Positions 1 through 63,618 of a stretch of 63,618 nt of DNA are shown here, in pieces (within the stretch, counting starts at the first letter, position 1; each line of letters starts with the position of its first letter). The DNA lies in IMG/VR virus record IMGVR_UViG_3300045116_000460, positions 1 through 63,618 of that record; one strand, 5' to 3'. The stretch comes from a virus. A program made the translations under genes and the position numbers. The notes below the pieces were generated by a model. That model searched no databases. It was given only the letters and a program-made list of their open reading frames with translations, and had not been told where the DNA came from.

Positions 1-258
1 ATGAACAGACAAACAAACAATAAATAAAATAATAAAAAAAAAAGAAAAGAAAGAAAAAGAAAATTTAGATAAAAATTTATATTGTAAAAAGAAAATATAA
101 ATGTTTCGTTTCGTTAATTTTTTTTTTCTTTAAGGGAAAAAAAATTAAGCAAAACCGAAAAAAGTACAAAAGCGTAGCTGATTTGTATCAATTTTAGATG
201 GCGTTAAGTGCAATAACCATGCAATAAAGAATTGGCATGTAAATTGCAATGAAATATT
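1..258. other. A-rich non-coding leader
   Basis: No credible gene is seen here. The first 120 bases are almost pure A/T with long runs of A, followed by a T run near 118-132. Only very short open frames exist. Such a tract in front of the first rightward operon could be an origin-proximal unwinding region, or simply a contig edge rich in low-complexity sequence. It is followed directly by the 21-bp repeats and the first promoter. Function is inferred only from position. Confidence 0.5.
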
Positions 259-342
259 GCAAAAAGGCATGAAAGAATTGCAAAAAGGCATGAAAGAATT
301 GCAAAAAGGCATGAAAGAATTGCAAAAAGGTATGAAAGAAAA
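259..342 (+). repeat. Four tandem 21-bp direct repeats
   Basis: The unit GCAAAAAGGCATGAAAGAATT occurs four times head to tail with a period of exactly 21 bp; the last copy has one or two changes (GGT for GGC, and its end). Twenty-one bp is two helical turns, as in iterons bound by an initiator or regulator, and it is also seven codons. In the frame starting at 269 the array reads as a heptad peptide (KELQKGM repeated) ending at a TAA at 347-349. No ribosome binding site stands at a proper distance, so a binding-site array is the more likely reading. Confidence 0.75.
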
Positions 343-366
343 AATCTAAGTTTTTTCTAAAAAATC

Positions 367-395
367 TTGACTTAACTCTGTGAGTATGCTAATGT
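367..395 (+). promoter_or_regulatory. Sigma70-like promoter of the rightward arm
   Basis: TTGACT at 367-372 and TAATGT at 390-395 are separated by 17 bases, and a TGC just before the -10 gives an extended -10 element. It sits 55 bases before the first gene and is the only strong promoter seen for the rightward arm. The core TGAGTATGCTAA is shared with the leftward promoter near 62.91 kb, which strengthens both calls. Confidence 0.75.
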
Positions 396-410
396 CATAA
401 ATCTACTCAC
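380..410. promoter_or_regulatory. Inverted repeat over the -10 region and start site
   Basis: GTGAGTA at 380-386 and TACTCAC at 404-410 are perfect inverted copies with 17 bases between them. They overlap the -10 box and the expected transcription start of the promoter at 367-395. The placement is that of an operator for a dimeric repressor. It could also form a hairpin at the 5' end of the transcript. The binding protein is unknown. Confidence 0.45.
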
Positions 411-450
411 GAGAAATCATTACTCAGAAACTTATCATTCAGAGAATTTA

Positions 451-870
451 ATGAAAATCAAAACAATCGTTGAAGATCAGAAACGATACCATATAATCAA
501 TGGCTTGAAAATTGAATGTGGTGGCTCGCAGGATTGTTCACATTGCAATTGGCACCGTGTCGGTGCTATCGAAGAATGGATTGAACTGCATAATCCGATT
601 TGTATTTTGTGTGACGTGAAACCTCCATGTTATTTGTGTGTCCAAGATCGATGTAGAGAATGGCACAAGGATGACGCATTCAACAAAGAATTTGGTACGT
701 ACTATGGGTGCAGAAAGTCAATAGAACGAACTTATTGCGAAGATTTTGAATGTAAATATGGGTTTCTTGGATGGTGGATGCCAGAATGGAGAAAGGCATT
801 TGAAGAAAGAAATAAAGTTATTGAGCGAGAACTTCTAGCTAAATTGCGCAAGGGGTTACCTAAACAATGA
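451..870 (+). CDS. Cysteine-rich protein of unknown function
   Basis: I do not recognise this 139-residue protein. It holds 11 cysteines, several in CxxC-like spacing (CSHC near residue 29-32, then CILC and CYLC around 51-63), and many Trp and His residues, so a zinc-binding or iron-sulfur fold is likely. It is the first gene behind the 367-395 promoter and so is probably expressed early. The ribosome binding site is weak (AGAGA). Its stop overlaps the next start as ATGA, so the two are translationally coupled. Confidence 0.7.
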   Translation: MKIKTIVEDQKRYHIINGLKIECGGSQDCSHCNWHRVGAIEEWIELHNPICILCDVKPPCYLCVQDRCREWHKDDAFNKEFGTYYGCRKSIERTYCEDFECKYGFLGWWMPEWRKAFEERNKVIERELLAKLRKGLPKQ

Positions 871-1691
871 CAAATCCGGCGACAAACATGAATTTAATCG
901 AAAGGTTATTTATCAAGAGTCACCACCGATGGGAAGAATATCGACACCCAAAGAAAAAACGAACCAAACTCCAATCAAAAAACTTCAGACCAAATAATCA
1001 GGTACGGCGATATATAAGTAATGAAATTGAACCTATTGTTTTAAAGTACATAAAATCTTTGCTGGTTGAATTGTCATTTGAACGGCCAGTTAGTATTGAT
1101 TTCAATTGGGATTGTGATTGGGAAGTAAATATTATCAAAAACACAACAATCAATTCTAAACATCAAGAATTTGACAGCGATATCGCAATGTGTTCTGGCC
1201 AAGGGGTTTGGAAAATGTCTATAGGCGGTATTGATATACCATATGAACTAAAAACTGAATGGAATATACCAAAAGAGTACATCAGCATTACTCTTACTAA
1301 ACCAAAGTTAGAACGGCTCATGAGAGGCGAATACGTACCTAATGTACCTGGTCATGTACTTATCTATCTCCCAATGCCAAAAAAGAAAGTAGACAATTCT
1401 ATAATTGACCAAGTAAGGAATACTGTTGAGATGTTTATGATGAGAGAAAACCAAAATTCTAATACGATTGGGCTTTCAAAAAAAGAATCTGAAGAAGCAG
1501 AAGAATTTGAACCTCCGCTTTTTACGCCAGAGTATCACGAAATGGAAACAGATATGAAAATAGCTATTTCGGCTCTTGGGTGGAAATGGAAAAATATTGA
1601 CAAGGATAAGATGGACAAATGTATCAGAGGAGCACTTAACAAAGGCGAAAAAGTTGAAGATTGTCTACGCAAATATCTCAAAAAAGAATAA
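867..1691 (+). CDS. Unknown protein with RuvA-III/UBA-like C-terminus
   Basis: This 274-residue protein is not recognised as a whole. The N-terminus is basic (KKKR near residue 29), the middle is a mixed alpha/beta region, and residues about 230-274 form a small helical segment with the pattern ALGW..K.....I..AL..G..VEDCL..YLK. That resembles the RuvA domain III/UBA-type helical bundle, which commonly binds a partner protein. The start overlaps the previous gene by ATGA. It lies just before the MoxR-like ATPase gene. The domain suggestion is only by eye. Confidence 0.7.
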   Translation: MTNPATNMNLIERLFIKSHHRWEEYRHPKKKRTKLQSKNFRPNNQVRRYISNEIEPIVLKYIKSLLVELSFERPVSIDFNWDCDWEVNIIKNTTINSKHQEFDSDIAMCSGQGVWKMSIGGIDIPYELKTEWNIPKEYISITLTKPKLERLMRGEYVPNVPGHVLIYLPMPKKKVDNSIIDQVRNTVEMFMMRENQNSNTIGLSKKESEEAEEFEPPLFTPEYHEMETDMKIAISALGWKWKNIDKDKMDKCIRGALNKGEKVEDCLRKYLKKE

Positions 1692-1767
1692 GGCGTGGCA
1701 TGATACTTGCACACAAAAGCTACGATAGCAACAAATAATTCTCCGACACAATCAAAAAGAGTGGAAA

Positions 1768-2838
1768 ATGACTGACAGGACTCCAGTATTGCCCAAAGAA
1801 TATCAGTTTGACAATGCTACTCTTACCAGACGCCTGCTCAAAGATTATGGGAAATGCGAATTTGCAGGTAAAAATGCAAAGGACTTGCTTGAATGCAAGA
1901 ATTGCAGTGGTAACATGAGAGGTTCTTGCAAGTCTTATAAAAGCATTCAACCATTTATTCCAAAAGTAGATCCGCATTATAGTCTTGATACAGAAGTTGC
2001 CGAACCTTTAGCTTTTGCTCTATCTGAAAAAGGAATGGATCATTGTTTGCTTGTAGGGCCAAGTGGGTGTGGTAAATCATCTCTAGTTATGATGCTTGCT
2101 GCGATTACTGACTGGGAAGTTGTGCGCTTTTCTTGTAGCGAGGAAACGAGATTGCATCAATTAATCGGGCAATGGGTTGTTGCGGGAAACAAGATGGTGT
2201 GGGTTGATGGATATGCAACTGATGCTCTCCGAAATGGCAAAATACTTCTTGAAGACGAAGCAGATTTTATGCGTCCTGAACTTCGTGGGGCTCTCCATCC
2301 TATTCTTGAACGTGATGGGACAATTACTCTTCAACAAGTTCATCCTGAAACTGGACACACATTTTTGGAAGTCATCGAACGCCACCGCGATTTCAGATGG
2401 ATTTCGACTGCCAATACAATTGGATTGGGCGATGACTCATTCCAGTATCACGGAACTCAATTCATGAATGCCTCTGCTAGAGACCGGTATGCAATCATCA
2501 TAGAAATGGATTACATGGCACCTGAAGATGAAGCCGAGGTTGTGGTTAAAAAAACCGGTGTTGAGGCCGAAGTAGCGTTTAAAATGGCAAAAGTAGCTCA
2601 TGGTATGCGTGAACTAAAGAAAAATAAGGAAACAGACTATATCTTTGGAATGCGAAGATTGCTTTCGTGGGGCAAATATCATAAGTTCTTTACCTATACA
2701 GATCAGTATTATAAGGCAGTAAAACTTTCTCTTACATCATTTGCTACTCCAAAAGATAAAGAAATCATTATTAAAATGATTCGTGCTCATGCTGACCACC
2801 ACTGGGTCAAAGAGATTGAAAAGATAGAGACTACATAA
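1768..2838 (+). CDS. MoxR/CobS-like AAA+ ATPase
   Basis: This 356-residue protein has a Walker A (GPSGCGKSS, about residues 97-105), a Walker B with ILLEDEAD (about 159-166) and a sensor-1 style STANT motif near 212, the set expected of the MoxR/CobS branch of AAA+ ATPases. Before the ATPase domain is a cysteine cluster (CEF..., CKNC, C) around residues 29-55 that may bind metal. The gene is followed one base later by a CobT-like VWA protein, the classical pairing of this family, in which the ATPase remodels a substrate held by the VWA protein. Phage members are often labelled cobS, but a role in cobalamin synthesis is not implied. The true substrate is unknown. Confidence 0.9.
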   Translation: MTDRTPVLPKEYQFDNATLTRRLLKDYGKCEFAGKNAKDLLECKNCSGNMRGSCKSYKSIQPFIPKVDPHYSLDTEVAEPLAFALSEKGMDHCLLVGPSGCGKSSLVMMLAAITDWEVVRFSCSEETRLHQLIGQWVVAGNKMVWVDGYATDALRNGKILLEDEADFMRPELRGALHPILERDGTITLQQVHPETGHTFLEVIERHRDFRWISTANTIGLGDDSFQYHGTQFMNASARDRYAIIIEMDYMAPEDEAEVVVKKTGVEAEVAFKMAKVAHGMRELKKNKETDYIFGMRRLLSWGKYHKFFTYTDQYYKAVKLSLTSFATPKDKEIIIKMIRAHADHHWVKEIEKIETT

Positions 2839-2839
2839 A

Positions 2840-4648
2840 ATGAATGAACTTCTTGCAAGAAAGAGTGATGCCCTTAAGGTCATCGCCAAATATCTGGGCG
2901 GAAATTATGGGGTTGAACTTTTATACGACCCGATGGGAAGGTGCATGACGAATGGGAAACAAATCATGGTCCCCATGATGTCAGATGAGACATATGAAGA
3001 GTATGAGGATTTTCTTGTTGGAGTCATTTTTCACGAAACAGGGCATATTGTCCACACTGATTTTGAAATCTATAAAAACGAAAAAAATACAATAATTTAC
3101 TCTCTACTAAATTCGTTGGATGATTATCGAGTCGAAAAATTTAGAAAAGAAGATTTTTACAGTGCCGCATATGAGTTAAAGAAGCTTTATGAATTTGCCA
3201 CTGCAAGGAACAAAATAAAAATTGAAGAAGTTGAATACGATAAATCGTTAGATGACGATCCATCAGAAATGTTATGGGCAATAACATCTTGTATGTCTTT
3301 GAAACTGAATAATATTGATTATAGTTTTTACCCTGAACGAATATGTAAAATAGTTGATGGAACGGAAGATATCCTTGAAGAGTATAAAGCCGGAAATGTT
3401 CTAAGAGATGTGACTGATGGGACAAAACGTGCTCATCAATTTGCAATAAAACTCGAATCGAGATTGCGGGAACTTATTCAACTACAAACACCACCAAAAG
3501 CAAAGGATGAGGACAAACAAAAAACCAAAAATCAAGAAGGTAAAAATCTGGGAAATAAAGACAAAAAAGAAAATCAAAATAAACTAGATGAGGGAACAAA
3601 AGATAAAAATAAAGAAGGCCAAAAGATCGAAGTAAGTATTGAAACATTTGGAAAAATGAAACATTGTAAACCAAAAGATATTTATCATGATATTAAAAGA
3701 GAAATAAAAGAACTGGTCATAACAAACATTACCAAAAATCTTGAACATCATATTCCTCATCCTAAAGTTATAGAGCTTGACCAAGAAGAAATCCCTGCAT
3801 GCTTGGATTCTATTACATTTCAAAGAGAATATAATTTAAAAAAGGAAAAAGTTCAAAAAGAAATAGAATCAATGAAATCAAGAATGCTTTCTTTGCTAAT
3901 GGCTCAAAAACGGGTTCATTTCCTTCCAGATTCTGACCATGGTGAAATTGATATTGCTTCTCTTTACTCTATTCGAAATGGAAACAAAAGGATTTTTGAA
4001 AGACATGCAGTTGGAAGACGAATGAATACGGCAGTTGAGATACTTATTGATTGTTCTGGTTCGATGTCATGCGATGAACGATGTGAAGGTGCAATTAAAG
4101 CTGGAATTGCATGTGGAGAAACGCTCCATTCGCTTGCAATTCCATTTGAAATAACTGGTTTTACAACTGGACATAGTGTTGGTTTGATGGTACCGTTGAC
4201 ACATGAAGAACTCATGAGCTACAATCGATTTGAACCATTAAAGCATCTTATTTTTAAAGAATTCAATGAAAATTTTAGTACAGTAAGATATCGGATTATG
4301 AGAATAGGGGCATTTGCGGGCAATGGTGATCCAGAATCAGTATGGTGGGCTGCATGTAGGCTTTCAAAAAGACGTGAACAAAGAAAAATTTTAATCGTTC
4401 TTAGCGATGGACGACCCGCCATGTCATCGTTGTGTGATGTTGGCCTATTAGAAAAAGAATTGAAGAAAGTTGTTAGGAAAATTATCAAAACTGGGATAGA
4501 GATATATGGTATCGGTATTTATACCGATGCACCAAAAAATTTCTATCCTGACTGGAGCGTCATAAATCGAGATGGAAATATTGCAACAGCGGTTTTTGAT
4601 TGCCTTTCAAAGAAATTGATAAATGGAGCTATCATGAATGAAATTTGA
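2840..4648 (+). CDS. CobT-like protein: zincin-like N-domain plus VWA domain
   Basis: This 602-residue partner of the upstream ATPase has an HETGH motif at residues 65-69, followed by LNSLDDYRVEK around 91-100. This HExxH plus N..(E/D)D.R.E arrangement is seen at the N-terminus of CobT-like VWA proteins and may bind zinc. A charged, Lys/Glu/Gln-rich linker (about 215-265) follows. The C-terminal VWA domain carries the MIDAS motif DCSGS (about 402-406) and a later LSDGRP. Known CobS/CobT-like pairs act as ATP-driven chelatase or remodelling complexes. Here, next to sigma-like and helicase genes, the target could be a host or replication complex, but that is inference. Confidence 0.88.
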   Translation: MNELLARKSDALKVIAKYLGGNYGVELLYDPMGRCMTNGKQIMVPMMSDETYEEYEDFLVGVIFHETGHIVHTDFEIYKNEKNTIIYSLLNSLDDYRVEKFRKEDFYSAAYELKKLYEFATARNKIKIEEVEYDKSLDDDPSEMLWAITSCMSLKLNNIDYSFYPERICKIVDGTEDILEEYKAGNVLRDVTDGTKRAHQFAIKLESRLRELIQLQTPPKAKDEDKQKTKNQEGKNLGNKDKKENQNKLDEGTKDKNKEGQKIEVSIETFGKMKHCKPKDIYHDIKREIKELVITNITKNLEHHIPHPKVIELDQEEIPACLDSITFQREYNLKKEKVQKEIESMKSRMLSLLMAQKRVHFLPDSDHGEIDIASLYSIRNGNKRIFERHAVGRRMNTAVEILIDCSGSMSCDERCEGAIKAGIACGETLHSLAIPFEITGFTTGHSVGLMVPLTHEELMSYNRFEPLKHLIFKEFNENFSTVRYRIMRIGAFAGNGDPESVWWAACRLSKRREQRKILIVLSDGRPAMSSLCDVGLLEKELKKVVRKIIKTGIEIYGIGIYTDAPKNFYPDWSVINRDGNIATAVFDCLSKKLINGAIMNEI

Positions 4649-5159
4649 TGAGGCAATTATAAAATGTAAACCACACATGTATTATGTATACAAACAATAT
4701 TCAATTGATGGATATGATTCAGATGATCTTTATCATGAAACAATTTTATGGTTGATGCGTGATTGGAATACAATTATAACGCTAAAAGAATGTGAAACCA
4801 AAACTGCCATCATAAATAGGGCTTGGTGGGTATGTAATCACCTAAATTATTACCGTCCACGAATTGAACTAGTACCATTTGATGAAGAAAAATTCATACA
4901 ACTTGAAAATATATTAACCGAACACGATATCATGCATATACTAATGAAAGGAAGGGCAAAATTATCGCCTAAAGCATTTAATGTTTTTCGTGCCAAGATT
5001 AGCCCAACTGATGAAATGAAATTGAATATGTCAAGAGAAACCCCTTCGAGACGTGATATCAAAAATTTTCTTGGTTTTTCTGGAAGACCGTATCGTAAAT
5101 TTATGAAAGAAATAAAGGAATTTCTAAAGAATGAAGGTATTTGTCCAAATAAACGATAA
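4638..5159 (+). CDS. Sigma-factor-like protein
   Basis: This 173-residue protein looks like a small sigma-70 family member by pattern. GYDSDDLYHETILWLMRDW (residues 25-43) resembles the core-binding helices of region 2, with a following aromatic/Asn-rich stretch (WW..NHLNYYR) and a C-terminal basic helical segment (SRRDIKNFLGFSGRPYRKF) that could be a region-4-like helix-turn-helix. It could redirect host RNA polymerase to later phage promoters. It overlaps the end of the VWA gene by 11 bases and uses the GGAG at 4624. The call rests on pattern alone and it might instead be another helical DNA-binding protein. Confidence 0.55.
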   Translation: MKFDEAIIKCKPHMYYVYKQYSIDGYDSDDLYHETILWLMRDWNTIITLKECETKTAIINRAWWVCNHLNYYRPRIELVPFDEEKFIQLENILTEHDIMHILMKGRAKLSPKAFNVFRAKISPTDEMKLNMSRETPSRRDIKNFLGFSGRPYRKFMKEIKEFLKNEGICPNKR

Positions 5160-6639
5160 ATACAGCGAGATCGTTGGAACATTGCCAGAAGATCTTGAAA
5201 TTTCTCTACCTAATCTTTTAGGGTATAGGAAAAAAATGAGAGATCAATTTGGTCAATTGACCAATAGATTGTATACTAAATATAACAGGATATCTCGGTC
5301 TGTTCCGGTTGGATTGACCGATAGGCTTGTTAGAGTTATTGAAGAATTTGGATATGAATGTAAAACCCTTGATAAAAGGACTCTTCATCTCGTTAATCCA
5401 GATGATGTACTAAAAAATATCAAGTCATTTCCGATAACTCTTAGGCCGTATCAAAAGAAAGCTTTTATAGTAGGCATACAAGAATCGCTCATGACTTTTT
5501 CCATCGGAACAGGTGGAGGAAAATCGTACTTATTTGCTGCTTTAACAATGGGCATGGATATGAAGTCATTAATTCTCGTAAATCGAGAAGATATTCTTGC
5601 CCAGCATTATAATACTCTTACCAAGATATTCCCTCATAATACAATTGGATTAATTCAAGGGGATACATTAAATTATAATTTCCCGGTTTGCATTGGGATG
5701 GTTCAAACAATCAATGCCAAAATGAATAAAAAAGGCGAACGAGCAAATAATCCTAGATATCGAATAATGAAATATCTTGAAAGCGTGCATTATCTTATTA
5801 GCGATGAGATGCATCACAGTCAGTCTGCAACTTGGAAAAATGTAGTTCGGGCTTGCAAAAACAAGAGGTATCATCATGGATTTAGCGGTAGCCCGTGGGA
5901 CCGTGGAAGTGCAAATCTAGAATTGGAAACAGTATGTGGTTCGATCAAATACAAAATTACATCGAGCGAATTGATAGACCAAGGATGGCTGGCAAGACCA
6001 CATATTATTTTTCACCACTACCCCCATAATGAAAATTATATAACTGGAGGGAACTTTCAAAATCTTTATACAAATACAATAGTTGAAAATAAAGATAGAA
6101 ACAGAGCGGTTGTAAATATTATTGCGGATGAATACCATAACACAGATAGAAAAATACTTGTTATAGTCAATCGAATTAAGCATGGTTATAGTATCATAAA
6201 CATGTTGAGAGAAGTTGGCATAAATGACCGTGAACTTGGGTATCTTCACGGAAGTAAAGGGAAAATTATCAGAGAAAAAGGGAAAGCTAAATTCGAGAAA
6301 GGCGAAATCCGAATTCTTGTTGCCTCTCATATATTCAATGAGGGTATCGATATTCCTTCATGTGACACATTAATCAAGGCCGATGCTCTTGGCGGCGGAG
6401 AAGACATTTATGAATCAGAAGGTATTCGAAGTATGGTTCAACAAATTGGGAGAGTTTTACGGAAACCTATCGAACCAGGAGCATCAGATGTTGATACTTC
6501 AAAAGAGCATATAGTCTACGTGCATGATTTTATAGATAAACAAAATGAATATGTGAAAAAACATACAACCAACAGAATGGATACTTGCAGAAAAGAAATG
6601 GCATTCATTGTAAGAGTAGAAGGAGAAGACCATGATTAA
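5131..6639 (+). CDS. SF2 DNA helicase, UvsW/UvrB-type
   Basis: A 502-residue superfamily 2 helicase. Motif Ia/Q region LRPYQKKA is at 105-112, Walker A GTGGGKS at 126-132, a DEMH box near 225, a SAT-like SGSPW near 251, and a motif VI stretch QQIGRVLRKP near 450. The N-terminal 100 residues are a separate small domain, as in T4 UvsW. Such helicases unwind branched DNA and R-loops and help the switch from origin- to recombination-driven replication. The gene overlaps the previous one by 29 bases with AAGGA as ribosome binding site. Function in this phage is inferred from family. Confidence 0.88.
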   Translation: MKVFVQINDKYSEIVGTLPEDLEISLPNLLGYRKKMRDQFGQLTNRLYTKYNRISRSVPVGLTDRLVRVIEEFGYECKTLDKRTLHLVNPDDVLKNIKSFPITLRPYQKKAFIVGIQESLMTFSIGTGGGKSYLFAALTMGMDMKSLILVNREDILAQHYNTLTKIFPHNTIGLIQGDTLNYNFPVCIGMVQTINAKMNKKGERANNPRYRIMKYLESVHYLISDEMHHSQSATWKNVVRACKNKRYHHGFSGSPWDRGSANLELETVCGSIKYKITSSELIDQGWLARPHIIFHHYPHNENYITGGNFQNLYTNTIVENKDRNRAVVNIIADEYHNTDRKILVIVNRIKHGYSIINMLREVGINDRELGYLHGSKGKIIREKGKAKFEKGEIRILVASHIFNEGIDIPSCDTLIKADALGGGEDIYESEGIRSMVQQIGRVLRKPIEPGASDVDTSKEHIVYVHDFIDKQNEYVKKHTTNRMDTCRKEMAFIVRVEGEDHD

Positions 6640-6907
6640 TTTTAGAAGAGAAAATAGTAGAATGATTATTGAATTTGATATTGGAGTTGGGAAATATTGC
6701 AATTACCACTTCTATCATAATCTTAGTGATACAGATGACGCCCTTGCTGAACTTTTTATTAAAGAAGCGCAAAATAGGTTCCGTCAAAGAGTTTGTGAAA
6801 TAAGAAAAAAAGCGTATCAAAAAGGTTGGAAAGATGCAAAATGGAAGAAAAGGAAAATAGCAGACTTTTCTTCACGTTTTGACGATCATGATTTTGTAGG
6901 TTGGTGA
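6632..6907 (+). CDS. Small unknown protein with basic C-terminal helix
   Basis: I do not recognise this 91-residue protein. The start is preceded by AGAAGGAGAAG and overlaps the helicase stop by eight bases. The C-terminal half is strongly basic with the pattern KKAYQKGWKDAKWKKRK, a repeat-like GWxDAxWKK helix often seen in small phage proteins. No catalytic motif is visible. Confidence 0.65.
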   Translation: MINFRRENSRMIIEFDIGVGKYCNYHFYHNLSDTDDALAELFIKEAQNRFRQRVCEIRKKAYQKGWKDAKWKKRKIADFSSRFDDHDFVGW

Positions 6908-6923
6908 TAAAGAGGAGGGCAAC

Positions 6924-7424
6924 ATGAAATTAAGAAATTATCGTGAGTCTGAGTCAGTACGAACAAAGTTTTATTATGAACGAACAACAGATGGGACTGA
7001 GTTTCCTGTCGTATCGGTTTGCCTAAAGCATGATACTGCTTCAGGTGAAGTTTCACGAGGAATTGCAATTTGTGCAACAGGGTTAGAGAGTGAACACAGA
7101 AGAAGTAAGAGGACTGGCAGGAATATTGCAGAAACACGAGCAAGATGGGCAATGCTCAATAACGCACAGAACTTAAGAATAAAAAATATTGAACGATTTG
7201 ATCCTGTTGCGCAACAATGCATTGCATGGTACGAATGGAATTGGTATTGCGATAATAGGCCAATGCTTTCTGCTAAGGAACTTAATTTGCTTGGTCTCCC
7301 ATTGAAAGAAAAGAAAGATACCATAGAGACTACATTACAACCTTTACCATCAAAAATTCATGTAGTTGATAGTCGTAATATATTTATGCGATTTTTTGAT
7401 TGGGTTGGGGGTAAATTATCGTGA
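6924..7424 (+). CDS. Unknown protein upstream of thymidylate synthase
   Basis: A 166-residue protein of unknown function with an excellent ribosome binding site (AGGAGGG). The middle contains an Arg-rich stretch (EHRRSKRTGRNIAETRAR, about residues 55-72) that could contact nucleic acid, followed by a helical region. The stop overlaps the thymidylate synthase start (GTGA), so both are translated together. No known domain is recognised. Confidence 0.7.
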   Translation: MKLRNYRESESVRTKFYYERTTDGTEFPVVSVCLKHDTASGEVSRGIAICATGLESEHRRSKRTGRNIAETRARWAMLNNAQNLRIKNIERFDPVAQQCIAWYEWNWYCDNRPMLSAKELNLLGLPLKEKKDTIETTLQPLPSKIHVVDSRNIFMRFFDWVGGKLS

Positions 7425-8167
7425 AACATGTTATTGTAAAAGGCATGACAATTAATGAAGCATGGTTCAAGGCTATTCGATCATGCTTTGCTTTTGGATA
7501 TGATTATAAGATAGATCACGGCGAATATCAAGGTCAATTTAGGCGTGAGTTAGACCTTGTAACTGTCCACATCCGACAACCGTATTTACGACCCCTTGCT
7601 TGTTCGTTACCAAGCATTATCCCAACAACTGATGAAAAAATCGAGAAATATTTCTGGTCGTATCTTTTAGATGAGGACTTTCAAAATAAAGATGAAGAAA
7701 AAAATAATGAGTATAAATATGCTTCGTGGATCGCACCGTCTTGGGAACATTGTTGTGAATTGCTTTCAAAGGGTGGTGGAGGATGTAACCAGGCTACAAT
7801 CAGCCTTGGAAAGGGCGCAAGTGATCCAATTAAGTTTGCCTACCCTCCATGCCTCAGACTTATTGATATGAGACTTCATGATGATGAATTATATTTTATT
7901 GTATATTTTAGATCGTGGGATTTAATTGCAGGTCTCCCAGAAAATATTGGTGGAATTCAACTTCTCAAGGAATCATGTATTGATCTTATAAGTATGTTAT
8001 CAGGAAGATATATTTATGATGGTCCTATTGTGGCGATTTCAAAAGGGCTCCACATCTATGACCATTTTTGGGACCTAGCCAAAAAGGATATAGGACCATA
8101 TGAATATTTGAGATCAGAAGATTCAAATATTCTTACAGCAGAAGGTATTGATGTCATCACTTTTTAG
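7421..8167 (+). CDS. Thymidylate synthase, archaeal/methanogen-like ThyA
   Basis: A 248-residue ThyA-fold protein. The catalytic cysteine is Cys144 in YPPCLRLIDMR. RSWDLIAGLPENIG (164-177) matches the RSxDxxLGLPFNI phosphate- and dUMP-binding segment, and KGLHIYDHFWD (209-218) matches the THxYxNH segment. The Asn of PEN (Asn175) is kept, which in this family favours dUMP over dCMP and so argues against a hydroxymethylase. Length and the PPC motif resemble the short synthases of methanogens rather than E. coli ThyA. It methylates dUMP to dTMP with methylene-folate-type cofactor. The start is GTG at 7421, overlapping the previous stop, with GGGGGT upstream. Confidence 0.85.
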   Translation: MKHVIVKGMTINEAWFKAIRSCFAFGYDYKIDHGEYQGQFRRELDLVTVHIRQPYLRPLACSLPSIIPTTDEKIEKYFWSYLLDEDFQNKDEEKNNEYKYASWIAPSWEHCCELLSKGGGGCNQATISLGKGASDPIKFAYPPCLRLIDMRLHDDELYFIVYFRSWDLIAGLPENIGGIQLLKESCIDLISMLSGRYIYDGPIVAISKGLHIYDHFWDLAKKDIGPYEYLRSEDSNILTAEGIDVITF

Positions 8168-8176
8168 GGGATAAAG

Positions 8177-8737
8177 ATGACAAAAAAAGAAATGTTAAAT
8201 ATAGTTATAGGTGAATTATCAATTTTTTATAATTCAATACCAGCAGAACGATCACTTAAAAAAATCAAAGATATTTTTCAACGATTCAAGACTCTTAAGT
8301 TTGAAAGAGAAGACATTATAGATTATATTGATTTTTGTTACAAACAAATGGAAAAAACAGTGAAAGACGCGGGGCGAAGATCATCAGTGGATTATTTTGT
8401 TGCTATAGTATCATCCGATAAAACTTTTCGACGTTATTTGGACTACCTAAGAGCTAAAGGCGAAGTAGTTAACGAACCCCAGATCGAAGTAAGCCCCTAT
8501 GATGATCCAAACGAAGCGATAACCTTTAATGGCCTTACGTATCACAAGATCATTAGTACTGTAGATAGAGATATTTTTTTGTGCCCAACGGCCATCAAAT
8601 TTTTGATTAGAGATTACAACGACCTCGTACCAAGATTCTATACATTAATGACATACAATGTCAAATATCCTGATAAAAAAATTACTTGGGAAACGATAAA
8701 AGATATTATAAAGGAGAGCGACTTATGCCCTATATAG
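8177..8737 (+). CDS. Unknown 186-residue protein
   Basis: I do not recognise this protein. It has a helical N-terminal part with many Lys, Ile and Phe residues, and a mixed C-terminal part including FNGLTYHKI near residue 119. It follows thymidylate synthase with GGGG as ribosome binding site, and its 3' end overlaps the next gene. It could be a replication accessory protein by position, but nothing in the sequence proves it. Confidence 0.65.
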   Translation: MTKKEMLNIVIGELSIFYNSIPAERSLKKIKDIFQRFKTLKFEREDIIDYIDFCYKQMEKTVKDAGRRSSVDYFVAIVSSDKTFRRYLDYLRAKGEVVNEPQIEVSPYDDPNEAITFNGLTYHKIISTVDRDIFLCPTAIKFLIRDYNDLVPRFYTLMTYNVKYPDKKITWETIKDIIKESDLCPI

Positions 8738-8973
8738 AACAATGGAAAAGGCCAGTATTGGATAAAATTGTTGAGGCAATGGCGGCGGGAACAGTATTTC
8801 CAGACGGAAGACTTAACTATGTATTATTTAAACTTTGCAAAGATACGGTAGTCCCAGGGTACAACAACTACAAGAATTTTATTGGTGAATTGAATGAATG
8901 TATCGCTGAAATTAGAAGGCGGCTTCTGGCTCCCTATGAAGATGAAAAATGCAGAATCAATGGTGATGTCTAA
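8725..8973 (+). CDS. Conserved small phage protein (DUF6899-like)
   Basis: I choose ATG at 8725, giving 82 residues, because AAAGGAG stands eight bases before it; the longer frame from 8686 lacks a signal. The layout MPYI.Q..RP.LD.IVE near the start, and APYEDEKCRINGDV at the end, match a common small phage family in which the C-terminus reads YEDEK..ENGDV. The function of the family is not known to me. It overlaps the previous gene by 13 bases. Confidence 0.75.
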   Translation: MPYIEQWKRPVLDKIVEAMAAGTVFPDGRLNYVLFKLCKDTVVPGYNNYKNFIGELNECIAEIRRRLLAPYEDEKCRINGDV

Positions 8974-8987
8974 GGGAGGATTATTAT

Positions 8988-9431
8988 ATGCAGATAGCCT
9001 ATATATCAGGCAAATACAGATCTAAAACACCTCATGGGATGAGAGTGAATATTATTAGAGCAGAAGCAATTGCCATGAAGTATTGGAAACTTGGATGCTC
9101 TGTAATATGCCCACACAAAAATACCGCATTCATGGACAATTCAGATGTCTCAGACGCTCATTTTCTCAAAGCTGATTTGGAATTGATTGAAAGATGTGTT
9201 GATGTAATCATTATGGTACCTGGATGGGAAGATAGTGAAGGAGCGATATTAGAGCACAAGACAGCAATTGATCGTGGCATTGAAGTTATTTATGAAACCG
9301 AAGAAACAATCAACAAATATCTTTCATCACACCCTTGCGGAAGTGTTACTATGCTACAAGACAGTAACCTCGATAATGAGAGGATCGTTTTTGAGGCAGT
9401 AAAACTATTGCTTGACGAAGAAAAAAAATAA
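8988..9431 (+). CDS. DUF4406/nucleoside deoxyribosyltransferase-like protein
   Basis: A 147-residue Rossmann-like protein starting IAYISGKYR, with SVICPHKNTAFMD near 38-50, a conserved Leu-Ile-Asp stretch (DLELIERCVDVIIMVPGWEDSEGA, here given in parts: DLELIERC then VIIMVPGW) and an acidic GAxxEH segment. This is the pattern of the DUF4406 family, related to nucleoside 2-deoxyribosyltransferases. A role in nucleotide metabolism or salvage fits the neighbouring thymidylate synthase. GGAGGA precedes the start. Activity itself is not shown. Confidence 0.75.
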   Translation: MQIAYISGKYRSKTPHGMRVNIIRAEAIAMKYWKLGCSVICPHKNTAFMDNSDVSDAHFLKADLELIERCVDVIIMVPGWEDSEGAILEHKTAIDRGIEVIYETEETINKYLSSHPCGSVTMLQDSNLDNERIVFEAVKLLLDEEKK

Positions 9432-9432
9432 T

Positions 9433-10311
9433 ATGGACAGAATTACAGGCAAAGAAGATGAGATTATGAAGGCATATCAGGTTGTGGTAAAATGCCAGAA
9501 ATGCAATGGTACGGGTGTGAATATTCGAGAAGAAATTAAAATAGAGTTGTCTCTACCTGACAATACTCCCCTTGATAAGCGAGAAGATATGATACCGCAG
9601 GTACAAGCAGAGCGTAAAAAGGAATATGTCAGGAGTCACAAATGGGAGAATCCAAAAAACTCTTCATATGGAATGTGTAAGTGTTATATCCAATATGAAT
9701 TTTTAAAAGGATTGCTTCTTGCAGATATACCGCTTAAGTTTGAAAAAATAGATTATACTGAAATACTCCCCAGGGATATAATGGTAAATGGGAGCAAACG
9801 ACCTCTCCATGATTTTATTAAATTATATATTGACAAATATAGCGAGTTGAGTAGGAATTCTGTCGGTCTTAATTTTATTGGTAAGGTTGGTACTGGTAGA
9901 ACATTTGTTTCTCAGTTTATCGGGGCTCAAATTTTAAAAAAGAGATATTCAGTACATCATATACCGTTTTTTGATTTAGTAAGAATAATGAATTCGTATG
10001 ACCAGGCAGATTTATTGAAGCATATTATGGATGTTGATCTATTGATTATTGACGAACTTGGAAATGAGCATCCTAACAAACGCGGATTCAGTGGTGAGAT
10101 TGCTCATTTACTTCAGCGTAGAATACAGATAAAAAAACCAATTATTTTTTGTATCAATGGAGTATCAACGGATGATAAATTGATCGATGCGTATGGTGGG
10201 TCTTTTTTTTCAATTTTAGATGAGAGAAATATTAATTTGAAATTTAACACAAAGGCAATACCTAAAACAACACGCAACAAATATATAGAGACCATATTGG
10301 GCGACTTATGA
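9433..10311 (+). CDS. DnaC-like helicase loader with altered Walker A
   Basis: A 292-residue AAA+ protein. It starts at the ATG right after the previous stop; ATG 9466 is an alternative. An N-terminal zinc motif (CQKCNGTG, later CKCY) and LLADIPLKFEK are typical of DnaC/DnaI-like phage loaders, which place the replicative helicase on DNA. Walker B is LLIIDELGNE. The Walker A is GKVGTGRT (residues 150-157), with Arg156 where the family has the catalytic Lys. The helicase gene follows directly with a four-base overlap, supporting the role. Loss of the Lys predicts weak or no ATP hydrolysis. Confidence 0.85.
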   Translation: MDRITGKEDEIMKAYQVVVKCQKCNGTGVNIREEIKIELSLPDNTPLDKREDMIPQVQAERKKEYVRSHKWENPKNSSYGMCKCYIQYEFLKGLLLADIPLKFEKIDYTEILPRDIMVNGSKRPLHDFIKLYIDKYSELSRNSVGLNFIGKVGTGRTFVSQFIGAQILKKRYSVHHIPFFDLVRIMNSYDQADLLKHIMDVDLLIIDELGNEHPNKRGFSGEIAHLLQRRIQIKKPIIFCINGVSTDDKLIDAYGGSFFSILDERNINLKFNTKAIPKTTRNKYIETILGDL

Positions 10312-11609
10312 GCAAACAAATTATTGAGCGAGATGTTTTAGCTTCACTTCTTACCGATAAGAGCAGAATAGACCAAGTTCAGGATATTATAAAATCCGAA
10401 CATTTTTCTTCGCCGTATTTGAAATGGGCCTACGAAAAACTTTTGGCATATTACGAAAAATACTGCGATGTACCTAAAGTAAGTTATTTTAAGATTGAAT
10501 TAAGCAAGAATAAAGATATTGATGAAGATGAACGTTCAAGGTGGTATAAACTAATACGCGATATATATAAAAAGATTTTGGATACAGGTTCAACAGAATA
10601 CGCATTAGATGAATTAATTGGTTTTGCTAAAAACAATGAAGTAGCGAAAATAATAGAACGAGGTATTAACCACCTTGACAAAGGTGAATGGAAAGATGCA
10701 ATAGAAACTCTCTATGCTACTGTTGAAGTCCAGGTGAAGGATAAGGAATTTGAAATATCAGATTGGCTTGCTACATGGGAAGAAAGGCAAAAAGTAAGAA
10801 AAGAACGTAAAGATGACCCATCAAAAGACAGACGGATCAAATTACCTTGGCCCGAAGTGCAAAAGGTAATTGGCGGGCTTGGTCCCGGTGAATCAACGAC
10901 AATAGCCAGCCTCACTAATGTTGGAAAAAGTATATCCCTTATTGTGTGCGGTAGAAGAGCCTTTATCGATGGTAAAAAAGTAGTCCATATAGTCATTGAA
11001 GACACAAAAGAAATGGTCGAACAGCGATATGATAGTGCTATCCTTGGCATTAGATATGATGATCTAAAATATTTTGATCTTAAAAAAGAAGAAATAGAAA
11101 AATTGGATAGAATAGTTTCTGAAACAAGAACAAGGATCGGGTCAAATTTACGAATAGTAAAAACGAAACCAAAAAAAACTTCAATTGTTACAATTATAAA
11201 GGCCCTGAATATACTCAAGCAAGATGGATTCATACCAGATCTACTAATAATTGATTATGCTGACATTATGATACCATCAAAAACCAAATATAAGAGTGAA
11301 CAATTTAGGCTTGAACAGGCAGAAGTATATTGGGAAATAAAATCGTTGGCAGAACAATTAAATATTCCTATTTTAACTGCCACTCAAGTATCAAAAGAAT
11401 ACGTTAGGAAAAAAGCCTATTCAGAAGGATTAGCAGAAGCCTATGATAAAAGTAGAATTCTAAATGTTGTATTAACACTAAACCAACTTGATATTCAATC
11501 ACGCGATATTCTTTTAATAATTGCAAAGAATCGAGATGGTGAAAAAGGTAAGGAAGTTGCATTGATATCAAATTTTGCCAAAATGAGGCTTACAGAAAAA
11601 ATAGCATAA
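10308..11609 (+). CDS. DnaB-like replicative helicase
   Basis: A 433-residue protein with a small DnaB-type N-terminal helical domain and a RecA-type helicase core. The phosphate loop is ASLTNVGKS (200-208), Walker B is LLIIDYADIM near 307, and TATQVSKE near 363 is the sensor-like Gln region. It unwinds DNA at the fork as a hexamer, loaded by the upstream DnaC-like protein and paired with the primase encoded downstream. T4 gp41 and DnaB are the nearest well-known models. Confidence 0.9.
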   Translation: MSKQIIERDVLASLLTDKSRIDQVQDIIKSEHFSSPYLKWAYEKLLAYYEKYCDVPKVSYFKIELSKNKDIDEDERSRWYKLIRDIYKKILDTGSTEYALDELIGFAKNNEVAKIIERGINHLDKGEWKDAIETLYATVEVQVKDKEFEISDWLATWEERQKVRKERKDDPSKDRRIKLPWPEVQKVIGGLGPGESTTIASLTNVGKSISLIVCGRRAFIDGKKVVHIVIEDTKEMVEQRYDSAILGIRYDDLKYFDLKKEEIEKLDRIVSETRTRIGSNLRIVKTKPKKTSIVTIIKALNILKQDGFIPDLLIIDYADIMIPSKTKYKSEQFRLEQAEVYWEIKSLAEQLNIPILTATQVSKEYVRKKAYSEGLAEAYDKSRILNVVLTLNQLDIQSRDILLIIAKNRDGEKGKEVALISNFAKMRLTEKIA

Positions 11610-11618
11610 GGAGGACAT

Positions 11619-12077
11619 ATGTCGAGGGGCAAAAAAAAATACAAGCAAGGTAAACGGATCATACAGATTAAAAAAAACCAAGATAATGATGCCTTGAATC
11701 CATTATCAGATTCAAACGTACCACCGCATCTTCGTCCTATGGTTGAAGGACTGAAGAGAGGATTTGAGCAACGAGTGAAATATGCAGAATTCAAAGCATT
11801 GCATCAATATCAAAAATTACACAATGCAATTAATGAAATTAAAGCAAATCAAATTGTATTACAAACCCTTATTTTTGAAAAAAATATTATTAATAGAAGA
11901 ACATTCACTGAAGAATATCAACGATATTTAACGGACATAGTAGGAATTGTTGATGGTGGTCGGATGCAAGGCTTTGTGGTTGTTGATACTTTCAACATTG
12001 GGGTTCCACTTAGAGGGAATAGTTTGAACGAATTAAAAAACAAAAATAAAAATCCAATTATAATAAGTAGGAGTTAA
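11619..12077 (+). CDS. Unknown basic protein
   Basis: A 152-residue protein with a very basic N-terminus (RGKKKYKQGKR) and a helical Gln-rich middle; the C-terminal 40 residues look like a small beta domain (GFVVVDTFNIGVPLRG). GGAGGA precedes the start. It lies between helicase and glycosyltransferase genes. No family is recognised; a DNA-binding role is only a guess from charge. Confidence 0.65.
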   Translation: MSRGKKKYKQGKRIIQIKKNQDNDALNPLSDSNVPPHLRPMVEGLKRGFEQRVKYAEFKALHQYQKLHNAINEIKANQIVLQTLIFEKNIINRRTFTEEYQRYLTDIVGIVDGGRMQGFVVVDTFNIGVPLRGNSLNELKNKNKNPIIISRS

Positions 12078-12081
12078 TGTC

Positions 12082-13827
12082 ATGAAATTCATTCAAGTTG
12101 CAAGAGATGGAATTATCATGGAGCGAGGTTCACCATGGGCAAAGCCACTTAAGGTGGGGAAATTTTATCTTGTATCTGATTTGATCCATCAACAACTCGC
12201 CTACATCATGCCAGATCATATATCTAAGAATGTAATCGATATTAAAGAAGTTTATCGTGAATACCGAGGTGATGATCTTAATGGGAAAACTCTTCTTGTT
12301 TGGAGACACGGTGGAATTGGAGATTTGATGTTTATAATGCCATCGCTTAGATTATTGAAGGTAAAATATCCTGACAGTAAAATCATCATAGGATTGGGCG
12401 GAAAATATATTGATCTCTATCGGTATGTTCCATATGTTGATGAAATAGTCCAATTACCTTTCGATATAGAAACTCTAAAAATGGCAGACTACCATCTCCA
12501 TTTCGAACAAATCATAGAAGGAAATCCGCGAGCAGAAAAAATAAATGCCTATGATTTATTCTTTAGCAAATTTAAATTTGATCCTGCAAAAATACCATCT
12601 CATGAAAAAATCCCAGATATTTTTTTGACTGTTGAAGAAATGAAGTGGGCAGAGGAAAGGTTAGAACAATTCAAAGTGAAAGAAACAGACATTCTAGTTG
12701 GTCTTCAAATCGCAGCTAGTTCCCCGATTAGATCATTTCCAGATGAAAAAACAGTAGCAATTGCGAATGTGATTACTAGAGAAGAGAACGGTAAGATCAT
12801 TCTTTTTGGGTCAAATGGACAAATTGACTTGGCCCAAAATATTAAACATAGTTTACCTATTGAACAACATGAAAGACTAATATTATCACCAGAAGAAAGA
12901 TTCAGTCTTCGTCAATCTATGGCAATTTGCAGGCATTGTGATCTTGTTATCGCTCCTGACAGTGCCATGATTCATATTGCCGGTGCGCTTCGAGTTCCTA
13001 TACTGGGATTATATGGTCCTTTTCCTGCCGATCTTAGAATGAGATATTATTACAATGCCGTTGCTCTTAATGCGTGTACTCCATGTTCTCCATGTTTTAC
13101 TCATGACCATGACCCCTGCCAAAAAGGGGCACCATCTCCATGCTTTTCACTAATAGATATTTATCAAATTATGTTTGCGATAGAATATTTGCTTGAGAAG
13201 ACATGTAAAAAATCTATTCCAACTATTGCAAGTCTCAAGAAAAGTATTTTTAATCAAGTTATAGAAAGAGCCAAACCATATATGAAAGGTAAAGGCATTG
13301 ATGTTGGTTGTGGATTTCAAACATACAATTCTGAATTTGATATTACAAGAATCGACATAAACCCTCTTGTCAATCCAGACAAGGTTATGAATTTTTTACA
13401 TCCAGAATTCAAAATAGATGGCAAAGTTGATTACATTATAAGTAGTTATTCTATCAATACCGTAAATGATTTAATAAATTTCATTGCTCGTTCAGATATC
13501 TTTTTGAATGTTGGTGGTTATATTATTTTATTTGTTGGTGATTCCAATATTATAAAACAAGCTAGTGGAAAAGATATTTTATCCAACTACTTGTTGGATT
13601 ATCTCAAAAGTGAATTAACGAATGATATTCTTCAGTCTCAATTGAACAAATTCACAAATATGGAAATTGTAGAAACAGATTTACCAATTTTTAATGATAA
13701 GCTTAAAGAAGAAGCCATTGAAATTTTTGGAACTCGTCATGGCATATTTATTGTATTGAGGAAAACACATGATATCCAAACTGAAAAAAATAAACACGAG
13801 AAAACTGCTCAAGAGATTAGGGCTTAG
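12082..13827 (+). CDS. GT9 glycosyltransferase fused to SAM methyltransferase
   Basis: A 581-residue two-part enzyme. After a 60-residue lead, RHGGIGDLMFIMPSLRLLK (about 74-92) begins a GT-B fold of the GT9 (ADP-heptose-LPS heptosyltransferase) type, and IAPDSAMIHIAGAL near 290 with GLYGPFP gives the nucleotide-sugar site. A cysteine-rich stretch (CTPCSPC) follows. The C-terminal part (from about 395) has GIDVGCG and a Rossmann pattern of a class I SAM methyltransferase. The GT9 link suggests sugar transfer in the cytoplasm. Its place inside the replication module is odd. GGAG precedes ATG. Confidence 0.8.
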   Translation: MKFIQVARDGIIMERGSPWAKPLKVGKFYLVSDLIHQQLAYIMPDHISKNVIDIKEVYREYRGDDLNGKTLLVWRHGGIGDLMFIMPSLRLLKVKYPDSKIIIGLGGKYIDLYRYVPYVDEIVQLPFDIETLKMADYHLHFEQIIEGNPRAEKINAYDLFFSKFKFDPAKIPSHEKIPDIFLTVEEMKWAEERLEQFKVKETDILVGLQIAASSPIRSFPDEKTVAIANVITREENGKIILFGSNGQIDLAQNIKHSLPIEQHERLILSPEERFSLRQSMAICRHCDLVIAPDSAMIHIAGALRVPILGLYGPFPADLRMRYYYNAVALNACTPCSPCFTHDHDPCQKGAPSPCFSLIDIYQIMFAIEYLLEKTCKKSIPTIASLKKSIFNQVIERAKPYMKGKGIDVGCGFQTYNSEFDITRIDINPLVNPDKVMNFLHPEFKIDGKVDYIISSYSINTVNDLINFIARSDIFLNVGGYIILFVGDSNIIKQASGKDILSNYLLDYLKSELTNDILQSQLNKFTNMEIVETDLPIFNDKLKEEAIEIFGTRHGIFIVLRKTHDIQTEKNKHEKTAQEIRA

Positions 13828-14806
13828 ATATACAGAATCAAAAAGTCCAAATGAATTGATTCTTGACTGTGTAGATCCAAATTGCCCCAATCCACATGGC
13901 CACATGTATTTAAATAAAGAGTCAGGATTGTGGCTTTGCCATAGATGTGGAATAGCAGGCAATCTTGTTGTTCTTGTTTCTATCGTCAAAAAAATAACAG
14001 CAAGAAATGCGCAACGGGTAATTGAAGATGAAACTACCGATACAATTACGATAGAAGGATTGAAAGACCGACTCAAAAATATCGATAAATTATATCTAAA
14101 CATTGTTGATATATTAGGGATGAAAATATATGCCCCACCCCCTCAAAATTCAATCTTGGTAAGTAGAACTATGTATCCAAAATTTTTAAATGATCGGAAT
14201 ATTCCTTTTGGTTTGGCATTAAGGGCTGGAGTAAGGATTTGTAATAGCGGAAAGTATGCCGGAAGGTTGATTTTTCCCTTCAAATGTGACGGAAACGAAA
14301 GTTTTGTAGCTTATGCCAGCGCCGGTCAAAAACCAAAAACCTTGAATCCCCCTGGTGGAATGAATGATAGAATGATATATGATTATGATTATATGAAAAA
14401 AATTTGGTATAGTCTCAAACATACTGATTCTCTTATTGTCGTAGAAGGAATTTTTGATTGTCTTCGCCTTCAGCTATATGGGTTCCCATGTGTTTCTCTT
14501 TTAGGCAGTTTTTTAAGCAAAAACAAGGCTATTTTATTGAGCCAAATGCCATATGCCCAAATTATTTTTATGTTAGATGGTGATATTAAAATTGATGATT
14601 ATTGGAAGCATTTGAGAAATTTTAATTACGTAAGCGGTAAAAATATTTTTTTTGCTCCGATTTTAGATGAAAAAAAAGATCCAGATACTCTTTCACAACA
14701 AGAAGTTATAAACATTTTGGATTATGGTATGATTCCTGCAACTGATTCGTATCGAATGAAGGCCAGGCTTTCAAAAATAATTGGTGAAGTGGGGCTGAAA
14801 CTATAA
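13769..14806 (+). CDS. DNA primase, zinc ribbon plus Toprim
   Basis: A 345-residue primase-like protein. The N-terminal zinc ribbon has CVDPNCPNPHG and LCHRCG (about 32-60). The Toprim part has the VVEGIFDC motif near 222 and MLDGD near 270, which supply the acidic metal ligands. It makes RNA primers with the DnaB-like helicase encoded upstream. It overlaps the previous gene by 59 bases, in a different frame, with GAGGAAAA before ATG. It is shorter than bacterial DnaG and lacks a clear helicase-interaction domain. Confidence 0.85.
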   Translation: MISKLKKINTRKLLKRLGLRYTESKSPNELILDCVDPNCPNPHGHMYLNKESGLWLCHRCGIAGNLVVLVSIVKKITARNAQRVIEDETTDTITIEGLKDRLKNIDKLYLNIVDILGMKIYAPPPQNSILVSRTMYPKFLNDRNIPFGLALRAGVRICNSGKYAGRLIFPFKCDGNESFVAYASAGQKPKTLNPPGGMNDRMIYDYDYMKKIWYSLKHTDSLIVVEGIFDCLRLQLYGFPCVSLLGSFLSKNKAILLSQMPYAQIIFMLDGDIKIDDYWKHLRNFNYVSGKNIFFAPILDEKKDPDTLSQQEVINILDYGMIPATDSYRMKARLSKIIGEVGLKL

Positions 14807-14912
14807 AATTCTCTGTCTAATAATGATGGGGATTCTATATCTTAATTATAAAAAAATTATATAAGAATTGGCATTTATTTTAATGGGTAATAAATTAAAG
14901 GAGGTATCAAAT

Positions 14913-15536
14913 ATGCCAAGAGATATGATCACAAAGGAAATCAAAAAAGAAGAGTTATCAGTTGATTGTAAGCTTTTTGGTCAGTATGAATCTGACGATG
15001 ATGCTTGCAAGATATGTGGTGTTTCAGATGAATGTAAGGCATTATCCGAGGGGCTTGATGAAGACATAAATACTTCTGTAGATTCTGAAGATAATGATCC
15101 TGACCCGGAGGATCAGATATCTGATGACGATTCTGATGATGTTGATTTGGACGGGATCAGTGCAAAAGACGAAGAAACAGATCATGAAGAAATAAAACAC
15201 GAAGAAATAAATGAACCTGTTCCGTCTGTTGAACCAGAACCTCAGCCATTACCAAAAAAGAAAAAGGGAAGACCGCTTGGAAGTACAAAGAAGCCAACAC
15301 CAAATCAGCCTGAAAAAGATAAGACCACTCCGAAGTCAACAAAGCCAAGTTTAGCTATTTCTGAAGATAATGAAATCGAAACTGAAAAAATTGTAAAACA
15401 AAAAGAAGAAGATTTGATTTTATCATTTAAAGATATTACCGTTAATCTTGCACCGGATCAACTTAAAAAAATCACCAGCTTTGTTGAAGCCGGAATGTTA
15501 ATTTTCATTCTTCTCCATGAATCTCTTAAGTCATAG
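14913..15536 (+). CDS. Acidic protein with cysteine motif and AT-hook
   Basis: The ATG at 14913 behind AAAGGAGGT is preferred over the upstream frame start, giving 207 residues. Near the N-terminus CKLFGQYESDDDAC..C.....C matches a motif found again in the SSB-like protein at 24497 (CFGKYDEDEDEC..C). A long Asp/Glu-rich segment follows, then GRPLGSTKK, an AT-hook, then a helical C-terminus. It could bind A/T-rich DNA or act on RNA polymerase, but this is inference. The 106 bases upstream contain no gene. Confidence 0.7.
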   Translation: MPRDMITKEIKKEELSVDCKLFGQYESDDDACKICGVSDECKALSEGLDEDINTSVDSEDNDPDPEDQISDDDSDDVDLDGISAKDEETDHEEIKHEEINEPVPSVEPEPQPLPKKKKGRPLGSTKKPTPNQPEKDKTTPKSTKPSLAISEDNEIETEKIVKQKEEDLILSFKDITVNLAPDQLKKITSFVEAGMLIFILLHESLKS

Positions 15537-15560
15537 TACAAAAAATAGAGAATAACAAAA

Positions 15561-15574
15561 GTAACAATTGTTAC
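15561..15574. promoter_or_regulatory. Perfect 14-bp palindrome, putative operator
   Basis: GTAACAATTGTTAC is a perfect palindrome 20 bases before the start of an XRE-like regulator gene. A palindrome of this size next to a helix-turn-helix gene is the normal layout of an autoregulatory operator. A close upstream AATAACA may be a half-site. No promoter boxes of good quality are seen around it, so expression could be read-through. Confidence 0.55.
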
Positions 15575-15593
15575 AAAAAAGAGACCAGAACGG

Positions 15594-15887
15594 GTGGCCA
15601 GAAGGAATAAACGAGCATCAACGCTGACAGTGATTAGAGCCTTGCGGTTAGCTAATGGATGGACCCTTAAAGAAATGACCTATAAAGGATTCGCGTCACG
15701 ATTTTCATACTGTCATTTTGAAAGCGGCAGGCGAAGAGTCAGCAGGCAAAAACAAATTTTTATAGGCAATGTATTTGCTATTAGGCCAACGTATTTATTT
15801 GATCGTTACGGTTACCCAGTCCGTTTGTCTAGGCAAGATATTTTATCATTAACTATAGCAAAAAGAAGAAGAGGCGATTTTATATGA
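15594..15887 (+). CDS. XRE-family-like DNA-binding protein
   Basis: A 97-residue basic protein with a helix-turn-helix pattern of the XRE type: IRALRLANGWTLKEM, then FASRFSYCHFESGRRR (about 14-45). The C-terminus is again basic (KRRRGDF). It starts at GTG 15594, which is the only usable start with the full first helix; its ribosome binding site is weak. Regulators of this size control early/late switches in many phages. The palindrome at 15561-15574 is its likely target. Confidence 0.7.
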   Translation: MARRNKRASTLTVIRALRLANGWTLKEMTYKGFASRFSYCHFESGRRRVSRQKQIFIGNVFAIRPTYLFDRYGYPVRLSRQDILSLTIAKRRRGDFI

Positions 15888-16222
15888 GGCAAGTTCTAAT
15901 CATCAAAGGAATAAAAGATAAAAATATCCTTGTTGTTAATTTGCCTGAAAGTGAAGTTTACGCAATAGAAATTAACACGATTGAAATTATTGATGGGGCC
16001 AATAAAGGAGCGTGGCAAAGTGAACTAAGATTCAATTATTCTCACAAAACACTAAGAATTAATTTGATTTTTGAAGATTATGATGATGTTTCAGAGTTTG
16101 AGTCTATGTTGCTTGAATATCTTAGAAATGCGGCTACCCCTATAATGTCCGAGGGAGACAAGCATGAGATAAGATATTGGATGGATATTGAGGTATTGGA
16201 AGTTAAAAATGTATGTTTCTAA
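15884..16222 (+). CDS. Unknown 112-residue protein
   Basis: No family recognised. It is a mostly beta/alpha protein with an acidic stretch (EDYDDVSEFES) near residues 67-77. It overlaps the regulator gene by four bases (ATGA), so the two are likely co-expressed. Forty-four non-coding bases separate it from the RNR gene. Confidence 0.65.
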   Translation: MRQVLIIKGIKDKNILVVNLPESEVYAIEINTIEIIDGANKGAWQSELRFNYSHKTLRINLIFEDYDDVSEFESMLLEYLRNAATPIMSEGDKHEIRYWMDIEVLEVKNVCF

Positions 16223-16266
16223 GATAACATTAATATAGAATGATTACCAAAAAATTGGGAGAATAA

Positions 16267-18471
16267 ATGACTATACTTACCCCTATTGCACTCAAGGTGC
16301 TTGAGCATAGATATCTTTTACGAGATGATAATAATAAAATTATTGAAGATCCCGAAGGAATGTTTATGAGGGTAGCAAAAGCAGTTTCTAAGGGAAATAC
16401 GGAAAAGAAAGAAAAGTATTTTAATATGATAAGCAATTTAGATTTTCTTCCTAATTCCCCTGTCTTGATGAATTCTGGAACAGATATTGGAATGTTATTT
16501 GCTTGTTTTTTTATACCAATACCCGATTCAATCATTGGAATCATGGAGGCTGCCAAAACGCAGGCTTTAATCCAAAAAGTTGGTGGCGGGACTGGGTTTA
16601 GCCTTTCAAGATTGAGACCGCAAGGTGATATCGTTAAAAAAACACATGGGCTTTCGAGTGGCCCATTAAGTTTTTTAAAGATTCTAGATATTACTACTGA
16701 AACTATCAAACAAGGGGGAAAAAGAAGAGGGGCCAATATTGCTGTTCTTCGGGTTGATCATCCTTCAATTTTGGATTTTATTTCTTGCAAGCATAATAAA
16801 GATGCTTTTAACAATTTCAATATTTCAGTTGCTATTACTGATTCATTTGTTGAAGCGATGAAAGCAGGAAAAACATATAAAATTATTAACCCAAGAACAA
16901 AAAGTGCTGTAGCAGAGTATGATGCTCAAGAAATTTTCCATAAAATCGCTGAAGAAGCCTGGCTGACTGGAGACCCTGGTGTAATTTTTATCGACAGAAT
17001 CAATGATACAGAATTAAGGCCCTTGGGTGAAATTGAAGGTGTCAATCCCTGTTCTGAACAACCATTGCTTCCTTTTGAATCGTGTGTATTGGGCAGTATT
17101 AATCTTGCAAATATGGTAAATCGTAAAGGGGAATTGAAATTTGATCATTTGATTGATACTGTTAAGAATGCAGTAGATTTTCTTGATTCAACTATTGATA
17201 TAAATGTTTTTCCTACCAAATTAATTGAATCTGCCACGCTAAAAACAAGGAAAATTGGCCTTGGAGTTATGGGATGGGCCGATATGTTAATTCAAATGGG
17301 ACAATCATATGATAGTCCGAGAGCCATTGCAATTGCTGAAGAAGTGATGTACACAATTCAAAAGACCGCCTTATCAAGAAGCGAAGAGATTGCTTTAGAA
17401 TATGGGCCTTTTGAATCTTATAATAATGATTTGTTTCCAAACATGAAGCCCAGACGAAATGCAACAGTAACAACAATAGCCCCGACAGGTACGATCAGTA
17501 TAATTGCCGGATGTTCAAGCGGGATTGAACCATATTTTGCCTTAGCATATAAAAGAAAAAATATTCTAGATGGTGGAGAATTTTCAGAATTTAATAAATA
17601 TCTTTTAAAATGCATGAAAGATATTGGATGGTGTGATTATCCCGATTTGAAAGAAAAAATCGAAGAGGTTGGACACTTGCCAGATCTTGGGCCGATACAT
17701 AAGGCAATACAAAACCAATATAAAACTGCCCATGAAATTCCAATAGAACAACACATAAAAATGCAAGCAGCCTTTCAAAAATATGTATGTAATGCAACAA
17801 GTAAAACTATAAATCTACCAAATACAGCTACGGTTGATGATGTAAAAAAAGCATATCTCATGGCTTATGACTGTGATTGTAAGGGAGTTACTATTTATAG
17901 AGACCAAAGTAGGGATGAACAGGTTTTGGTAAAAGGTACAAAAAACCAGATGCCAATAAAAATTGATAAGAATGAACAAAACCACAAAACAATAGAACCA
18001 AAATGTGTCACCATGGTATATGAAAACCCACAAAAAAGACCGTCAAGATTATCGGGGCTTACTGAAAAAATAGAAACGAGTTGCGGCACTCTCTATGTTA
18101 CAATTAATTGGGATAAATCAGGAAAACCATTTGAAATTTTTACACGGATAGGCAAGGCCGGTGGTTGTGCTTCAAGCCAAAGTGAAGCCATTGGGAGGTT
18201 AATTTCAATGGCTATGAGGAGTGGAATACAACCTGAACATATAGTAAAACAATTAAGAGGAATTACGTGCCATTTGCCAAAAGGCATAGGGAAAAAGAAA
18301 GTTTCCTCATGCGCTGATGCTGCTGCTCAAGTTATTGAAAGCGTATTCGTGAAAGAACCTGGGAAAAACACGATATTTATTAGAGGGGCATGCCCTAATT
18401 GTCAAGGGCCAATAGAGCATGAAGGGGGATGTTCTATATGTAAAATGTGTGGATATAGTGATTGTGGATAA
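16267..18471 (+). CDS. nrdJ: Class II (B12-dependent) ribonucleotide reductase
   Basis: A 734-residue NrdJ-type enzyme that reduces ribonucleotides to deoxyribonucleotides with adenosylcobalamin. Cys80 lies in FACFF, NPCSEQPL at 260-267 gives the radical-site Cys262 and neighbouring residues, and GGGTGFSLS (106-114) is the substrate loop. After the catalytic barrel comes a TSCPD-type domain (TSCGTLYVTINW and QLRGITCH, about 600-680) and a zinc-ribbon tail ending CGYSDCG, which re-reduces the active site. No ATP-cone is present at the N-terminus, so the usual dATP activity switch appears lost. Works without oxygen and needs host or scavenged B12. Confidence 0.95.
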   Translation: MTILTPIALKVLEHRYLLRDDNNKIIEDPEGMFMRVAKAVSKGNTEKKEKYFNMISNLDFLPNSPVLMNSGTDIGMLFACFFIPIPDSIIGIMEAAKTQALIQKVGGGTGFSLSRLRPQGDIVKKTHGLSSGPLSFLKILDITTETIKQGGKRRGANIAVLRVDHPSILDFISCKHNKDAFNNFNISVAITDSFVEAMKAGKTYKIINPRTKSAVAEYDAQEIFHKIAEEAWLTGDPGVIFIDRINDTELRPLGEIEGVNPCSEQPLLPFESCVLGSINLANMVNRKGELKFDHLIDTVKNAVDFLDSTIDINVFPTKLIESATLKTRKIGLGVMGWADMLIQMGQSYDSPRAIAIAEEVMYTIQKTALSRSEEIALEYGPFESYNNDLFPNMKPRRNATVTTIAPTGTISIIAGCSSGIEPYFALAYKRKNILDGGEFSEFNKYLLKCMKDIGWCDYPDLKEKIEEVGHLPDLGPIHKAIQNQYKTAHEIPIEQHIKMQAAFQKYVCNATSKTINLPNTATVDDVKKAYLMAYDCDCKGVTIYRDQSRDEQVLVKGTKNQMPIKIDKNEQNHKTIEPKCVTMVYENPQKRPSRLSGLTEKIETSCGTLYVTINWDKSGKPFEIFTRIGKAGGCASSQSEAIGRLISMAMRSGIQPEHIVKQLRGITCHLPKGIGKKKVSSCADAAAQVIESVFVKEPGKNTIFIRGACPNCQGPIEHEGGCSICKMCGYSDCG

Positions 18472-18480
18472 GGAGAACAT

Positions 18481-18720
18481 ATGGCAAATACAACTGGAGA
18501 GCAGAGACAAGATATTATTGAAGAAGCAATATTGGCAAGTCAAGATGGAAAACCTTGTGGATGTTGGGAGAAAAAATGTTCTAGAGGGTGTGGTCTATCT
18601 ATTGAAGCTATTGACCTATGGAATGATGTCAAAAAAACATTGCTATGGTTTCAAAAAAAAATTACAAATATAGATCATAAAGAGATTATTGATGATCTCA
18701 TAAGGAGATTAGAACGATGA
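18481..18720 (+). CDS. Small cysteine-containing protein
   Basis: A 79-residue protein with four cysteines in CGCWEKKCSRGC (residues 26-37), which may bind a metal, in an otherwise helical chain. It follows the RNR gene by nine bases with AAGGAG before ATG. It may be a redox or assembly partner of the reductase, but only the position suggests that. Confidence 0.65.
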   Translation: MANTTGEQRQDIIEEAILASQDGKPCGCWEKKCSRGCGLSIEAIDLWNDVKKTLLWFQKKITNIDHKEIIDDLIRRLER

Positions 18721-18905
18721 TGGGACCATGCAAAGTAAAGGGAGGTATGATACCTGGTTTTTTCATTATACAGCATTTAAGAAAAAAGGTAATTGATAAT
18801 GAAGAAGCAACAAATTTTGATGAGAGATTTTGTTTACGAAATAGGGAAGAAAAAAATCTTTTCAGTAAAAATAATAGTGTATCCGACAATAAGGAGTATA
18901 CTTAA
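18717..18905 (+). CDS. Doubtful small ORF overlapping a zincin gene
   Basis: The start is good (AAGGAGA, ATGA overlap with the previous gene), but the 62-residue product resembles nothing known, and its last third overlaps the 18799 gene in another frame. Either it is a short coupled peptide or its start belongs to a frame-shifted 5' end of the zincin gene. The coupling argues that translation begins here. Confidence 0.4.
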   Translation: MMGPCKVKGGMIPGFFIIQHLRKKVIDNEEATNFDERFCLRNREEKNLFSKNNSVSDNKEYT

Positions 18906-19266
18906 AGAATATTTGATGATCGATAAATTTGAAAATAACAAGTATATAATCGAAGGATTTACTTATCGTGAAGGTAAAAAATGGCGAAAATCACTCACTA
19001 GGGCCATCAAAGAAATTAAATATTCAGGACAATGGGGATTTTACAGATTTCAAACTAAAGAAATACATTTGTGGTTCAAAAGAAATATAGATAAAAGAGA
19101 TCTGTGTTATTTCTTGGCTCATGAGATTGGGCATTCATTCAATCCAAGACATAAAAGCCCTTATAAAGAGGAAGAAAAAGCAATTAAATATGAACACGCA
19201 GCTTTGTATGCATATGATTTAGCAACTGAAATCATCCAAGGAATAAAGAAAAAAGAATTAAAATGA
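18799..19266 (+). CDS. Zincin-type metallopeptidase-like protein
   Basis: A 155-residue protein with LAHEIGHSF (about 111-119), the HExxH zinc motif, followed by an acidic/His-containing helix (KYEHAALYAYDLA) that can give the third ligand. The N-terminal half is basic. Small zincins of this type appear in phages and mobile elements, some acting on repressors, but the target here is unknown. ATG 18799 is preceded by AAAAAAGGT. It overlaps the doubtful ORF at 18717. Confidence 0.7.
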   Translation: MKKQQILMRDFVYEIGKKKIFSVKIIVYPTIRSILKEYLMIDKFENNKYIIEGFTYREGKKWRKSLTRAIKEIKYSGQWGFYRFQTKEIHLWFKRNIDKRDLCYFLAHEIGHSFNPRHKSPYKEEEKAIKYEHAALYAYDLATEIIQGIKKKELK

Positions 19267-19317
19267 ATACAGGACGGTTATCATCTATTGGTTTGATAAT
19301 TGCATAAGAGAGATTTT

Positions 19318-22300
19318 ATGAAAGAATTTGCTCATCTCCACGTTCATACATCTGCAAGTCTTCTTGATGGAATTTCATTGCCAACAAAAATGTTTGAAGA
19401 AGCAGGCAAACGAGGCATCAAAGCAGTTGCGCTAACAGATCATGGGAGCATGGGTGGGCATCTTGAGGTTCAAATCGAATCATCCAACATAGAAAATTGC
19501 CCCAAAATCATCTTCGGTTCTGAAATTTATATCGTACCGGATCGGCATAAAAAAGAAGAACGATCTTTGAGAAGGCATCTTATTCTTCTTGCTAAGAACG
19601 AAATAGGATATAAAAATCTTATTTCAATTAACAATGAAGGATGGAGAAACTTCTATTATCGTCCAAGAATTGATTTTGATTTTTTGTCTACTCACTATGA
19701 AGGATTGATTGCAACAAGTGCTTGCGCTAAAGGAGTGGTATCAGAATCTTTTGTCCGCAATGATGTAACAAGTGCCGCCGAAACAGCATGTCAATACCAT
19801 GAATTATTTGGTGAAGACTTTTATCTTGAGATTCAATTAATTAGTGTTGGTATTGATGGGAAAGATATTCAGGCTCCTGTCAATCGAGGTATTGTTGCAT
19901 TGGGTAAAGCGTTCAAGATTCCAGTAATTATTACAAATGATGTTCATTATGTCAATGAAAAAGATTGGATTCTCCATGAAAAAATGCTACATTTGAACAC
20001 TGGAAATATCGATTGGAGTTTTAACACTAGAGATATTTGGCTGAAAACTTGGGATCAACTCAATGATGCTAGAGAATTATATTACCCCGAATTATCTTAT
20101 AAACAATTTAATGAAATGATGGCAAGAACTCTTGATGTAGTCGCAAAATGCGACTTCAAGATTCAGACTGGCAATGCCTACATCCCAAATTATGATTATA
20201 CAACTCATCCGAAATATCGTGGTGAAAAGACAAAAGAAGAATTTTTTATTGGCTTAACTGTCAGCGCATTAAGAGACTTTCTTTCAAAAAATCCTGGCTT
20301 ATCTAAAAGTATATATGAACAACGCTTGATGAAAGAAGTTGATGGCATCATACAAATGAAGGCCATAGACTATTTTCTAATCGTTGAAGATCTTGTTAGG
20401 TTTGTCAAAGGGCAAGGCAAGCTTATAATGATCAGAGGAAGTGCAAATGGTAGTTTGGTGTGCTATCTTCTCCAGTTTGGATATATCGACCCTGTGCGTC
20501 AAAACATCTTGTTTGAACGATTTATTAGCCCTGCTAGAATTGAAACTGGAATGTTTGATGTTGATATAGATGTAGATATGGAACGAGAAATGAGGCCAAA
20601 GGCAGTTCAATATCTTAAAAGCAAATACGGTGAAGATAAAATATGTAATGTAGGGAGTTACAATAGGCTTATGTGGAAAGCTGCCATTAAGGATATGGCA
20701 AGAATTGAAGCTCTTGAACTCAAAGCAAAACTAGATAAAACAACACATCCAAGTGAAAAAAAAGATATCGAAAAATCTCTTGATAAGTTTAGTTTTAAAA
20801 GAATGAATCAGATCACCAATCTTATGGAAAAAGCATCGCAACAAGAAGGCGGAGATATATCCATAGAAGACACAAAGAAAAATCAGCCTGTCTTCCGAGA
20901 ATGGTATGATCAAAATGAGAAATGGATCAAAACCTATATTGAACCAATTATTGGTTTACCCAAAGCACCTGCAATACATCCTGCTTCGGTCGTTATTCTT
21001 CCTGGCAGTATGGATGATTTGTTACCGGTTCGATCTCAAATCAGTCCTCAAGATAAGAAAACGAGAGTATTATGCACTCAATGGGAAGGGTCACATACCG
21101 GGCGAGAAGATCTCAGAACTTATGGATTTATGGCTCTAGATGTTCTGGGAGTAAAAACTTTGAATGTTGTAGCTGACACGATTAAAATGATCAAAAAAAT
21201 TCATAAAATTGATATCAGGATCGAAGATATCCCATTTGACGATATCAAAACGATTAGAGGATTTAAAAACGCTGAAACTCTTGGAGTGTTTCAATTGGGA
21301 GCACCTGGGATCACAGAGATTTTAAAATCAATCAAACCCGACTGTTTTAGTGATGTTGTAAATATGTGTGCTATTGATCGGCCTGGTCCACTTTCAATTA
21401 AGGCCCATATTGATTATGCAAAACGTAAGCATGGTGAAGAAAAAATTGAAACATTTCATAAGTCAATTGATCCTATTTTGGCTGATGCTTATGGGATGCC
21501 AATATTCAATGATCATATTATGTTGATTGGCATGTCTTTTGCAGGATTTACCCCTGTAGAAGCAGAGGAACTTAGAATTGCTTCAAAATCAAAAAAAGGG
21601 CAAGCCAGTATGAAGCCCATGAAGGATAAGTTTATTTCTCAGGCTATCAAGATCCATGGTGAAGAGACCCGAAATATAGCCGAAAGAATATGGGATAAAA
21701 TTGAATTATTCGGTGCATACAGCTTTCCAAAGGCTCATGCTAGTGGATACGGTCTTGTTGCATGGGCAACAATGTATCTCAAGACTAATTACCCAACTGA
21801 ATTTTTTTGTAACTTGCTTAATTATTCTGATCACGATGAATATTCTGAAATCCGTAGAGTAGCAATAAAACAATACGATGTAAAATTTATCATGCCGGAT
21901 ATTAATGTTTCAACTGATGAATTTATAATAAAAAACGGTAGAATTGTGTGGTCTCTTGGTGGGGTCAAAGGAATTGGTCCTAACGCACTTGCAGATCTTA
22001 TAAAACACAGACCCTATATATCCTTTGCAGACTTTTATAAACGGGTTGACAAGAGACAATTAAATAAAGGCAAGATAGAAGCTTTGATTTTTGCAGGGTG
22101 TTTACGTAAATTCAGTGATCCTCTTCCTTTGCTCCATGAACTATACAGGGCACGCCAAAGCGAAAAGAAAAAAGGAAGCTATGATCCAATTTATGATTTA
22201 TACAAAAAAGAAGACTGGTTGAGACTCCAAAGTGAATATCTTGGATTTCAAACAATAAGTTTTCTTGAAATGTATAATAGCCATATAGAAACCGTAATGG

Positions 22301-22593
22301 TAAAACGAATTGAGGATTTTAGCCGTGAAGTGACTGGTAATGATATTTCTATAGTGGGGCAAGTTACATATGTACGATCAGCAAGCGGTAAAAATGGTGT
22401 TTATCTTCGGGGTAAAATATCTGATATCGATGGAGTGGTAGATTTTTTTATGTGGAATGATAACTATGAAATTCACAAAAACAAAAAATCCATTCCAAAA
22501 GAAGGTGATATTATTTTATTGTCTGGAAAAAAGAAAGAATGGAATAAAACATATTCAATTCATGCAAATAGAATCAAAATAATATCTGCATAA
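19318..22593 (+). CDS. dnaE: DnaE-type DNA polymerase III alpha subunit
   Basis: A 1091-residue family C polymerase; ATG 19318 with AAGAGAG is used rather than the upstream TTG. The PHP domain has HLHVHTSASLLDG at the start and LTDHGSMGG near 45, with the metal ligands intact. RGSANGSL near 371-378, DVDIDVDME near 414-422 and a third Asp in LDVLGVKTL near 608 make the catalytic triad. A helix-hairpin-helix (GGVKGIGP, about 880) and an OB-fold (from about 1015) follow. It lacks the tau-binding length of bacterial DnaE. No separate exonuclease or clamp is seen in the window, so proofreading may come from PHP or host. Confidence 0.95.
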   Translation: MKEFAHLHVHTSASLLDGISLPTKMFEEAGKRGIKAVALTDHGSMGGHLEVQIESSNIENCPKIIFGSEIYIVPDRHKKEERSLRRHLILLAKNEIGYKNLISINNEGWRNFYYRPRIDFDFLSTHYEGLIATSACAKGVVSESFVRNDVTSAAETACQYHELFGEDFYLEIQLISVGIDGKDIQAPVNRGIVALGKAFKIPVIITNDVHYVNEKDWILHEKMLHLNTGNIDWSFNTRDIWLKTWDQLNDARELYYPELSYKQFNEMMARTLDVVAKCDFKIQTGNAYIPNYDYTTHPKYRGEKTKEEFFIGLTVSALRDFLSKNPGLSKSIYEQRLMKEVDGIIQMKAIDYFLIVEDLVRFVKGQGKLIMIRGSANGSLVCYLLQFGYIDPVRQNILFERFISPARIETGMFDVDIDVDMEREMRPKAVQYLKSKYGEDKICNVGSYNRLMWKAAIKDMARIEALELKAKLDKTTHPSEKKDIEKSLDKFSFKRMNQITNLMEKASQQEGGDISIEDTKKNQPVFREWYDQNEKWIKTYIEPIIGLPKAPAIHPASVVILPGSMDDLLPVRSQISPQDKKTRVLCTQWEGSHTGREDLRTYGFMALDVLGVKTLNVVADTIKMIKKIHKIDIRIEDIPFDDIKTIRGFKNAETLGVFQLGAPGITEILKSIKPDCFSDVVNMCAIDRPGPLSIKAHIDYAKRKHGEEKIETFHKSIDPILADAYGMPIFNDHIMLIGMSFAGFTPVEAEELRIASKSKKGQASMKPMKDKFISQAIKIHGEETRNIAERIWDKIELFGAYSFPKAHASGYGLVAWATMYLKTNYPTEFFCNLLNYSDHDEYSEIRRVAIKQYDVKFIMPDINVSTDEFIIKNGRIVWSLGGVKGIGPNALADLIKHRPYISFADFYKRVDKRQLNKGKIEALIFAGCLRKFSDPLPLLHELYRARQSEKKKGSYDPIYDLYKKEDWLRLQSEYLGFQTISFLEMYNSHIETVMVKRIEDFSREVTGNDISIVGQVTYVRSASGKNGVYLRGKISDIDGVVDFFMWNDNYEIHKNKKSIPKEGDIILLSGKKKEWNKTYSIHANRIKIISA

Positions 22594-22603
22594 GGCAATC
22601 GTG

Positions 22604-23257
22604 ATGAATATTGACCAGTTCTTTGCAGGGGCAAAAGGATTACAAGAAAAGATAAATATCCCCGAATGGTTTGTAATTGACCCACATCTCGATAGATTTG
22701 TTTTGATTGTTCATAAAGAAGAACATAGTAAAATTAATTTCGGCATTAATAGTTACGAAGGATGTTTGCCTGAATTTTGGACCAAGGTTGCCGGAGTAAC
22801 AAAAGAAGGGCGCGAAGCTGTTATAAGAAAAATGCATTCATACATAAAAAACTCTAAAATGAAGGCGAGTTCAAAATTAGTTTTCGATACTGGGAATGAA
22901 TTTCATAATAATGCAATAAAAGTTATGGTTCAAATAATAAATCCAACAGACAACTCAATCTTCACGGATGAAAGACATGTTGGGTATATTCCAAGAAATT
23001 TAGCTAATTTTATAAGGTTTGCCGAATTATACGGGATAAGATATGATAGTAAAACCACAGAGATAAAATCATCCAAGGATTGGGTAAGTGTAAAACTTAC
23101 AATAAGACCAGAGGATATATTTCTACATTTAGGAAGATCTCTACGAGATAAAGATAATATTACACGAATTCCCATTGTAAGTAAACGAATAACGGGCGCA
23201 ACGGTAGAAGATTTTAGAAAAGCTTTAATACGAACTCCACAAAAAAGGAAAGAGTAA
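22604..23257 (+). CDS. HIRAN-domain protein
   Basis: A 217-residue protein whose second half has FDTGNEFHNNAIKVMVQ and DERHVGYIPRNLA (about 90-130), the pattern of the HIRAN domain that binds 3' ends or damaged and stalled DNA, known from HLTF/Rad5. It stands just after the polymerase gene and may act at stalled forks. The first 70 residues are not recognised. ATG 22604 is chosen (AAGG eight bases upstream); GTG 22601 is possible. Confidence 0.7.
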   Translation: MNIDQFFAGAKGLQEKINIPEWFVIDPHLDRFVLIVHKEEHSKINFGINSYEGCLPEFWTKVAGVTKEGREAVIRKMHSYIKNSKMKASSKLVFDTGNEFHNNAIKVMVQIINPTDNSIFTDERHVGYIPRNLANFIRFAELYGIRYDSKTTEIKSSKDWVSVKLTIRPEDIFLHLGRSLRDKDNITRIPIVSKRITGATVEDFRKALIRTPQKRKE

Positions 23258-23619
23258 TGCCGATATACGAATTTGCCTGTAAAACATGTGGAAAAATTAC
23301 AGAACATTTGTTTAAAGTTTCAGATTTATCTGCTACATGCAAATGTGAATGTGGTTCAGTTACAAAAAAAATTATATCGCGTATCGGCATGATAAATATG
23401 AATTCTAAACCGCTAAGTGGGGTTGATGATACGGACGAACTCACTCTAGGTAAAATCGTTGCAAATAAGGGACTACCAGCAGAACATAAGCGTAAATATG
23501 CAGAAGCAAGAGAGAGGCGAAAGAAGGTTTTAGAATATGAACAAGGTCTCCGAGCAAGAGAAAAAAAATATAAGTTTACATCGGAGACAAAAACAGAAGA
23601 TGTTGACCGAGGAACCTAA
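23257..23619 (+). CDS. FmdB-type zinc ribbon protein
   Basis: A 120-residue protein beginning MPIYEFACKTCGKITEHL, then C.CECGS, a four-cysteine zinc ribbon of the FmdB/regulatory-protein type. The remaining half is helical and highly charged, with no motif. It overlaps the HIRAN gene by one base (TAATG). Such proteins may regulate transcription; here the role is unknown. Confidence 0.75.
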   Translation: MPIYEFACKTCGKITEHLFKVSDLSATCKCECGSVTKKIISRIGMINMNSKPLSGVDDTDELTLGKIVANKGLPAEHKRKYAEARERRKKVLEYEQGLRAREKKYKFTSETKTEDVDRGT

Positions 23620-23645
23620 GATAAAAACTGTCTAGGAGGAAAACT

Positions 23646-23981
23646 ATGAGAAAATTATTTAACACGAACCTTGAAATGAAAATGATGCATCTTGATAAAT
23701 TCTATGATCTAATTAAAAATCAACTCGAACATGGTGGTCAAAAGTATAAACAAGAAGGAGACGGAACGAAAGAAGAGACAGATTCGATTTGTGAATTCGT
23801 CCCTGGAACTACAGGCGTGGATTGGGTCCTGGGAACCATATCAAAATATTTACGCCGTTTTAAAAATTTCCAACGCGAAAAAGATCTACTAAAGATTGCT
23901 ACATATTGTTATATTATTTGGCTTAAATATGGATTTCATGAACAAAAAACTCACGATGAAGATATAAAGATGGAAGGATAA
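23646..23981 (+). CDS. Conserved small phage protein, unknown function
   Basis: A 111-residue protein with an acidic middle and the segment GTISKYLRRFKNF..EKDLLKIATYCYIIWLK (about 67-100), which I recognise as a pattern of small phage proteins near replication genes but cannot name with certainty. GGAGGA precedes the start. No catalytic motif is certain. Confidence 0.65.
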   Translation: MRKLFNTNLEMKMMHLDKFYDLIKNQLEHGGQKYKQEGDGTKEETDSICEFVPGTTGVDWVLGTISKYLRRFKNFQREKDLLKIATYCYIIWLKYGFHEQKTHDEDIKMEG

Positions 23982-24493
23982 TGGAAAAAATCGTCAAAGA
24001 ATTTCTTACGGTAGAAGAAAATATCAACGGTGATATTTATATCATTGATATGGACGCCGATCTTGATCTTACAGATATATCGAATGCAGTAAATACTATA
24101 TCCGGCAAAATTGATTTTATGAAAAAAATTGCCGCAAAAAGAGAGTGTGAATATGAAAATGCTTTAGCTGATTTTGATGTGTTTATGGCCGAACAGGATG
24201 AAAAAGTAAGACTCATTGTTGGGAAGGGCGAAGAGAAAATAATAAAGGCAATACAAAGAAAACCAAAATGGTTACAATACAAAAAGGAAATAAATGAACT
24301 AAAATATCGGATGCAGGAAGCCCAAGGACATGTTTCATCACTAATCTATGCCGCAAAAATGATCGAATTAAAACGCAATGATATCCGCAAAATGCCCGAG
24401 CTAGGCGAAGACAAAGGATTTATAACTAGGAGAAACTTCTCAGTAAAAATGAATAAGGCAAGTCAACGAACCCCCGTAAAAAAGGAGAATTAA
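23981..24493 (+). CDS. Coiled-coil protein upstream of SSB
   Basis: A 170-residue helical protein with long charged heptad-like stretches and no clear catalytic motif. It is encoded directly before the SSB- and RecA-like genes and overlaps the previous gene by one base. A Gam-like or other recombination accessory role is possible by position, but nothing specific is seen. Confidence 0.6.
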   Translation: MEKIVKEFLTVEENINGDIYIIDMDADLDLTDISNAVNTISGKIDFMKKIAAKRECEYENALADFDVFMAEQDEKVRLIVGKGEEKIIKAIQRKPKWLQYKKEINELKYRMQEAQGHVSSLIYAAKMIELKRNDIRKMPELGEDKGFITRRNFSVKMNKASQRTPVKKEN

Positions 24494-24496
24494 AAC

Positions 24497-25648
24497 ATGG
24501 TAACAAACATCAAAAAATTAAAATCATTTATTAAGAACCACAAAGAAGAAGAAGCTAAGAAAGAAGAACGCAAAAATCAAAACAGCATAAACTTTTATCA
24601 GAATAAAGTAGGCAAAAATGCTTTGTTCCTTTGCCCCCCGCACGAAAATATGGAAGGTCTCCCTTTTGTTCTTCGTGGTAAACATAGAAATTGCGGTCCA
24701 GAAGGAAAAACTGATTTTATGTGCGCAAGTTGTGATGGAAAAAACCTAAAGGCTTGCCCTCAGTGTGTTGAGGTAAGAGAACTTTATGATACTGGGCGCG
24801 AACGAGATAAAAAAAAGGCCAGCAAAATTAGAAGGAACCAGAGGTTTTATTGGCAGGTTATTGATACCTCTCCGATTCTCGAAGTAGAAAAAGATGAAAA
24901 AATCATTATCCCTGATTGTCTTCTTGATTTTCCAGCAGAAGAAGATACCAAAAAGAGGAAGGAACGTGGGTGCAAAACCTGTTCATGGGCCGAGTCTTGC
25001 GAGGGTGGAGTTAGAGCGTGGTCGATTGGTAAGAAAATTCAAGAGCCAATCTTGGATGAACTAGACGATCTTCTTGACGATGAAGACGTTACAAATCCAA
25101 AAGTAGGACGACCGATTTTTCTAAGGCGTAAGGGCGAAGATGCCACTACGACAGAATACTCTGGGATAAAATTCATGAGACCGATTAGTTTTCCAAAGGA
25201 AGTGGTTGATCGAATCTATGGACAGTTAAATGATTTAAGCCAAGTAAGCATTCCGAAGGAACCTGACAAAATCAGGGATCTCATGACAGGTGTTCAAACT
25301 GAAGATGCAGAGGGTGCAACTGAGGGAGATGATATACCTAAATGTTTTGGTAAATACGATGAGGATGAAGATGAATGCTTAAAATGCGATTTTTGCGAAC
25401 CTTGTGAAGTAGAATCAAAAGGAATCAGTAGTTCTAAGCCAAAAGCTAATGAAGAAATTGATGATGATGATAATGATTTGGCTCCGGCCCATGAAGACCC
25501 TGATCCCGAAACCAATACGGACAGTGATCTTGAAGATGATGAATTAGAAAATCAACTCAAGAACCTCGCACGAAAACGGCAAGCTGAACGACAAGCAGCA
25601 AAAAACAATAGAACACCGGCTCCGAAGCCTGATGAGGACGATGATTAA
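24497..25648 (+). CDS. Probable gp32-like single-stranded DNA-binding protein
   Basis: A 383-residue protein with a basic N-terminus (KKLKSFIKNHKEEEAKK), cysteine clusters (CGPEGK..., CASC, CPQC near 75-95; CKTC, C near 160), a core with VGRPIFLRRKG near 203 and FMRPISFPK, and a long acidic tail ending DEDDD. The order basic N-end, Cys/zinc core, acidic tail is that of phage T4-type gp32 proteins. CFGKYDEDEDEC..C..C (about 284-302) repeats a motif of the 14913 gene. It lies one base before the RecA/UvsX gene, which supports the call. Direct ssDNA binding is inferred. Confidence 0.65.
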   Translation: MVTNIKKLKSFIKNHKEEEAKKEERKNQNSINFYQNKVGKNALFLCPPHENMEGLPFVLRGKHRNCGPEGKTDFMCASCDGKNLKACPQCVEVRELYDTGRERDKKKASKIRRNQRFYWQVIDTSPILEVEKDEKIIIPDCLLDFPAEEDTKKRKERGCKTCSWAESCEGGVRAWSIGKKIQEPILDELDDLLDDEDVTNPKVGRPIFLRRKGEDATTTEYSGIKFMRPISFPKEVVDRIYGQLNDLSQVSIPKEPDKIRDLMTGVQTEDAEGATEGDDIPKCFGKYDEDEDECLKCDFCEPCEVESKGISSSKPKANEEIDDDDNDLAPAHEDPDPETNTDSDLEDDELENQLKNLARKRQAERQAAKNNRTPAPKPDEDDD

Positions 25649-26763
25649 TGAATAAGATTGAAGATGCATTATTTGACGGATTAACTGAAAAAGGGAAAGA
25701 CACAAGTACCGTTATTCTTGGTAAGCATAAGACATTTGGGCTTGTGCAGAATTGCATTTCTACTGGATCACCATCTATTGATCGTATAATCGCTAAGGAT
25801 ATCGAAGGTAAATTTGGAATCCCATGTGGAAGAATAAGTTTTATAAGCGGCAAACCATCATCCGGCAAAACAACTCTGTGCCTCCACCTTTGCGCAGAGG
25901 CACAGAGGCAAGGAGGAATTGCCTATTATATTGATTCAGAACATCGTGTAGATCGAAATTATGCTAGAATAATTGGGGTAGATATTGAGAAACTTTTCTA
26001 TAATGCCCCAAGTACTTTAGAAGACATATTGGAGGCAACCGATAAGACCATTGAGGTTGTCGGTAAATTAAGAGAAGATAATAAGATTAGTGAAGAAATA
26101 TCTAAAATCCCTATTCTGATTATTGTAGATAGCGTTAGTATTGCAACCAGAGCAGAAAAAGAAACAGGCGTAACTGGCGGTGGCAAGGGTGAACATGCAA
26201 GATTGTTGTCGAGATTTCTTCGCAAGATTACACCAGAAATAAGTAAATTAAATATTGCAATTCTTTTTGTATGCCAAATCAAATCAAAAATAAATATGGG
26301 GTACAATGCACGGGGAAGCAAAGAAACATTTCTTGCTGAAGATACTCTCAGATACCATTGTACAATAGGTTTAAGAACACAAAGAATATCTACCTTAAGA
26401 AATAGCAAGAATATTAGATATGCCGACATAGATCTATATGTAACAACTAAAAATAGTTGCTTACCTCCTTTTCAGGAAGCAGAAGTTGAACTACAATATG
26501 GCATTGGTTTTAATTATTATGCGAGCTTAACGGACACCTTGATTGAATACTATGGTGCCGAATCAAAAGGAGCATGGTACAATCACAAAGATATAGGCAA
26601 ATGGCAAGGCAAAGACGGTATAAAAAAATTAATCGAGAAAGATCCCAAAATTGCCTCCGAAATCTCTAAAATCTTAACTTCTCCAGCTATAGTTAAAATA
26701 GGAGTAACAAAAGGATCGATCAAGAAAGAATCTATAAGCCAAAACGGAGAAGACGATGATTAA
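25648..26763 (+). CDS. RecA/UvsX-like recombinase
   Basis: A 371-residue RecA-fold protein with Walker A GKPSSGKTT (68-76), IDSEHRVDR near 96-104, Walker B IPILIIVDSVS near 152-162, and ETGVTGGGKGEHARLLS with a later Q-loop (VCQIKSKINMG) as in UvsX. It forms filaments on ssDNA and drives strand exchange for recombination-dependent replication. It overlaps the SSB-like gene by one base (TAATG). It lacks the C-terminal tail of bacterial RecA. Confidence 0.92.
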   Translation: MNKIEDALFDGLTEKGKDTSTVILGKHKTFGLVQNCISTGSPSIDRIIAKDIEGKFGIPCGRISFISGKPSSGKTTLCLHLCAEAQRQGGIAYYIDSEHRVDRNYARIIGVDIEKLFYNAPSTLEDILEATDKTIEVVGKLREDNKISEEISKIPILIIVDSVSIATRAEKETGVTGGGKGEHARLLSRFLRKITPEISKLNIAILFVCQIKSKINMGYNARGSKETFLAEDTLRYHCTIGLRTQRISTLRNSKNIRYADIDLYVTTKNSCLPPFQEAEVELQYGIGFNYYASLTDTLIEYYGAESKGAWYNHKDIGKWQGKDGIKKLIEKDPKIASEISKILTSPAIVKIGVTKGSIKKESISQNGEDDD

Positions 26764-26778
26764 TTAGGGGCGCATGGC

Positions 26779-27021
26779 ATGATGGAACCGATAGTATGTT
26801 TTGCAATGGCCTTGGCTGGTTGGTTTATTGCAATGAGAAGGATTCATTGCCTTATAAGTGGAAACAATTGGTCAACTGTTATAATGGCAGGGATAGAAGA
26901 ACTTCTGGCGGTGGCCTCTATTATTTTGGCTATAAAAACCAATACAGTAGTAAGCATCGCTGCTCTCACTATCGGTGCAATGATAGGTGTTAGACTTGAA
27001 TATAAAACAAGGAAAAAATAA
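26779..27021 (+). CDS. Small membrane protein
   Basis: An 80-residue protein with three hydrophobic stretches (residues about 5-20, 33-50, 56-72) and a basic end (EYKTRKK), so a membrane protein. The GAMIGVRLEYK segment faintly resembles DUF5698-type membrane proteins, but only weakly. It separates recombinase and SbcD genes, with AGGGG eight bases before ATG. A holin-like role cannot be shown. Confidence 0.6.
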   Translation: MMEPIVCFAMALAGWFIAMRRIHCLISGNNWSTVIMAGIEELLAVASIILAIKTNTVVSIAALTIGAMIGVRLEYKTRKK

Positions 27022-27045
27022 TCAATATCGATATAAGGAAAAATC

Positions 27046-28167
27046 ATGAAGTTTATTGCGTGTGCTGATTTACATATTACTGATAAAATGCCTTATTCTG
27101 ATGACAAGAATGATCGTCAAAATGAACTTTTAAATGCATGGAAAGAAGTTTGCGATTGTGCAAGAGAACATGGATCAAATACTATTTTGATTGCAGGAGA
27201 TGTGTTCGATGATATAAACATTTCTCCCAAAGCATTTGACATTTTTTCTGCCATGCTTGATATATCCAAGGGAATGACAAAGATAGTTATATCGGGAAAT
27301 CATGAAACAGATGAATCTGGCGGAGCATTTGTCAAAACCTTGGCACATATTCCATCTATTGATACTGGAATCATTTCCCCTTCTAGCAAAATATCAGGTT
27401 GGAGAATAGTATCTCTTTATAATGTTGATCTTGTTATTTTTGATTTTTATAATTCATTTACCAATTTGCTAATAGGTATAAGAGAAGCATTAAAAAAAAC
27501 AAACCCTAACAAAATAAAGATCATGGTTGGGCATCAATCAGTGGTCGGTATGGAGATGAGAAATTCAACCATTTGCACACAAGGAATCCCTCAAAATTGG
27601 TTCAATAGAAAAGGTATCATAGGGGAAAATTTCGATTTGGTTTTAATGGGTGATTTCCATAAAGCACAAAAATTAAAAAGTGATGTTGAGGGATATTATC
27701 TGGGTAGTCTTATTCAACACAGTTTCCGTGATGAGGGTACGACTCCCTCATTTAGATTGATTGATATACAAGAAAACAAAATAAGTACGAAACAAATCAA
27801 TATTAACTGCCCAAAATTCCATACGATACAATTCATAGAAGGCAAACTTGAACCGAATCTTGATGTGATATCAAAGAATGGATACATAAGGGTTACAATA
27901 GTTGGAACACAATCGTATATTGATTCAAAGCCAACAAATAAATTAAAAGAACTAATAGAATTAAAATGTAAACCCAAAAAACTAATGATTTCAAATCCAA
28001 CAGTTACATGCTCGGTACCAACACTAGAAACAGTTGCAGTATCAAGACTCATGAACAATGAAGAACTTATAGAAAAAATAATTTCAACAGACAATAATAA
28101 ATTACCAACTAAACTTTTATATGATGTAGGGATCAAATACCTAAAAAGATCACAGCAATATAAATAG
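27046..28167 (+). CDS. SbcD/Mre11-like nuclease subunit
   Basis: A 373-residue calcineurin-like enzyme: D8xH10, GDVFDD (51-56), GNHE (84-87), GHQ near 162 and GDFHKAQ near 205 form the five phosphoesterase motifs. Family members cut DNA ends and hairpins together with SbcC/Rad50. The SbcC-like gene follows after three small genes, which agrees. T4 gp47 is the nearest well-known model. Confidence 0.9.
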   Translation: MKFIACADLHITDKMPYSDDKNDRQNELLNAWKEVCDCAREHGSNTILIAGDVFDDINISPKAFDIFSAMLDISKGMTKIVISGNHETDESGGAFVKTLAHIPSIDTGIISPSSKISGWRIVSLYNVDLVIFDFYNSFTNLLIGIREALKKTNPNKIKIMVGHQSVVGMEMRNSTICTQGIPQNWFNRKGIIGENFDLVLMGDFHKAQKLKSDVEGYYLGSLIQHSFRDEGTTPSFRLIDIQENKISTKQININCPKFHTIQFIEGKLEPNLDVISKNGYIRVTIVGTQSYIDSKPTNKLKELIELKCKPKKLMISNPTVTCSVPTLETVAVSRLMNNEELIEKIISTDNNKLPTKLLYDVGIKYLKRSQQYK

Positions 28168-28176
28168 GAGGTAATC

Positions 28177-28332
28177 ATGGGATTGTTTGAATCATGTATA
28201 ACCATATTAACGGTTTTTGTCTTTATGCTTCTCGGTGTTATCATTGGGTATACAGTGGGGTACGACCGCGCCAAATTGGATGTTATGAATAAAAAATCAT
28301 ATGATATGGCAAATCCAACAAATGAACTCTAA
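28177..28332 (+). CDS. 51-residue single-span membrane protein
   Basis: A short gene with a strong AGGAGGT six bases before ATG. After ten residues comes a hydrophobic span (ILTVFVFMLLGVIIGY), then a short basic/polar tail. The length, the perfect binding site and the position between SbcD and SbcC genes support reality. It may anchor or regulate; no family is known to me. Confidence 0.6.
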   Translation: MGLFESCITILTVFVFMLLGVIIGYTVGYDRAKLDVMNKKSYDMANPTNEL

Positions 28333-28510
28333 ATCTGAACTTAAAGCTGAAACTAGAAAGTGCCGTAATAAAAATTGCAAAACACCTATTTTTATGGAAT
28401 GGGCACATTCAAGAAATCAGTTGTGTAGTTTTTGTAGGTGGGATATGGAAAAGAAACTCGCTAAAATACAAGGTAGAAAACCAGACTACCGCAATATAAC
28501 GGGAGAATAA
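28322..28510 (+). CDS. Small zinc-finger-like protein
   Basis: ATG 28322 is taken, overlapping the previous stop; an in-frame ATG at 28301 is an alternative, as neither has a good binding site. The 62-residue protein has CRNKNCK and LCSFC, four cysteines in a zinc-ribbon arrangement, and a basic end. Function unknown. Confidence 0.6.
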   Translation: MNSKSELKAETRKCRNKNCKTPIFMEWAHSRNQLCSFCRWDMEKKLAKIQGRKPDYRNITGE

Positions 28511-28512
28511 AT

Positions 28513-28755
28513 ATGTCTAGCACTAACCATAGGCAATGCCAGGTATGTGAACAATTGATTCCTTTAGATTCAAAGCATGTAAAAATTAAAAGTGGCCAAG
28601 TATACCATGAACTTTGTGCAAAAGAAATTGCTGAAGCTTATTTGACATTCACAATTAATACCTCAAAACTACCACCGCTATCTAGGAAAGCGCAAAAAAA
28701 ACAGAAAGAAGAACCAGTAACCGAAATGAATAAGGCCGAACAAAATGATAATTAA
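28513..28755 (+). CDS. Small cysteine-containing protein
   Basis: An 80-residue protein with CQVCEQ near the start and one more Cys/His pair (YHELC), a short zinc-binding motif of the treble-clef kind, followed by a Lys- and Gln-rich tail. GGGAG precedes the start. It overlaps the SbcC gene by 11 bases. Function unknown. Confidence 0.65.
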   Translation: MSSTNHRQCQVCEQLIPLDSKHVKIKSGQVYHELCAKEIAEAYLTFTINTSKLPPLSRKAQKKQKEEPVTEMNKAEQNDN

Positions 28756-30610
28756 GCAAATCATGGCCCATAACTTTGTTACTTATGAATCATTAAACCT
28801 ACAATTCCCAGAGAAAGGAATTATCGGGATAGAAGGCAGGAATCTTGATAAACCAGTTTTAGACACAAACGCTTGCGGAAAAACGCTGATTTTAGATATG
28901 ATATCGTATGCTCTATATGGCGAAGTGTTACGGAAAAAAGCTGCCAATGTAATAGGTCCTTTTGATGATAAAATGGTTCTATCAGTGGCATTTTTGATGG
29001 ATGGTCCTAGTAGAACAATAATCATAAAGCGAGAACGTAAAGGAGCAAATGAATTAGTAAAGATTAAAATAGATGGTAAAGTCTATAATGGAAAACAGCG
29101 GAAAATGCAACCCATTATTGACAGACTTGTTGGAATTGAATGGTTGACATTTCAGAACTGTATCTTGTATGGAAATTCATTGGATAGCAATTTTATGTAT
29201 GTAGGACACAGCAAGAGAATTGAAATTTTAGCTCAAATTGCTGGAATATTGCATCTCAGAGAAGCCAGGAAATTAATTAATCCAGATCTCAAAGAGGCCG
29301 AAAAAGAGGTTGAACATAGCAAAGGCAAGCTTGAAACAATACGCGAAGCTAGAGTTAGAACTAAACGATCCTTAAATGAATCGCAACAAAGACTTAAAAA
29401 CATAGAGACCGAACAAGAAGATGCGAAAAAATTGCTTGCCAAATCATTGGTCAAAATTAAAAATGATTATGATAGCATAGATTCTAAAACTCTTGAAAAA
29501 GAAATCGTTGCAAATACTGAATTGATAAATAATATCAAAAAACAATCATTAATACATGAAAAAGAAAAAAACGAGATACTTTCTACTGACCCCAAAAAAC
29601 AATTAGAGAATGCCATAAAAGAAAAGGCTCAAATAGAAACTTTGCAAAAAAAGAGAGTAGGCGAAATAGAAAAATTAAAAAAATCCGGTGAGTGTCCGCT
29701 ATGCCTATCGAAAGTTAACGAGTTAATGGTGAATCAGTTATCAGACCAAATACCTAAACTCAATGGAAAAATAATTCATAATGAAACAACAGCAAGAAAA
29801 TTAATTGATAGGGTAGAAGAACTTGATAAATTAATTTCAAAATCAAAAGATACAATAAAGCGTTTAATTGATGAGATTGCTGAAAAACAACTTCAAATAA
29901 AAAATAAATCTATCCTCATTTCGCAAATCGATTCAATTGAGAATCAACAAAAGGCTCAGAAAAATATTGTAGCAGAATCAGAACTAAGGTTGGAGCATAC
30001 TCAACAAGAGTACGATGAAATATCGGATCAACTTCTTAAAGAGTTTTTTGGTAATAAAAGTAAACGGATCAATCGAGATGTACTTCAATATTGGAATGAG
30101 AAATTCAGCCCACGAGGGGCAGAAGCTGAATTAATCATAGATCTTGTAGGGAAATTGCAAGCATACGCCAATAATTATATTCACAAATTAACTGATGGCA
30201 GCATTTCAATTTATATCACGCCGCATCGAGAAAGTAAATCAGGAGCAGTAAAACAAGAATTATCAATCAACATAATAGAAAATGGAGAGGAAAAAGATTT
30301 TGATTTATACAGTGGTGGGCAAATAAATAGGATTGAAAAAGCCATAAGACTAGGATTAATGAAAATCTTAACGAGTGATGTTGGATTCAAACTATTCGAT
30401 GAAATAGGAAAGGACTTATCGACTAAAGGATATGAAGAGGCCATTAAACTAATGAGAGAAATTTTTTATGAACAACAGATCTTTCTTGTAACAAATGATC
30501 GTGAAAGTAAGAAATTGTTTGATCACCATATAAGAGTTACACTTAGTGGTGGAAAATCTAAAATAGATCACTCTTGGGAAACTAAAAATGAAGAAAAAGA
30601 AATCACTTAA
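28745..30610 (+). CDS. SbcC/Rad50-like ATPase
   Basis: A 621-residue SMC-type protein. The Walker A is DTNACGKTL (about 38-46). A long coiled coil with a zinc-hook CPLC near 317-320 follows, then the ABC signature YSGGQ near 522-526 and Walker B KLFDEIG near 548. Together with SbcD it processes DNA ends for recombination and replication. It is shorter than bacterial SbcC, as in T4 gp46. It overlaps the preceding small gene by 11 bases. Confidence 0.92.
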   Translation: MIIKQIMAHNFVTYESLNLQFPEKGIIGIEGRNLDKPVLDTNACGKTLILDMISYALYGEVLRKKAANVIGPFDDKMVLSVAFLMDGPSRTIIIKRERKGANELVKIKIDGKVYNGKQRKMQPIIDRLVGIEWLTFQNCILYGNSLDSNFMYVGHSKRIEILAQIAGILHLREARKLINPDLKEAEKEVEHSKGKLETIREARVRTKRSLNESQQRLKNIETEQEDAKKLLAKSLVKIKNDYDSIDSKTLEKEIVANTELINNIKKQSLIHEKEKNEILSTDPKKQLENAIKEKAQIETLQKKRVGEIEKLKKSGECPLCLSKVNELMVNQLSDQIPKLNGKIIHNETTARKLIDRVEELDKLISKSKDTIKRLIDEIAEKQLQIKNKSILISQIDSIENQQKAQKNIVAESELRLEHTQQEYDEISDQLLKEFFGNKSKRINRDVLQYWNEKFSPRGAEAELIIDLVGKLQAYANNYIHKLTDGSISIYITPHRESKSGAVKQELSINIIENGEEKDFDLYSGGQINRIEKAIRLGLMKILTSDVGFKLFDEIGKDLSTKGYEEAIKLMREIFYEQQIFLVTNDRESKKLFDHHIRVTLSGGKSKIDHSWETKNEEKEIT

Positions 30611-31307
30611 CAAAGAAGAACGAGTAAATAGATTATTTGATAACATCAACAGTTTATCAAAAACTATAAAAAGTACAAAAAATATTGTAATGGGCATAGA
30701 CCCTGGTAGAACAAGCCCAGGTTTAGCGTTTGCAACTATAAATGATGATAAAAATATAGAAAAATTTACTATAAATACCAAACTAAACGGATTCGGTAAA
30801 GTCATAGAAGTAGAATCATGGATGATGAATCACGTCTCGACATATCCACCCGCAATCGTTTTAATGGAAGATTATGCGTTTGATTCAGAATGGGGAAGAG
30901 AAAAAGCAGGCGAAATGGTTGGAGTAATTAAAAGGCGTTTATGGCTTCAAGAAATCCCTTTAATTTCTGTTGCTCCTCAATCACTAAAAGCATTTATAGG
31001 AGCAATGAAAAAAGAAGAAATAATGAAGGAAGTTCTTAAACGATATGGTATAGATACTTCAAAATCAGATGAGGCAGATGCAGTTGTTCTTGCGAAGATG
31101 GGAATTGGGATCAATAAAATAATACAATGTGGCATGACACTTGCAAACCAGGATGATAAGAAAGTATTTGAAAATGCTGCTTATAAATTTATTAATCTAA
31201 CTCATAATGAGGCCAAAACTCTAATCAATATATTAATCATGAGAGGGGAAGAGGCTAATGAATTCGCCAGGGGCAAAGAAAAAGCTAGGAAGACCAAAGG
31301 GAAGTAA
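30588..31307 (+). CDS. RuvC-like Holliday junction resolvase
   Basis: A 239-residue RNase H-fold nuclease. GIDPGRTSPGLAF with D38, VLMED with E94, and DEADAVV with D161 and D164 give the four acidic residues of RuvC. It would resolve four-way junctions made by the RecA-like recombinase before packaging. It overlaps the SbcC-like gene by 23 bases. A Lys-rich C-terminus (KEKARKTKGK) follows. Confidence 0.88.
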   Translation: MKKKKSLNKEERVNRLFDNINSLSKTIKSTKNIVMGIDPGRTSPGLAFATINDDKNIEKFTINTKLNGFGKVIEVESWMMNHVSTYPPAIVLMEDYAFDSEWGREKAGEMVGVIKRRLWLQEIPLISVAPQSLKAFIGAMKKEEIMKEVLKRYGIDTSKSDEADAVVLAKMGIGINKIIQCGMTLANQDDKKVFENAAYKFINLTHNEAKTLINILIMRGEEANEFARGKEKARKTKGK

Positions 31308-31899
31308 AAATAAACCCAAAAATGATGAAGAAGAAAACAATGGAAATGATGACCAAAACATATGTCCAGATTTAGAAACAATACTAGATAGTAATGATAA
31401 TAAAGATAATACAATACAGTGGCAGAATGCAGCAAAAAAATCTGAGCAAACCATGAGAATGGCCCTTGCAGGATTTAAAAAACTTAGAGAAATGTTGAAT
31501 GTTGCGATTATGGCGGCTGAACGGGCAAATACACCAGCCCAATGGTTTGATGCTATGACTGCAACGAAATCGATACCGCAATTGATTTTTTGTGATGATA
31601 AAACAGGATGGATGGATATAGGATATTGTAATTTTAATTGTAATAACAAATGCTACAAATTTAATTCAAAACGATGGATTTGCACTATTCTACATTGCAC
31701 TCGTGAAAAAATTACTGCATGTGATGACAAAGATGATGTATGCCAAGCAGCAAATATTCTTCGAGGATTTGCTGATCGATATTTTATAATACATAATATT
31801 TTGATTAACGAGGGAAAAATTGGAAATTATAACAAATTATCAGATACTTTTAATTCAATGTCTAAAAGAAGAAATAAAAGCATATCTGACAATTCCTAA
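31258..31899 (+). CDS. AT-hook, cysteine-containing protein
   Basis: A 213-residue protein starting NSPGAKKKLGRPKGSKNKPK, an AT-hook for the minor groove of A/T-rich DNA. An acidic stretch and a helical part follow, then CNFNCNNKC and CTILHC in the C-terminal half, possibly a zinc site. GAGGGGAAGAGG precedes ATG. It overlaps the resolvase gene by 50 bases. Role unknown; a second AT-hook gene is at 14913. Confidence 0.7.
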   Translation: MNSPGAKKKLGRPKGSKNKPKNDEEENNGNDDQNICPDLETILDSNDNKDNTIQWQNAAKKSEQTMRMALAGFKKLREMLNVAIMAAERANTPAQWFDAMTATKSIPQLIFCDDKTGWMDIGYCNFNCNNKCYKFNSKRWICTILHCTREKITACDDKDDVCQAANILRGFADRYFIIHNILINEGKIGNYNKLSDTFNSMSKRRNKSISDNS

Positions 31900-32137
31900 A
31901 ACGCCCGAACAAAAGAAACTCAAGGAGATGGCAAGGTCATGGATTTTTGATGACAACTACCATTTTGATAATGAATTTTCTTGCATACGTATTTGTAATA
32001 CTCTTGGTAAAAATATAAAAGCACTAAGATTAAATGTTCTATTTGCAGAACAAAAAGGATGGACGCTTGATGACTTGATGAAATTTAGTTTTACGGGAAA
32101 GGACCCAAAGGTGAAAGAAAATGGCCAAGACAGATAA
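31820..32137 (+). CDS. Small helical phage protein, TTG start
   Basis: TTG at 31820 is chosen because GAGGGA stands six bases before and no ATG is available until residue 37. The 105-residue product is helical, with KEEIKAYL..P.....KK..EMARSWIFDD and a later CIRICNTLGKNIKALRLNVL that resembles a small DNA-binding-like domain of phage proteins. It overlaps the previous gene by 80 bases, more than usual. Function unknown. Confidence 0.55.
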   Translation: MEIITNYQILLIQCLKEEIKAYLTIPKTPEQKKLKEMARSWIFDDNYHFDNEFSCIRICNTLGKNIKALRLNVLFAEQKGWTLDDLMKFSFTGKDPKVKENGQDR

Positions 32138-32456
32138 GGTCAAATTAAGACAAGCAATAAAAAATCAAAAAGAAAGCCGAAACACTAGCATATCATTTGA
32201 TAATAAATATCGACTGATTAGATCAAAAAACGGAAAGATTCGGGATATACTTTTTCTTTTTGGATCTTGGGTGGGGCATCGATTATCTGACATCATGCAA
32301 GATCCACAAGGGCAGAATTATATATTTAATTATATTTTGAATCCAGAAAATAATTTTCCCACCGATTTCAAAAGAGCAGTTTTTGATATCGCAAAAAGTT
32401 TGGAAGCTGAAGACGATCATATTTCTTCAAAAGAAGAAAACGATATTCCTTATTAA
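32121..32456 (+). CDS. DUF3820-like small protein
   Basis: A 111-residue protein whose middle, FLFGSWVGHRLSDIM followed by YIFNYIL and FPTDFKRAV (about 47-90), matches the short FGkykGkxlxdip...YLxWil module of DUF3820 and the C-terminal module of exonuclease X-type proteins, thought to bind nucleic acid. It overlaps the previous gene by 17 bases. Function not proven. Confidence 0.6.
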   Translation: MAKTDKVKLRQAIKNQKESRNTSISFDNKYRLIRSKNGKIRDILFLFGSWVGHRLSDIMQDPQGQNYIFNYILNPENNFPTDFKRAVFDIAKSLEAEDDHISSKEENDIPY

Positions 32457-32480
32457 CATGCTTAATAATTGGGTTAGATT

Positions 32481-32999
32481 ATGTATTTCTTTACATCAGA
32501 TGAACATTATAATCATAAAAATATAATTAAATATACCAATAGGCCATTCAAAACTATTGAAGAAATGAATGGCACACTTATTGCAAACCATAATGAAGTC
32601 GTCAAAGATGAAGATTTCGTTATTCATGCTGGTGATTTTGCTTTTGGGGATGCTGAGCAAATAATCGATCAACTAAAAGGATATCATATTTTCTTACGAG
32701 GAAGCCACGATAAATGGTTATCAAACATAGCACCCTATATATGGGAAAGAAAAATTCAAGACGAATATGTTGTCGTTTGCCATTATGCCATGAGAGTTTG
32801 GCCTAGATCACATTATAATAGTTGGCAATGTTTTGGACATAGCCATGGTAAATTAGAACCAATTGGAAAACAATGGGATATCGGAGTAGACAATAATAAT
32901 TTTTATCCTATCAGTTTTACGCAATTAAAAAAAATAATGGAAGAAAGACCAAATAATCCCAACCTAGTTTTGAAACTCATTACGGAGAAAGTGAAATGA
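32481..32999 (+). CDS. Calcineurin-like phosphoesterase
   Basis: A 172-residue compact phosphoesterase: SDEHYNHKNII near the start, HAGDFAFGD near 50, RGSHD near 74, CHYAMRVW near 93 and FGHSHG near 111. RGSHD replaces the usual GNHD, keeping His and Asp but losing the Asn metal ligand. Small phage enzymes of this type cleave nucleotides or other phosphate esters. The substrate is unknown. Confidence 0.85.
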   Translation: MYFFTSDEHYNHKNIIKYTNRPFKTIEEMNGTLIANHNEVVKDEDFVIHAGDFAFGDAEQIIDQLKGYHIFLRGSHDKWLSNIAPYIWERKIQDEYVVVCHYAMRVWPRSHYNSWQCFGHSHGKLEPIGKQWDIGVDNNNFYPISFTQLKKIMEERPNNPNLVLKLITEKVK

Positions 33000-33292
33000 G
33001 CGAACTAGGCAAATTCCTAAAGTCCAGGAAGATGTGCGCCACGGATACGGCGCAATTTGCATACTTGAAGCGATTAACCGATGAGCTTGACTGCCTCAAG
33101 AAGACGAGCAGTACGGCGATTTTCCAGCAGGCCGTCTTTGCTTTCTGTCAGGCAGTTTCAGCGTTAGCTAGGATAGAAGCAATGAAGACAGAAAACCGTG
33201 CATGCGTCGCAAAAGGTTATGCGGAGTCGTATGACTCTGAGGCGTTTTTTGAGGTTTCTGCCTTAGTGCTGAAGGGGGTGAAACATGAGTAA
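32996..33292 (+). CDS. Unknown small protein, paralogue of 35960 gene
   Basis: A 98-residue protein. Its middle, FQQAVFAFCQAVSALARIEAM..ENRAC..KGYA..Y..EAFFEV, is clearly related to the 74-residue product of the gene at 35960. It is the first gene with the higher G+C composition that marks 33.0-38.1 kb. It overlaps the phosphoesterase gene (ATGA). Function unknown. Confidence 0.65.
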   Translation: MSELGKFLKSRKMCATDTAQFAYLKRLTDELDCLKKTSSTAIFQQAVFAFCQAVSALARIEAMKTENRACVAKGYAESYDSEAFFEVSALVLKGVKHE

Positions 33293-33530
33293 CGCTTTAC
33301 TTATTTACCTCCAGTATCAGATACATCAAAGCAAAGATGCAACACACGCTAAACACCTTGAAGAGCTACTAAGGTCCGTCGAAAAAGTACTGATGGAATT
33401 GACTGAAGTAAAAGCAGAGAACACTAAATTGCACAGGATATTCCATACTATGCAAGCAGCTTATCAATACGTATACCCAGAACCAAAGGCGTCGAAGCAA
33501 AACAGGAGAGAAAAGAAGGGGAAAAAGTGA
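33285..33530 (+). CDS. Small helical protein
   Basis: An 81-residue, mainly helical protein with a basic C-terminus (SKQNRREKKGKK). AAGGGGG precedes the start and the gene overlaps the previous one by eight bases. The helix LRSVEKVLMELTEVKAENTKL looks like a coiled coil, and LTEVKA recurs in the next gene. Function unknown. Confidence 0.65.
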   Translation: MSNALLIYLQYQIHQSKDATHAKHLEELLRSVEKVLMELTEVKAENTKLHRIFHTMQAAYQYVYPEPKASKQNRREKKGKK

Positions 33531-33531
33531 A

Positions 33532-34173
33532 ATGAGCGATCCAATACTTGCCTATCTGGTGGCGAAGGGATGCCGCAGTTATTGTAGCAGTATACAAAGC
33601 GGTGAGTTCTGTGATTGTGGAAGAGAAGACGCTCTCGCTCTCTATCAATCCATCTCGGTTCGGTTGAGGAAGGCAGAGGAAGAATTGGCCCAGGAACGTC
33701 AAGAAGCGGCTTTATTGCAGAAGGAACTGTCGCGCAAATGTGGATGCTTCTTCAATGCCGAGGGGGATTGTATTAGCCGTTGTGCATACCATAAGCGGAT
33801 TGAGGTCAAAATAAGTTCGAGCATACAACTCCAGGAGGAACTGACTGAGGTGAAGGCTGCGCGTGACAGCTACAAAGCTGACGCTGAATACCTGCGAAAG
33901 TGGCGACAGATCAAAGGACGCAATCCCGGAATTCCATGCGCCTGTGAGTTTGGGCAGGACGGGGAGACACCGATAGTGTGGTGTTCGGTTCATGCTAAGA
34001 TGAGAGATGCGTTGAAGTTCTACGCAGAACAGGTGCCGAAGATGCGTATGTTCTACAATCCACCGACAGCATTCCATCATTCCAGTGATGAGAGTTTTGA
34101 TGCACACATAGAACTGGAAAGGGACAAGGGCAAGCGGGCCAGAGATGCTTTGGCCTTGGAAGGGAGGGATTAA
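33532..34173 (+). CDS. Coiled-coil, cysteine-rich protein
   Basis: A 213-residue protein with Cys/His clusters (CRSYCSS..., CDC near the start; CGCFFNAEGDCISRCAYH near 79-96; CAC and WCSVH near 147-160), separated by helical coiled-coil stretches with many Glu, Arg and Lys. Two or three zinc-binding units on helical arms are plausible. It lies one base after the previous gene in the G+C-rich island. Function unknown. Confidence 0.65.
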   Translation: MSDPILAYLVAKGCRSYCSSIQSGEFCDCGREDALALYQSISVRLRKAEEELAQERQEAALLQKELSRKCGCFFNAEGDCISRCAYHKRIEVKISSSIQLQEELTEVKAARDSYKADAEYLRKWRQIKGRNPGIPCACEFGQDGETPIVWCSVHAKMRDALKFYAEQVPKMRMFYNPPTAFHHSSDESFDAHIELERDKGKRARDALALEGRD

Positions 34174-34177
34174 GACG

Positions 34178-34354
34178 ATGAACACCCCTGAACCTTGTTG
34201 CAGATGCAAATGGCTGTACGTCAATTGTTTATACAAGAACGATCCATCTTATCAAGCCGAATGCACAAAGGGCCACTCACTTGGGCCTTGTGAAAGTTTC
34301 AAGTTGTACGATGGAAAATCCCCCTTTTTGGATACCTGCAAAGGGAGGGAGTAA
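34178..34354 (+). CDS. Small cysteine-rich protein
   Basis: ATG 34178 is chosen because GGGAGGG lies eleven bases upstream; the upstream frame has no signal. The 58-residue protein has CCRCKW, C, CTKG and CESFK, at least six cysteines, suggesting a metal-bound mini-domain. It belongs to the island of small duplicated genes. Confidence 0.6.
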   Translation: MNTPEPCCRCKWLYVNCLYKNDPSYQAECTKGHSLGPCESFKLYDGKSPFLDTCKGRE

Positions 34355-34358
34355 GACA

Positions 34359-34550
34359 ATGCCTAGAATCAAAATTTCGCTTAACGTTAATTTGATTTTG
34401 CTGTGCAGTAAGTGTGGAAATTTACTACCCGGCACGGTAAGCGAAAGCAGATCTGGTGGCCCTCCTTATTGGATATCAGTTGATATGTGCCAAGAATGCT
34501 TAACTATTGCCAAAAAAGAAGGATACGCAGAAGGAGTTTATGATGCCTGA
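34359..34550 (+). CDS. Zinc-ribbon mini-protein, copy A
   Basis: A 63-residue protein starting ATG 34359 behind AGGGAGG. CSKCGNLLPG and CQECLTIAKKEGYAEG form a zinc ribbon with a helix. The next gene at 34543 encodes the same layout (CGTCG, CGECVDAAKDRGYTEG), so the two are tandem paralogues that overlap by eight bases. Function unknown. Confidence 0.65.
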   Translation: MPRIKISLNVNLILLCSKCGNLLPGTVSESRSGGPPYWISVDMCQECLTIAKKEGYAEGVYDA

Positions 34551-34740
34551 AGTCACAGTTGATCTGGACGTTTATTGCGGGACGTGTGGCACACCACTAT
34601 GCCATCAAACAAACAGCGCCAAGATCAGAGGACGATGCAGTATTTATGTCGCTGTTTGTGGGGAATGCGTGGATGCGGCGAAAGACAGAGGGTACACAGA
34701 AGGATACAATAAGGGTTGCCTAGACAGTCAGGAGGCATGA
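34543..34740 (+). CDS. Zinc-ribbon mini-protein, copy B
   Basis: A 65-residue protein; ATG 34543 is preferred because AAGGAG lies six bases upstream. CGTCGTPLC and CGECVDAAKDRGYTEGYNKG are homologous to the previous small protein, which shows tandem duplication and divergence. Function unknown. Confidence 0.65.
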   Translation: MPEVTVDLDVYCGTCGTPLCHQTNSAKIRGRCSIYVAVCGECVDAAKDRGYTEGYNKGCLDSQEA

Positions 34741-34743
34741 GCC

Positions 34744-35223
34744 ATGATTGACTATTCCAAACCGATCTTATGTCTGGACTTCGACGGTGTCATTCATAGT
34801 TACACAAGCGGTTGGAAGGGGGCCAGAAACATTCCAGACATGCCCGTCGCAGGAGCCCTGGAATTTCTGTGCAAAGCAACAGACGAGTTTGACGTTCACA
34901 TCTTTTCAAGCAGGTCCCGGTACTTTGGCGGAAGGAGGGCAATGAAGAGGTGGTTGAGAGATAGGTACACTGAACTAGCTTTTGGGCCAACAGAAATACC
35001 CGCTTGGTTATTGTCTTATATCGGAAGAACAGCATTCGCTGATCCTTGGGATTATGAAGTTGGGTGGGCAGTGAAGAAACTGATTAGCAAGATCAAATTT
35101 CCACTCGAAAAACCCGCCGCACTGGTTACGATAGATGATAGGGCCATTTGTTTCGATGGAACATTCCCATCGTTTAACACAATCAAGGCTTTCAGGCCAT
35201 GGAACAGGAGAAGCCAGCCATGA
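34744..35223 (+). CDS. HAD-family hydrolase
   Basis: A 159-residue HAD-fold protein: DFDGVIHSY near 11-19 (motif I nucleophile Asp and DxD-type Asp), SSRSRYFGG near 55 (motif II), KPAALVTIDDRAI near 128-140 (motif III/IV acidic pair). Phage HAD proteins are usually small phosphatases, some acting on nucleotides. It ends with the ATGA overlap to the next gene. Confidence 0.8.
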   Translation: MIDYSKPILCLDFDGVIHSYTSGWKGARNIPDMPVAGALEFLCKATDEFDVHIFSSRSRYFGGRRAMKRWLRDRYTELAFGPTEIPAWLLSYIGRTAFADPWDYEVGWAVKKLISKIKFPLEKPAALVTIDDRAICFDGTFPSFNTIKAFRPWNRRSQP

Positions 35224-35621
35224 CTAACTATTCAAAACTCACTGATGCGGAATTGAACGAAAAGGCGGCTAGTCTTTGCGGGTGGAAAGACGATCCAGCA
35301 TGCGAGGGCAAGCCCTTTGAGTTTATGTTAGGTCCAGATGGAAAGCCTGGATTTAGACCTGACTACTGCAAGCTGGAGAACCTTGGGTTGTGTGTGAGAG
35401 ACTTTCTACCTGTGCTTAAAGAGAAAATATGGCACAGGGGCAAAGACGCCTTCGACGTTGTGTTGCATGTCGGACATGATTGGCACAGAATTACTGTTAC
35501 CGATGCAAAATGTAACACATCATATGGGGATTTCAGTAAAAACCTAGCACGAATATCTACTGAGTTATTCTGCAAGGCGATGGAGGGCGATGATGACCGA
35601 CTATTCCAAACTTACCGATGA
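35220..35621 (+). CDS. Tandem-duplicated phage protein, copy 1
   Basis: ATG 35220 overlaps the HAD stop and has AGGAGA nine bases upstream, so it is chosen over 35199. The 133 residues begin MTNYSKLTDAELNEKAA and include PDYCKLENLG.CVRDFLPVL and a C-terminal ARISTELFCKAMEG. The next gene repeats the same architecture, so this pair arose by tandem duplication. The start YSKLTD.ELN is like DUF2591/NinX-type phage proteins, a weak clue. Function unknown. Confidence 0.7.
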   Translation: MTNYSKLTDAELNEKAASLCGWKDDPACEGKPFEFMLGPDGKPGFRPDYCKLENLGLCVRDFLPVLKEKIWHRGKDAFDVVLHVGHDWHRITVTDAKCNTSYGDFSKNLARISTELFCKAMEGDDDRLFQTYR

Positions 35622-35958
35622 TCAGTTGAACACGCTCGCTGCGAAGCATTGTGGGTGGACTGACATCGAATTTGAACAAGAATTTATAGAGGGATGGTTC
35701 GGGATACCTCCTAATGCGTCTGAGTCGAGACTCATTCCAGACTATTGCAAACTGGAAAGGCTCGGAAGGTGTATAAGGGACTTTCTCCCTGTCTTGGAAA
35801 AGAAAAAATGGTGCAAAGTGTTGTTTGATATTGGACACGACAATTATTGCAGGGTCATTATCGTCCACGTAAAGGACGAGATAGTACACGGTGACCTCAA
35901 TGATAACCTTGCACGAACCTTCACGGAGCTATTTTGCAAGGCAATGGAGGAGGAATAA
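35593..35958 (+). CDS. Tandem-duplicated phage protein, copy 2
   Basis: A 121-residue paralogue of the gene before (MTDYSKLTDDQLN..A..HCGW, PDYCKLERLG.CIRDFLPVLEKKKW, ARTFTELFCKAMEEE). ATG 35593 is favoured over 35590 by spacing from GGAGGG. It overlaps copy 1 by 29 bases. The two are partly diverged, so the duplication is not recent. Confidence 0.7.
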   Translation: MTDYSKLTDDQLNTLAAKHCGWTDIEFEQEFIEGWFGIPPNASESRLIPDYCKLERLGRCIRDFLPVLEKKKWCKVLFDIGHDNYCRVIIVHVKDEIVHGDLNDNLARTFTELFCKAMEEE

Positions 35959-35959
35959 T

Positions 35960-36184
35960 ATGGAAGACAAAAGTGTGCGTGCTTTTCAACAGGCCGTGCT
36001 TGTGTTCAGCCAAGCCATTGCAGCACTGGCTGAAATGGAGGCCATGGAAGCTGAAAACAATGCTTGCCGGGACAAGGGTTGCGCGGGCGCGTACGGTGCC
36101 GCTGCCTTCTTTGCGGTTCCTGAGAGATTCGGGCTTGACCGGAACAGTGTACTGAAAACATTGAGGTCAATGGAGAGGGAATAA
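35960..36184 (+). CDS. Small paralogue of the 32996 gene
   Basis: A 74-residue protein (AGGAGGAATAAT upstream of ATG 35960). FQQAVLVFSQAIAALAEMEAM..ENNAC..KGCAGAYGAAAFFAV aligns with the middle of the product of 32996-33292, so it is a shortened copy, lacking the N-terminal 30 residues. Function unknown. Confidence 0.7.
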   Translation: MEDKSVRAFQQAVLVFSQAIAALAEMEAMEAENNACRDKGCAGAYGAAAFFAVPERFGLDRNSVLKTLRSMERE

Positions 36185-36185
36185 A

Positions 36186-36491
36186 GTGCCTAAGTTCCGG
36201 ATGACCAAAGCGGAGGCCCAACTGATAGTAGACGCAATAGTGGTATGGGAAAACGGACAGAATGAGGAAGGAATAGAAGCTGGTTGTATTGACGCATGTC
36301 CTCTATGCAGCAAGTATTTTTATAGTATGTGCGCCGAATGCCCAGTTGCTAGGTACACAGGAGAACTTAATTGTAATGGAACCCCTCATCCATTTCAGTT
36401 CGGGAGGGACGAGGACATCCGCATGATACAGATAATTGCTTTTGGTCTCAAGATGCTTGACGATGCTGGATATGAGATTGTGGAGGAATAA
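36186..36491 (+). CDS. Cysteine-containing small protein, GTG start
   Basis: GTG 36186 with GAGAGGGA before it gives 101 residues. A Cys cluster CPLCSKYFYSMCAECPVARYTG (in parts CPLC, CAECP) lies near residues 38-58; a helical C-terminus follows. It resembles no family known to me. It is directly upstream of the duplicated zinc finger gene. Confidence 0.65.
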   Translation: MPKFRMTKAEAQLIVDAIVVWENGQNEEGIEAGCIDACPLCSKYFYSMCAECPVARYTGELNCNGTPHPFQFGRDEDIRMIQIIAFGLKMLDDAGYEIVEE

Positions 36492-36492
36492 C

Positions 36493-36927
36493 ATGCCGAT
36501 TTATATGGACTTCAGAATGCCCTGTAGTTGTCCTTGCTATTACCTCCAGCGTGCCAAGGTTCCGCATAAGTGTCCCGTCTGTGACGGAACCGGACTCGTG
36601 AGTAAGCCACCTGGCATTGCAGGGGATCAACCTACTTGGTCGCGTAACGATGCGAGTCCGTATCCCTGCAAAGCCTGTGACGGCACTGGAATATTGAGGA
36701 ATAACATGTCGATTTGTATTGACTTTAGAGTCCATCGTGATTGCCCTCTATATCATTATACATATAGGAAGGATGCCAAAACTCCCCACAAGTGCCCAGT
36801 ATGTGATGGAACTGGTCTTGTCAGCAAGCCACCTGGCATTGCAGGAGATCAGCCTACTTGGTCGAGTAACGATGCGAGTCCGTATCCCTGCAAAGCCTGT
36901 GACGGCACTGGAATATTGTGGGGCTAA
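36493..36927 (+). CDS. Fused double zinc-finger protein
   Basis: A 144-residue protein starting ATG 36493 behind GGAGGAATAAC. It is a head-to-tail repeat of one 71-residue unit: each has a short Cys-containing start, then CPVCDGTGLVSKPPG and CKACDGTGIL, like the DnaJ zinc repeat CxxCxGxG. The second unit starts at Met72 (ATG 36706), still preceded by GAGGAATAAC, the same leader as the first. So a whole gene with its ribosome binding site was duplicated and the first stop was lost. Function unknown; possibly nucleic acid or chaperone-type binding. Confidence 0.75.
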   Translation: MPIYMDFRMPCSCPCYYLQRAKVPHKCPVCDGTGLVSKPPGIAGDQPTWSRNDASPYPCKACDGTGILRNNMSICIDFRVHRDCPLYHYTYRKDAKTPHKCPVCDGTGLVSKPPGIAGDQPTWSSNDASPYPCKACDGTGILWG

Positions 36928-36928
36928 C

Positions 36929-37903
36929 GTGACCCCGTGGTTTCAGGAAGGCTGCATCACGATCTACAACGCAGATGTCATGGACGCCCTGCGCGGCATC
37001 GAGAGCGAATCCATCCAGTGTGTAGTGACTAGCCCGCCCTACTGGGGCCTACGTGATTACGGCGTTGATGGGCAGATCGGTCTAGAGGCGACGCCAGATA
37101 AGTATGTCACAACGATGGTTACCGTTTTTCACGAGGTATGGAGGGTGCTCAAGGATGACGGGACGCTCTGGCTCAACATGGGGGACTGCTACGCAACGAG
37201 GGTTGGTAAGGGTGGTATGCATAACAAAAACAACGCCGGAAAACAGGCATATCGGATAATCGACGGAGGATTCATCCAACCGAACAGGTTGCCCATTCCC
37301 GGTTTCAAGCCGAAAGACCTTGTGGGTATGCCTTGGCGCATGGCCTTCGCCCTGCAAGCCGATGGGTGGTATCTGCGATCCGACATCATTTGGGCAAAGC
37401 CGAATCCCATGCCCGAGAGTGTTAAAGACCGGCCGACCAAGGCGCACGAGTATCTGTTCCTGCTGACGAAGCAGGAGAGGTATTTCTACGACCAGGAGGC
37501 CATCATGGAACCCGGTGTCGCCCGTAATCATCATGATGCAACAGGACTAGGCTATTGCGCTCCTGGGCAGACGCCACAGCGCGGGAATCGAATGGCAAAG
37601 AAGGAGCAATGTTCCGGGATGAGGAATGTCCGCTCCGTTTGGACAATCGCACCGCAAGCGTTTTCAGGGGCACATTTTGCCACCTTTCCAGAGGCCCTTG
37701 TGGTGCCATGCGTGAAGGCCGGCAGCCGAGAGGGGGACACGGTGCTCGACCCGTTTGCCGGATCAGGAACAGTCGGCCTTGTGGCCATGAAATTGGGCAG
37801 GAAGGCCATCCTGATAGATCTAAATGAAGCGTATTGCAAGCTCATGATAGAACGTATCGGCCAGCCCAATTTGCTGTGCACCACGGAGAAAAACAAGCCG
37901 TGA
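36929..37903 (+). CDS. Beta-class DNA methyltransferase
   Basis: A 324-residue SAM-dependent DNA methyltransferase. TSPPYWGLRDYG (residues 34-45) is motif IV of amino-methylating enzymes, and DPFAGSGTVGLVAMKLGRKAI near 275-295 (in parts) is motif I; the order IV then I is beta class. It methylates adenine N6 or cytosine N4; the SPPY motif does not settle which. GTG 36929 follows TGGGGCTAAC, which matches the leader seen before the two zinc fingers, so I take it. Composition is G+C-rich, unlike the phage backbone, which suggests transfer. It may protect phage DNA from host enzymes. Confidence 0.88.
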   Translation: MTPWFQEGCITIYNADVMDALRGIESESIQCVVTSPPYWGLRDYGVDGQIGLEATPDKYVTTMVTVFHEVWRVLKDDGTLWLNMGDCYATRVGKGGMHNKNNAGKQAYRIIDGGFIQPNRLPIPGFKPKDLVGMPWRMAFALQADGWYLRSDIIWAKPNPMPESVKDRPTKAHEYLFLLTKQERYFYDQEAIMEPGVARNHHDATGLGYCAPGQTPQRGNRMAKKEQCSGMRNVRSVWTIAPQAFSGAHFATFPEALVVPCVKAGSREGDTVLDPFAGSGTVGLVAMKLGRKAILIDLNEAYCKLMIERIGQPNLLCTTEKNKP

Positions 37904-38097
37904 AAAGAGAAGAAGCAAGACAATTGTACCTACCTGGGAGGCGTATGATCAGATACGGCGATGAAGATAATCTCATCCCATCCTGGCTCATCGTCCGACA
38001 TTTCCGCAACAAACAAACGGGCAATCCCGCCAGAAATGCGAAGAAGAAAGGAGGGAAATTCAAAAATAGTATAGCTAGAAAATTAAATAACAAATAA
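37900..38097 (+). CDS. Small basic protein
   Basis: GTG 37900 overlaps the methyltransferase stop (GTGA), with GGAGA upstream, giving 65 residues. The chain is strongly basic (NAKKKGGKFKNSIARKLNNK at the end), so it may bind nucleic acid. It is the last gene of the G+C-rich island and its own 3' end already looks A/T-rich. Function unknown. Confidence 0.6.
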   Translation: MKREEARQLYLPGRRMIRYGDEDNLIPSWLIVRHFRNKQTGNPARNAKKKGGKFKNSIARKLNNK

Positions 38098-38108
38098 AGG
38101 AGGGCATA

Positions 38109-38480
38109 ATGAAAAAGATTATCATGATTGTGATTGCATTGTTTATGTTTGTTCCTCTTCTTGTAGCTCAAGAAGCATTGGTCTGGAATCCCAAGGGCCT
38201 TACTTGGGACCACAACACCGAAACAGATCTTGCTGGCTATTTTATTTATGAATCATCGACCCCTGGTGACCCTGAACATGGGACGTATTTTATTTCAATA
38301 CCAGCCGGCACAAATGTTTTTGAATTTCCAACAAATCAAAATTATGCAGAAGGAATTTTTTACTGGGTTACTACTGCATATGACGTAGCAGGAAATGAGA
38401 GTGGATTTTCTAATCAAGTGACAGCCGGATTTGATCATGTACCGCCTGCTCCACCTGTTGGTTGCAAGGCATACAAGTAA
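38109..38480 (+). CDS. Exported fibronectin type III-like protein
   Basis: A 123-residue protein with a signal peptide (KK, then a hydrophobic run to about residue 20, LVAQEA as cleavage region). The rest is one beta-sandwich domain: WDHNTETDLAGYFIY and AYDVAGNESGFSN are typical of fibronectin type III repeats. It would leave the cytoplasm, perhaps staying in the host envelope or on its surface. A role in superinfection exclusion or adhesion is possible, not shown. AGGAGGG stands before the start. Confidence 0.75.
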   Translation: MKKIIMIVIALFMFVPLLVAQEALVWNPKGLTWDHNTETDLAGYFIYESSTPGDPEHGTYFISIPAGTNVFEFPTNQNYAEGIFYWVTTAYDVAGNESGFSNQVTAGFDHVPPAPPVGCKAYK

Positions 38481-38489
38481 AGCAAAAAA

Positions 38490-38505
38490 GGGGGCGAAAG
38501 CCCCC
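38490..38505. terminator. GGGGGC hairpin, possible terminator
   Basis: GGGGGC-GAAA-GCCCCC folds into a strong stem with a GNRA loop, just after the exported protein gene. Rightward it lacks a good T run (TATTT); read leftward it is followed by six T. It may act mainly as an mRNA-stabilising hairpin or leftward terminator. The same stem appears at 55224-55250 and 62951-62966. Confidence 0.6.
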
Positions 38506-38521
38506 TATTTGGAGAATTAAA

Positions 38522-39043
38522 ATGGAAAAAGGGAAATTTATCGAGATTTTCAAAGAATACCTTACATCCTTTTTAGATTCTCAAGGATATAAGAATTTTA
38601 TTGCAGGCAGCAAACGATTTGGATACGATTCAGAAACATCTGATTTAGATATCATAGTCTATGCTGAAAACAATTATAAACATGATTCTCTTCTATCTTT
38701 TTTTATAGAAAATGGATTTATTCGAGCAGGATCATCATACGGAGAAAACGTATCTTCAGTATGGTCTCTTGGAAATAAAATTCACATCAATGTTTTTAAT
38801 AATGAAAAAGAATACGAAAATCTTCGTGAAGAACATCTTGCTGTTGAGAAAGTTCTCAAAAAAAACCCAATACTAATAAAGTTTATCAAAGAAATTAAGC
38901 TATATGCCCCTATAAAGGGCTCGTTTATATATCGCTCGTTGATTAATTGTTTTTCAGACGAAGAAATCAAAATATCAGCAGAAAACTCGGAAAAGACGAA
39001 TAAAAAGAAAACCATTTCAATAAAGGAATTTGTAGATGCTTGA
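38522..39043 (+). CDS. Minimal nucleotidyltransferase-like protein
   Basis: A 173-residue protein starting at ATG 38522 behind TTGGAG. AGSKRFGYDSETSDLDIIVY (about 28-47) is the GS...D.D pattern of the nucleotidyltransferase fold, with both metal-binding Asp. The C-terminal half is helical. Such proteins modify RNA, proteins or small molecules with nucleotides, some acting as toxins. Substrate and partner are unknown. Confidence 0.7.
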   Translation: MEKGKFIEIFKEYLTSFLDSQGYKNFIAGSKRFGYDSETSDLDIIVYAENNYKHDSLLSFFIENGFIRAGSSYGENVSSVWSLGNKIHINVFNNEKEYENLREEHLAVEKVLKKNPILIKFIKEIKLYAPIKGSFIYRSLINCFSDEEIKISAENSEKTNKKKTISIKEFVDA

Positions 39044-39278
39044 ACTAATTAAAAATCCACATGAAGGTCAATTATACATTGACGATGAAGGGAAAAGATG
39101 GTTTTATATACATAGTAACTGGAAAGAAATCAAATATTCTACAGTAACAAGTGGTGGAACAATGGCAATGAATGGAACGGATATAGGTCAACCATTCATG
39201 AAACCAAGGAAACGGGCAATACCAATCATGGATTTTTTGGGGGGTACAAAATGCGAGGGACAATCACAAAACGATTAA
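39036..39278 (+). CDS. Small unknown protein
   Basis: An 80-residue protein with AAGGA before ATG 39036. GQLYIDDEGKRWFYIHSNWKEIKY near the start is a beta-rich segment; the end carries a basic PRKRAIPI stretch. Overlaps the previous gene by eight bases. Not recognised. Confidence 0.6.
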   Translation: MLELIKNPHEGQLYIDDEGKRWFYIHSNWKEIKYSTVTSGGTMAMNGTDIGQPFMKPRKRAIPIMDFLGGTKCEGQSQND

Positions 39279-39541
39279 GAAGGCAAGCGCATGAAGAAAC
39301 AAAAGGAACCTATGCAAAAAACAGAATTGAGTACTACACCCAAAAGGGTGAAAAATTCATCGTGGTCGATTGCTTTAGAGGGAGATATCAAGCCCTTAAA
39401 CAACTCTACAAAATTGCAAAGCATATCTATCCAAGCAAAAAAATGCCCAAGCTGCGAATCATGCCTGTACCAAAACAAAATCGGGGATCTCAAGGGGTGG
39501 GCTTGTCCGATATGCGGGAATTTCTGGATATTTTACAATAA
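39251..39541 (+). CDS. Small basic phage protein, overlaps second frame
   Basis: A 96-residue protein. The first part, RGTITKRLRRQAHEE..., YQALKQLYK, is the pattern of a common small phage protein near late genes. After the A7 run at 39437-39443 the frame reads on without conserved features, while the +1 frame carries a zinc ribbon. So the real product may cross frames here. GGGG and GTAC lie before ATG 39251. The true 3' end is uncertain. Confidence 0.6.
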   Translation: MRGTITKRLRRQAHEETKGTYAKNRIEYYTQKGEKFIVVDCFRGRYQALKQLYKIAKHIYPSKKMPKLRIMPVPKQNRGSQGVGLSDMREFLDILQ

Positions 39542-39551
39542 TGATTATTAA
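39291..39551 (+). CDS. Zinc-ribbon frame, possible shifted extension
   Basis: In the +1 frame relative to 39251, an 86-residue reading ends with KKCPSCESCLYQNKIGDLKGW then CPICGNFW, a convincing zinc ribbon. Its start ATG 39291 has only a weak signal (GAAGG). It may be the second half of the previous gene reached by slippage on A7 at 39437-39443, or a separate overlapping gene. Confidence 0.5.
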   Translation: MKKQKEPMQKTELSTTPKRVKNSSWSIALEGDIKPLNNSTKLQSISIQAKKCPSCESCLYQNKIGDLKGWACPICGNFWIFYNNDY

Positions 39552-39676
39552 AGATATATCAAGGTAAAATCAGAACTTAACCAGTTATGTGAAATAATAG
39601 ATAAGAATGCCCCTCTAGCTCACAAAAAGTAGGGAAAAATCGTAGTTTTCAATCAAGGCAACCTTCGCCCCCCCAG

Positions 39677-39712
39677 AAAAAACCCCTTAAAATCGATTTT
39701 TAAGGGGTTTTT
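39677..39712. terminator. Bidirectional terminator between the two arms
   Basis: AAAAACCCCTTAAAA and its inverted copy TTTTAAGGGGTTTTT, around a short loop, form a stem with T runs on both sides. It lies where the rightward genes (ending 39551) and leftward genes (ending 39739) converge, so it can stop RNA polymerase from both sides. The rest of 39552-39738 holds no gene that I can see. Confidence 0.85.
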
Positions 39713-39738
39713 CTTAAAAATGCTTATAAATCAATAAC

Positions 39739-39924
39739 TTAATCAGGTACGGCGGCCTTTTTAATGAAATATGTACTTCCTGGCGGCACTGCATTTTTAA
39801 GCGCCTCAATGTCAGCATAAGTTGGGTCATCAACCTGCCATGCCTTTATAATCTGGATCGCGGCAGGTACACCATATTTAGCCAGGAGTTCAATAATCAT
39901 TTGAGCAAATGCTAATTCTTGCAT
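39739..39924 (-). CDS. Very small protein, last gene of the leftward arm
   Basis: A 61-residue, mildly helical and hydrophobic protein (FAQMIIELLAKYGVPAAIQIIKAW). AAGGAGAAT precedes the start. It resembles small proteins found next to lysis or tail genes, but no clear membrane span or catalytic residue is seen. Function unknown. Confidence 0.6.
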   Translation of the reverse strand: MQELAFAQMIIELLAKYGVPAAIQIIKAWQVDDPTYADIEALKNAVPPGSTYFIKKAAVPD

Positions 39925-39936
39925 AATCGATTCTCC

Positions 39937-40326
39937 TTATTTACCTGTTGACTGTTGGAGATATTTAGTTACGATATTACTAATTTCGGTTGCTAATTTG
40001 GATAATTCAACTAACGCAATTTCGATTTGTTCTTGAAGAGGTTTTTTAGCAACTTCATCTTTATCTAAGGCATCGTACATTTTCAAAAGTTCACATAGCA
40101 TTTGATGTATTGCACGATATTTATCGTGAATAATGATAATGTCATCTTTTTGCTGTTCATTTATAATATCCTGAGTATATAAATCACCAGCAATCTTCAT
40201 TGCAGTATCTACCGCAATTCTGGTTGAATCAAGAGTAGAATATGCATTTTTTTTGAAATTAGCACATCCAACCATCAACCCTACGACCATTAGAATAATC
40301 ACTACATTACTTGGCTGTCTTTTCAT
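39937..40326 (-). CDS. Lipoprotein, possible spanin
   Basis: A 129-residue protein: a basic start, a hydrophobic run and GLMVGC (residues 16-21), a lipobox-like site so that Cys21 would be lipidated; then a long coiled-coil-like helix. A lipoprotein with a periplasmic helix at the end of the late arm fits a spanin that fuses inner and outer membranes, or an exclusion lipoprotein. Met at the -3 site is not ideal. No endolysin or holin is visible near it. Confidence 0.55.
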   Translation of the reverse strand: MKRQPSNVVIILMVVGLMVGCANFKKNAYSTLDSTRIAVDTAMKIAGDLYTQDIINEQQKDDIIIIHDKYRAIHQMLCELLKMYDALDKDEVAKKPLQEQIEIALVELSKLATEISNIVTKYLQQSTGK

Positions 40327-40338
40327 AATTATCCTCCT

Positions 40339-40896
40339 TTATTTTGTAATAATGCAAATCCCTTTATAGATCTTTATTGATCGACAAGAATAAATACCAA
40401 GCAGCAATTCTTCGACTATCTCCTTTATCATTATGGTTGCCGGAACACCATCCTTTATATAAAACCCATTTTCATACCTATTGGTTTGTGTGCCAAGATC
40501 TTCAATTACATAGCCTATTTTGGTGTAAGGATATAATAATCTGAATGATGTTTTAATATCATTGCTGAAATGCGAACCATCATCAATCACTATATCAGGA
40601 TAGCCGTTTGTATTTAATATTTTATCGATAAATTCTTTATTGGTTGCATCCCCAATTTGGATCTTTATTCTATCCTCTTCAAAATAACAATGCCCATGAA
40701 GTTCTAGGCCAATTATCAAAGCATTTGGAAAATATTCCTTAAAGGCCCTTACACTCCCACCACGATTAACACCTATTTCAAATACTGATTTGATCTCATT
40801 TCGAAGGTGGCAAAACGATTCATCGTAAGCGATACCATAACCAGCCTGCGATTTATCAGTATCATATCTTGAAAAAATTTCGTTAAAATTGTCCAT
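40339..40896 (-). CDS. TylF/CmcI-like SAM methyltransferase
   Basis: A 185-residue class I methyltransferase: KSVFEIGVNRGGSVRAFKEYFP (in parts FEIGVNRGGS, about 38-47) is the SAM site, LIIGLELHG the acidic second strand, and DIVIDDGSHFS near 96 resembles the metal-binding DDGSH of sugar O-methyltransferases. It probably methylates a sugar hydroxyl in the glycan made by the neighbouring glycosyltransferases. Last enzyme of the sugar cassette. Confidence 0.8.
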   Translation of the reverse strand: MDNFNEIFSRYDTDKSQAGYGIAYDESFCHLRNEIKSVFEIGVNRGGSVRAFKEYFPNALIIGLELHGHCYFEEDRIKIQIGDATNKEFIDKILNTNGYPDIVIDDGSHFSNDIKTSFRLLYPYTKIGYVIEDLGTQTNRYENGFYIKDGVPATIMIKEIVEELLLGIYSCRSIKIYKGICIITK

Positions 40897-40907
40897 AATA
40901 TTTATAA

Positions 40908-42191
40908 TTATAGCAAATTAACCAATTCCTTTAAATTTTTATCATCTGGAAATGCATCAAGATACTGTCTCGGACTACCCTTACTGGATGATCTCCATTG
41001 AAGATTTGAATTAAATAAGTCCAAAATTTTGGTAACAGATCCTTGTTCTAGTATTTTTCCATACTCACCTAATGATTCCATATAGATATTGTAACCTTTA
41101 CTTCTATCTTTATCTTGATCCATTTCCCATTTATGATTTTGCTTTTCACTAAGACTATCAAAAATTTTATTCCATGCTCTGACCATGTTGCCAGAATCAT
41201 ATAACTTTGTTACATGATCTTTGATTAGATTTACAATGCTTTCTCGTTTATGTCTATCTCGATATAGAAGCTTGATATTGTGAATATATTCTTCTTCATC
41301 ATGACAAATAAATTTTACAAGACTTTGAAAAAGAATATATTCCTCTGCTGGATTTTTCATAACAATGGGGATGATTCCTGCTGCAATCGCTTCACCAAGG
41401 ACCTGTTCACAAGTACCAAAATGGTCAGGATTTAGTGGATAACCAAATACATCAATTATTGCCAAATACGGTCTGACATCATCAATTACACCAGTAAACA
41501 CAAACTTAGATTCAAGCCCTCTCTCTTTTACTTGTTGTTTGATTTTTTGTAAATCACACCCTCCACCACACATGATAAATTTTACATCAGGAATATCTAT
41601 TTTACTGCAAAAATCGATGAAATTCGGGTGCAGCTTTGAATAATCAAGAGTACCAACAAACCCAATGTTAAACCCTTCATGAGGAATGGGTTTTACATCT
41701 AGATACTTGTCTATATTTCCGGTCGTCCATATGTGCCCAAGTTTGTTGTTATCTTTCAAATTTCTTATATTATCTGCTTTATAGCTTATAGGAGAAGAAA
41801 AAATCAATCGATCACAAAAATCAATCAATTTCTTTGGAAATACATATGGAGCACGAAGTCCTGATACATGTGACCATATGCACATTCTACATTTTGGCAA
41901 ATCAGGATAAAGCAAATATTCAAATAAATAAGGATGATTCCAATAATGAACTACAACAATATCTGATTCATCCATACCTTTAAAAAGTTCTTCTTTATTA
42001 TTTCTAAGATTTTCTTTTACCAATTCTTTATCATAAGAACTGTAATAATTATTATTCAAACAAAAAATTTTATGCTTGTTAATTTTATCGGTGTCAATCC
42101 AATTCATAAGAACTGACCCAATTCCACCACCTAAATGCACGGTCACATGAGCTACTTTATAAATCAATAAACTCTCTCTTGAATCCGTCAT
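40908..42191 (-). CDS. GT4-type glycosyltransferase
   Basis: A 427-residue GT-B fold enzyme. HLGGGIGSVLMNW near the start marks the acceptor side; FNIGFVGTLDYSKLHPN (in parts NIGFVGTLDY), FTGVIDDVRPYLAIIDVFGYPL and LGEAIAAGIIPIV near 245-270 are the GT4 donor-site hallmarks. It transfers a sugar from a nucleotide donor. It overlaps the upstream methyltransferase gene by 35 bases, so the two are coupled. Confidence 0.85.
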   Translation of the reverse strand: MTDSRESLLIYKVAHVTVHLGGGIGSVLMNWIDTDKINKHKIFCLNNNYYSSYDKELVKENLRNNKEELFKGMDESDIVVVHYWNHPYLFEYLLYPDLPKCRMCIWSHVSGLRAPYVFPKKLIDFCDRLIFSSPISYKADNIRNLKDNNKLGHIWTTGNIDKYLDVKPIPHEGFNIGFVGTLDYSKLHPNFIDFCSKIDIPDVKFIMCGGGCDLQKIKQQVKERGLESKFVFTGVIDDVRPYLAIIDVFGYPLNPDHFGTCEQVLGEAIAAGIIPIVMKNPAEEYILFQSLVKFICHDEEEYIHNIKLLYRDRHKRESIVNLIKDHVTKLYDSGNMVRAWNKIFDSLSEKQNHKWEMDQDKDRSKGYNIYMESLGEYGKILEQGSVTKILDLFNSNLQWRSSSKGSPRQYLDAFPDDKNLKELVNLL

Positions 42192-43365
42192 TTCTCAATG
42201 AAATTTTTATTTTATCAGAATGAGCAACAGCAGTTATCATAATAGGGTCATTAGATGTTTTTAGTGCATTTCTACTATTTATTTTTTTACCTTTAATTTT
42301 CATATATTTTTGTTTATAAGGAGTATCATCAAACAACGATATGATAGCACAATTTTTAAGATTAGTATTTTCATACAGATAAAGAAATTCTCTTGAAATA
42401 CCAAATACATCAAACTGGAGTTCAGATAATGCCAATGAGTTGATGATTTTTTTCTTCTTTTCTAATTCTAACTTACTATGATTAATATAATCGTGCATTT
42501 TATATCTAAGATTAAAACTTTTAGTAAGTAAACTATTATATTTCCCATTGCGTTTGAATAATATTGTAAGATTTGGGAGTAGGGTTTTTTCACTTGTCAT
42601 ATTTGAATATGTAGTGATCGCATCTACAACGGAAAAACCATTATTAACAGCAATCAATGTAAGATGTTCCATATCGAAATGCTGTATATGTTCCCTCATT
42701 AAAAACCAGTAAAAATCAAAAAAGAACGTATTGGCATATAGCATGGCATCCGGGACACTAATACATAATAAACCATCAGGAGCCAATATTCTTTTAGCCT
42801 CTTTAAAAAATATATTCGGATCAAATAAATGTTCAAGAACCTGATCTGCAAATACGATATTGAAGGTTTCATTATCAAATGAAGTCTTTTCAGCTAAACC
42901 AAAAGAAATATTTTTAGATCCTAACTTGAGCGCAATGTCTACATAATGTTTTGAGCAGTCAATTCCATAAAGATTGTTGTATCCACGTTGATTCAAAAAT
43001 CTCAAAAAACCTCCAGTTGCGCATCCAATATCTAAAATTTTATCATTAATTGATATATATCGATTTATAAAATCAAATAGTGAAGAATACCTTGCTAAGG
43101 AATTCATATTTGAACTACCCGGCAAATCGCCAGTATGATTTGGTGATTCAATATTGTTGATTGAATATTCACCATCGTAGTAACTCAGAATATTCTGGTA
43201 ATCATTATAGCTTAAAGCATTCATCACATGTCCGCAATTGCAGCACATCACAATGGTAGCCGGATCATAAAGGAGTGATTCATCGAAATTACCACATCTC
43301 AATCTGATCAAAGGTTCAAAAGAAACATCTAAACAAATTGGGCATTTCAGGTCTTGATTTTCCAT
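42157..43365 (-). CDS. Zinc-ribbon class I methyltransferase
   Basis: A 402-residue protein. CPIC near residues 8-11 and MCCNCGHVMN near 40-49 form a zinc ribbon, then KILDIGCATGGFLRFL near 110-125 (SAM site), NIVFADQVLEHL and LLCISVPD. The N-terminal ribbon plus methyltransferase plus C-terminal domain is the layout of sugar C-methyltransferases. It overlaps the radical SAM gene by 19 bases. Confidence 0.82.
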   Translation of the reverse strand: MENQDLKCPICLDVSFEPLIRLRCGNFDESLLYDPATIVMCCNCGHVMNALSYNDYQNILSYYDGEYSINNIESPNHTGDLPGSSNMNSLARYSSLFDFINRYISINDKILDIGCATGGFLRFLNQRGYNNLYGIDCSKHYVDIALKLGSKNISFGLAEKTSFDNETFNIVFADQVLEHLFDPNIFFKEAKRILAPDGLLCISVPDAMLYANTFFFDFYWFLMREHIQHFDMEHLTLIAVNNGFSVVDAITTYSNMTSEKTLLPNLTILFKRNGKYNSLLTKSFNLRYKMHDYINHSKLELEKKKKIINSLALSELQFDVFGISREFLYLYENTNLKNCAIISLFDDTPYKQKYMKIKGKKINSRNALKTSNDPIMITAVAHSDKIKISLRNDGFKREFIDL

Positions 43366-44318
43366 AAAAGATCCTCGGCTATATGATCTATATTTATTGG
43401 TTCACCAGCCTTGAGTTGATCACAATTTTTACAAATATCAATATTTTGCCTGTCCTTCATTAGCATTTGTACACGAAGATTTTGTATTGGGTGATCGTTC
43501 CATATCTTGTTTAATGGTTTTTGGAAGATATTTCCAACAACAATTTTTCTATTCCAATCCAAAAAACAAGCACTAACTTCACCATCAAATTGAACACAAA
43601 ATGAATAAAAGATATATGGACAAACTTCAACATAAGTAATTGGATCACCATATACTCCAACTTCTTCATTTTTTTTGATACCTTCCATTGTCGTATCGTA
43701 CCAACAATTCATTACATGTTCTATAGCGCATCCATCGCTTATAGGCATAAATATTTCTACGAATCGCCATTGTTCTTCTTCAGAAATCAGATCTCCATTA
43801 ATTTTAACAAAGACAATGCAATTTCCTCGATTGTGATATAGGTCTGCAATATTATCAACATATCTTCCGAAGTCAACTCTTCCTCCAGCAAATTGATGAT
43901 ATTGTTCAGATGTTACTCCAATTACAGAAATATTGATACGATCCAATCCAGCCCTTATTAACTCACGATTCAATTTTGTAGTCAATAGACTACCATTCGT
44001 AGTCGTATCAATATCACATGCTACGCCCCTATCTTTTGCTAAGCTAATCATATCTACAAAACTTGGGTTTAGCAGTGGTTCTCCAAAAGCATATAGTCTT
44101 AGCGTTTTTAATTGCGATGGAAATTGCAATATTTGCGAGATTGTTTTATTATAAACTGACCATGGCATTATTCCCTGTTTTTCCATTTTGTGTTCATGAT
44201 GAAAGCAATATTTGCATCTGAAATTGCACGAAGAGGCAGGATCTACATTTATAACAAATGGAGTATCCAATGGCAACACTTTTTCTAACGGTTCCCTATT
44301 ATCTCTTGTTCTTTTCAT
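43347..44318 (-). CDS. Radical SAM/SPASM protein
   Basis: A 323-residue radical SAM enzyme: C31xxxC35xxC38 in SSCNFRCKYC binds the 4Fe-4S cluster that cleaves SAM. A C-terminal SPASM-type region holds CPYIFYSFC, ACFLDW, and CKNC with extra cysteines. SPASM enzymes modify peptides, sugars or alcohols. In this cassette a sugar or protein-bound target is likely. It overlaps the previous gene by four bases. Confidence 0.85.
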   Translation of the reverse strand: MKRTRDNREPLEKVLPLDTPFVINVDPASSCNFRCKYCFHHEHKMEKQGIMPWSVYNKTISQILQFPSQLKTLRLYAFGEPLLNPSFVDMISLAKDRGVACDIDTTTNGSLLTTKLNRELIRAGLDRINISVIGVTSEQYHQFAGGRVDFGRYVDNIADLYHNRGNCIVFVKINGDLISEEEQWRFVEIFMPISDGCAIEHVMNCWYDTTMEGIKKNEEVGVYGDPITYVEVCPYIFYSFCVQFDGEVSACFLDWNRKIVVGNIFQKPLNKIWNDHPIQNLRVQMLMKDRQNIDICKNCDQLKAGEPINIDHIAEDLLWKIKT

Positions 44319-44962
44319 ATGATTTCCGGTAATTTCCAGTGCGACTTAATGAATTTACTTTCGTCTGTAAATCTTCCAGGCTGTAAGTAATTTGAAAATA
44401 CAAAACTGTTAGGCAAATAAGCGATTCTCCCATTATTGCCATAAAGCAATTCAACAGCGAATTCTCCATCACAAACAGATTTATCAACTTTAAACCTTGT
44501 CTTTTTAAATACTGAACCTTTGATTATAAATTGGCCGAGTCCTATAGTGCCAATTCTAACATCATTTTTAGATTTCACATAAAAAACTCCAGGCAAGTGT
44601 GGAGTCGATCCATCACTAGGGATTGAATCGCCCCTATAAGACGAAAAAAATATAACATCTGCTGTTTGATTCCTAATAATATCAAAGAATCCAGGTTCAA
44701 AAACCGTTTCGTCACAAACAAATGCATAATAATCATTGTCATAAATTGATTGGTTATCTGCAAAATCATTGAATTTTCTAAAGCATTGTTCGCCTGTATT
44801 TAATTCTTTTACCCTAATGTTATGAACCCAAGAAACACCAAAATCAATATCTTCTTTTGGCGCCACAATAGGATAGTATTCAATTTTTTCAGGTTCAAAA
44901 TATTTAACTAAAGTTTTTGCCAAATTTACGCGATAAAATGGGCAAAGAATATGCAGGATCAT
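44315..44962 (-). CDS. GT-A-like glycosyltransferase
   Basis: A 215-residue protein starting ILHILCPFYRVN. YDNDYYAFVCDETVFEPGFFD (in parts DYYAFVCDE, near 79-87) gives the acidic nucleotide-sugar site at the position of a DxD motif, and the C-terminus has an acceptor-loop-like segment. It lacks the usual N-terminal GT2 signature, so I call it GT-A-like only. It is encoded in a series with other sugar genes. Confidence 0.6.
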   Translation of the reverse strand: MILHILCPFYRVNLAKTLVKYFEPEKIEYYPIVAPKEDIDFGVSWVHNIRVKELNTGEQCFRKFNDFADNQSIYDNDYYAFVCDETVFEPGFFDIIRNQTADVIFFSSYRGDSIPSDGSTPHLPGVFYVKSKNDVRIGTIGLGQFIIKGSVFKKTRFKVDKSVCDGEFAVELLYGNNGRIAYLPNSFVFSNYLQPGRFTDESKFIKSHWKLPEII

Positions 44963-44974
44963 TTATTGATATCC

Positions 44975-45703
44975 CTATCGTCTATTGTAAATATTTTTAT
45001 GATAAACATATGTAGTCGGTATCATAAAATGAGTCAATCCAATTTTATCTCTTACAGAATAACACCATTCAGAATCAACACCATAATGACTAGTTTGAAT
45101 ACCAAGAGGTATCGCCTCAACCAATGATCTCCAAGTCAAACAACAACCAAACGTATTATAGCAACATTCAACAGGTTCTTTTGGTAGTTTACTACTGCCA
45201 AAAGGTTCGTGCAAAAAATCATGATATGATTCTCTCCAATTCTCTATTTTCTTACCGGCCCAGTAAACAGTTTTATTCTCTTTACTATGGTACATCATAG
45301 GAGTAACTGAAGCAGTAGTATTGCATCTTTCTTTCAACTCCTTAACAAGAATCGTTAACCAATCATTGCACTCAACTGGAATTTCAATATCATCATTCAT
45401 CCAGCAAATGAATTGGCCAGTCGATTCAGGAAAAACCTTAACCACATTCCTAACTTGCGCTCTTTCTTTATGCAAAAAGAGTTTGATCTTTCCGTCATCG
45501 GCCATTTTTTTAAGATATGATTCAAGTTCTGGTACTCCACTTGCATCATCGGTAACAATGATTTCATAATCTGGATATATGGTATAGGATATAATAGATT
45601 CCAAACATGCTTTAATATAAACTAGCTGTTTGTATGTTGGTATGATTATACTTACCCTACCCATCACTCCAGAATCAAGATCCGGTTTCTTCTCCATGCT
45701 CAT
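44975..45703 (-). CDS. Family 2 glycosyltransferase
   Basis: A 242-residue GT2 enzyme: VSIIIPTYKQLVYIKACLESI begins the fold, given in parts VSIIIPTYK and YIKACLESI, then IIVTDDAS, ICWMNDDIEIP (the DxD-like metal site) near 93-103, and an acceptor region with GCCLTWR. It transfers a sugar from a nucleotide donor. AAGGAATAG precedes the start. It overlaps the upstream gene by 29 bases. Confidence 0.88.
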   Translation of the reverse strand: MSMEKKPDLDSGVMGRVSIIIPTYKQLVYIKACLESIISYTIYPDYEIIVTDDASGVPELESYLKKMADDGKIKLFLHKERAQVRNVVKVFPESTGQFICWMNDDIEIPVECNDWLTILVKELKERCNTTASVTPMMYHSKENKTVYWAGKKIENWRESYHDFLHEPFGSSKLPKEPVECCYNTFGCCLTWRSLVEAIPLGIQTSHYGVDSEWCYSVRDKIGLTHFMIPTTYVYHKNIYNRR

Positions 45704-46640
45704 CTATTCCTTTCCTGCTATTATAGCTCTTACCATATTTTGATTCTTTCCGCAGGATTACCTTGATTCCGGTATCCTCTTCAATTTTTGATCTCATAGA
45801 ATCTACATAAGATGCCGATTTGTTACCAAAAAGATTGAGCATGATTTCTTTACATCCGAGGCTTGCCAATTCTTTATATAAATCTATGTTTACATTTTGA
45901 ATATTATCATTAAAGCCAAATGTGAAATTCTTTTCATGCATTAATTTTGCTAGCGTGACTGCTCTTTGTTTATCAAAACAAAATGCCTCATCACCAAAGA
46001 AAAATGATTTAACACCATAGGCATGGTTAATTGCCTCTGTTTCATTCATAATTCTTGATGTTGTAAAAACTTTGTGGCCAGCACACATCCAAGTTGGTCT
46101 GTAAGGACTACCTCTGCTCCCCAAAATCATAATAGCTTTCCGTCCATCAAGTTTTCGATAATATCCGTTCACATCCACAAGATGCCTGCTTGGTAGAGGG
46201 AGACGATTAATGTCTTTTACATCAACCTTGTATACTTTGCCCATTTCACTACGAGAATTAATATAATCGTTCATGAATGTTTTAATGGCTGTTTCTGGTT
46301 CACCACGTATCACCACGTTAAACCCATCGTCATTTATGAACTTAATAATATTTTTAGATGGACCACTACCACAGGCAACCATAGTGGCTGATGGATTAAT
46401 TGCCTTACACTGCGATACTATTTTCTTTGTAAGGCCATATTTATCATTGTCTATGTATATAACATAGACTACGCAATGGCCAAAGCACCATTGGCTTTTA
46501 TCTAGCCCATTTAAATCGTTAATTCTAACCTTGAATCCTTGTTCTTCCAGAACAGGAGCAAGTTGAAGTAAAAATAAAGGAGGGTCAAGTCTTCGATGAT
46601 AAACATTAGCAAAAGGCATATTTATTAATTCTATTCTCAT
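45675..46640 (-). CDS. B12/radical-SAM-like protein lacking cluster cysteines
   Basis: A 321-residue protein with a B12-binding-like N-terminal half (PPLFLLQLAPVLEEQGF, then VACGSGPSK and VVIRGEPETA near 88-117) and the radical SAM half starting SRGSPYRPTWMCAGHKVFT (175-193). In active relatives this stretch reads SRGCPYxCxFC; here the first two cluster cysteines are replaced by Ser178 and Pro182, leaving only Cys186. EDEAFCF-like FFGDEAFCF follows as usual. So it cannot bind a normal cluster; it may serve as a scaffold or use a different chemistry. GGAGAG stands upstream of ATG. Confidence 0.75.
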   Translation of the reverse strand: MRIELINMPFANVYHRRLDPPLFLLQLAPVLEEQGFKVRINDLNGLDKSQWCFGHCVVYVIYIDNDKYGLTKKIVSQCKAINPSATMVACGSGPSKNIIKFINDDGFNVVIRGEPETAIKTFMNDYINSRSEMGKVYKVDVKDINRLPLPSRHLVDVNGYYRKLDGRKAIMILGSRGSPYRPTWMCAGHKVFTTSRIMNETEAINHAYGVKSFFFGDEAFCFDKQRAVTLAKLMHEKNFTFGFNDNIQNVNIDLYKELASLGCKEIMLNLFGNKSASYVDSMRSKIEEDTGIKVILRKESKYGKSYNSRKGIDEHGEETGS

Positions 46641-46652
46641 AGCATACTCTCC

Positions 46653-46922
46653 TTACACATAAAATGTTCGTCTAGTTCTACTGCTTCGAGGTCTTTTCCC
46701 TAGAATTTTTGCCGTTTCTCGATTACCGCTAACCATACTGACATTTACAATATCGCCAATGCCTATGGACGAATCACCAGAAATATCTAATGCTTTCTTT
46801 TTAATTGCACCACTTCCTAATCTGATATCATATGTCCCGTCAATATTTATTGCAGTGACAGTAGCATCTGCAATATTATCTATTTGGGTTTGTTTTGCAA
46901 TCGATTTTATAAGTTTCTTCAT
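46653..46922 (-). CDS. OB-fold tail/baseplate protein
   Basis: An 89-residue beta-rich protein with ATVTAINIDGTYDIRL, GIGDIVNVSMVSG and AKILG, the pattern of a small OB fold like the N-terminal domain of gp5-type spike proteins. A basic C-terminus (RPRSSRTRRTF) follows. It is likely a tail tip or baseplate part. It overlaps the upstream gene by four bases. Confidence 0.65.
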   Translation of the reverse strand: MKKLIKSIAKQTQIDNIADATVTAINIDGTYDIRLGSGAIKKKALDISGDSSIGIGDIVNVSMVSGNRETAKILGKRPRSSRTRRTFYV

Positions 46923-47236
46923 ATTTCTTCACCTGGCACGTAAGTCTCTACACTTATTGTAGACCATATCCCTCCAGCAGTAATCTTTATATTATGCTCC
47001 ACAATTTGATGTTTTGCATCTATTCCTAAATTTCCTTCTACTACTTCCACAATATTTGCAATGTAACAATCATCTTTATATGGAACCAAAATACTTTTCT
47101 TATGAACCTTATACCAATTTTCATCAATAAAATGTTTACCACGCTGGACAGCAATCGGTATAGTCGTGATTAATGGGTCATTAATCGATGGCGCTTCTTT
47201 GTCGCCGCTTCCTCTTATGCAAATAATTTCTATCAT
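46919..47236 (-). CDS. Unknown tail-region protein
   Basis: A 105-residue beta-rich protein (ITTIPIAVQRGKHFIDE and ISVETYVPGEEI). It sits among tail genes with one-base overlap to the next upstream gene, so a minor tail role is likely. Not recognised. Confidence 0.55.
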   Translation of the reverse strand: MIEIICIRGSGDKEAPSINDPLITTIPIAVQRGKHFIDENWYKVHKKSILVPYKDDCYIANIVEVVEGNLGIDAKHQIVEHNIKITAGGIWSTISVETYVPGEEI

Positions 47237-47718
47237 TACTTTCTCTCAACCATATTAGAAGGTAAGTTTAGTGTTTTGCCACATTGCAGACACACACCTT
47301 TATACACGTTTTTACCTCCAGCCCCACAACACCCCTTGATAAGGGTAACTTGACTACCACATCTCAAACATTTAGCAATTGCAGGAGTGGTCTCATTGTC
47401 TATCTTCCCAACTATTTTTTCAATATGAGTATTTTGACTATGTTGAACTGATTGGGCAAATTTAGCATCTTCGCCATGATCTTGATCTGGTTTTGTTTTA
47501 ATAATTTTCCTTGGAGCCCGCATCATAAAGCCAATAACCATTTGTTGCATAGACTCCAACCAACCACTTATTTCAGTTTTTAGTGTTGGTTCATTCATCC
47601 CAATCTTTGGGAAAAAATCAGGATCTTTTACTTCAATATTAATGTTGGTTAGTAAATTTTTTTCATCATCAATACAAAATACAATCCTTACTTCATTTCT
47701 GTCAAAATACTTTTCCAT
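47236..47718 (-). CDS. Tail-region protein with C-terminal zinc ribbon
   Basis: A 160-residue protein. The C-terminal part has CLRCGSQVTLIKGCC and CLQCGKTLN, a zinc ribbon. The N-terminal part is acidic and mixed. AAGGAGGA precedes the start. Role in virion assembly is inferred only from the operon. Confidence 0.6.
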   Translation of the reverse strand: MEKYFDRNEVRIVFCIDDEKNLLTNINIEVKDPDFFPKIGMNEPTLKTEISGWLESMQQMVIGFMMRAPRKIIKTKPDQDHGEDAKFAQSVQHSQNTHIEKIVGKIDNETTPAIAKCLRCGSQVTLIKGCCGAGGKNVYKGVCLQCGKTLNLPSNMVERK

Positions 47719-47728
47719 TTATTCCTCC

Positions 47729-49840
47729 TTACATTGATGGGTCATACACAACTACATCATGGCCTTTTGGTTCAAAAAAACTACTTTCATATGATCTGCT
47801 CCATGATGGTGAACCACCATGGACGATTTCATTGCCGCCTACTTCTGTTAGTTTTGAAAATGCATAAAATCTAAATGAATAGTCAAATGTACCATCACGT
47901 ACAACTCTAATTATCCACCCGCCTCCACTTGGATGTATTAACATAGACCACATACGGTCATATCCAAGATCCTCATCATCATAGCCAAGATCTTCATCAG
48001 CAACCATTTCAGCAGTGATCGGGTCATAACAATTGGGATTTGTTTGACCTTCTTGGCATCTAACCTCATGTATTGTGTCGGTAAATGCAGTTGTATAACT
48101 TCTAAATAACGGTGCATTTAGAGTAGTTCTGCCCCATACAAGAGCCATTTCGGGCATAGCAAGAAGAAATGCATATCGTGGTGTTATATCCTGATTACTT
48201 GGGTAGGTCATGGAAAATCCTCTTGTTTTCAAATCACCACTTTCAGGGTCACTATCATCTTCGCAATTACCGCGTTGCCAAGAATGATATTTTCTATAAA
48301 AATATGATTCTTCACTCAATGGTATTACAACATCATATGATACACTCCAAGATGGATCACAAGAAGGGCATTCACCACCTAGGGGAGCAAGGCATATTCT
48401 GTCTTCTGAGGCTGCACCACCGGCTTTTTGAGACCAATATATCAATTCAAGATATGGTAATTCATCATGATAATCACCGAGTAAGTTATGAAGATAATCA
48501 CATGTAAAGGCAGTTGGATTAGCTCTAACAAGTTGTGCTTGGATTTGTTGCCCAACAACATTATAACAATTACCGACACCATATTGTGAAATTCCCCAAT
48601 CACCTTCGTAAATATGTTCAATTGGTGGTATCATTGCAGGATAATTATAGCCACTTAATGTATACGAAAGTCTAGATCTGGCCTTATAGCATCTATCTAC
48701 TTGAGTAACATCAAAATATTGCGTTTCATCATATTGATGAAATACACCACCTTCTTGAGTTACACCTGTATTCAAAAACGTAAGAGATACTGGGTGATCC
48801 CAGGTGTACGATCTCGTGCGATTGCTTCCTGGCATTACCATTGTATGGGCCGTTCTTCTACCTGTCGCAAAAATAATAGGTTCAGTTCCCTGTTCGCTAC
48901 TAAGCCATATCCTTTCCGGTGTAAACCCTTGAACACAATCCCCACAACATGTACCGCCACAACTACCTGTACTTTGACTAGAAAGATCGTCAATATAGGT
49001 ATACTCTCTTGGTGAAGGCAAATCAGCATAAACAGTATATGACCAATAATAATTAGTAGAGCAAGTAAAACAACCGTTTCTGGCCCCATCACTACCGCAC
49101 TGACAAAGCCAGCCTGGGCACCATGGATTATTCCTTAATTTATCGGCGTCGCTACAACCACCTTGGCATCCTGTTTGACCAACAATCCCCCAATAATCTT
49201 CTAGTTCTAATTCAAGCGTTACCGGATCTACCACATAAGTCAAAACTAAATGAGTGTATCTCATTTCGTCATCTTCTTCTGCATACGGAGATATTTGCCG
49301 GTCAACCAAAACTCCTATTCTATATACGTTATTTTCTGCAAACTTTACATCCAAAATACGTCCATATGTCGAAGGATAGTCATCGAGGTTCTGATATGCT
49401 ATAGATATATCATTTAGTATAATTCTGTAATTTCTAGGAGGGTCAATTGGTGTACCATCCGTCTCCCATTTGGATACTATAATTGGATCACCATTGATCC
49501 AAGCTTCTAGTGTGTATGCTCTTAAATCGGGTGACGGATAAGCAGTATATATCAATAAACCATGCATTAAACATCTTCGCGCACCATCTGGAAATCCAAT
49601 TACGCAGTGAGGTTCACCAAGATAATCATCCCATTCGATTTCAACTGTATCGCCAACCGAATAAGGGATGCTTGGATCATCAGGAACCCAACCACTCTGG
49701 CAATTATATCTCCAATCAACTCCATCCCAATCAACTCCATCTACATTGATATCAATACTATTCTCATTGATGGCGAGAATTGTAGCATGTTTAAATGACA
49801 TTCTTTCAACATAGTTAGAGAAAGCACTATACGTACCCAT
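47729..49840 (-). CDS. Large cysteine-rich virion protein
   Basis: ATG 49840 is chosen because GGAGGG lies eight bases upstream; the in-frame ATG at 49861 lacks it. The 703-residue product starts with a beta/OB-like domain (SIDINVDGVDW, VGDTVEIEWDD), then a long Trp/Tyr- and Cys-rich central part (CQGGCSDA, CQCGSDG, CGGTCCGDC) and a beta-rich C-terminus. Short internal repeats occur (DGVDW twice, DEDLGYD twice). It is probably a tail fibre, tip or decoration protein; the many cysteines are unusual for a cytoplasm-assembled virion protein. Confidence 0.7.
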   Translation of the reverse strand: MGTYSAFSNYVERMSFKHATILAINENSIDINVDGVDWDGVDWRYNCQSGWVPDDPSIPYSVGDTVEIEWDDYLGEPHCVIGFPDGARRCLMHGLLIYTAYPSPDLRAYTLEAWINGDPIIVSKWETDGTPIDPPRNYRIILNDISIAYQNLDDYPSTYGRILDVKFAENNVYRIGVLVDRQISPYAEEDDEMRYTHLVLTYVVDPVTLELELEDYWGIVGQTGCQGGCSDADKLRNNPWCPGWLCQCGSDGARNGCFTCSTNYYWSYTVYADLPSPREYTYIDDLSSQSTGSCGGTCCGDCVQGFTPERIWLSSEQGTEPIIFATGRRTAHTMVMPGSNRTRSYTWDHPVSLTFLNTGVTQEGGVFHQYDETQYFDVTQVDRCYKARSRLSYTLSGYNYPAMIPPIEHIYEGDWGISQYGVGNCYNVVGQQIQAQLVRANPTAFTCDYLHNLLGDYHDELPYLELIYWSQKAGGAASEDRICLAPLGGECPSCDPSWSVSYDVVIPLSEESYFYRKYHSWQRGNCEDDSDPESGDLKTRGFSMTYPSNQDITPRYAFLLAMPEMALVWGRTTLNAPLFRSYTTAFTDTIHEVRCQEGQTNPNCYDPITAEMVADEDLGYDDEDLGYDRMWSMLIHPSGGGWIIRVVRDGTFDYSFRFYAFSKLTEVGGNEIVHGGSPSWSRSYESSFFEPKGHDVVVYDPSM

Positions 49841-50756
49841 AGAAACCCTCCAAAACTTCATACGCAGATATTATTAATGCGTCTTCATCTCGTTGGGTGT
49901 TGCCAGAATTAAATCTAACATATGCAGGACCACCAATTTGGTTTGGTCTATCGATTATAGGATCACCACCAGGATAACTTTTTTGATCTTTTAAAATCAT
50001 TACTGAATCACCAACGGACCATGGATAATAATCAACTGAAAGCATATTTAATTGAATAGTTAATGGGTAGTCGTCCACTATATTCGAATACAAACTCACT
50101 TGGTATCTAGGAGGAATTTCATTATAGACTTGAGTTATTACCCCACTTGTAAGAGCAGGCGTTTCGTATAGCGAATATCCAATAGGGACTGGCTGTGTCA
50201 CACCACCACATGATGTATTTCTAAAATATCCATCAACACGATACATCATGCCTGGGATAATTTTCCCTATATCCCAAAATTCTTCAGTTCCTGGCGGGTG
50301 CTTTCCTTCACCACCAATTCCACATCCACGGCAATAATCAGCATTTCTATCATCACCATCGGGGTAAAGAACAATATCAGGATCACTATTTTTAGTATGA
50401 ATATACTTCATTATTGTGTTCCAGCTTTCTCCCCAGACAGTCTTTGCTTTTAATTCTATTTTTTCAAGAATACATTTGTTTGGGTTATCCCATTTAACTA
50501 CTACACGGTCTTGGTCAAGACCAATCCATTGTATTGTTGTATCATAATTACAACCACAGGTTTCACCAATAGGGCATAATTTGACAACTGTTTTTTGCCC
50601 AGAAGTACAAATTGATCCAACTGGACAAATAGGGACCACAACAAATGTCATCCCTATTTCGTCAATTCTTTGTGATTTAATGCTTTGACCGCTGGTATAT
50701 TCTAGTGAATTATCAGATATTTCGTTCGGGCATATTTCTATAGTATATCGTGGCAT
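49827..50756 (-). CDS. Cysteine-rich virion protein
   Basis: Start ATG 50756 is preferred because AAAGGG lies upstream; ATG 50777 overlaps the previous gene. The 309-residue product is beta-rich with many cysteines (CPVGSICTSG, CPIGETCGCN, CRGCGIGG). Probably a minor tail or fibre protein next to the hub genes. It overlaps the next gene by 14 bases. Confidence 0.65.
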   Translation of the reverse strand: MPRYTIEICPNEISDNSLEYTSGQSIKSQRIDEIGMTFVVVPICPVGSICTSGQKTVVKLCPIGETCGCNYDTTIQWIGLDQDRVVVKWDNPNKCILEKIELKAKTVWGESWNTIMKYIHTKNSDPDIVLYPDGDDRNADYCRGCGIGGEGKHPPGTEEFWDIGKIIPGMMYRVDGYFRNTSCGGVTQPVPIGYSLYETPALTSGVITQVYNEIPPRYQVSLYSNIVDDYPLTIQLNMLSVDYYPWSVGDSVMILKDQKSYPGGDPIIDRPNQIGGPAYVRFNSGNTQRDEDALIISAYEVLEGFYGYV

Positions 50757-50766
50757 CTTACACCCT

Positions 50767-51714
50767 TTAATCGGCACTTACTTCAAAATTATCATTTGCC
50801 AACATATCGCCTGCCGTTGGTTGATATCCTTGTTTTACAACTGTAATTGCATGTGTTCCGGTCGATAACTTACCGGCATACCATTCACCATTTGATCCAG
50901 TTACTCCGCTTTTTGTTCCTCCATCAATTGAAACAGACGCACCTTGAATTACTTGCCCAGATATAGCATCTTGTACCACAATAGTCACATCATTTTCTCC
51001 AAGATCGCAATCATTTCTATATTGGATTACCAAATTGGCTTTTTGTATTGTTGGTGCTGCTTCATCTGCTTCATCTTCGCCCTCAAGGATTCTTGTTCCA
51101 CCAGATTCACTTGACGAAACTCTATTAGTATAATCTTGGCCAAGTTGGTCTAATTGCGAATCTGAAATACTACCGGGCCACCATCCACCAAGTTCAATTG
51201 CATATGCAATAACGTCAGCTTCTTGATTACATATGTGATAATATCTGTTAAAACGCGATTGGTAAGTTATTAAAATTACACCATATCCATCCTTATCTGG
51301 ATCTTCAGTAACAAAAACCCGGTTGCTGCCTTTGAGTAATTTGATTTTACCAAGCGATTTTCCAATCCATTCATATCTTATAACTGACCAAATCGGTTTA
51401 GAGGCAGATCCTGCAAAATTCGTAAGCGAAATATATTCAGTCACTTCTTCGCCTACATTTGGTGAATCCTGAAAAGAATTGCCAAGAGTTGCGCCTAGAC
51501 GATAAGGGCCACTAGCATACACTCTATAGTATGCTCTATCACCTGGTGCAAAGCAGGTTTTACTATTGTTATACTCATCATCAAATTCCATGCTTAATGA
51601 AAAAACAGTGCCGATTCTATCAAGATTGCAAGTCTCGACAAATTCAACGCTTAAGACTCCCTTGGCTCTATTTTCTTTTTGCGTTTGTACATCGGTTTCA
51701 ACAATTCGTGCCAT
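50767..51714 (-). CDS. Virion protein with shared SKPI-WIG domain and carboxypeptidase-reg-like domain
   Basis: A 315-residue protein. The N-terminal region shares a domain with the two neighbouring genes: EYISLTNFAGSASKPIWSVIRYEWIG. A low-complexity linker (RILEGEDEADEAA) precedes a C-terminal beta domain (VVQDAISGQVIQGASVSIDGG, given in parts, then GEWYAGKLSTGTHAITVVKQGYQ) of the carboxypeptidase regulatory-like type that usually extends surfaces or binds sugar. Likely a tail surface protein. Confidence 0.7.
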   Translation of the reverse strand: MARIVETDVQTQKENRAKGVLSVEFVETCNLDRIGTVFSLSMEFDDEYNNSKTCFAPGDRAYYRVYASGPYRLGATLGNSFQDSPNVGEEVTEYISLTNFAGSASKPIWSVIRYEWIGKSLGKIKLLKGSNRVFVTEDPDKDGYGVILITYQSRFNRYYHICNQEADVIAYAIELGGWWPGSISDSQLDQLGQDYTNRVSSSESGGTRILEGEDEADEAAPTIQKANLVIQYRNDCDLGENDVTIVVQDAISGQVIQGASVSIDGGTKSGVTGSNGEWYAGKLSTGTHAITVVKQGYQPTAGDMLANDNFEVSAD

Positions 51715-51715
51715 C

Positions 51716-52906
51716 CTACACCTCTTCCTCTATTGGATTTCCATCTGCATCAAATTCACTTATAACATCCTCAACAGCATAAAGAAGACCAGTTCCTTCA
51801 ACACTTATGATTACCTCATATTTATCATATTCAGCTACGTAAGTAATTGAAAGAACGCCAAATCCAGATATACTACTCAAAAGGCCATTATAACCTCTTT
51901 CATGAGTAATGCTTCCTAAATTTGTGCCTATCCATGTAGTTGATGTAATTGATTTTATTGGTTTAGAAACACTTGATTTACCATTATTAAACACAATTTC
52001 TTCTGTTAACGCTTCCGTATAAGTACCTCTATGCGAATATGACCCAACAGTAGTATCGAATGTGTAATCCAGATCTAATGGCGATGAATAAACTTTAATA
52101 TTAAAAGGCTCTTTAACTGGCAAGCAATCGTAATCTTCATATAATTCGATCATGAGAGATTTATTTGGTTCGTTTGTTCCAGAACCATAACCAGTCACTT
52201 CAACCTTATTGTATCCTATTGGATTTTCAATTTGCTCATCAATTTGTACTATTTCATCAAGTTCAGTAAAAAGTTGAACTGCGGTAGCATTTGCCGAAAT
52301 TACATAATTTTTATAATCCGCGATAAGATTACCATCAGGTTTACTCCTTAATCTACCACCAGGAACTTGGACAAGTTTGTTAATTATTTGAATCGGTGTC
52401 ATGTTTAAAACTGTAAAGTTATCGGAATAAACTGGAAAATCATCAATAGTAAAATCGCATGTTACACCAGATCCAGATAGAACTGATGAAATAATTTGGC
52501 TTGCCATGAGATTGCCAGATTGCCATAAATTATCTGCATCTTGCTGGTCTACTATAGGCTCAGAGTATGGAGTATCAAGGGTAGCAGCTTTTGATCTGCC
52601 CCACACTGAAAATGATCTGCCTTCACTTTTCATACTAGTGGTACGTCTTTCAAGCAAAAACTTATACTCTACATCATTAATAATAATGGTAATTCTTTCT
52701 TGCCCCCAATTAGTATCTGGATTACATAAAGTTGAAAAAAGATTAATCGCAGTAGCAGAATCAAGTTCAGATGTAAAATTAATAGTTACGGTATTGACAT
52801 AATCGTCCTCAGAAAAAGATAAATCAACACTTTCTATGTATTGATGAACTTTTTCATCATCAATCAAAATAGACACAGTGTAAGTTATCTCGTTATAGTA
52901 GGACAT
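51716..52906 (-). CDS. Tail hub/baseplate hub-like protein
   Basis: A 396-residue protein; ATG 52906 shares an A with the upstream stop (TAATG). The N-terminal third has VDLSFSEDDYVNTVTINF and RITIIINDVEYKFLLERRT, the pattern of tail hub proteins of the gpD/gp27 type. The C-terminal part carries the SKPIKSITSTTWIG domain and GVLSITYVAEYDKYEV shared with its neighbours. It probably joins tail tube to tip. Some sheath-less phages also have hubs of this fold, so morphology is not decided. Confidence 0.72.
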   Translation of the reverse strand: MSYYNEITYTVSILIDDEKVHQYIESVDLSFSEDDYVNTVTINFTSELDSATAINLFSTLCNPDTNWGQERITIIINDVEYKFLLERRTTSMKSEGRSFSVWGRSKAATLDTPYSEPIVDQQDADNLWQSGNLMASQIISSVLSGSGVTCDFTIDDFPVYSDNFTVLNMTPIQIINKLVQVPGGRLRSKPDGNLIADYKNYVISANATAVQLFTELDEIVQIDEQIENPIGYNKVEVTGYGSGTNEPNKSLMIELYEDYDCLPVKEPFNIKVYSSPLDLDYTFDTTVGSYSHRGTYTEALTEEIVFNNGKSSVSKPIKSITSTTWIGTNLGSITHERGYNGLLSSISGFGVLSITYVAEYDKYEVIISVEGTGLLYAVEDVISEFDADGNPIEEEV

Positions 52907-53463
52907 TATGTACAATCTCCACTTAAATCTTCGTAAGCAGTTATGACTACGGTTTCAGCAGCAGGCACATTTATAACATAAGATTTAAAAAGTGAAAGAT
53001 ATGTAATTTTAAGAACTCCATTAACAACCTCGCATGAATCACCGCACTCAGGGCTTCCAGAACATACATTGCATTTGAAAAATTTATATCCACTTGTATC
53101 AAATTGAAGCTGAGAAATAGGGCAAGGGGCTCTACCAATCCATTCATAACTCTCAAGAGTGTGGATTGGTTTAGAAGAACTTCCTTCTCCATCCGATATG
53201 GTGACATATTCAGTATATCTCACAAACCCATCATCAGCCTGATTACTCTCAATTGTTCCATAACTTATATCAACAGAAAAATCAAGAGAATATGGTGACG
53301 GAAAAAGCATTATATAAACAGGAGTATTTGGTGTAAAACAAGTATTTCCCCCATTCAAATCATCATCCAATTCCAATTGAATTGAATGTGCTCTTGCAGT
53401 ATCAGTAACACAACTTGCCACAATTTCTACTGTTAAAGTTGCACTTGCTCTTGAATCTGCCAT
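52906..53463 (-). CDS. Virion protein made of the shared SKPI-WIG domain
   Basis: A 185-residue protein almost entirely composed of the domain that also appears in the two downstream genes: YTEYVTISDGEGSSSKPIHTLESYEWIG, in parts SKPIHTLESYEWIG, and GVLKITYLSLFKSYV. A Cys cluster (CNVCSGSPECGDSC) lies near 134-147. It may be the basic form of this domain from which the others arose. Likely a tail part. Confidence 0.68.
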   Translation of the reverse strand: MADSRASATLTVEIVASCVTDTARAHSIQLELDDDLNGGNTCFTPNTPVYIMLFPSPYSLDFSVDISYGTIESNQADDGFVRYTEYVTISDGEGSSSKPIHTLESYEWIGRAPCPISQLQFDTSGYKFFKCNVCSGSPECGDSCEVVNGVLKITYLSLFKSYVINVPAAETVVITAYEDLSGDCT

Positions 53464-53474
53464 AGTTTTATCTC

Positions 53475-55202
53475 TTATTCAAACGTTATCTTGTATATCC
53501 TCGGTTTACCTTGGAGAACCCAACGCAATTTTTTATCAGCATCAATTTGATTAAATTCACGAATATTAAATCTAATCACTTGGTCAGATGCAACGTTTGC
53601 CAACATATGATGCGATAAAATTATATCGTTATCGATTTGTTGTCGTAATGGGATTAAAATAACATGATCAGTTTCAACCTTAATGTGGTATTTCAAGGCC
53701 ACATCTTGCCATACTCTACTATCAATTATCCATCTGAATACGTGATCGTTAGTGACCATCGTATTCATCCCCCATTTCAGAATATTATCTGAAGCCATAA
53801 AAATCCCATACTTCAGAATCCAATCTTGTGAAATGAGGGGGCGCAACACCCACGGAATAATCCAATCTTGTTCTACAAGAATGCCCCAACGGAAAATAAT
53901 ATCTTTTTGGGCTTCATGCAAAATATTCCACCTCAGTATAGTGTCACTACCGACATCCAAACTGAGATTCCATTTTAATTCCCATAACCATTCTTCTTGG
54001 ATGTTCCAAGGCAAGATAAAATCTTTCCCTAGATCCATTATCAAAAGCCATTTAATAATCGTATCACTATTTACTTGTGTTATAGGAGGATTCAAATTCC
54101 ATGGGAGGATTATATCTCGCCCAATCCTTACTTGTTGGGCTCCAAGAACAAACATATTTGTCCATACTTCATTTGCACCAGTAGATGTAAGGACACCAGC
54201 GCTAGATACTCTGTAGTTAGTATAACCATCACCTTTCGGATCAGTATTATCCTGGCCAATTCGCCAACCACCACCATCACCGGCATTAAGCGGTAAAAAT
54301 ACTATCCAGTATTCTGTATTTGGTTGTAATAAAGGTCTATTGTTGATATCCCATGTCCAAAATTGAGTCTCGGTAGTTTGGTATGAGGTGTTCATCAGAT
54401 CGCGGCCAACACCATTTGATCTTTGGCCAATTCTAGTGGTACTTGATTCTGCAAGATCAAGCGTCGCAGCAGAACCAATATGAAACTCACAATAAATATT
54501 ACAATCACCACTGTTACAACCATATGGTGAAGTATAACCACCAGAACCGAGCGCAGCCAAACTTATTGCATATGAGTTTCCACTAGCGTTTGTAGGGGTC
54601 TTAAATTTAGCCGTAATACCCCATTCGGTAGTGTCTTCTGCAAAATTATAAAGAGCGTCATATTCATAACTATAATTTACCAATTCTTCAAGACTATTAC
54701 TTTCAGCCTTTATATTGACGTAATAAATTCTTCCCGAACCAGAAGTTTCCCATCCACTTACTTCATTATACTTCAACGCTTGATCTGTCAATACCTGACT
54801 TGCAGCAGATGCATATGCAATGCGCCAACTATTGCTGTTATTAAGGGTACCAGTACGTTCAAAAACAACCCAATAAATAGTATCTTTTTGAAGAACGTAA
54901 GAACCATCAAACGTCCAAGTAGAGAGCGCATATGAATCTGGATCTATTGTGTCTGAAGTTGCTAATAAAGTTCCTGGTTCTAAATTAGTTGAATCATGCG
55001 AATAAAGTTTACAAACCACGCCATCCGTAGGCGTGCCAATTCTATCTAATCTTGATTCGACGCCAACTAAAACGGTTCCAGCAACCACGACTTCAAATGC
55101 AGCAGCAGCTTTTGAATATGTAGTTTGGCCAACAGCGTCATATGTTGTGTAAGAATCTGATACTGCATTATTCACTTGGTACAAAGTAACTTCATTGGCC
55201 AT
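53475..55202 (-). CDS. Fibre-like protein with about a dozen short repeats
   Basis: A 575-residue protein. The first 370 residues hold two copies of a beta domain with WVVFERTG and WIVFLPLN segments, like choice-of-anchor R domains. The last 210 residues consist of repeats of about 17 residues with the core D.IL.W.I (KDFILPWNI, SDTILRWNI, QKDIIFRWGI, QDWILKYGI, ASDNILKWGM and so on). Such a repeated beta-strand set could build a fibre or helical stalk. Surface attachment or host binding is likely. GGAG precedes the start. Confidence 0.72.
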   Translation of the reverse strand: MANEVTLYQVNNAVSDSYTTYDAVGQTTYSKAAAAFEVVVAGTVLVGVESRLDRIGTPTDGVVCKLYSHDSTNLEPGTLLATSDTIDPDSYALSTWTFDGSYVLQKDTIYWVVFERTGTLNNSNSWRIAYASAASQVLTDQALKYNEVSGWETSGSGRIYYVNIKAESNSLEELVNYSYEYDALYNFAEDTTEWGITAKFKTPTNASGNSYAISLAALGSGGYTSPYGCNSGDCNIYCEFHIGSAATLDLAESSTTRIGQRSNGVGRDLMNTSYQTTETQFWTWDINNRPLLQPNTEYWIVFLPLNAGDGGGWRIGQDNTDPKGDGYTNYRVSSAGVLTSTGANEVWTNMFVLGAQQVRIGRDIILPWNLNPPITQVNSDTIIKWLLIMDLGKDFILPWNIQEEWLWELKWNLSLDVGSDTILRWNILHEAQKDIIFRWGILVEQDWIIPWVLRPLISQDWILKYGIFMASDNILKWGMNTMVTNDHVFRWIIDSRVWQDVALKYHIKVETDHVILIPLRQQIDNDIILSHHMLANVASDQVIRFNIREFNQIDADKKLRWVLQGKPRIYKITFE

Positions 55203-55210
55203 TTTTATAC

Positions 55211-55250
55211 TCCAAAAAAAGTATTTTAGGGGGCGGTAAGCCCCCTAAAA
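55211..55250 (-). terminator. Rho-independent terminator on the minus strand
   Basis: TTTTAGGGGGC and GCCCCCTAAAA (55224-55234 and 55240-55250) pair over 11 bp around a 5-base loop, followed on the minus strand by a seven-T run (55214-55220). It lies between two virion genes, so it would lower expression of the fibre and hub genes relative to the upstream one. Confidence 0.8.
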
Positions 55251-56237
55251 TTAGGCGCTTTCGCCACTTTGACGCAGAGTAGGATTATTATTACTATAAC
55301 TTGCAGTTGACGCAGGTACAGTTTCTTTTACCCAAATCGCATGAGCAGCATGATGGGTATCAAACGTAACAGTCTCGCTACTTGACCAACTTCCCCCCCA
55401 TGCGCTTGCATCAATAGCAAAGTATGTACCACCAGATGCATTTGATGGAGAAAATGGATCATCAGTTACCTGGCCACTTCCAACAGACCCTGTATTGGCA
55501 CCGGCGCATGTGAACTGGGTAGCATTCGTAAACGTAATAGTCCAACTGTCTTCAACCGTACCGATATTGGCAACTGTAAGGTAAGTATTATCAAACGTTC
55601 CAGACGATGATGTTACAACGATATTATCAACAGAAGAAGTGGTATCGCCAAAATCAACAACGCCAGCGACAACCGTTCCTGCATTACCATAGGTATCATA
55701 TGAATACTGTAACCCACTTTGCAAGGTAAGAGTAGCAGTATTGCTTGCCCAACTTACTGCGGTAACGTTAATGAATTCTTCATTAGTACCATCAGAAATC
55801 CAGCATAGTTGAGTGTTTGTTGCATCTGGCGTTCCAACACCGCTATTCGTCTCAAATAAAACTTCTATACTTGTCGAATCAGCAGATTCAGCAGTATTTA
55901 AACGGCCACACCCTAACCAATTTGTATAATCATCAGCTTGAGCTTGAGTATCCGTATTTGTTCCTGCTTTAACTTGGACATAATCACCGGCAGGGCTCTG
56001 AGTTTTCATCCAAGAACGATGATTATATAAGGTCTCATCACCAGAATCATGCAACTTACAATAAGCCTTTCGATACCGCGTAACACCAGCAGTCCGCTCA
56101 GCTTGTGTAACATTAGGGAAAAGGTTGTTAAGTACATTGGTTACAACCTCTGTAGTGCTCATTCGCCCACCATTTGTGGTGATGTTATTTACAACTGCAC
56201 TACGATAAAGTTTTATTTCACTTGCAGAAATACTCAT
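55251..56237 (-). CDS. Virion structural protein, Mu-like
   Basis: A 328-residue protein; ATG 56237 is preferred for GGAGGAATAAAA upstream. It begins SISASEIKLYRSA, a start typical of a Mu-like virion structural protein, and continues with many Thr/Ser/Gly beta-strands and WGGSWSSSETVTFD near the end. A terminator follows it, so this product is probably needed in larger amounts than the genes downstream. Exact role unknown. Confidence 0.72.
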   Translation of the reverse strand: MSISASEIKLYRSAVVNNITTNGGRMSTTEVVTNVLNNLFPNVTQAERTAGVTRYRKAYCKLHDSGDETLYNHRSWMKTQSPAGDYVQVKAGTNTDTQAQADDYTNWLGCGRLNTAESADSTSIEVLFETNSGVGTPDATNTQLCWISDGTNEEFINVTAVSWASNTATLTLQSGLQYSYDTYGNAGTVVAGVVDFGDTTSSVDNIVVTSSSGTFDNTYLTVANIGTVEDSWTITFTNATQFTCAGANTGSVGSGQVTDDPFSPSNASGGTYFAIDASAWGGSWSSSETVTFDTHHAAHAIWVKETVPASTASYSNNNPTLRQSGESA

Positions 56238-56239
56238 TT

Positions 56240-56593
56240 TTATTCCTCCACGGACCCCATTATAATTGACCATCTATACAACTTATATTCATTGACAATA
56301 TCGAAGATCAGATGGTAGAAATTCGACAGTCTATGAATAAAAAGCATAACAATAAAATAATATGGTAAAGACTGCCACACAAAAAATTTTACACCAAAAT
56401 ACGTCATCGTTATAAAAAGCGATATCCATACGCTGAGGCAATATTTACAAGAAAAAAGATCATTAAAAAATTTGCTTTTTGCCTTTACCCACTCTCTGAT
56501 TCCTCCAAAAATATCAGAATCGCCAATTAACTGAGTGGTAGCTTCAACTACTACTGGTAGAATCAATAAAATAAAAATAAATTCATTTCCCAT
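56240..56593 (-). CDS. DUF1360-like membrane protein
   Basis: A 117-residue protein with several hydrophobic segments. FFNDLFSCKYCLSVWISLF (about 42-60) matches the CxxC..W pattern of DUF1360, then LPYYFIVMLFIH and a helix follow. AGGAGATAG stands upstream. A small membrane protein in the tail operon could be an assembly factor or late-phase membrane protein; no proof. Confidence 0.62.
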   Translation of the reverse strand: MGNEFIFILLILPVVVEATTQLIGDSDIFGGIREWVKAKSKFFNDLFSCKYCLSVWISLFITMTYFGVKFFVWQSLPYYFIVMLFIHRLSNFYHLIFDIVNEYKLYRWSIIMGSVEE

Positions 56594-56602
56594 TTCTATC
56601 TC

Positions 56603-56749
56603 CTACTGTTTAATAAATATACGACCACATGTTGAACATTTCCATCTATTAATATTATTTTTTTGTTTTTTCTTGCAACATCCAGCTTTAACTAATCTAG
56701 TTTTTTTGCAAAAGGCACAATATTCAGACTTGGTATCGTATGTTTTCAT
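56603..56749 (-). CDS. 48-residue zinc ribbon protein
   Basis: A short gene just after the 56750 stop; ATG 56749 follows the stop directly, so it is coupled. CAFCKKTRLVKAGCC and CSTCGRIF give four or more cysteines in a basic chain, a zinc ribbon. Its size makes it easy to miss. Function unknown; could be a virion or assembly accessory. Confidence 0.65.
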   Translation of the reverse strand: MKTYDTKSEYCAFCKKTRLVKAGCCKKKQKNNINRWKCSTCGRIFIKQ

Positions 56750-57160
56750 CTATATTTCTTCAAGTTCGATACTATAAGATATAGAATTTGCTTCATAAGT
56801 TTCACCATAATCCACAATAGCCATGGTATATTCTGGAACGTATAAGTAAACAGTTTCTCCATTAATTGTTTCAGTTGAAATATCCTCATGGACAGTTCTT
56901 GTCTGCTCGCCTCTTTCGGTGATCGGTATATAGTCAATTACTGTAAGATTGTATCTAGCAGCAACATATTTTTTAATTGTTTCAATATCACTCTGAGCTA
57001 ATCCGCTGATACTCACTACTGCCTTATTACCAGTTTCTTGGGCAATCATCCCTTTGCCTATTGTCCTGGTGAACGTCGGTCCAATCCATTTCTTGCGTAT
57101 TTGCTCTGGATTAACAGCAAAATTGTAGCCGCCAATGCTTATATTTGCTTCATACGACAT
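56750..57160 (-). CDS. Minor tail protein candidate
   Basis: A 136-residue beta-rich protein starting SYEANISIGGYNFAVNPEQIRKKWIG. This placement after the tape measure and a tube-like protein suggests a small tail tip part. A motif PEYTMAIVDYGE is near the end. GGAGAATAACC precedes the start. Not recognised with certainty. Confidence 0.62.
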   Translation of the reverse strand: MSYEANISIGGYNFAVNPEQIRKKWIGPTFTRTIGKGMIAQETGNKAVVSISGLAQSDIETIKKYVAARYNLTVIDYIPITERGEQTRTVHEDISTETINGETVYLYVPEYTMAIVDYGETYEANSISYSIELEEI

Positions 57161-57181
57161 GGTTATTCTCCATATATAAAT

Positions 57182-58330
57182 TTAAAATTGATACATAACG
57201 ACTGCATCTTCAAAACTATAAAAAGGAGCAGAGTCTTGTATCAATAATTCACCATCCATATAATATGAATTTGTGTTTATTCTCACGTCGTTGAATGGAA
57301 ATATCATGCGATAATTTCCTTCGTTAATAGATACGCTATAATGTCTTTTAGTATTGCTCTCATACTGAATAATATGATCATACATTTCTTCAGCCCAAGT
57401 CAAAGTACCCCAAGTAGAAGCCCTACGTAAAAAATATTTTTGAGGTTTACCATTATATCCACTTACAGCTTTTAATGAATTGTTGTACTCTATATAAAAT
57501 TGTCTAATTTCTTCTTCAACGTGCTCACTATAGACTTTTACATCAGTCAAATCCACAATAGAATTAGTATCAAAAAACGACAAATCGGATAAGCCAAGAT
57601 TATTCGTTGAATCGGCACCAACAAATTCCATTGTCGCATTTATCGGGTCATACACCCTAAAATTAAATGACATTGAATCAAGAACTAATCCGGTATAACC
57701 AAATTGGTATGGCCCTCTATCAATTACTCCAGTAAGACTTATTCCTTGCTCAAAGAATCCACCTACTCGTTCGCGCATGGTCAAAACAATTGATCTTGAT
57801 GCGTCAATTACAGTACCATAAACAAGATCCTTAATCCCGTGTTCTCTTGATACTGTACTTTCTGCTCCTCGCTCAAGTATAGTAAACGTACCGTTTAATG
57901 AAGTTCCCTTAATAAACTCCCCGTTTATTATAACACCATCTACACTATTAAAGTCACCAACATTGGTTTCATTAATGGAAAATGAAGATGTTGAATCTGA
58001 AGTAATTGACGCATCAAGATACCCTATAGCCATCCCCCAAGCATAATTTGACTTTCCAAGAAATTTATATCCAGAAATAACATTTCTTTGGCCAAGAAGA
58101 CACCCTGTTAAATACGACCAAGCTTGATTATTCATCGTCAATTCAGCAATAACCTGACCGCTAACAGTTTCAAATCGACTATTTCTCTTTACTGCCCTTC
58201 CTTTTAGGGCCGCATCTTGAACTTCCCAATTCATATTTTTCTGAAGTCGCTCATTAGAAATATCAATAGTATATGACCGCCCAAAATTCGGAATTCCATA
58301 AGCACTTTCAATATCGAACGTGAGTATCAT
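57182..58330 (-). CDS. Distal tail protein, tube-fold candidate
   Basis: A 382-residue beta-rich protein directly after the tape measure gene (three-base gap). FYIEYNNSLKAVSG and GVIDRGPYQFGYTGLVLDSM (in parts) resemble tail tube-fold proteins, and the position after the tape measure is that of the distal tail (Dit-like) protein that joins tube and tip. The call rests on order and fold pattern. Confidence 0.65.
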   Translation of the reverse strand: MILTFDIESAYGIPNFGRSYTIDISNERLQKNMNWEVQDAALKGRAVKRNSRFETVSGQVIAELTMNNQAWSYLTGCLLGQRNVISGYKFLGKSNYAWGMAIGYLDASITSDSTSSFSINETNVGDFNSVDGVIINGEFIKGTSLNGTFTILERGAESTVSREHGIKDLVYGTVIDASRSIVLTMRERVGGFFEQGISLTGVIDRGPYQFGYTGLVLDSMSFNFRVYDPINATMEFVGADSTNNLGLSDLSFFDTNSIVDLTDVKVYSEHVEEEIRQFYIEYNNSLKAVSGYNGKPQKYFLRRASTWGTLTWAEEMYDHIIQYESNTKRHYSVSINEGNYRMIFPFNDVRINTNSYYMDGELLIQDSAPFYSFEDAVVMYQF

Positions 58331-58333
58331 ATA

Positions 58334-61300
58334 TTATCCCAAACGAGTCATATTTTCTCTCTCAAGAGTGCGCCTAAGTTCATCAACAACAGAAGTTGCA
58401 CCAGAAAGAGGATATTTATTTCGCTGACCATCAACAACTAATGTAAGTTCAAATTTAGATGTCGGCTCATTTGGCACCATAGATTCGGGGGCCATAGATG
58501 TTGCTCCACTAACGAGTCCACCAGTTTGATAATGGTGCTTTTCTCGCCTATATTCACCGGCCCGATCTATAGCATCCATGCCTCTTTTACTAATAACAAA
58601 ACTGCCAGCAGGAAGAGAAGTCAATATATTATCTATCCCAGGAGGCCCAGAAAATCGCTGGATCGGGAAATTAGCTGGAACAGAATTCCCTTGGTTTATT
58701 GCTTTCAATGAAGGCAAATACTTATTCGTAATCGATGGAGGCACAAATCCTTCACCAGCCGTAACCTTTGCCAGAGTAGAATGTCTAAAAAATCCACCAA
58801 ACTGAGCTTCGGGAAGATTACCAGTGTTAATCTGGGCTTCAGCCGATTGAACTCTAGCAAGAGCATCTGCTAACTCATCTGCTTTTTGAATTGATTCATC
58901 AAGTGTGTCGATAAAAGTGGTCATTTGGCTATTTACTTCCTTCAGATGTTCGACACTTTCAGAAAATGGCTTCCTTAGCCCCTCAGCAAGTTTAGGAAGA
59001 TCAATATCATAAATGACCCTACCAATATCTTGAAGTATTGTATTATACTCTTTTAAAACTCTCTGAGATTCTTCTAACTTATCTTTTGTTTGCTGTTCTT
59101 TCTCTATTTGAATTTCAAGTCGTCTCTCATAAGAAGAACCCAGTTGTTCCTGCAATGCACGAATCCGGTCTGATGTTTCTTGATGTATCTGAAGAATATT
59201 TTGTTGATGTTCATACTCTCCTATTTCTTCTTGCTTAAGGGCAACCTCTGACATTTTGGCCCTGTCCTGAGCCTGCCGTTGCAATAACTTAATAGAATCC
59301 TCAATATACTTTTCTTCTCTTTGGGCGGCCTGCTCACGCACTTCAGCCGTTCTTCCAATATCAATGGCAATTTTACTTTGTTCATCAGCAAATCGCTGAT
59401 TAAGTTCAAGAGTCTGACTAGTTGCAGTTAACCTCTGTTGAATTAATGGTAGCGATATAGCAAGAGCATTATTGGCTTTTTCTAGAGCCTTTGATTGTTG
59501 ATCCTGTGCAGCATTAAGTTTTTCCCATACTGGAAGTAATTTTTCCTGCCCTGCACCTTCTGCATTAAGCTTCCAATATTCATCTCTAAGCTGCTTAATT
59601 TGAGGTTCAAGTTGATTTACTTGGTCAAGGAACTGACCAGCAGAAGTCGCTCCCAACCCCAATGAATCGCTTAATTGCATAAGTTGTGATGCATTTTCAC
59701 TGCCAAGAGTTGAAATCGAAATCCTCAATTGATCGGTTTTGTAATTTGCATCAATAAGTTCTCTTGAGAATTGTGCAACAGAATCTTGCGCTTTTTTGAA
59801 CCCTTCAGCAGCAGAATTTATTACTTCTTGAGTAAACTTACCAAACTGCTCCATAGTAACGGTAGTATTTTGCATATAAATTCTAAATGTTTGCACATTA
59901 GCATTTAATACATCAAGCTTACCTTGCTCACTCGCTTTTTCCAAATTTATACTCAGGAGTCTGGCCCCTTCACTAGCATCAATCAGCCCTTGTGAAACTT
60001 CTTCTCCTATAGTAAGAGCAGAAAAAACATTCGAAATAGCCTCTATTGAATTTGCAAGCAATTTATTTTGATCGTAAGCTTTTGAAATATTAGCTACATA
60101 ATCTTTAAGTTCTTCCTGGTCAGACTCTATTTCACTACGCAAAGCAGCCTGAGCATCTTCAACTTCAAGGGTTTTATCAATCCACTTATCGATTACTTCA
60201 AAACCCATACGCCAATTTTCACCAAATAAAAACTCCCATAACGGGTCCTTGTTTTCTTGTTTGACCTTGCGAGATAATCCCAATACCTTTCCACTAGCCA
60301 AAACAAGTCTTTCTAACCAATTTACACTATCAGCAACATCTTGAATCATCGTTGCGAACATGCCAGAAAGAGTAGCTATAGATTTAATCAAACCACCACC
60401 ACCAAGAGCGTCAACAACATTTACTATTGAATTCCACAATCTTCTGAATTGTACCTCTGGCGATGACCTAGCTACTTCTGCCATTATTTCTGCCACGCCT
60501 TTAGATTTTGTTCGTAATTCTTCAAGATTGCCAGTCAATTCATCACTATTCAACGCCAATATAGTAAAAGCATCGGCACCACGAGAAGTAAATCTAGTAA
60601 ATGCTTGAGAAAGCCTGTCGGCTTTATCAGGCATATTTTCAAATTCTTTTCCTGCTCGTTGCAAAAACGAAACCAATGGGTCCATTTCAGCAGGATCAAA
60701 AAATGTTTTAAAAGCTTGTTTGACTAGTTCTGGTTGTTTGACTAAACTAGATAACATAATACGAAGTGAACGACCGGCCCGCCCAGATTTGATCATATGG
60801 TCTTCTAATGTGACCAATGTAGCCGTTAATTCATCAAGTCCAACACCAGCAGCTTTTGCAGCAGGAATTGAAAACTTCAACCCATCCCGCAATTCCATTA
60901 GCTCAGCCTGATGTTTATCAAATGCAGTGGCAAGCAGATCAGAAATTTTTGTCATCTTCTCGAACTCTGTAACATTGTCTCGCAGACCTTCTTTTACTGC
61001 CCTAGAAGAATCAGCAAAAACAATATTTCCTTCTGAAGTTCGATACATTGTGTCGCCAAAATTACTCATGAGTCCTGCAAGCAATTTTGTAGTATTTGTA
61101 ACATCATCTTGAGCAGCATCAATCAAATTGAAAGCAGGGCCAAGACCTTCTATAGTTTGCTTCAAACTTAGACCGGCAGAAAGCAATTGATATTCTGCCT
61201 CAGCCACGTCAGCCGCCGATCTTCCGGTTCGAGCCATTTGGTTTGTCATTTCGTCATATGCAATTGTATTTGCAATGGCTCTTTGATTTTCATTTTCAAA

Positions 61301-61846
61301 TGCAGTAGCAACTAGACGTGAAACCTTCACATATTCATTCTGTCTATTTATTAAATCCTGAAATAATTTAACAACTGTTCCAATTGTAGCACCAATTAAT
61401 GCAAAACCTGCCAACCACGTTACGTTATTGGCCACCATTTTACCAAAGCCCTCAGCGGATACACGAGCAGAATTACCAAGTCCTTTAATGAAACCATTCA
61501 AAAGGCCAGCTTTGGCACTAGCATTTTCCATCGAAGCAGCCGATTCGTCAATTACCGTATTATAGTATACAACATCCTTTGAGGCATTTTTGATAGCCTT
61601 ACCTGTAGAATCATATGCGGCCCGTATTTTTCTGAGCCCACCATCGGCTTGCTTGATTTTAGTATTATGAATTTCAACTGCCTTTGAAAGATCGCTCCAT
61701 CCTCTTGGTGAGGCAGGAGCAGCACCAGTATTCAAAGCATGAATAGATGCATTCAGCGAATCAATTTGCGTCTTGACAGAATTGATTGCCTGACTCGCTT
61801 TATTGATGGCCCTAATTTGAAGAATAAGATCTCTTGTTAATGCCAT
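58334..61846 (-). CDS. Tail tape measure protein
   Basis: A 1170-residue mostly helical protein. The N-terminal part is a coiled coil with a small hydrophobic section near residue 145 (TWLAGFALIGATIGTVVK, partly membrane-like). GVGLDELTATLVTLEDHMIKSGRAGRSLRIMLSSL, in parts GLDELTATL and GRAGRSLRIMLSSL, is the TP901-type tape measure core near 330-370. Long Gln/Glu-rich coiled coils follow. It sets tail length; 1170 residues predict a tail of medium to long length. Placed after the assembly chaperone, as usual. Confidence 0.92.
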   Translation of the reverse strand: MALTRDLILQIRAINKASQAINSVKTQIDSLNASIHALNTGAAPASPRGWSDLSKAVEIHNTKIKQADGGLRKIRAAYDSTGKAIKNASKDVVYYNTVIDESAASMENASAKAGLLNGFIKGLGNSARVSAEGFGKMVANNVTWLAGFALIGATIGTVVKLFQDLINRQNEYVKVSRLVATAFENENQRAIANTIAYDEMTNQMARTGRSAADVAEAEYQLLSAGLSLKQTIEGLGPAFNLIDAAQDDVTNTTKLLAGLMSNFGDTMYRTSEGNIVFADSSRAVKEGLRDNVTEFEKMTKISDLLATAFDKHQAELMELRDGLKFSIPAAKAAGVGLDELTATLVTLEDHMIKSGRAGRSLRIMLSSLVKQPELVKQAFKTFFDPAEMDPLVSFLQRAGKEFENMPDKADRLSQAFTRFTSRGADAFTILALNSDELTGNLEELRTKSKGVAEIMAEVARSSPEVQFRRLWNSIVNVVDALGGGGLIKSIATLSGMFATMIQDVADSVNWLERLVLASGKVLGLSRKVKQENKDPLWEFLFGENWRMGFEVIDKWIDKTLEVEDAQAALRSEIESDQEELKDYVANISKAYDQNKLLANSIEAISNVFSALTIGEEVSQGLIDASEGARLLSINLEKASEQGKLDVLNANVQTFRIYMQNTTVTMEQFGKFTQEVINSAAEGFKKAQDSVAQFSRELIDANYKTDQLRISISTLGSENASQLMQLSDSLGLGATSAGQFLDQVNQLEPQIKQLRDEYWKLNAEGAGQEKLLPVWEKLNAAQDQQSKALEKANNALAISLPLIQQRLTATSQTLELNQRFADEQSKIAIDIGRTAEVREQAAQREEKYIEDSIKLLQRQAQDRAKMSEVALKQEEIGEYEHQQNILQIHQETSDRIRALQEQLGSSYERRLEIQIEKEQQTKDKLEESQRVLKEYNTILQDIGRVIYDIDLPKLAEGLRKPFSESVEHLKEVNSQMTTFIDTLDESIQKADELADALARVQSAEAQINTGNLPEAQFGGFFRHSTLAKVTAGEGFVPPSITNKYLPSLKAINQGNSVPANFPIQRFSGPPGIDNILTSLPAGSFVISKRGMDAIDRAGEYRREKHHYQTGGLVSGATSMAPESMVPNEPTSKFELTLVVDGQRNKYPLSGATSVVDELRRTLERENMTRLG

Positions 61847-61859
61847 TTATATGTTTCCC

Positions 61860-61895
61860 AAAATGCAAAAAAGCAGGGCTAACGCCTTCTTACTG
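61860..61895 (-). promoter_or_regulatory. Possible attenuator hairpin before the tape measure
   Basis: AAAAGCAG and CTGCTTTTTT on the minus strand flank a small inner GGC-GTTA-GCC stem. It overlaps the end of the chaperone extension and sits just before the tape measure gene. It may moderate read-through, and is weaker than the other terminators. Confidence 0.35.
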
Positions 61896-62415
61896 CTTTT
61901 GACGTTAAAGAACCCTGCTTTGATTGTGCGCTTTGCTGGTTATGCTTGGGAACTAATTCTTCCCTCGCTTCACCTTGTTCATATAAGACAAATTCTCTAA
62001 GTGCGCTATACCAACTTGTCTCATCGAACAACGAGCATCCAGAAGGTGTAATCCCAACTTTTTCAGACCAATTTACCAGTTTTACGAGATACAGAGCCTC
62101 TGGATCTATTTCATTTAACGGGCATTGAAACAGCCTATACGATTTACCAAGTACAAATTCGAATGGCATCCTAAGAACCATTCGACATTTAGGACATAAC
62201 ATTTTACCAGTGTCTTCACTGATATCCGCTTCGCCGTACTTAATCGTACCATGAGAGGTGCAAAAGCCATCCAAATTTCCTTCACAATTCCTCTTCTTAT
62301 CAAGCCCTTTGCTCTTGCAAAATTCGCAATCCCAAGTATCAGGATTCTCTTTGAGTCTGAGGAAAGCAGCCCAACGGATAGCAAGTCTTAGGGCTGCTTT
62401 TCGTCTTCCCCCAAC
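61879..62415 (-). CDS. Tail assembly chaperone C-terminal extension (T-frame)
   Basis: This frame has no good start but is open from 62415 to 61879 and clearly coding: LRLAIRWAAFLRLKENPDTW, in parts, then CEFC and CKSK, NCEG, FC and later CPKC form a zinc-binding unit. It lies in the -1 frame of the upstream chaperone gene, so it is made as a fusion (about 310 residues) by a frameshift at 62406-62412. The fusion is the usual GT-type chaperone that helps the tube and tape measure assemble. An internal start (TTG 62274) is possible but has no ribosome site. Confidence 0.78.
   Translation of the reverse strand, partial: VGGRRKAALRLAIRWAAFLRLKENPDTWDCEFCKSKGLDKKRNCEGNLDGFCTSHGTIKYGEADISEDTGKMLCPKCRMVLRMPFEFVLGKSYRLFQCPLNEIDPEALYLVKLVNWSEKVGITPSGCSLFDETSWYSALREFVLYEQGEAREELVPKHNQQSAQSKQGSLTSKAVRRR
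62363..62412 (-). promoter_or_regulatory. -1 frameshift slippery site with hairpin
   Basis: On the minus strand GGGGGAA at 62412-62406 lies within the only stretch where both frames are open. Five bases later AAAGCAGCCC (62400-62391) pairs perfectly with GGGCTGCTTT (62372-62363) to give a 10-bp stem with an 18-base loop. A slip site plus hairpin at this distance is the typical layout for a programmed -1 shift in tail chaperone genes. Confidence 0.75.
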
Positions 62416-62810
62416 TCAGCCTCTCCACGTATTTCATCGGATAATTCCTGCCGAATTGATGCTGGAATTTTATCCAGATTTCGGTCCATTATCCGATCTC
62501 TTCCTTCTTCAGTTTTTTCGATTGCAGGGTCTTCCCATGCAACATCAGTTCCGTCTTCATATTTGAAATTTCTCCATCCAACAAGCCCCTTGCGGAGATG
62601 GAGAATGACCTGTGTACCAGTCAAAAATTGTTCTTTGCGTTGTTTGCCAACGCCTTCACTTCGGAAAAGATTATTTTGGATATCTGCCGATTCTTTAGAG
62701 GAAAGCGGACGTAGCAACCAAATTACCTGTGATTCTTTAGATTCACCTCTTTGGCACTTTGCTACATATTCTACTACTGATCCTGCCTTAACTCCAAAAA
62801 GTTTAACCAT
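62388..62810 (-). CDS. Tail assembly chaperone (G-type)
   Basis: A 140-residue protein with RPLSSKESADIQ, VILHLRKGLVGWRNFKYEDG and an acidic end. The core LRKGLVGWRNF is like that of G-type tail chaperones encoded between tail tube and tape measure. It is read alone or, after a -1 slip, joined to the following frame. AAGGAGAG precedes ATG 62810. Confidence 0.8.
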   Translation of the reverse strand: MVKLFGVKAGSVVEYVAKCQRGESKESQVIWLLRPLSSKESADIQNNLFRSEGVGKQRKEQFLTGTQVILHLRKGLVGWRNFKYEDGTDVAWEDPAIEKTEEGRDRIMDRNLDKIPASIRQELSDEIRGEAELGEDEKQP

Positions 62811-62890
62811 GTTATCTCTCCTTCTACATTAGTTGCCACATTTAACCTATTGATTTACTTACATTTTTTATATATCTTTGCTTCTTACCT

Positions 62891-62920
62891 TTGCGCATAT
62901 CTTAGCATACTCATGCGCAA
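62891..62920. promoter_or_regulatory. Inverted repeat operator over the leftward promoter
   Basis: TTGCGCAT at 62891-62898 and ATGCGCAA at 62913-62920 are perfect inverted copies with 14 bases between, lying around and just downstream of the -10 box of the leftward promoter. Centre-to-centre distance is about two helical turns, so a dimeric repressor could bind here and block transcription of the tail genes. The binding protein is unknown. Confidence 0.5.
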
Positions 62921-62928
62921 TTTGTCAA
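62899..62928 (-). promoter_or_regulatory. Sigma70-like leftward promoter of tail genes
   Basis: Read on the minus strand, TTGACA (62928-62923) and TAAGAT (62904-62899) are 18 bases apart, with a TGC just before the -10. The core TGAGTATGCTAA is shared with the promoter at 367-395. It sits about 90 bases before the chaperone gene and after a terminator, so it restarts transcription of the tail operon. Confidence 0.75.
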
Positions 62929-62934
62929 GCCACT

Positions 62935-62968
62935 CTTTAAAAAAGGTATTGGGGGCCGAAGCCCCCAT
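62935..62968 (-). terminator. Terminator after the tail tube gene
   Basis: GGGGGC-TTCG-GCCCCC on the minus strand (62966-62951) with a UUCG-type tetraloop, followed after five bases by a run of six T. It ends transcription of the tail tube gene before the next promoter. The stem is nearly the same as those at 38490 and 55224. Confidence 0.8.
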
Positions 62969-62981
62969 AACCTAACAAATA

Positions 62982-63618
62982 TTATAAATAGGCAAGACTA
63001 TTAACGATTGTCAACCTCAATTCAGGAATATTATTAACATCGTCATACATAGCAACATAAGGCATATCGACTGTAATAATACCCTCATCGGCAATCGTAG
63101 GTGTGGTACCATTAAACTCAATATTTGGTTGACGAATTGCTAAAGAATATTGAGTCAAACTATTACCCAGGATAGTATCAGAGATGTAGGTATCAGACGT
63201 AAACGTCATGACAAGATTTCCTGCCGTTCCATTAACAAATCTCCGATACAAATCAAGGTTATCAAACTCAACATTCACTGAACCTTCAACTGATCGCTTT
63301 TGCTCAGGAAGAGAAGCCCTTGTCCTATAACCAAGATGATATTTCTCACCATACAGATTGTTATTGAGAGTACAATTCCAACCCATAATAGGCTGAGAAG
63401 AACCATCAACAGTAAGTGCTCCATCAAATCCAGCAAACGGATCAAGAGTTGGATATGAAGCAGATTCAGCGAGTTTAAATGAACTAATCGTCCATTGATC
63501 ACCAGACTGCAAAGCAGTATTATCAGGGAAGAAAATTGTGAATTTCGTATCAACATTACTAGCTACACGGACTTCTGTTGCGAGGGTGGAAGACGTAGTA
63601 TAGGTATCACCCCAAGTA
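62982..63618 (-). CDS. Major tail tube protein, 5' end outside the window
   Basis: The frame is open to the right edge, so at least 211 residues are seen and the start is missing. The sequence is beta-rich (VEGSVNVEFDNLDLYRRFVNG, in parts, VMTFTSDTYI, LRLTIVNSLAYL at the end) and fits the tail tube fold of sipho- and myophages. It lies before the chaperone and tape measure genes, as expected for the main tube protein. High expression fits its own terminator. Confidence 0.75.
   Translation of the reverse strand, partial: TWGDTYTTSSTLATEVRVASNVDTKFTIFFPDNTALQSGDQWTISSFKLAESASYPTLDPFAGFDGALTVDGSSQPIMGWNCTLNNNLYGEKYHLGYRTRASLPEQKRSVEGSVNVEFDNLDLYRRFVNGTAGNLVMTFTSDTYISDTILGNSLTQYSLAIRQPNIEFNGTTPTIADEGIITVDMPYVAMYDDVNNIPELRLTIVNSLAYL

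Follow-up and report, generated by a model that had tools for sequence, protein, structure and literature searches.

The window analysed here, IMG/VR record IMGVR_UViG_3300045116_000460 (63,618 bases from a metagenome assembly, itself probably a fragment), contains an island of 14 mostly small plus-strand genes, about 5 kb in length, which we regard with good confidence as a horizontally acquired accessory block in a variable site. All 14 genes are absent between conserved flanks in a syntenic relative, and the composition and codon usage of the block are foreign to the backbone, which upholds the proposal of an earlier note on this DNA that a cassette had been gained here. Gain is the best reading, its direction being inferred from a single relative. 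The island is of an ordinary kind for phages, with an unusually clear boundary; it offers a clean case, in an uncultivated phage, of an accessory site that is filled by a gene block of foreign composition and stands empty in a syntenic relative, and it leaves the understanding of phage accessory regions unchanged.

A two-breakpoint maximum-likelihood fit of G+C over 28-43 kb placed the borders of the island at 33,020 and 38,040, with a G+C of 0.490 within it and 0.328 in the flanks, in agreement with the step that the earlier note had put at about 33.0 and 38.0 kb. The non-island 5-kb windows have a mean G+C of 0.355 (sd 0.017, maximum 0.397). GC3 is 0.523 in the island compared with 0.266 in the backbone, and a backbone codon model was rejected by 13 of the 14 island genes (z from -3.4 to -16.9), while the backbone genes under the same model gave a mean z of -0.15 (sd 1.3); i5 at 34359 (z -0.3) alone among the island genes resembles the backbone in codon usage. 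Given the step in GC3 and this rejection at the level of synonymous codons, amino-acid content does not account for the shift in G+C. The surroundings are A/T-rich as had been claimed: values ordinary for the backbone were obtained for the early genes on the left, namely the SbcC-like and RuvC-like genes with the small ones that follow, and for the three genes directly to the right, and the G+C drops inside i14. Somewhat further to the right, at 39550-39750, there is a convergent switch from plus-strand to minus-strand genes, where the GC skew flips.

The genes of the island run head to tail (Table 1), each overlapping the next or separated from it by a few bases, and in many cases the Shine-Dalgarno sequence falls inside the last codons of the preceding gene; this tight co-directional packing suggests that they are co-translated. 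Promoter-like sites are no commoner than in shuffles. At the left border, the stop codon of the metallophosphoesterase gene overlaps the start codon of i1 (ATGA), and the 20-mer around this junction recurs with one mismatch at 33520-33539, at the start of i3, with no other copy that similar in the window. From the two copies, the left junction is possibly a recombination joint at a short shared start context. The description of the genes as cysteine-rich stands on average, with 4.5% cysteine in the island vs 1.8% in the backbone, the excess being carried by i1, i3-i6, i8, i9, i11 and i12, but not for all of them: the proteins encoded at 33285, 34744, 35960, 36929 and 37900 are not cysteine-rich, and genes with CxxC motifs have a similar share in the island (5/14) and in the backbone (20/69).

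Table 1. Genes of the island, its flanks and its left junction.
Feature	Coordinates	Strand	Length	Remarks
Left flank	32121..32456	+		Conserved gene bordering the empty site of G001, 51% identity
Metallophosphoesterase	32481..32999	+		Left neighbour of the island; phrog_547, 1.6e-39; GC3 0.24, as backbone; absent from G001
Left junction	32984..33003	+	20 nt	Ribosome-binding site and start, GGAGAAAGTGAAATGAGCGA; spans metallophosphoesterase end and i1 start
i1	32996..33292	+	98 aa	Paralogue of i10; no significant family match
i2	33285..33530	+	81 aa	No significant family match
i3	33532..34173	+	213 aa	Cysteine clusters; no significant family match
i4	34178..34354	+	58 aa	7 Cys; no significant family match
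i5	34359..34550	+	63 aa	CxxC ... CxxC, zinc-ribbon-like (by eye); paralogue of i6
i6	34543..34740	+	65 aa	Zinc-ribbon-like (by eye); paralogue of i5
i7	34744..35223	+	159 aa	HAD-like phosphatase, DFDGV ... IDDRA (by eye)
i8	35220..35621	+	133 aa	Paralogue of i9
i9	35593..35958	+	121 aa	Paralogue of i8; N-terminus weakly matches phrog_444
i10	35960..36184	+	74 aa	Paralogue of i1
i11	36186..36491	+	101 aa	Cys-rich; GTG start; no significant family match
i12	36493..36927	+	144 aa	DnaJ-type CxxCxGTG zinc domain, two tandem copies
i13	36929..37903	+	324 aa	Predicted beta-class N6/N4 DNA methyltransferase, orphan
i14	37900..38097	+	65 aa	Basic; GTG start
Right flank	38109..38480	+		Secreted, fibronectin-III-like (by eye); kept at the empty site of G001, 54% identity

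A DnaE alignment search of IMG/VR found one close relative, G001 (IMGVR_UViG_3300017991_005544, 66,698 bases, DnaE 65%), and a distant one, G002 (DnaE 40%). G001 is the only close relative found: an SbcC alignment yielded no further one in IMG/VR, in a search by two short patterns that may miss relatives, and only 31% partial matches among GTDB genomes, the single-sequence scans with RuvC and the RecA-like protein and an i8/i9 alignment yielded none in IMG/VR, and the region 30.5-40.5 kb had no match at the DNA level among 50,697 phage records. G001 is largely collinear with window positions 451-55,202 (about 55 kb, 25-73% protein identity), and its G+C is 0.519 vs about 0.35 for the window backbone. 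With such a strong compositional split between collinear phages, related phages evidently span a wide G+C range. In G001 only 0.57 kb, occupied by two unrelated small genes, separates the homologues of the two flanking genes. No match to any of the 14 island proteins was obtained in the 66.7 kb of this record, which is probably a fragment and to which the absence applies. The metallophosphoesterase is likewise without a match in G001. Since the flanks are conserved but the genes between them differ, the site is variable and behaves as an accessory hotspot, and the block departs from the backbone in G+C and codon usage but not in G+C-normalised dinucleotides.

Elsewhere along the collinear stretch, adjoining genes for an AAA+ ATPase (MoxR/CobS-like by eye) and a VWA-domain protein (CobT-like by eye) at 1768-4648 have 64% and 45% identity in G001, and genes that by eye resemble those for glycosyltransferases, methyltransferases and radical-SAM proteins form a minus-strand cluster beside the tail genes, at 40908-46640, whose products are among the best-conserved between the two phages (47-72% identity). 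Near its empty site G001 has small genes of its own, including one for an HNH nuclease-like protein (by eye; L154:17666-18145).

The site resembles the accessory hotspots of P2-like phages and P4-like satellites (PMC9122126), in which small, mostly unknown co-directional genes also lie between conserved genes and the content is wholly different between syntenic relatives. This block differs from them in its strongly distinct G+C and in having no gene recognisable as a recombinase, integrase or homing nuclease. A repeat search of the window found no terminal repeats bracketing the island, no target-site duplication was seen at it, and no island protein matched a mobility family; the block thus shows neither a mobility gene nor terminal repeats such as would mark a transposon, homing element or satellite.

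The island is composite rather than uniform, as is favoured by a breakpoint inside it near 36,780, with a G+C of 0.47 to the left (small-gene array) and 0.55 to the right (methyltransferase end) and a log-likelihood gain of 11.2 vs a maximum of 9.3 in 500 block shuffles. The G+C-higher methyltransferase end that had been pointed out earlier is therefore real, whereas the idea of one cassette has to be modified. In codon usage the island is intermediate between the backbone and G001, with 8/14 genes fitting G001 better and 6/14 the backbone; the methyltransferase gene leans strongly to G001 (+111 log units). A tentative alternative is that the site is a hotspot where the small genes and the methyltransferase came singly from different G+C-richer sources and never formed one cassette. 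In favour of such stepwise accretion are the internal breakpoint, the backbone-like codon usage of i5, the different small genes that G001 bears at the site and nearby, and the fact that two good island homologues occur together in none of the fetched relatives. However, the similar shift in codon usage of 13 genes, the sharp outer edges and the packed, overlapping junctions argue for one imported block over most of the island.

That all four duplications named in the earlier note are real was confirmed: there are three paralogous pairs, i1/i10 (58% over 36 aa, E 1e-12), i5/i6 (34% over 59 aa, E 4e-8) and i8/i9 (54% identity), and an internal tandem duplication in i12, where a stretch of 148 nt is repeated at 88%. 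An all-against-all gene comparison found other strong paralogues in the window only among three tail genes. By the NG86 method, dS has reached saturation in two pairs (i8/i9 and i1/i10); it amounts to about 1.1 between i5 and i6 and to 0.70 between the halves of i12, where a dN of 0.13 indicates purifying selection. As the paralogues are mostly old, most of the duplications did not follow a recent arrival, and for the most part the paralogues were probably imported already duplicated. A recent gain, as had been suggested, is only partly supported, by the lack of amelioration in composition.

On the reading that we prefer, horizontal acquisition of an accessory block, one or more donors with a G+C near 0.5 or higher would have contributed to a site near the distal end of the early plus-strand operon of the phage. 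The array of small genes would probably have arrived with most of its paralogues in place, and the methyltransferase end might have been acquired separately. The G+C-normalised dinucleotide signature of the island (delta* 0.061) is inside the range of the backbone windows (0.050, sd 0.019) and nearer the backbone than G001 (delta* 0.101), so the donor need not be distant; it may have been a phage or a host that is alike in signature and richer in G+C. The same signature, together with the reliance on a single relative, would also agree with an ancestral island that was deleted from G001 and differs in composition through expression or selection. We consider this unlikely, because selection could hardly produce a near doubling of GC3 that is limited to 14 genes and begins and ends in steps, and the early genes on either side are at backbone values. 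An assembly chimera, with a piece of another genome joined into the phage contig, might be suspected from the sharp borders in a metagenomic record but is very improbable, given that the left joint is a gene overlap within a start context recurring in the island and that, with both flanks in one collinear backbone, it would take two false joins at a single accessory site.

The protein i13 matches PF01555 at 175.5 bits (cut-off 26.7), phrog_67 at 3.5e-79 and the PADLOC Type II methyltransferase at 6.7e-106. It has TSPPYW in its N-terminal part and DPFAGSGT in its C-terminal part, so that motif IV precedes the SAM-binding motif I as in the beta class; family and motifs together clearly predict an intact beta-class DNA methyltransferase. 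TSPPY is commoner among N4-cytosine enzymes. As the solved relatives of i13 comprise N4-cytosine as well as N6-adenine enzymes, its target base is left as either of the two. Its closest relatives are about 50% identical, the best of them reside in G+C-rich phages, and the methyltransferase gene has a G+C of 0.52-0.70 in the 12 relatives measured. No island protein matched a nuclease family in Pfam or PHROG (ten proteins were also searched against other libraries), which leaves i13 without a partner endonuclease; a restriction-modification system was rejected for this reason. In its TSPPY and DPFAGSGT motifs in beta order and the lack of a partner nuclease in the island, i13 is like phage orphan beta-class methyltransferases, and it is about 52-53% identical, over more than 90% of the protein, to those of Bordetella phage vB_BbrM_PHB04 and Salicola phage CGphi29 (PF01555, phrog_67). 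Unlike them, it closes an array of small genes in an A+T-rich phage.

According to the review literature, orphan methyltransferases of mobile elements have antirestriction activity (PMC12707154). Most likely, i13 would methylate the phage DNA without a partner nuclease and thereby shield it from host restriction, and marking phage DNA against host restriction enzymes is probably the sole recognisable job of the island. The counter-defence role that had been proposed for the whole cassette is thus plausible for the methyltransferase only: no other island protein has a convincing defence match, and most match nothing. Known anti-defence genes other than the methyltransferase were not recognised in the island with the libraries used, which are not built for anti-defence families. 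That the methyltransferase acts jointly with the HAD-like phosphatase and the small Cys-rich proteins, as one transferable multi-gene counter-defence module of a type yet to be described, is unlikely. The HAD-like phosphatase, the small Cys-rich proteins and the zinc-ribbon-like ones would presumably be active in the host early in infection, and about ten unannotated small protein families are offered here for screening against host defences.

Besides i7, i12 and i13, no island protein had a significant match in the family-profile searches. A 'phage ABA sandwich' assignment of i8/i9 was considered but dropped, with no Pfam match and a phrog_444 match of only E 0.04. Structure predictions were too poor to use (mean pLDDT 51 for i8/i9 and 34 for i12), and the fold search gave no hit at E 0.001. 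The protein i12, earlier called a fused zinc finger, indeed consists of two tandem DnaJ-type zinc domains; it matches PF00684 at 34.1 bits (cut-off 32.7), and relatives are present in IMG/VR. Its CxxCxGTG repeats are common to the central zinc domain of DnaJ and to anti-TRAP-like small zinc proteins. It differs from DnaJ, a chaperone with a J domain and four CxxCxGxG motifs, in being a stand-alone protein of two tandem copies of the central domain, with no J-domain match. As the second copy retains an RBS-like GAGG, together with an ATG in frame at 36706, i12 seems to have arisen by fusion of two complete gene copies; this second copy might also be produced alone. The protein i7 matches phrog_23773 at 2.4e-18 and, below the cut-off, HAD_SAK_2 (E 0.01), and it has relatives of up to 49% identity in other phages. 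It is unrelated to i8/i9, and the first 19 nt of the three genes (34744-34762, 35220-35238 and 35593-35611) are 84-89% identical, as if gene starts were exchanged.
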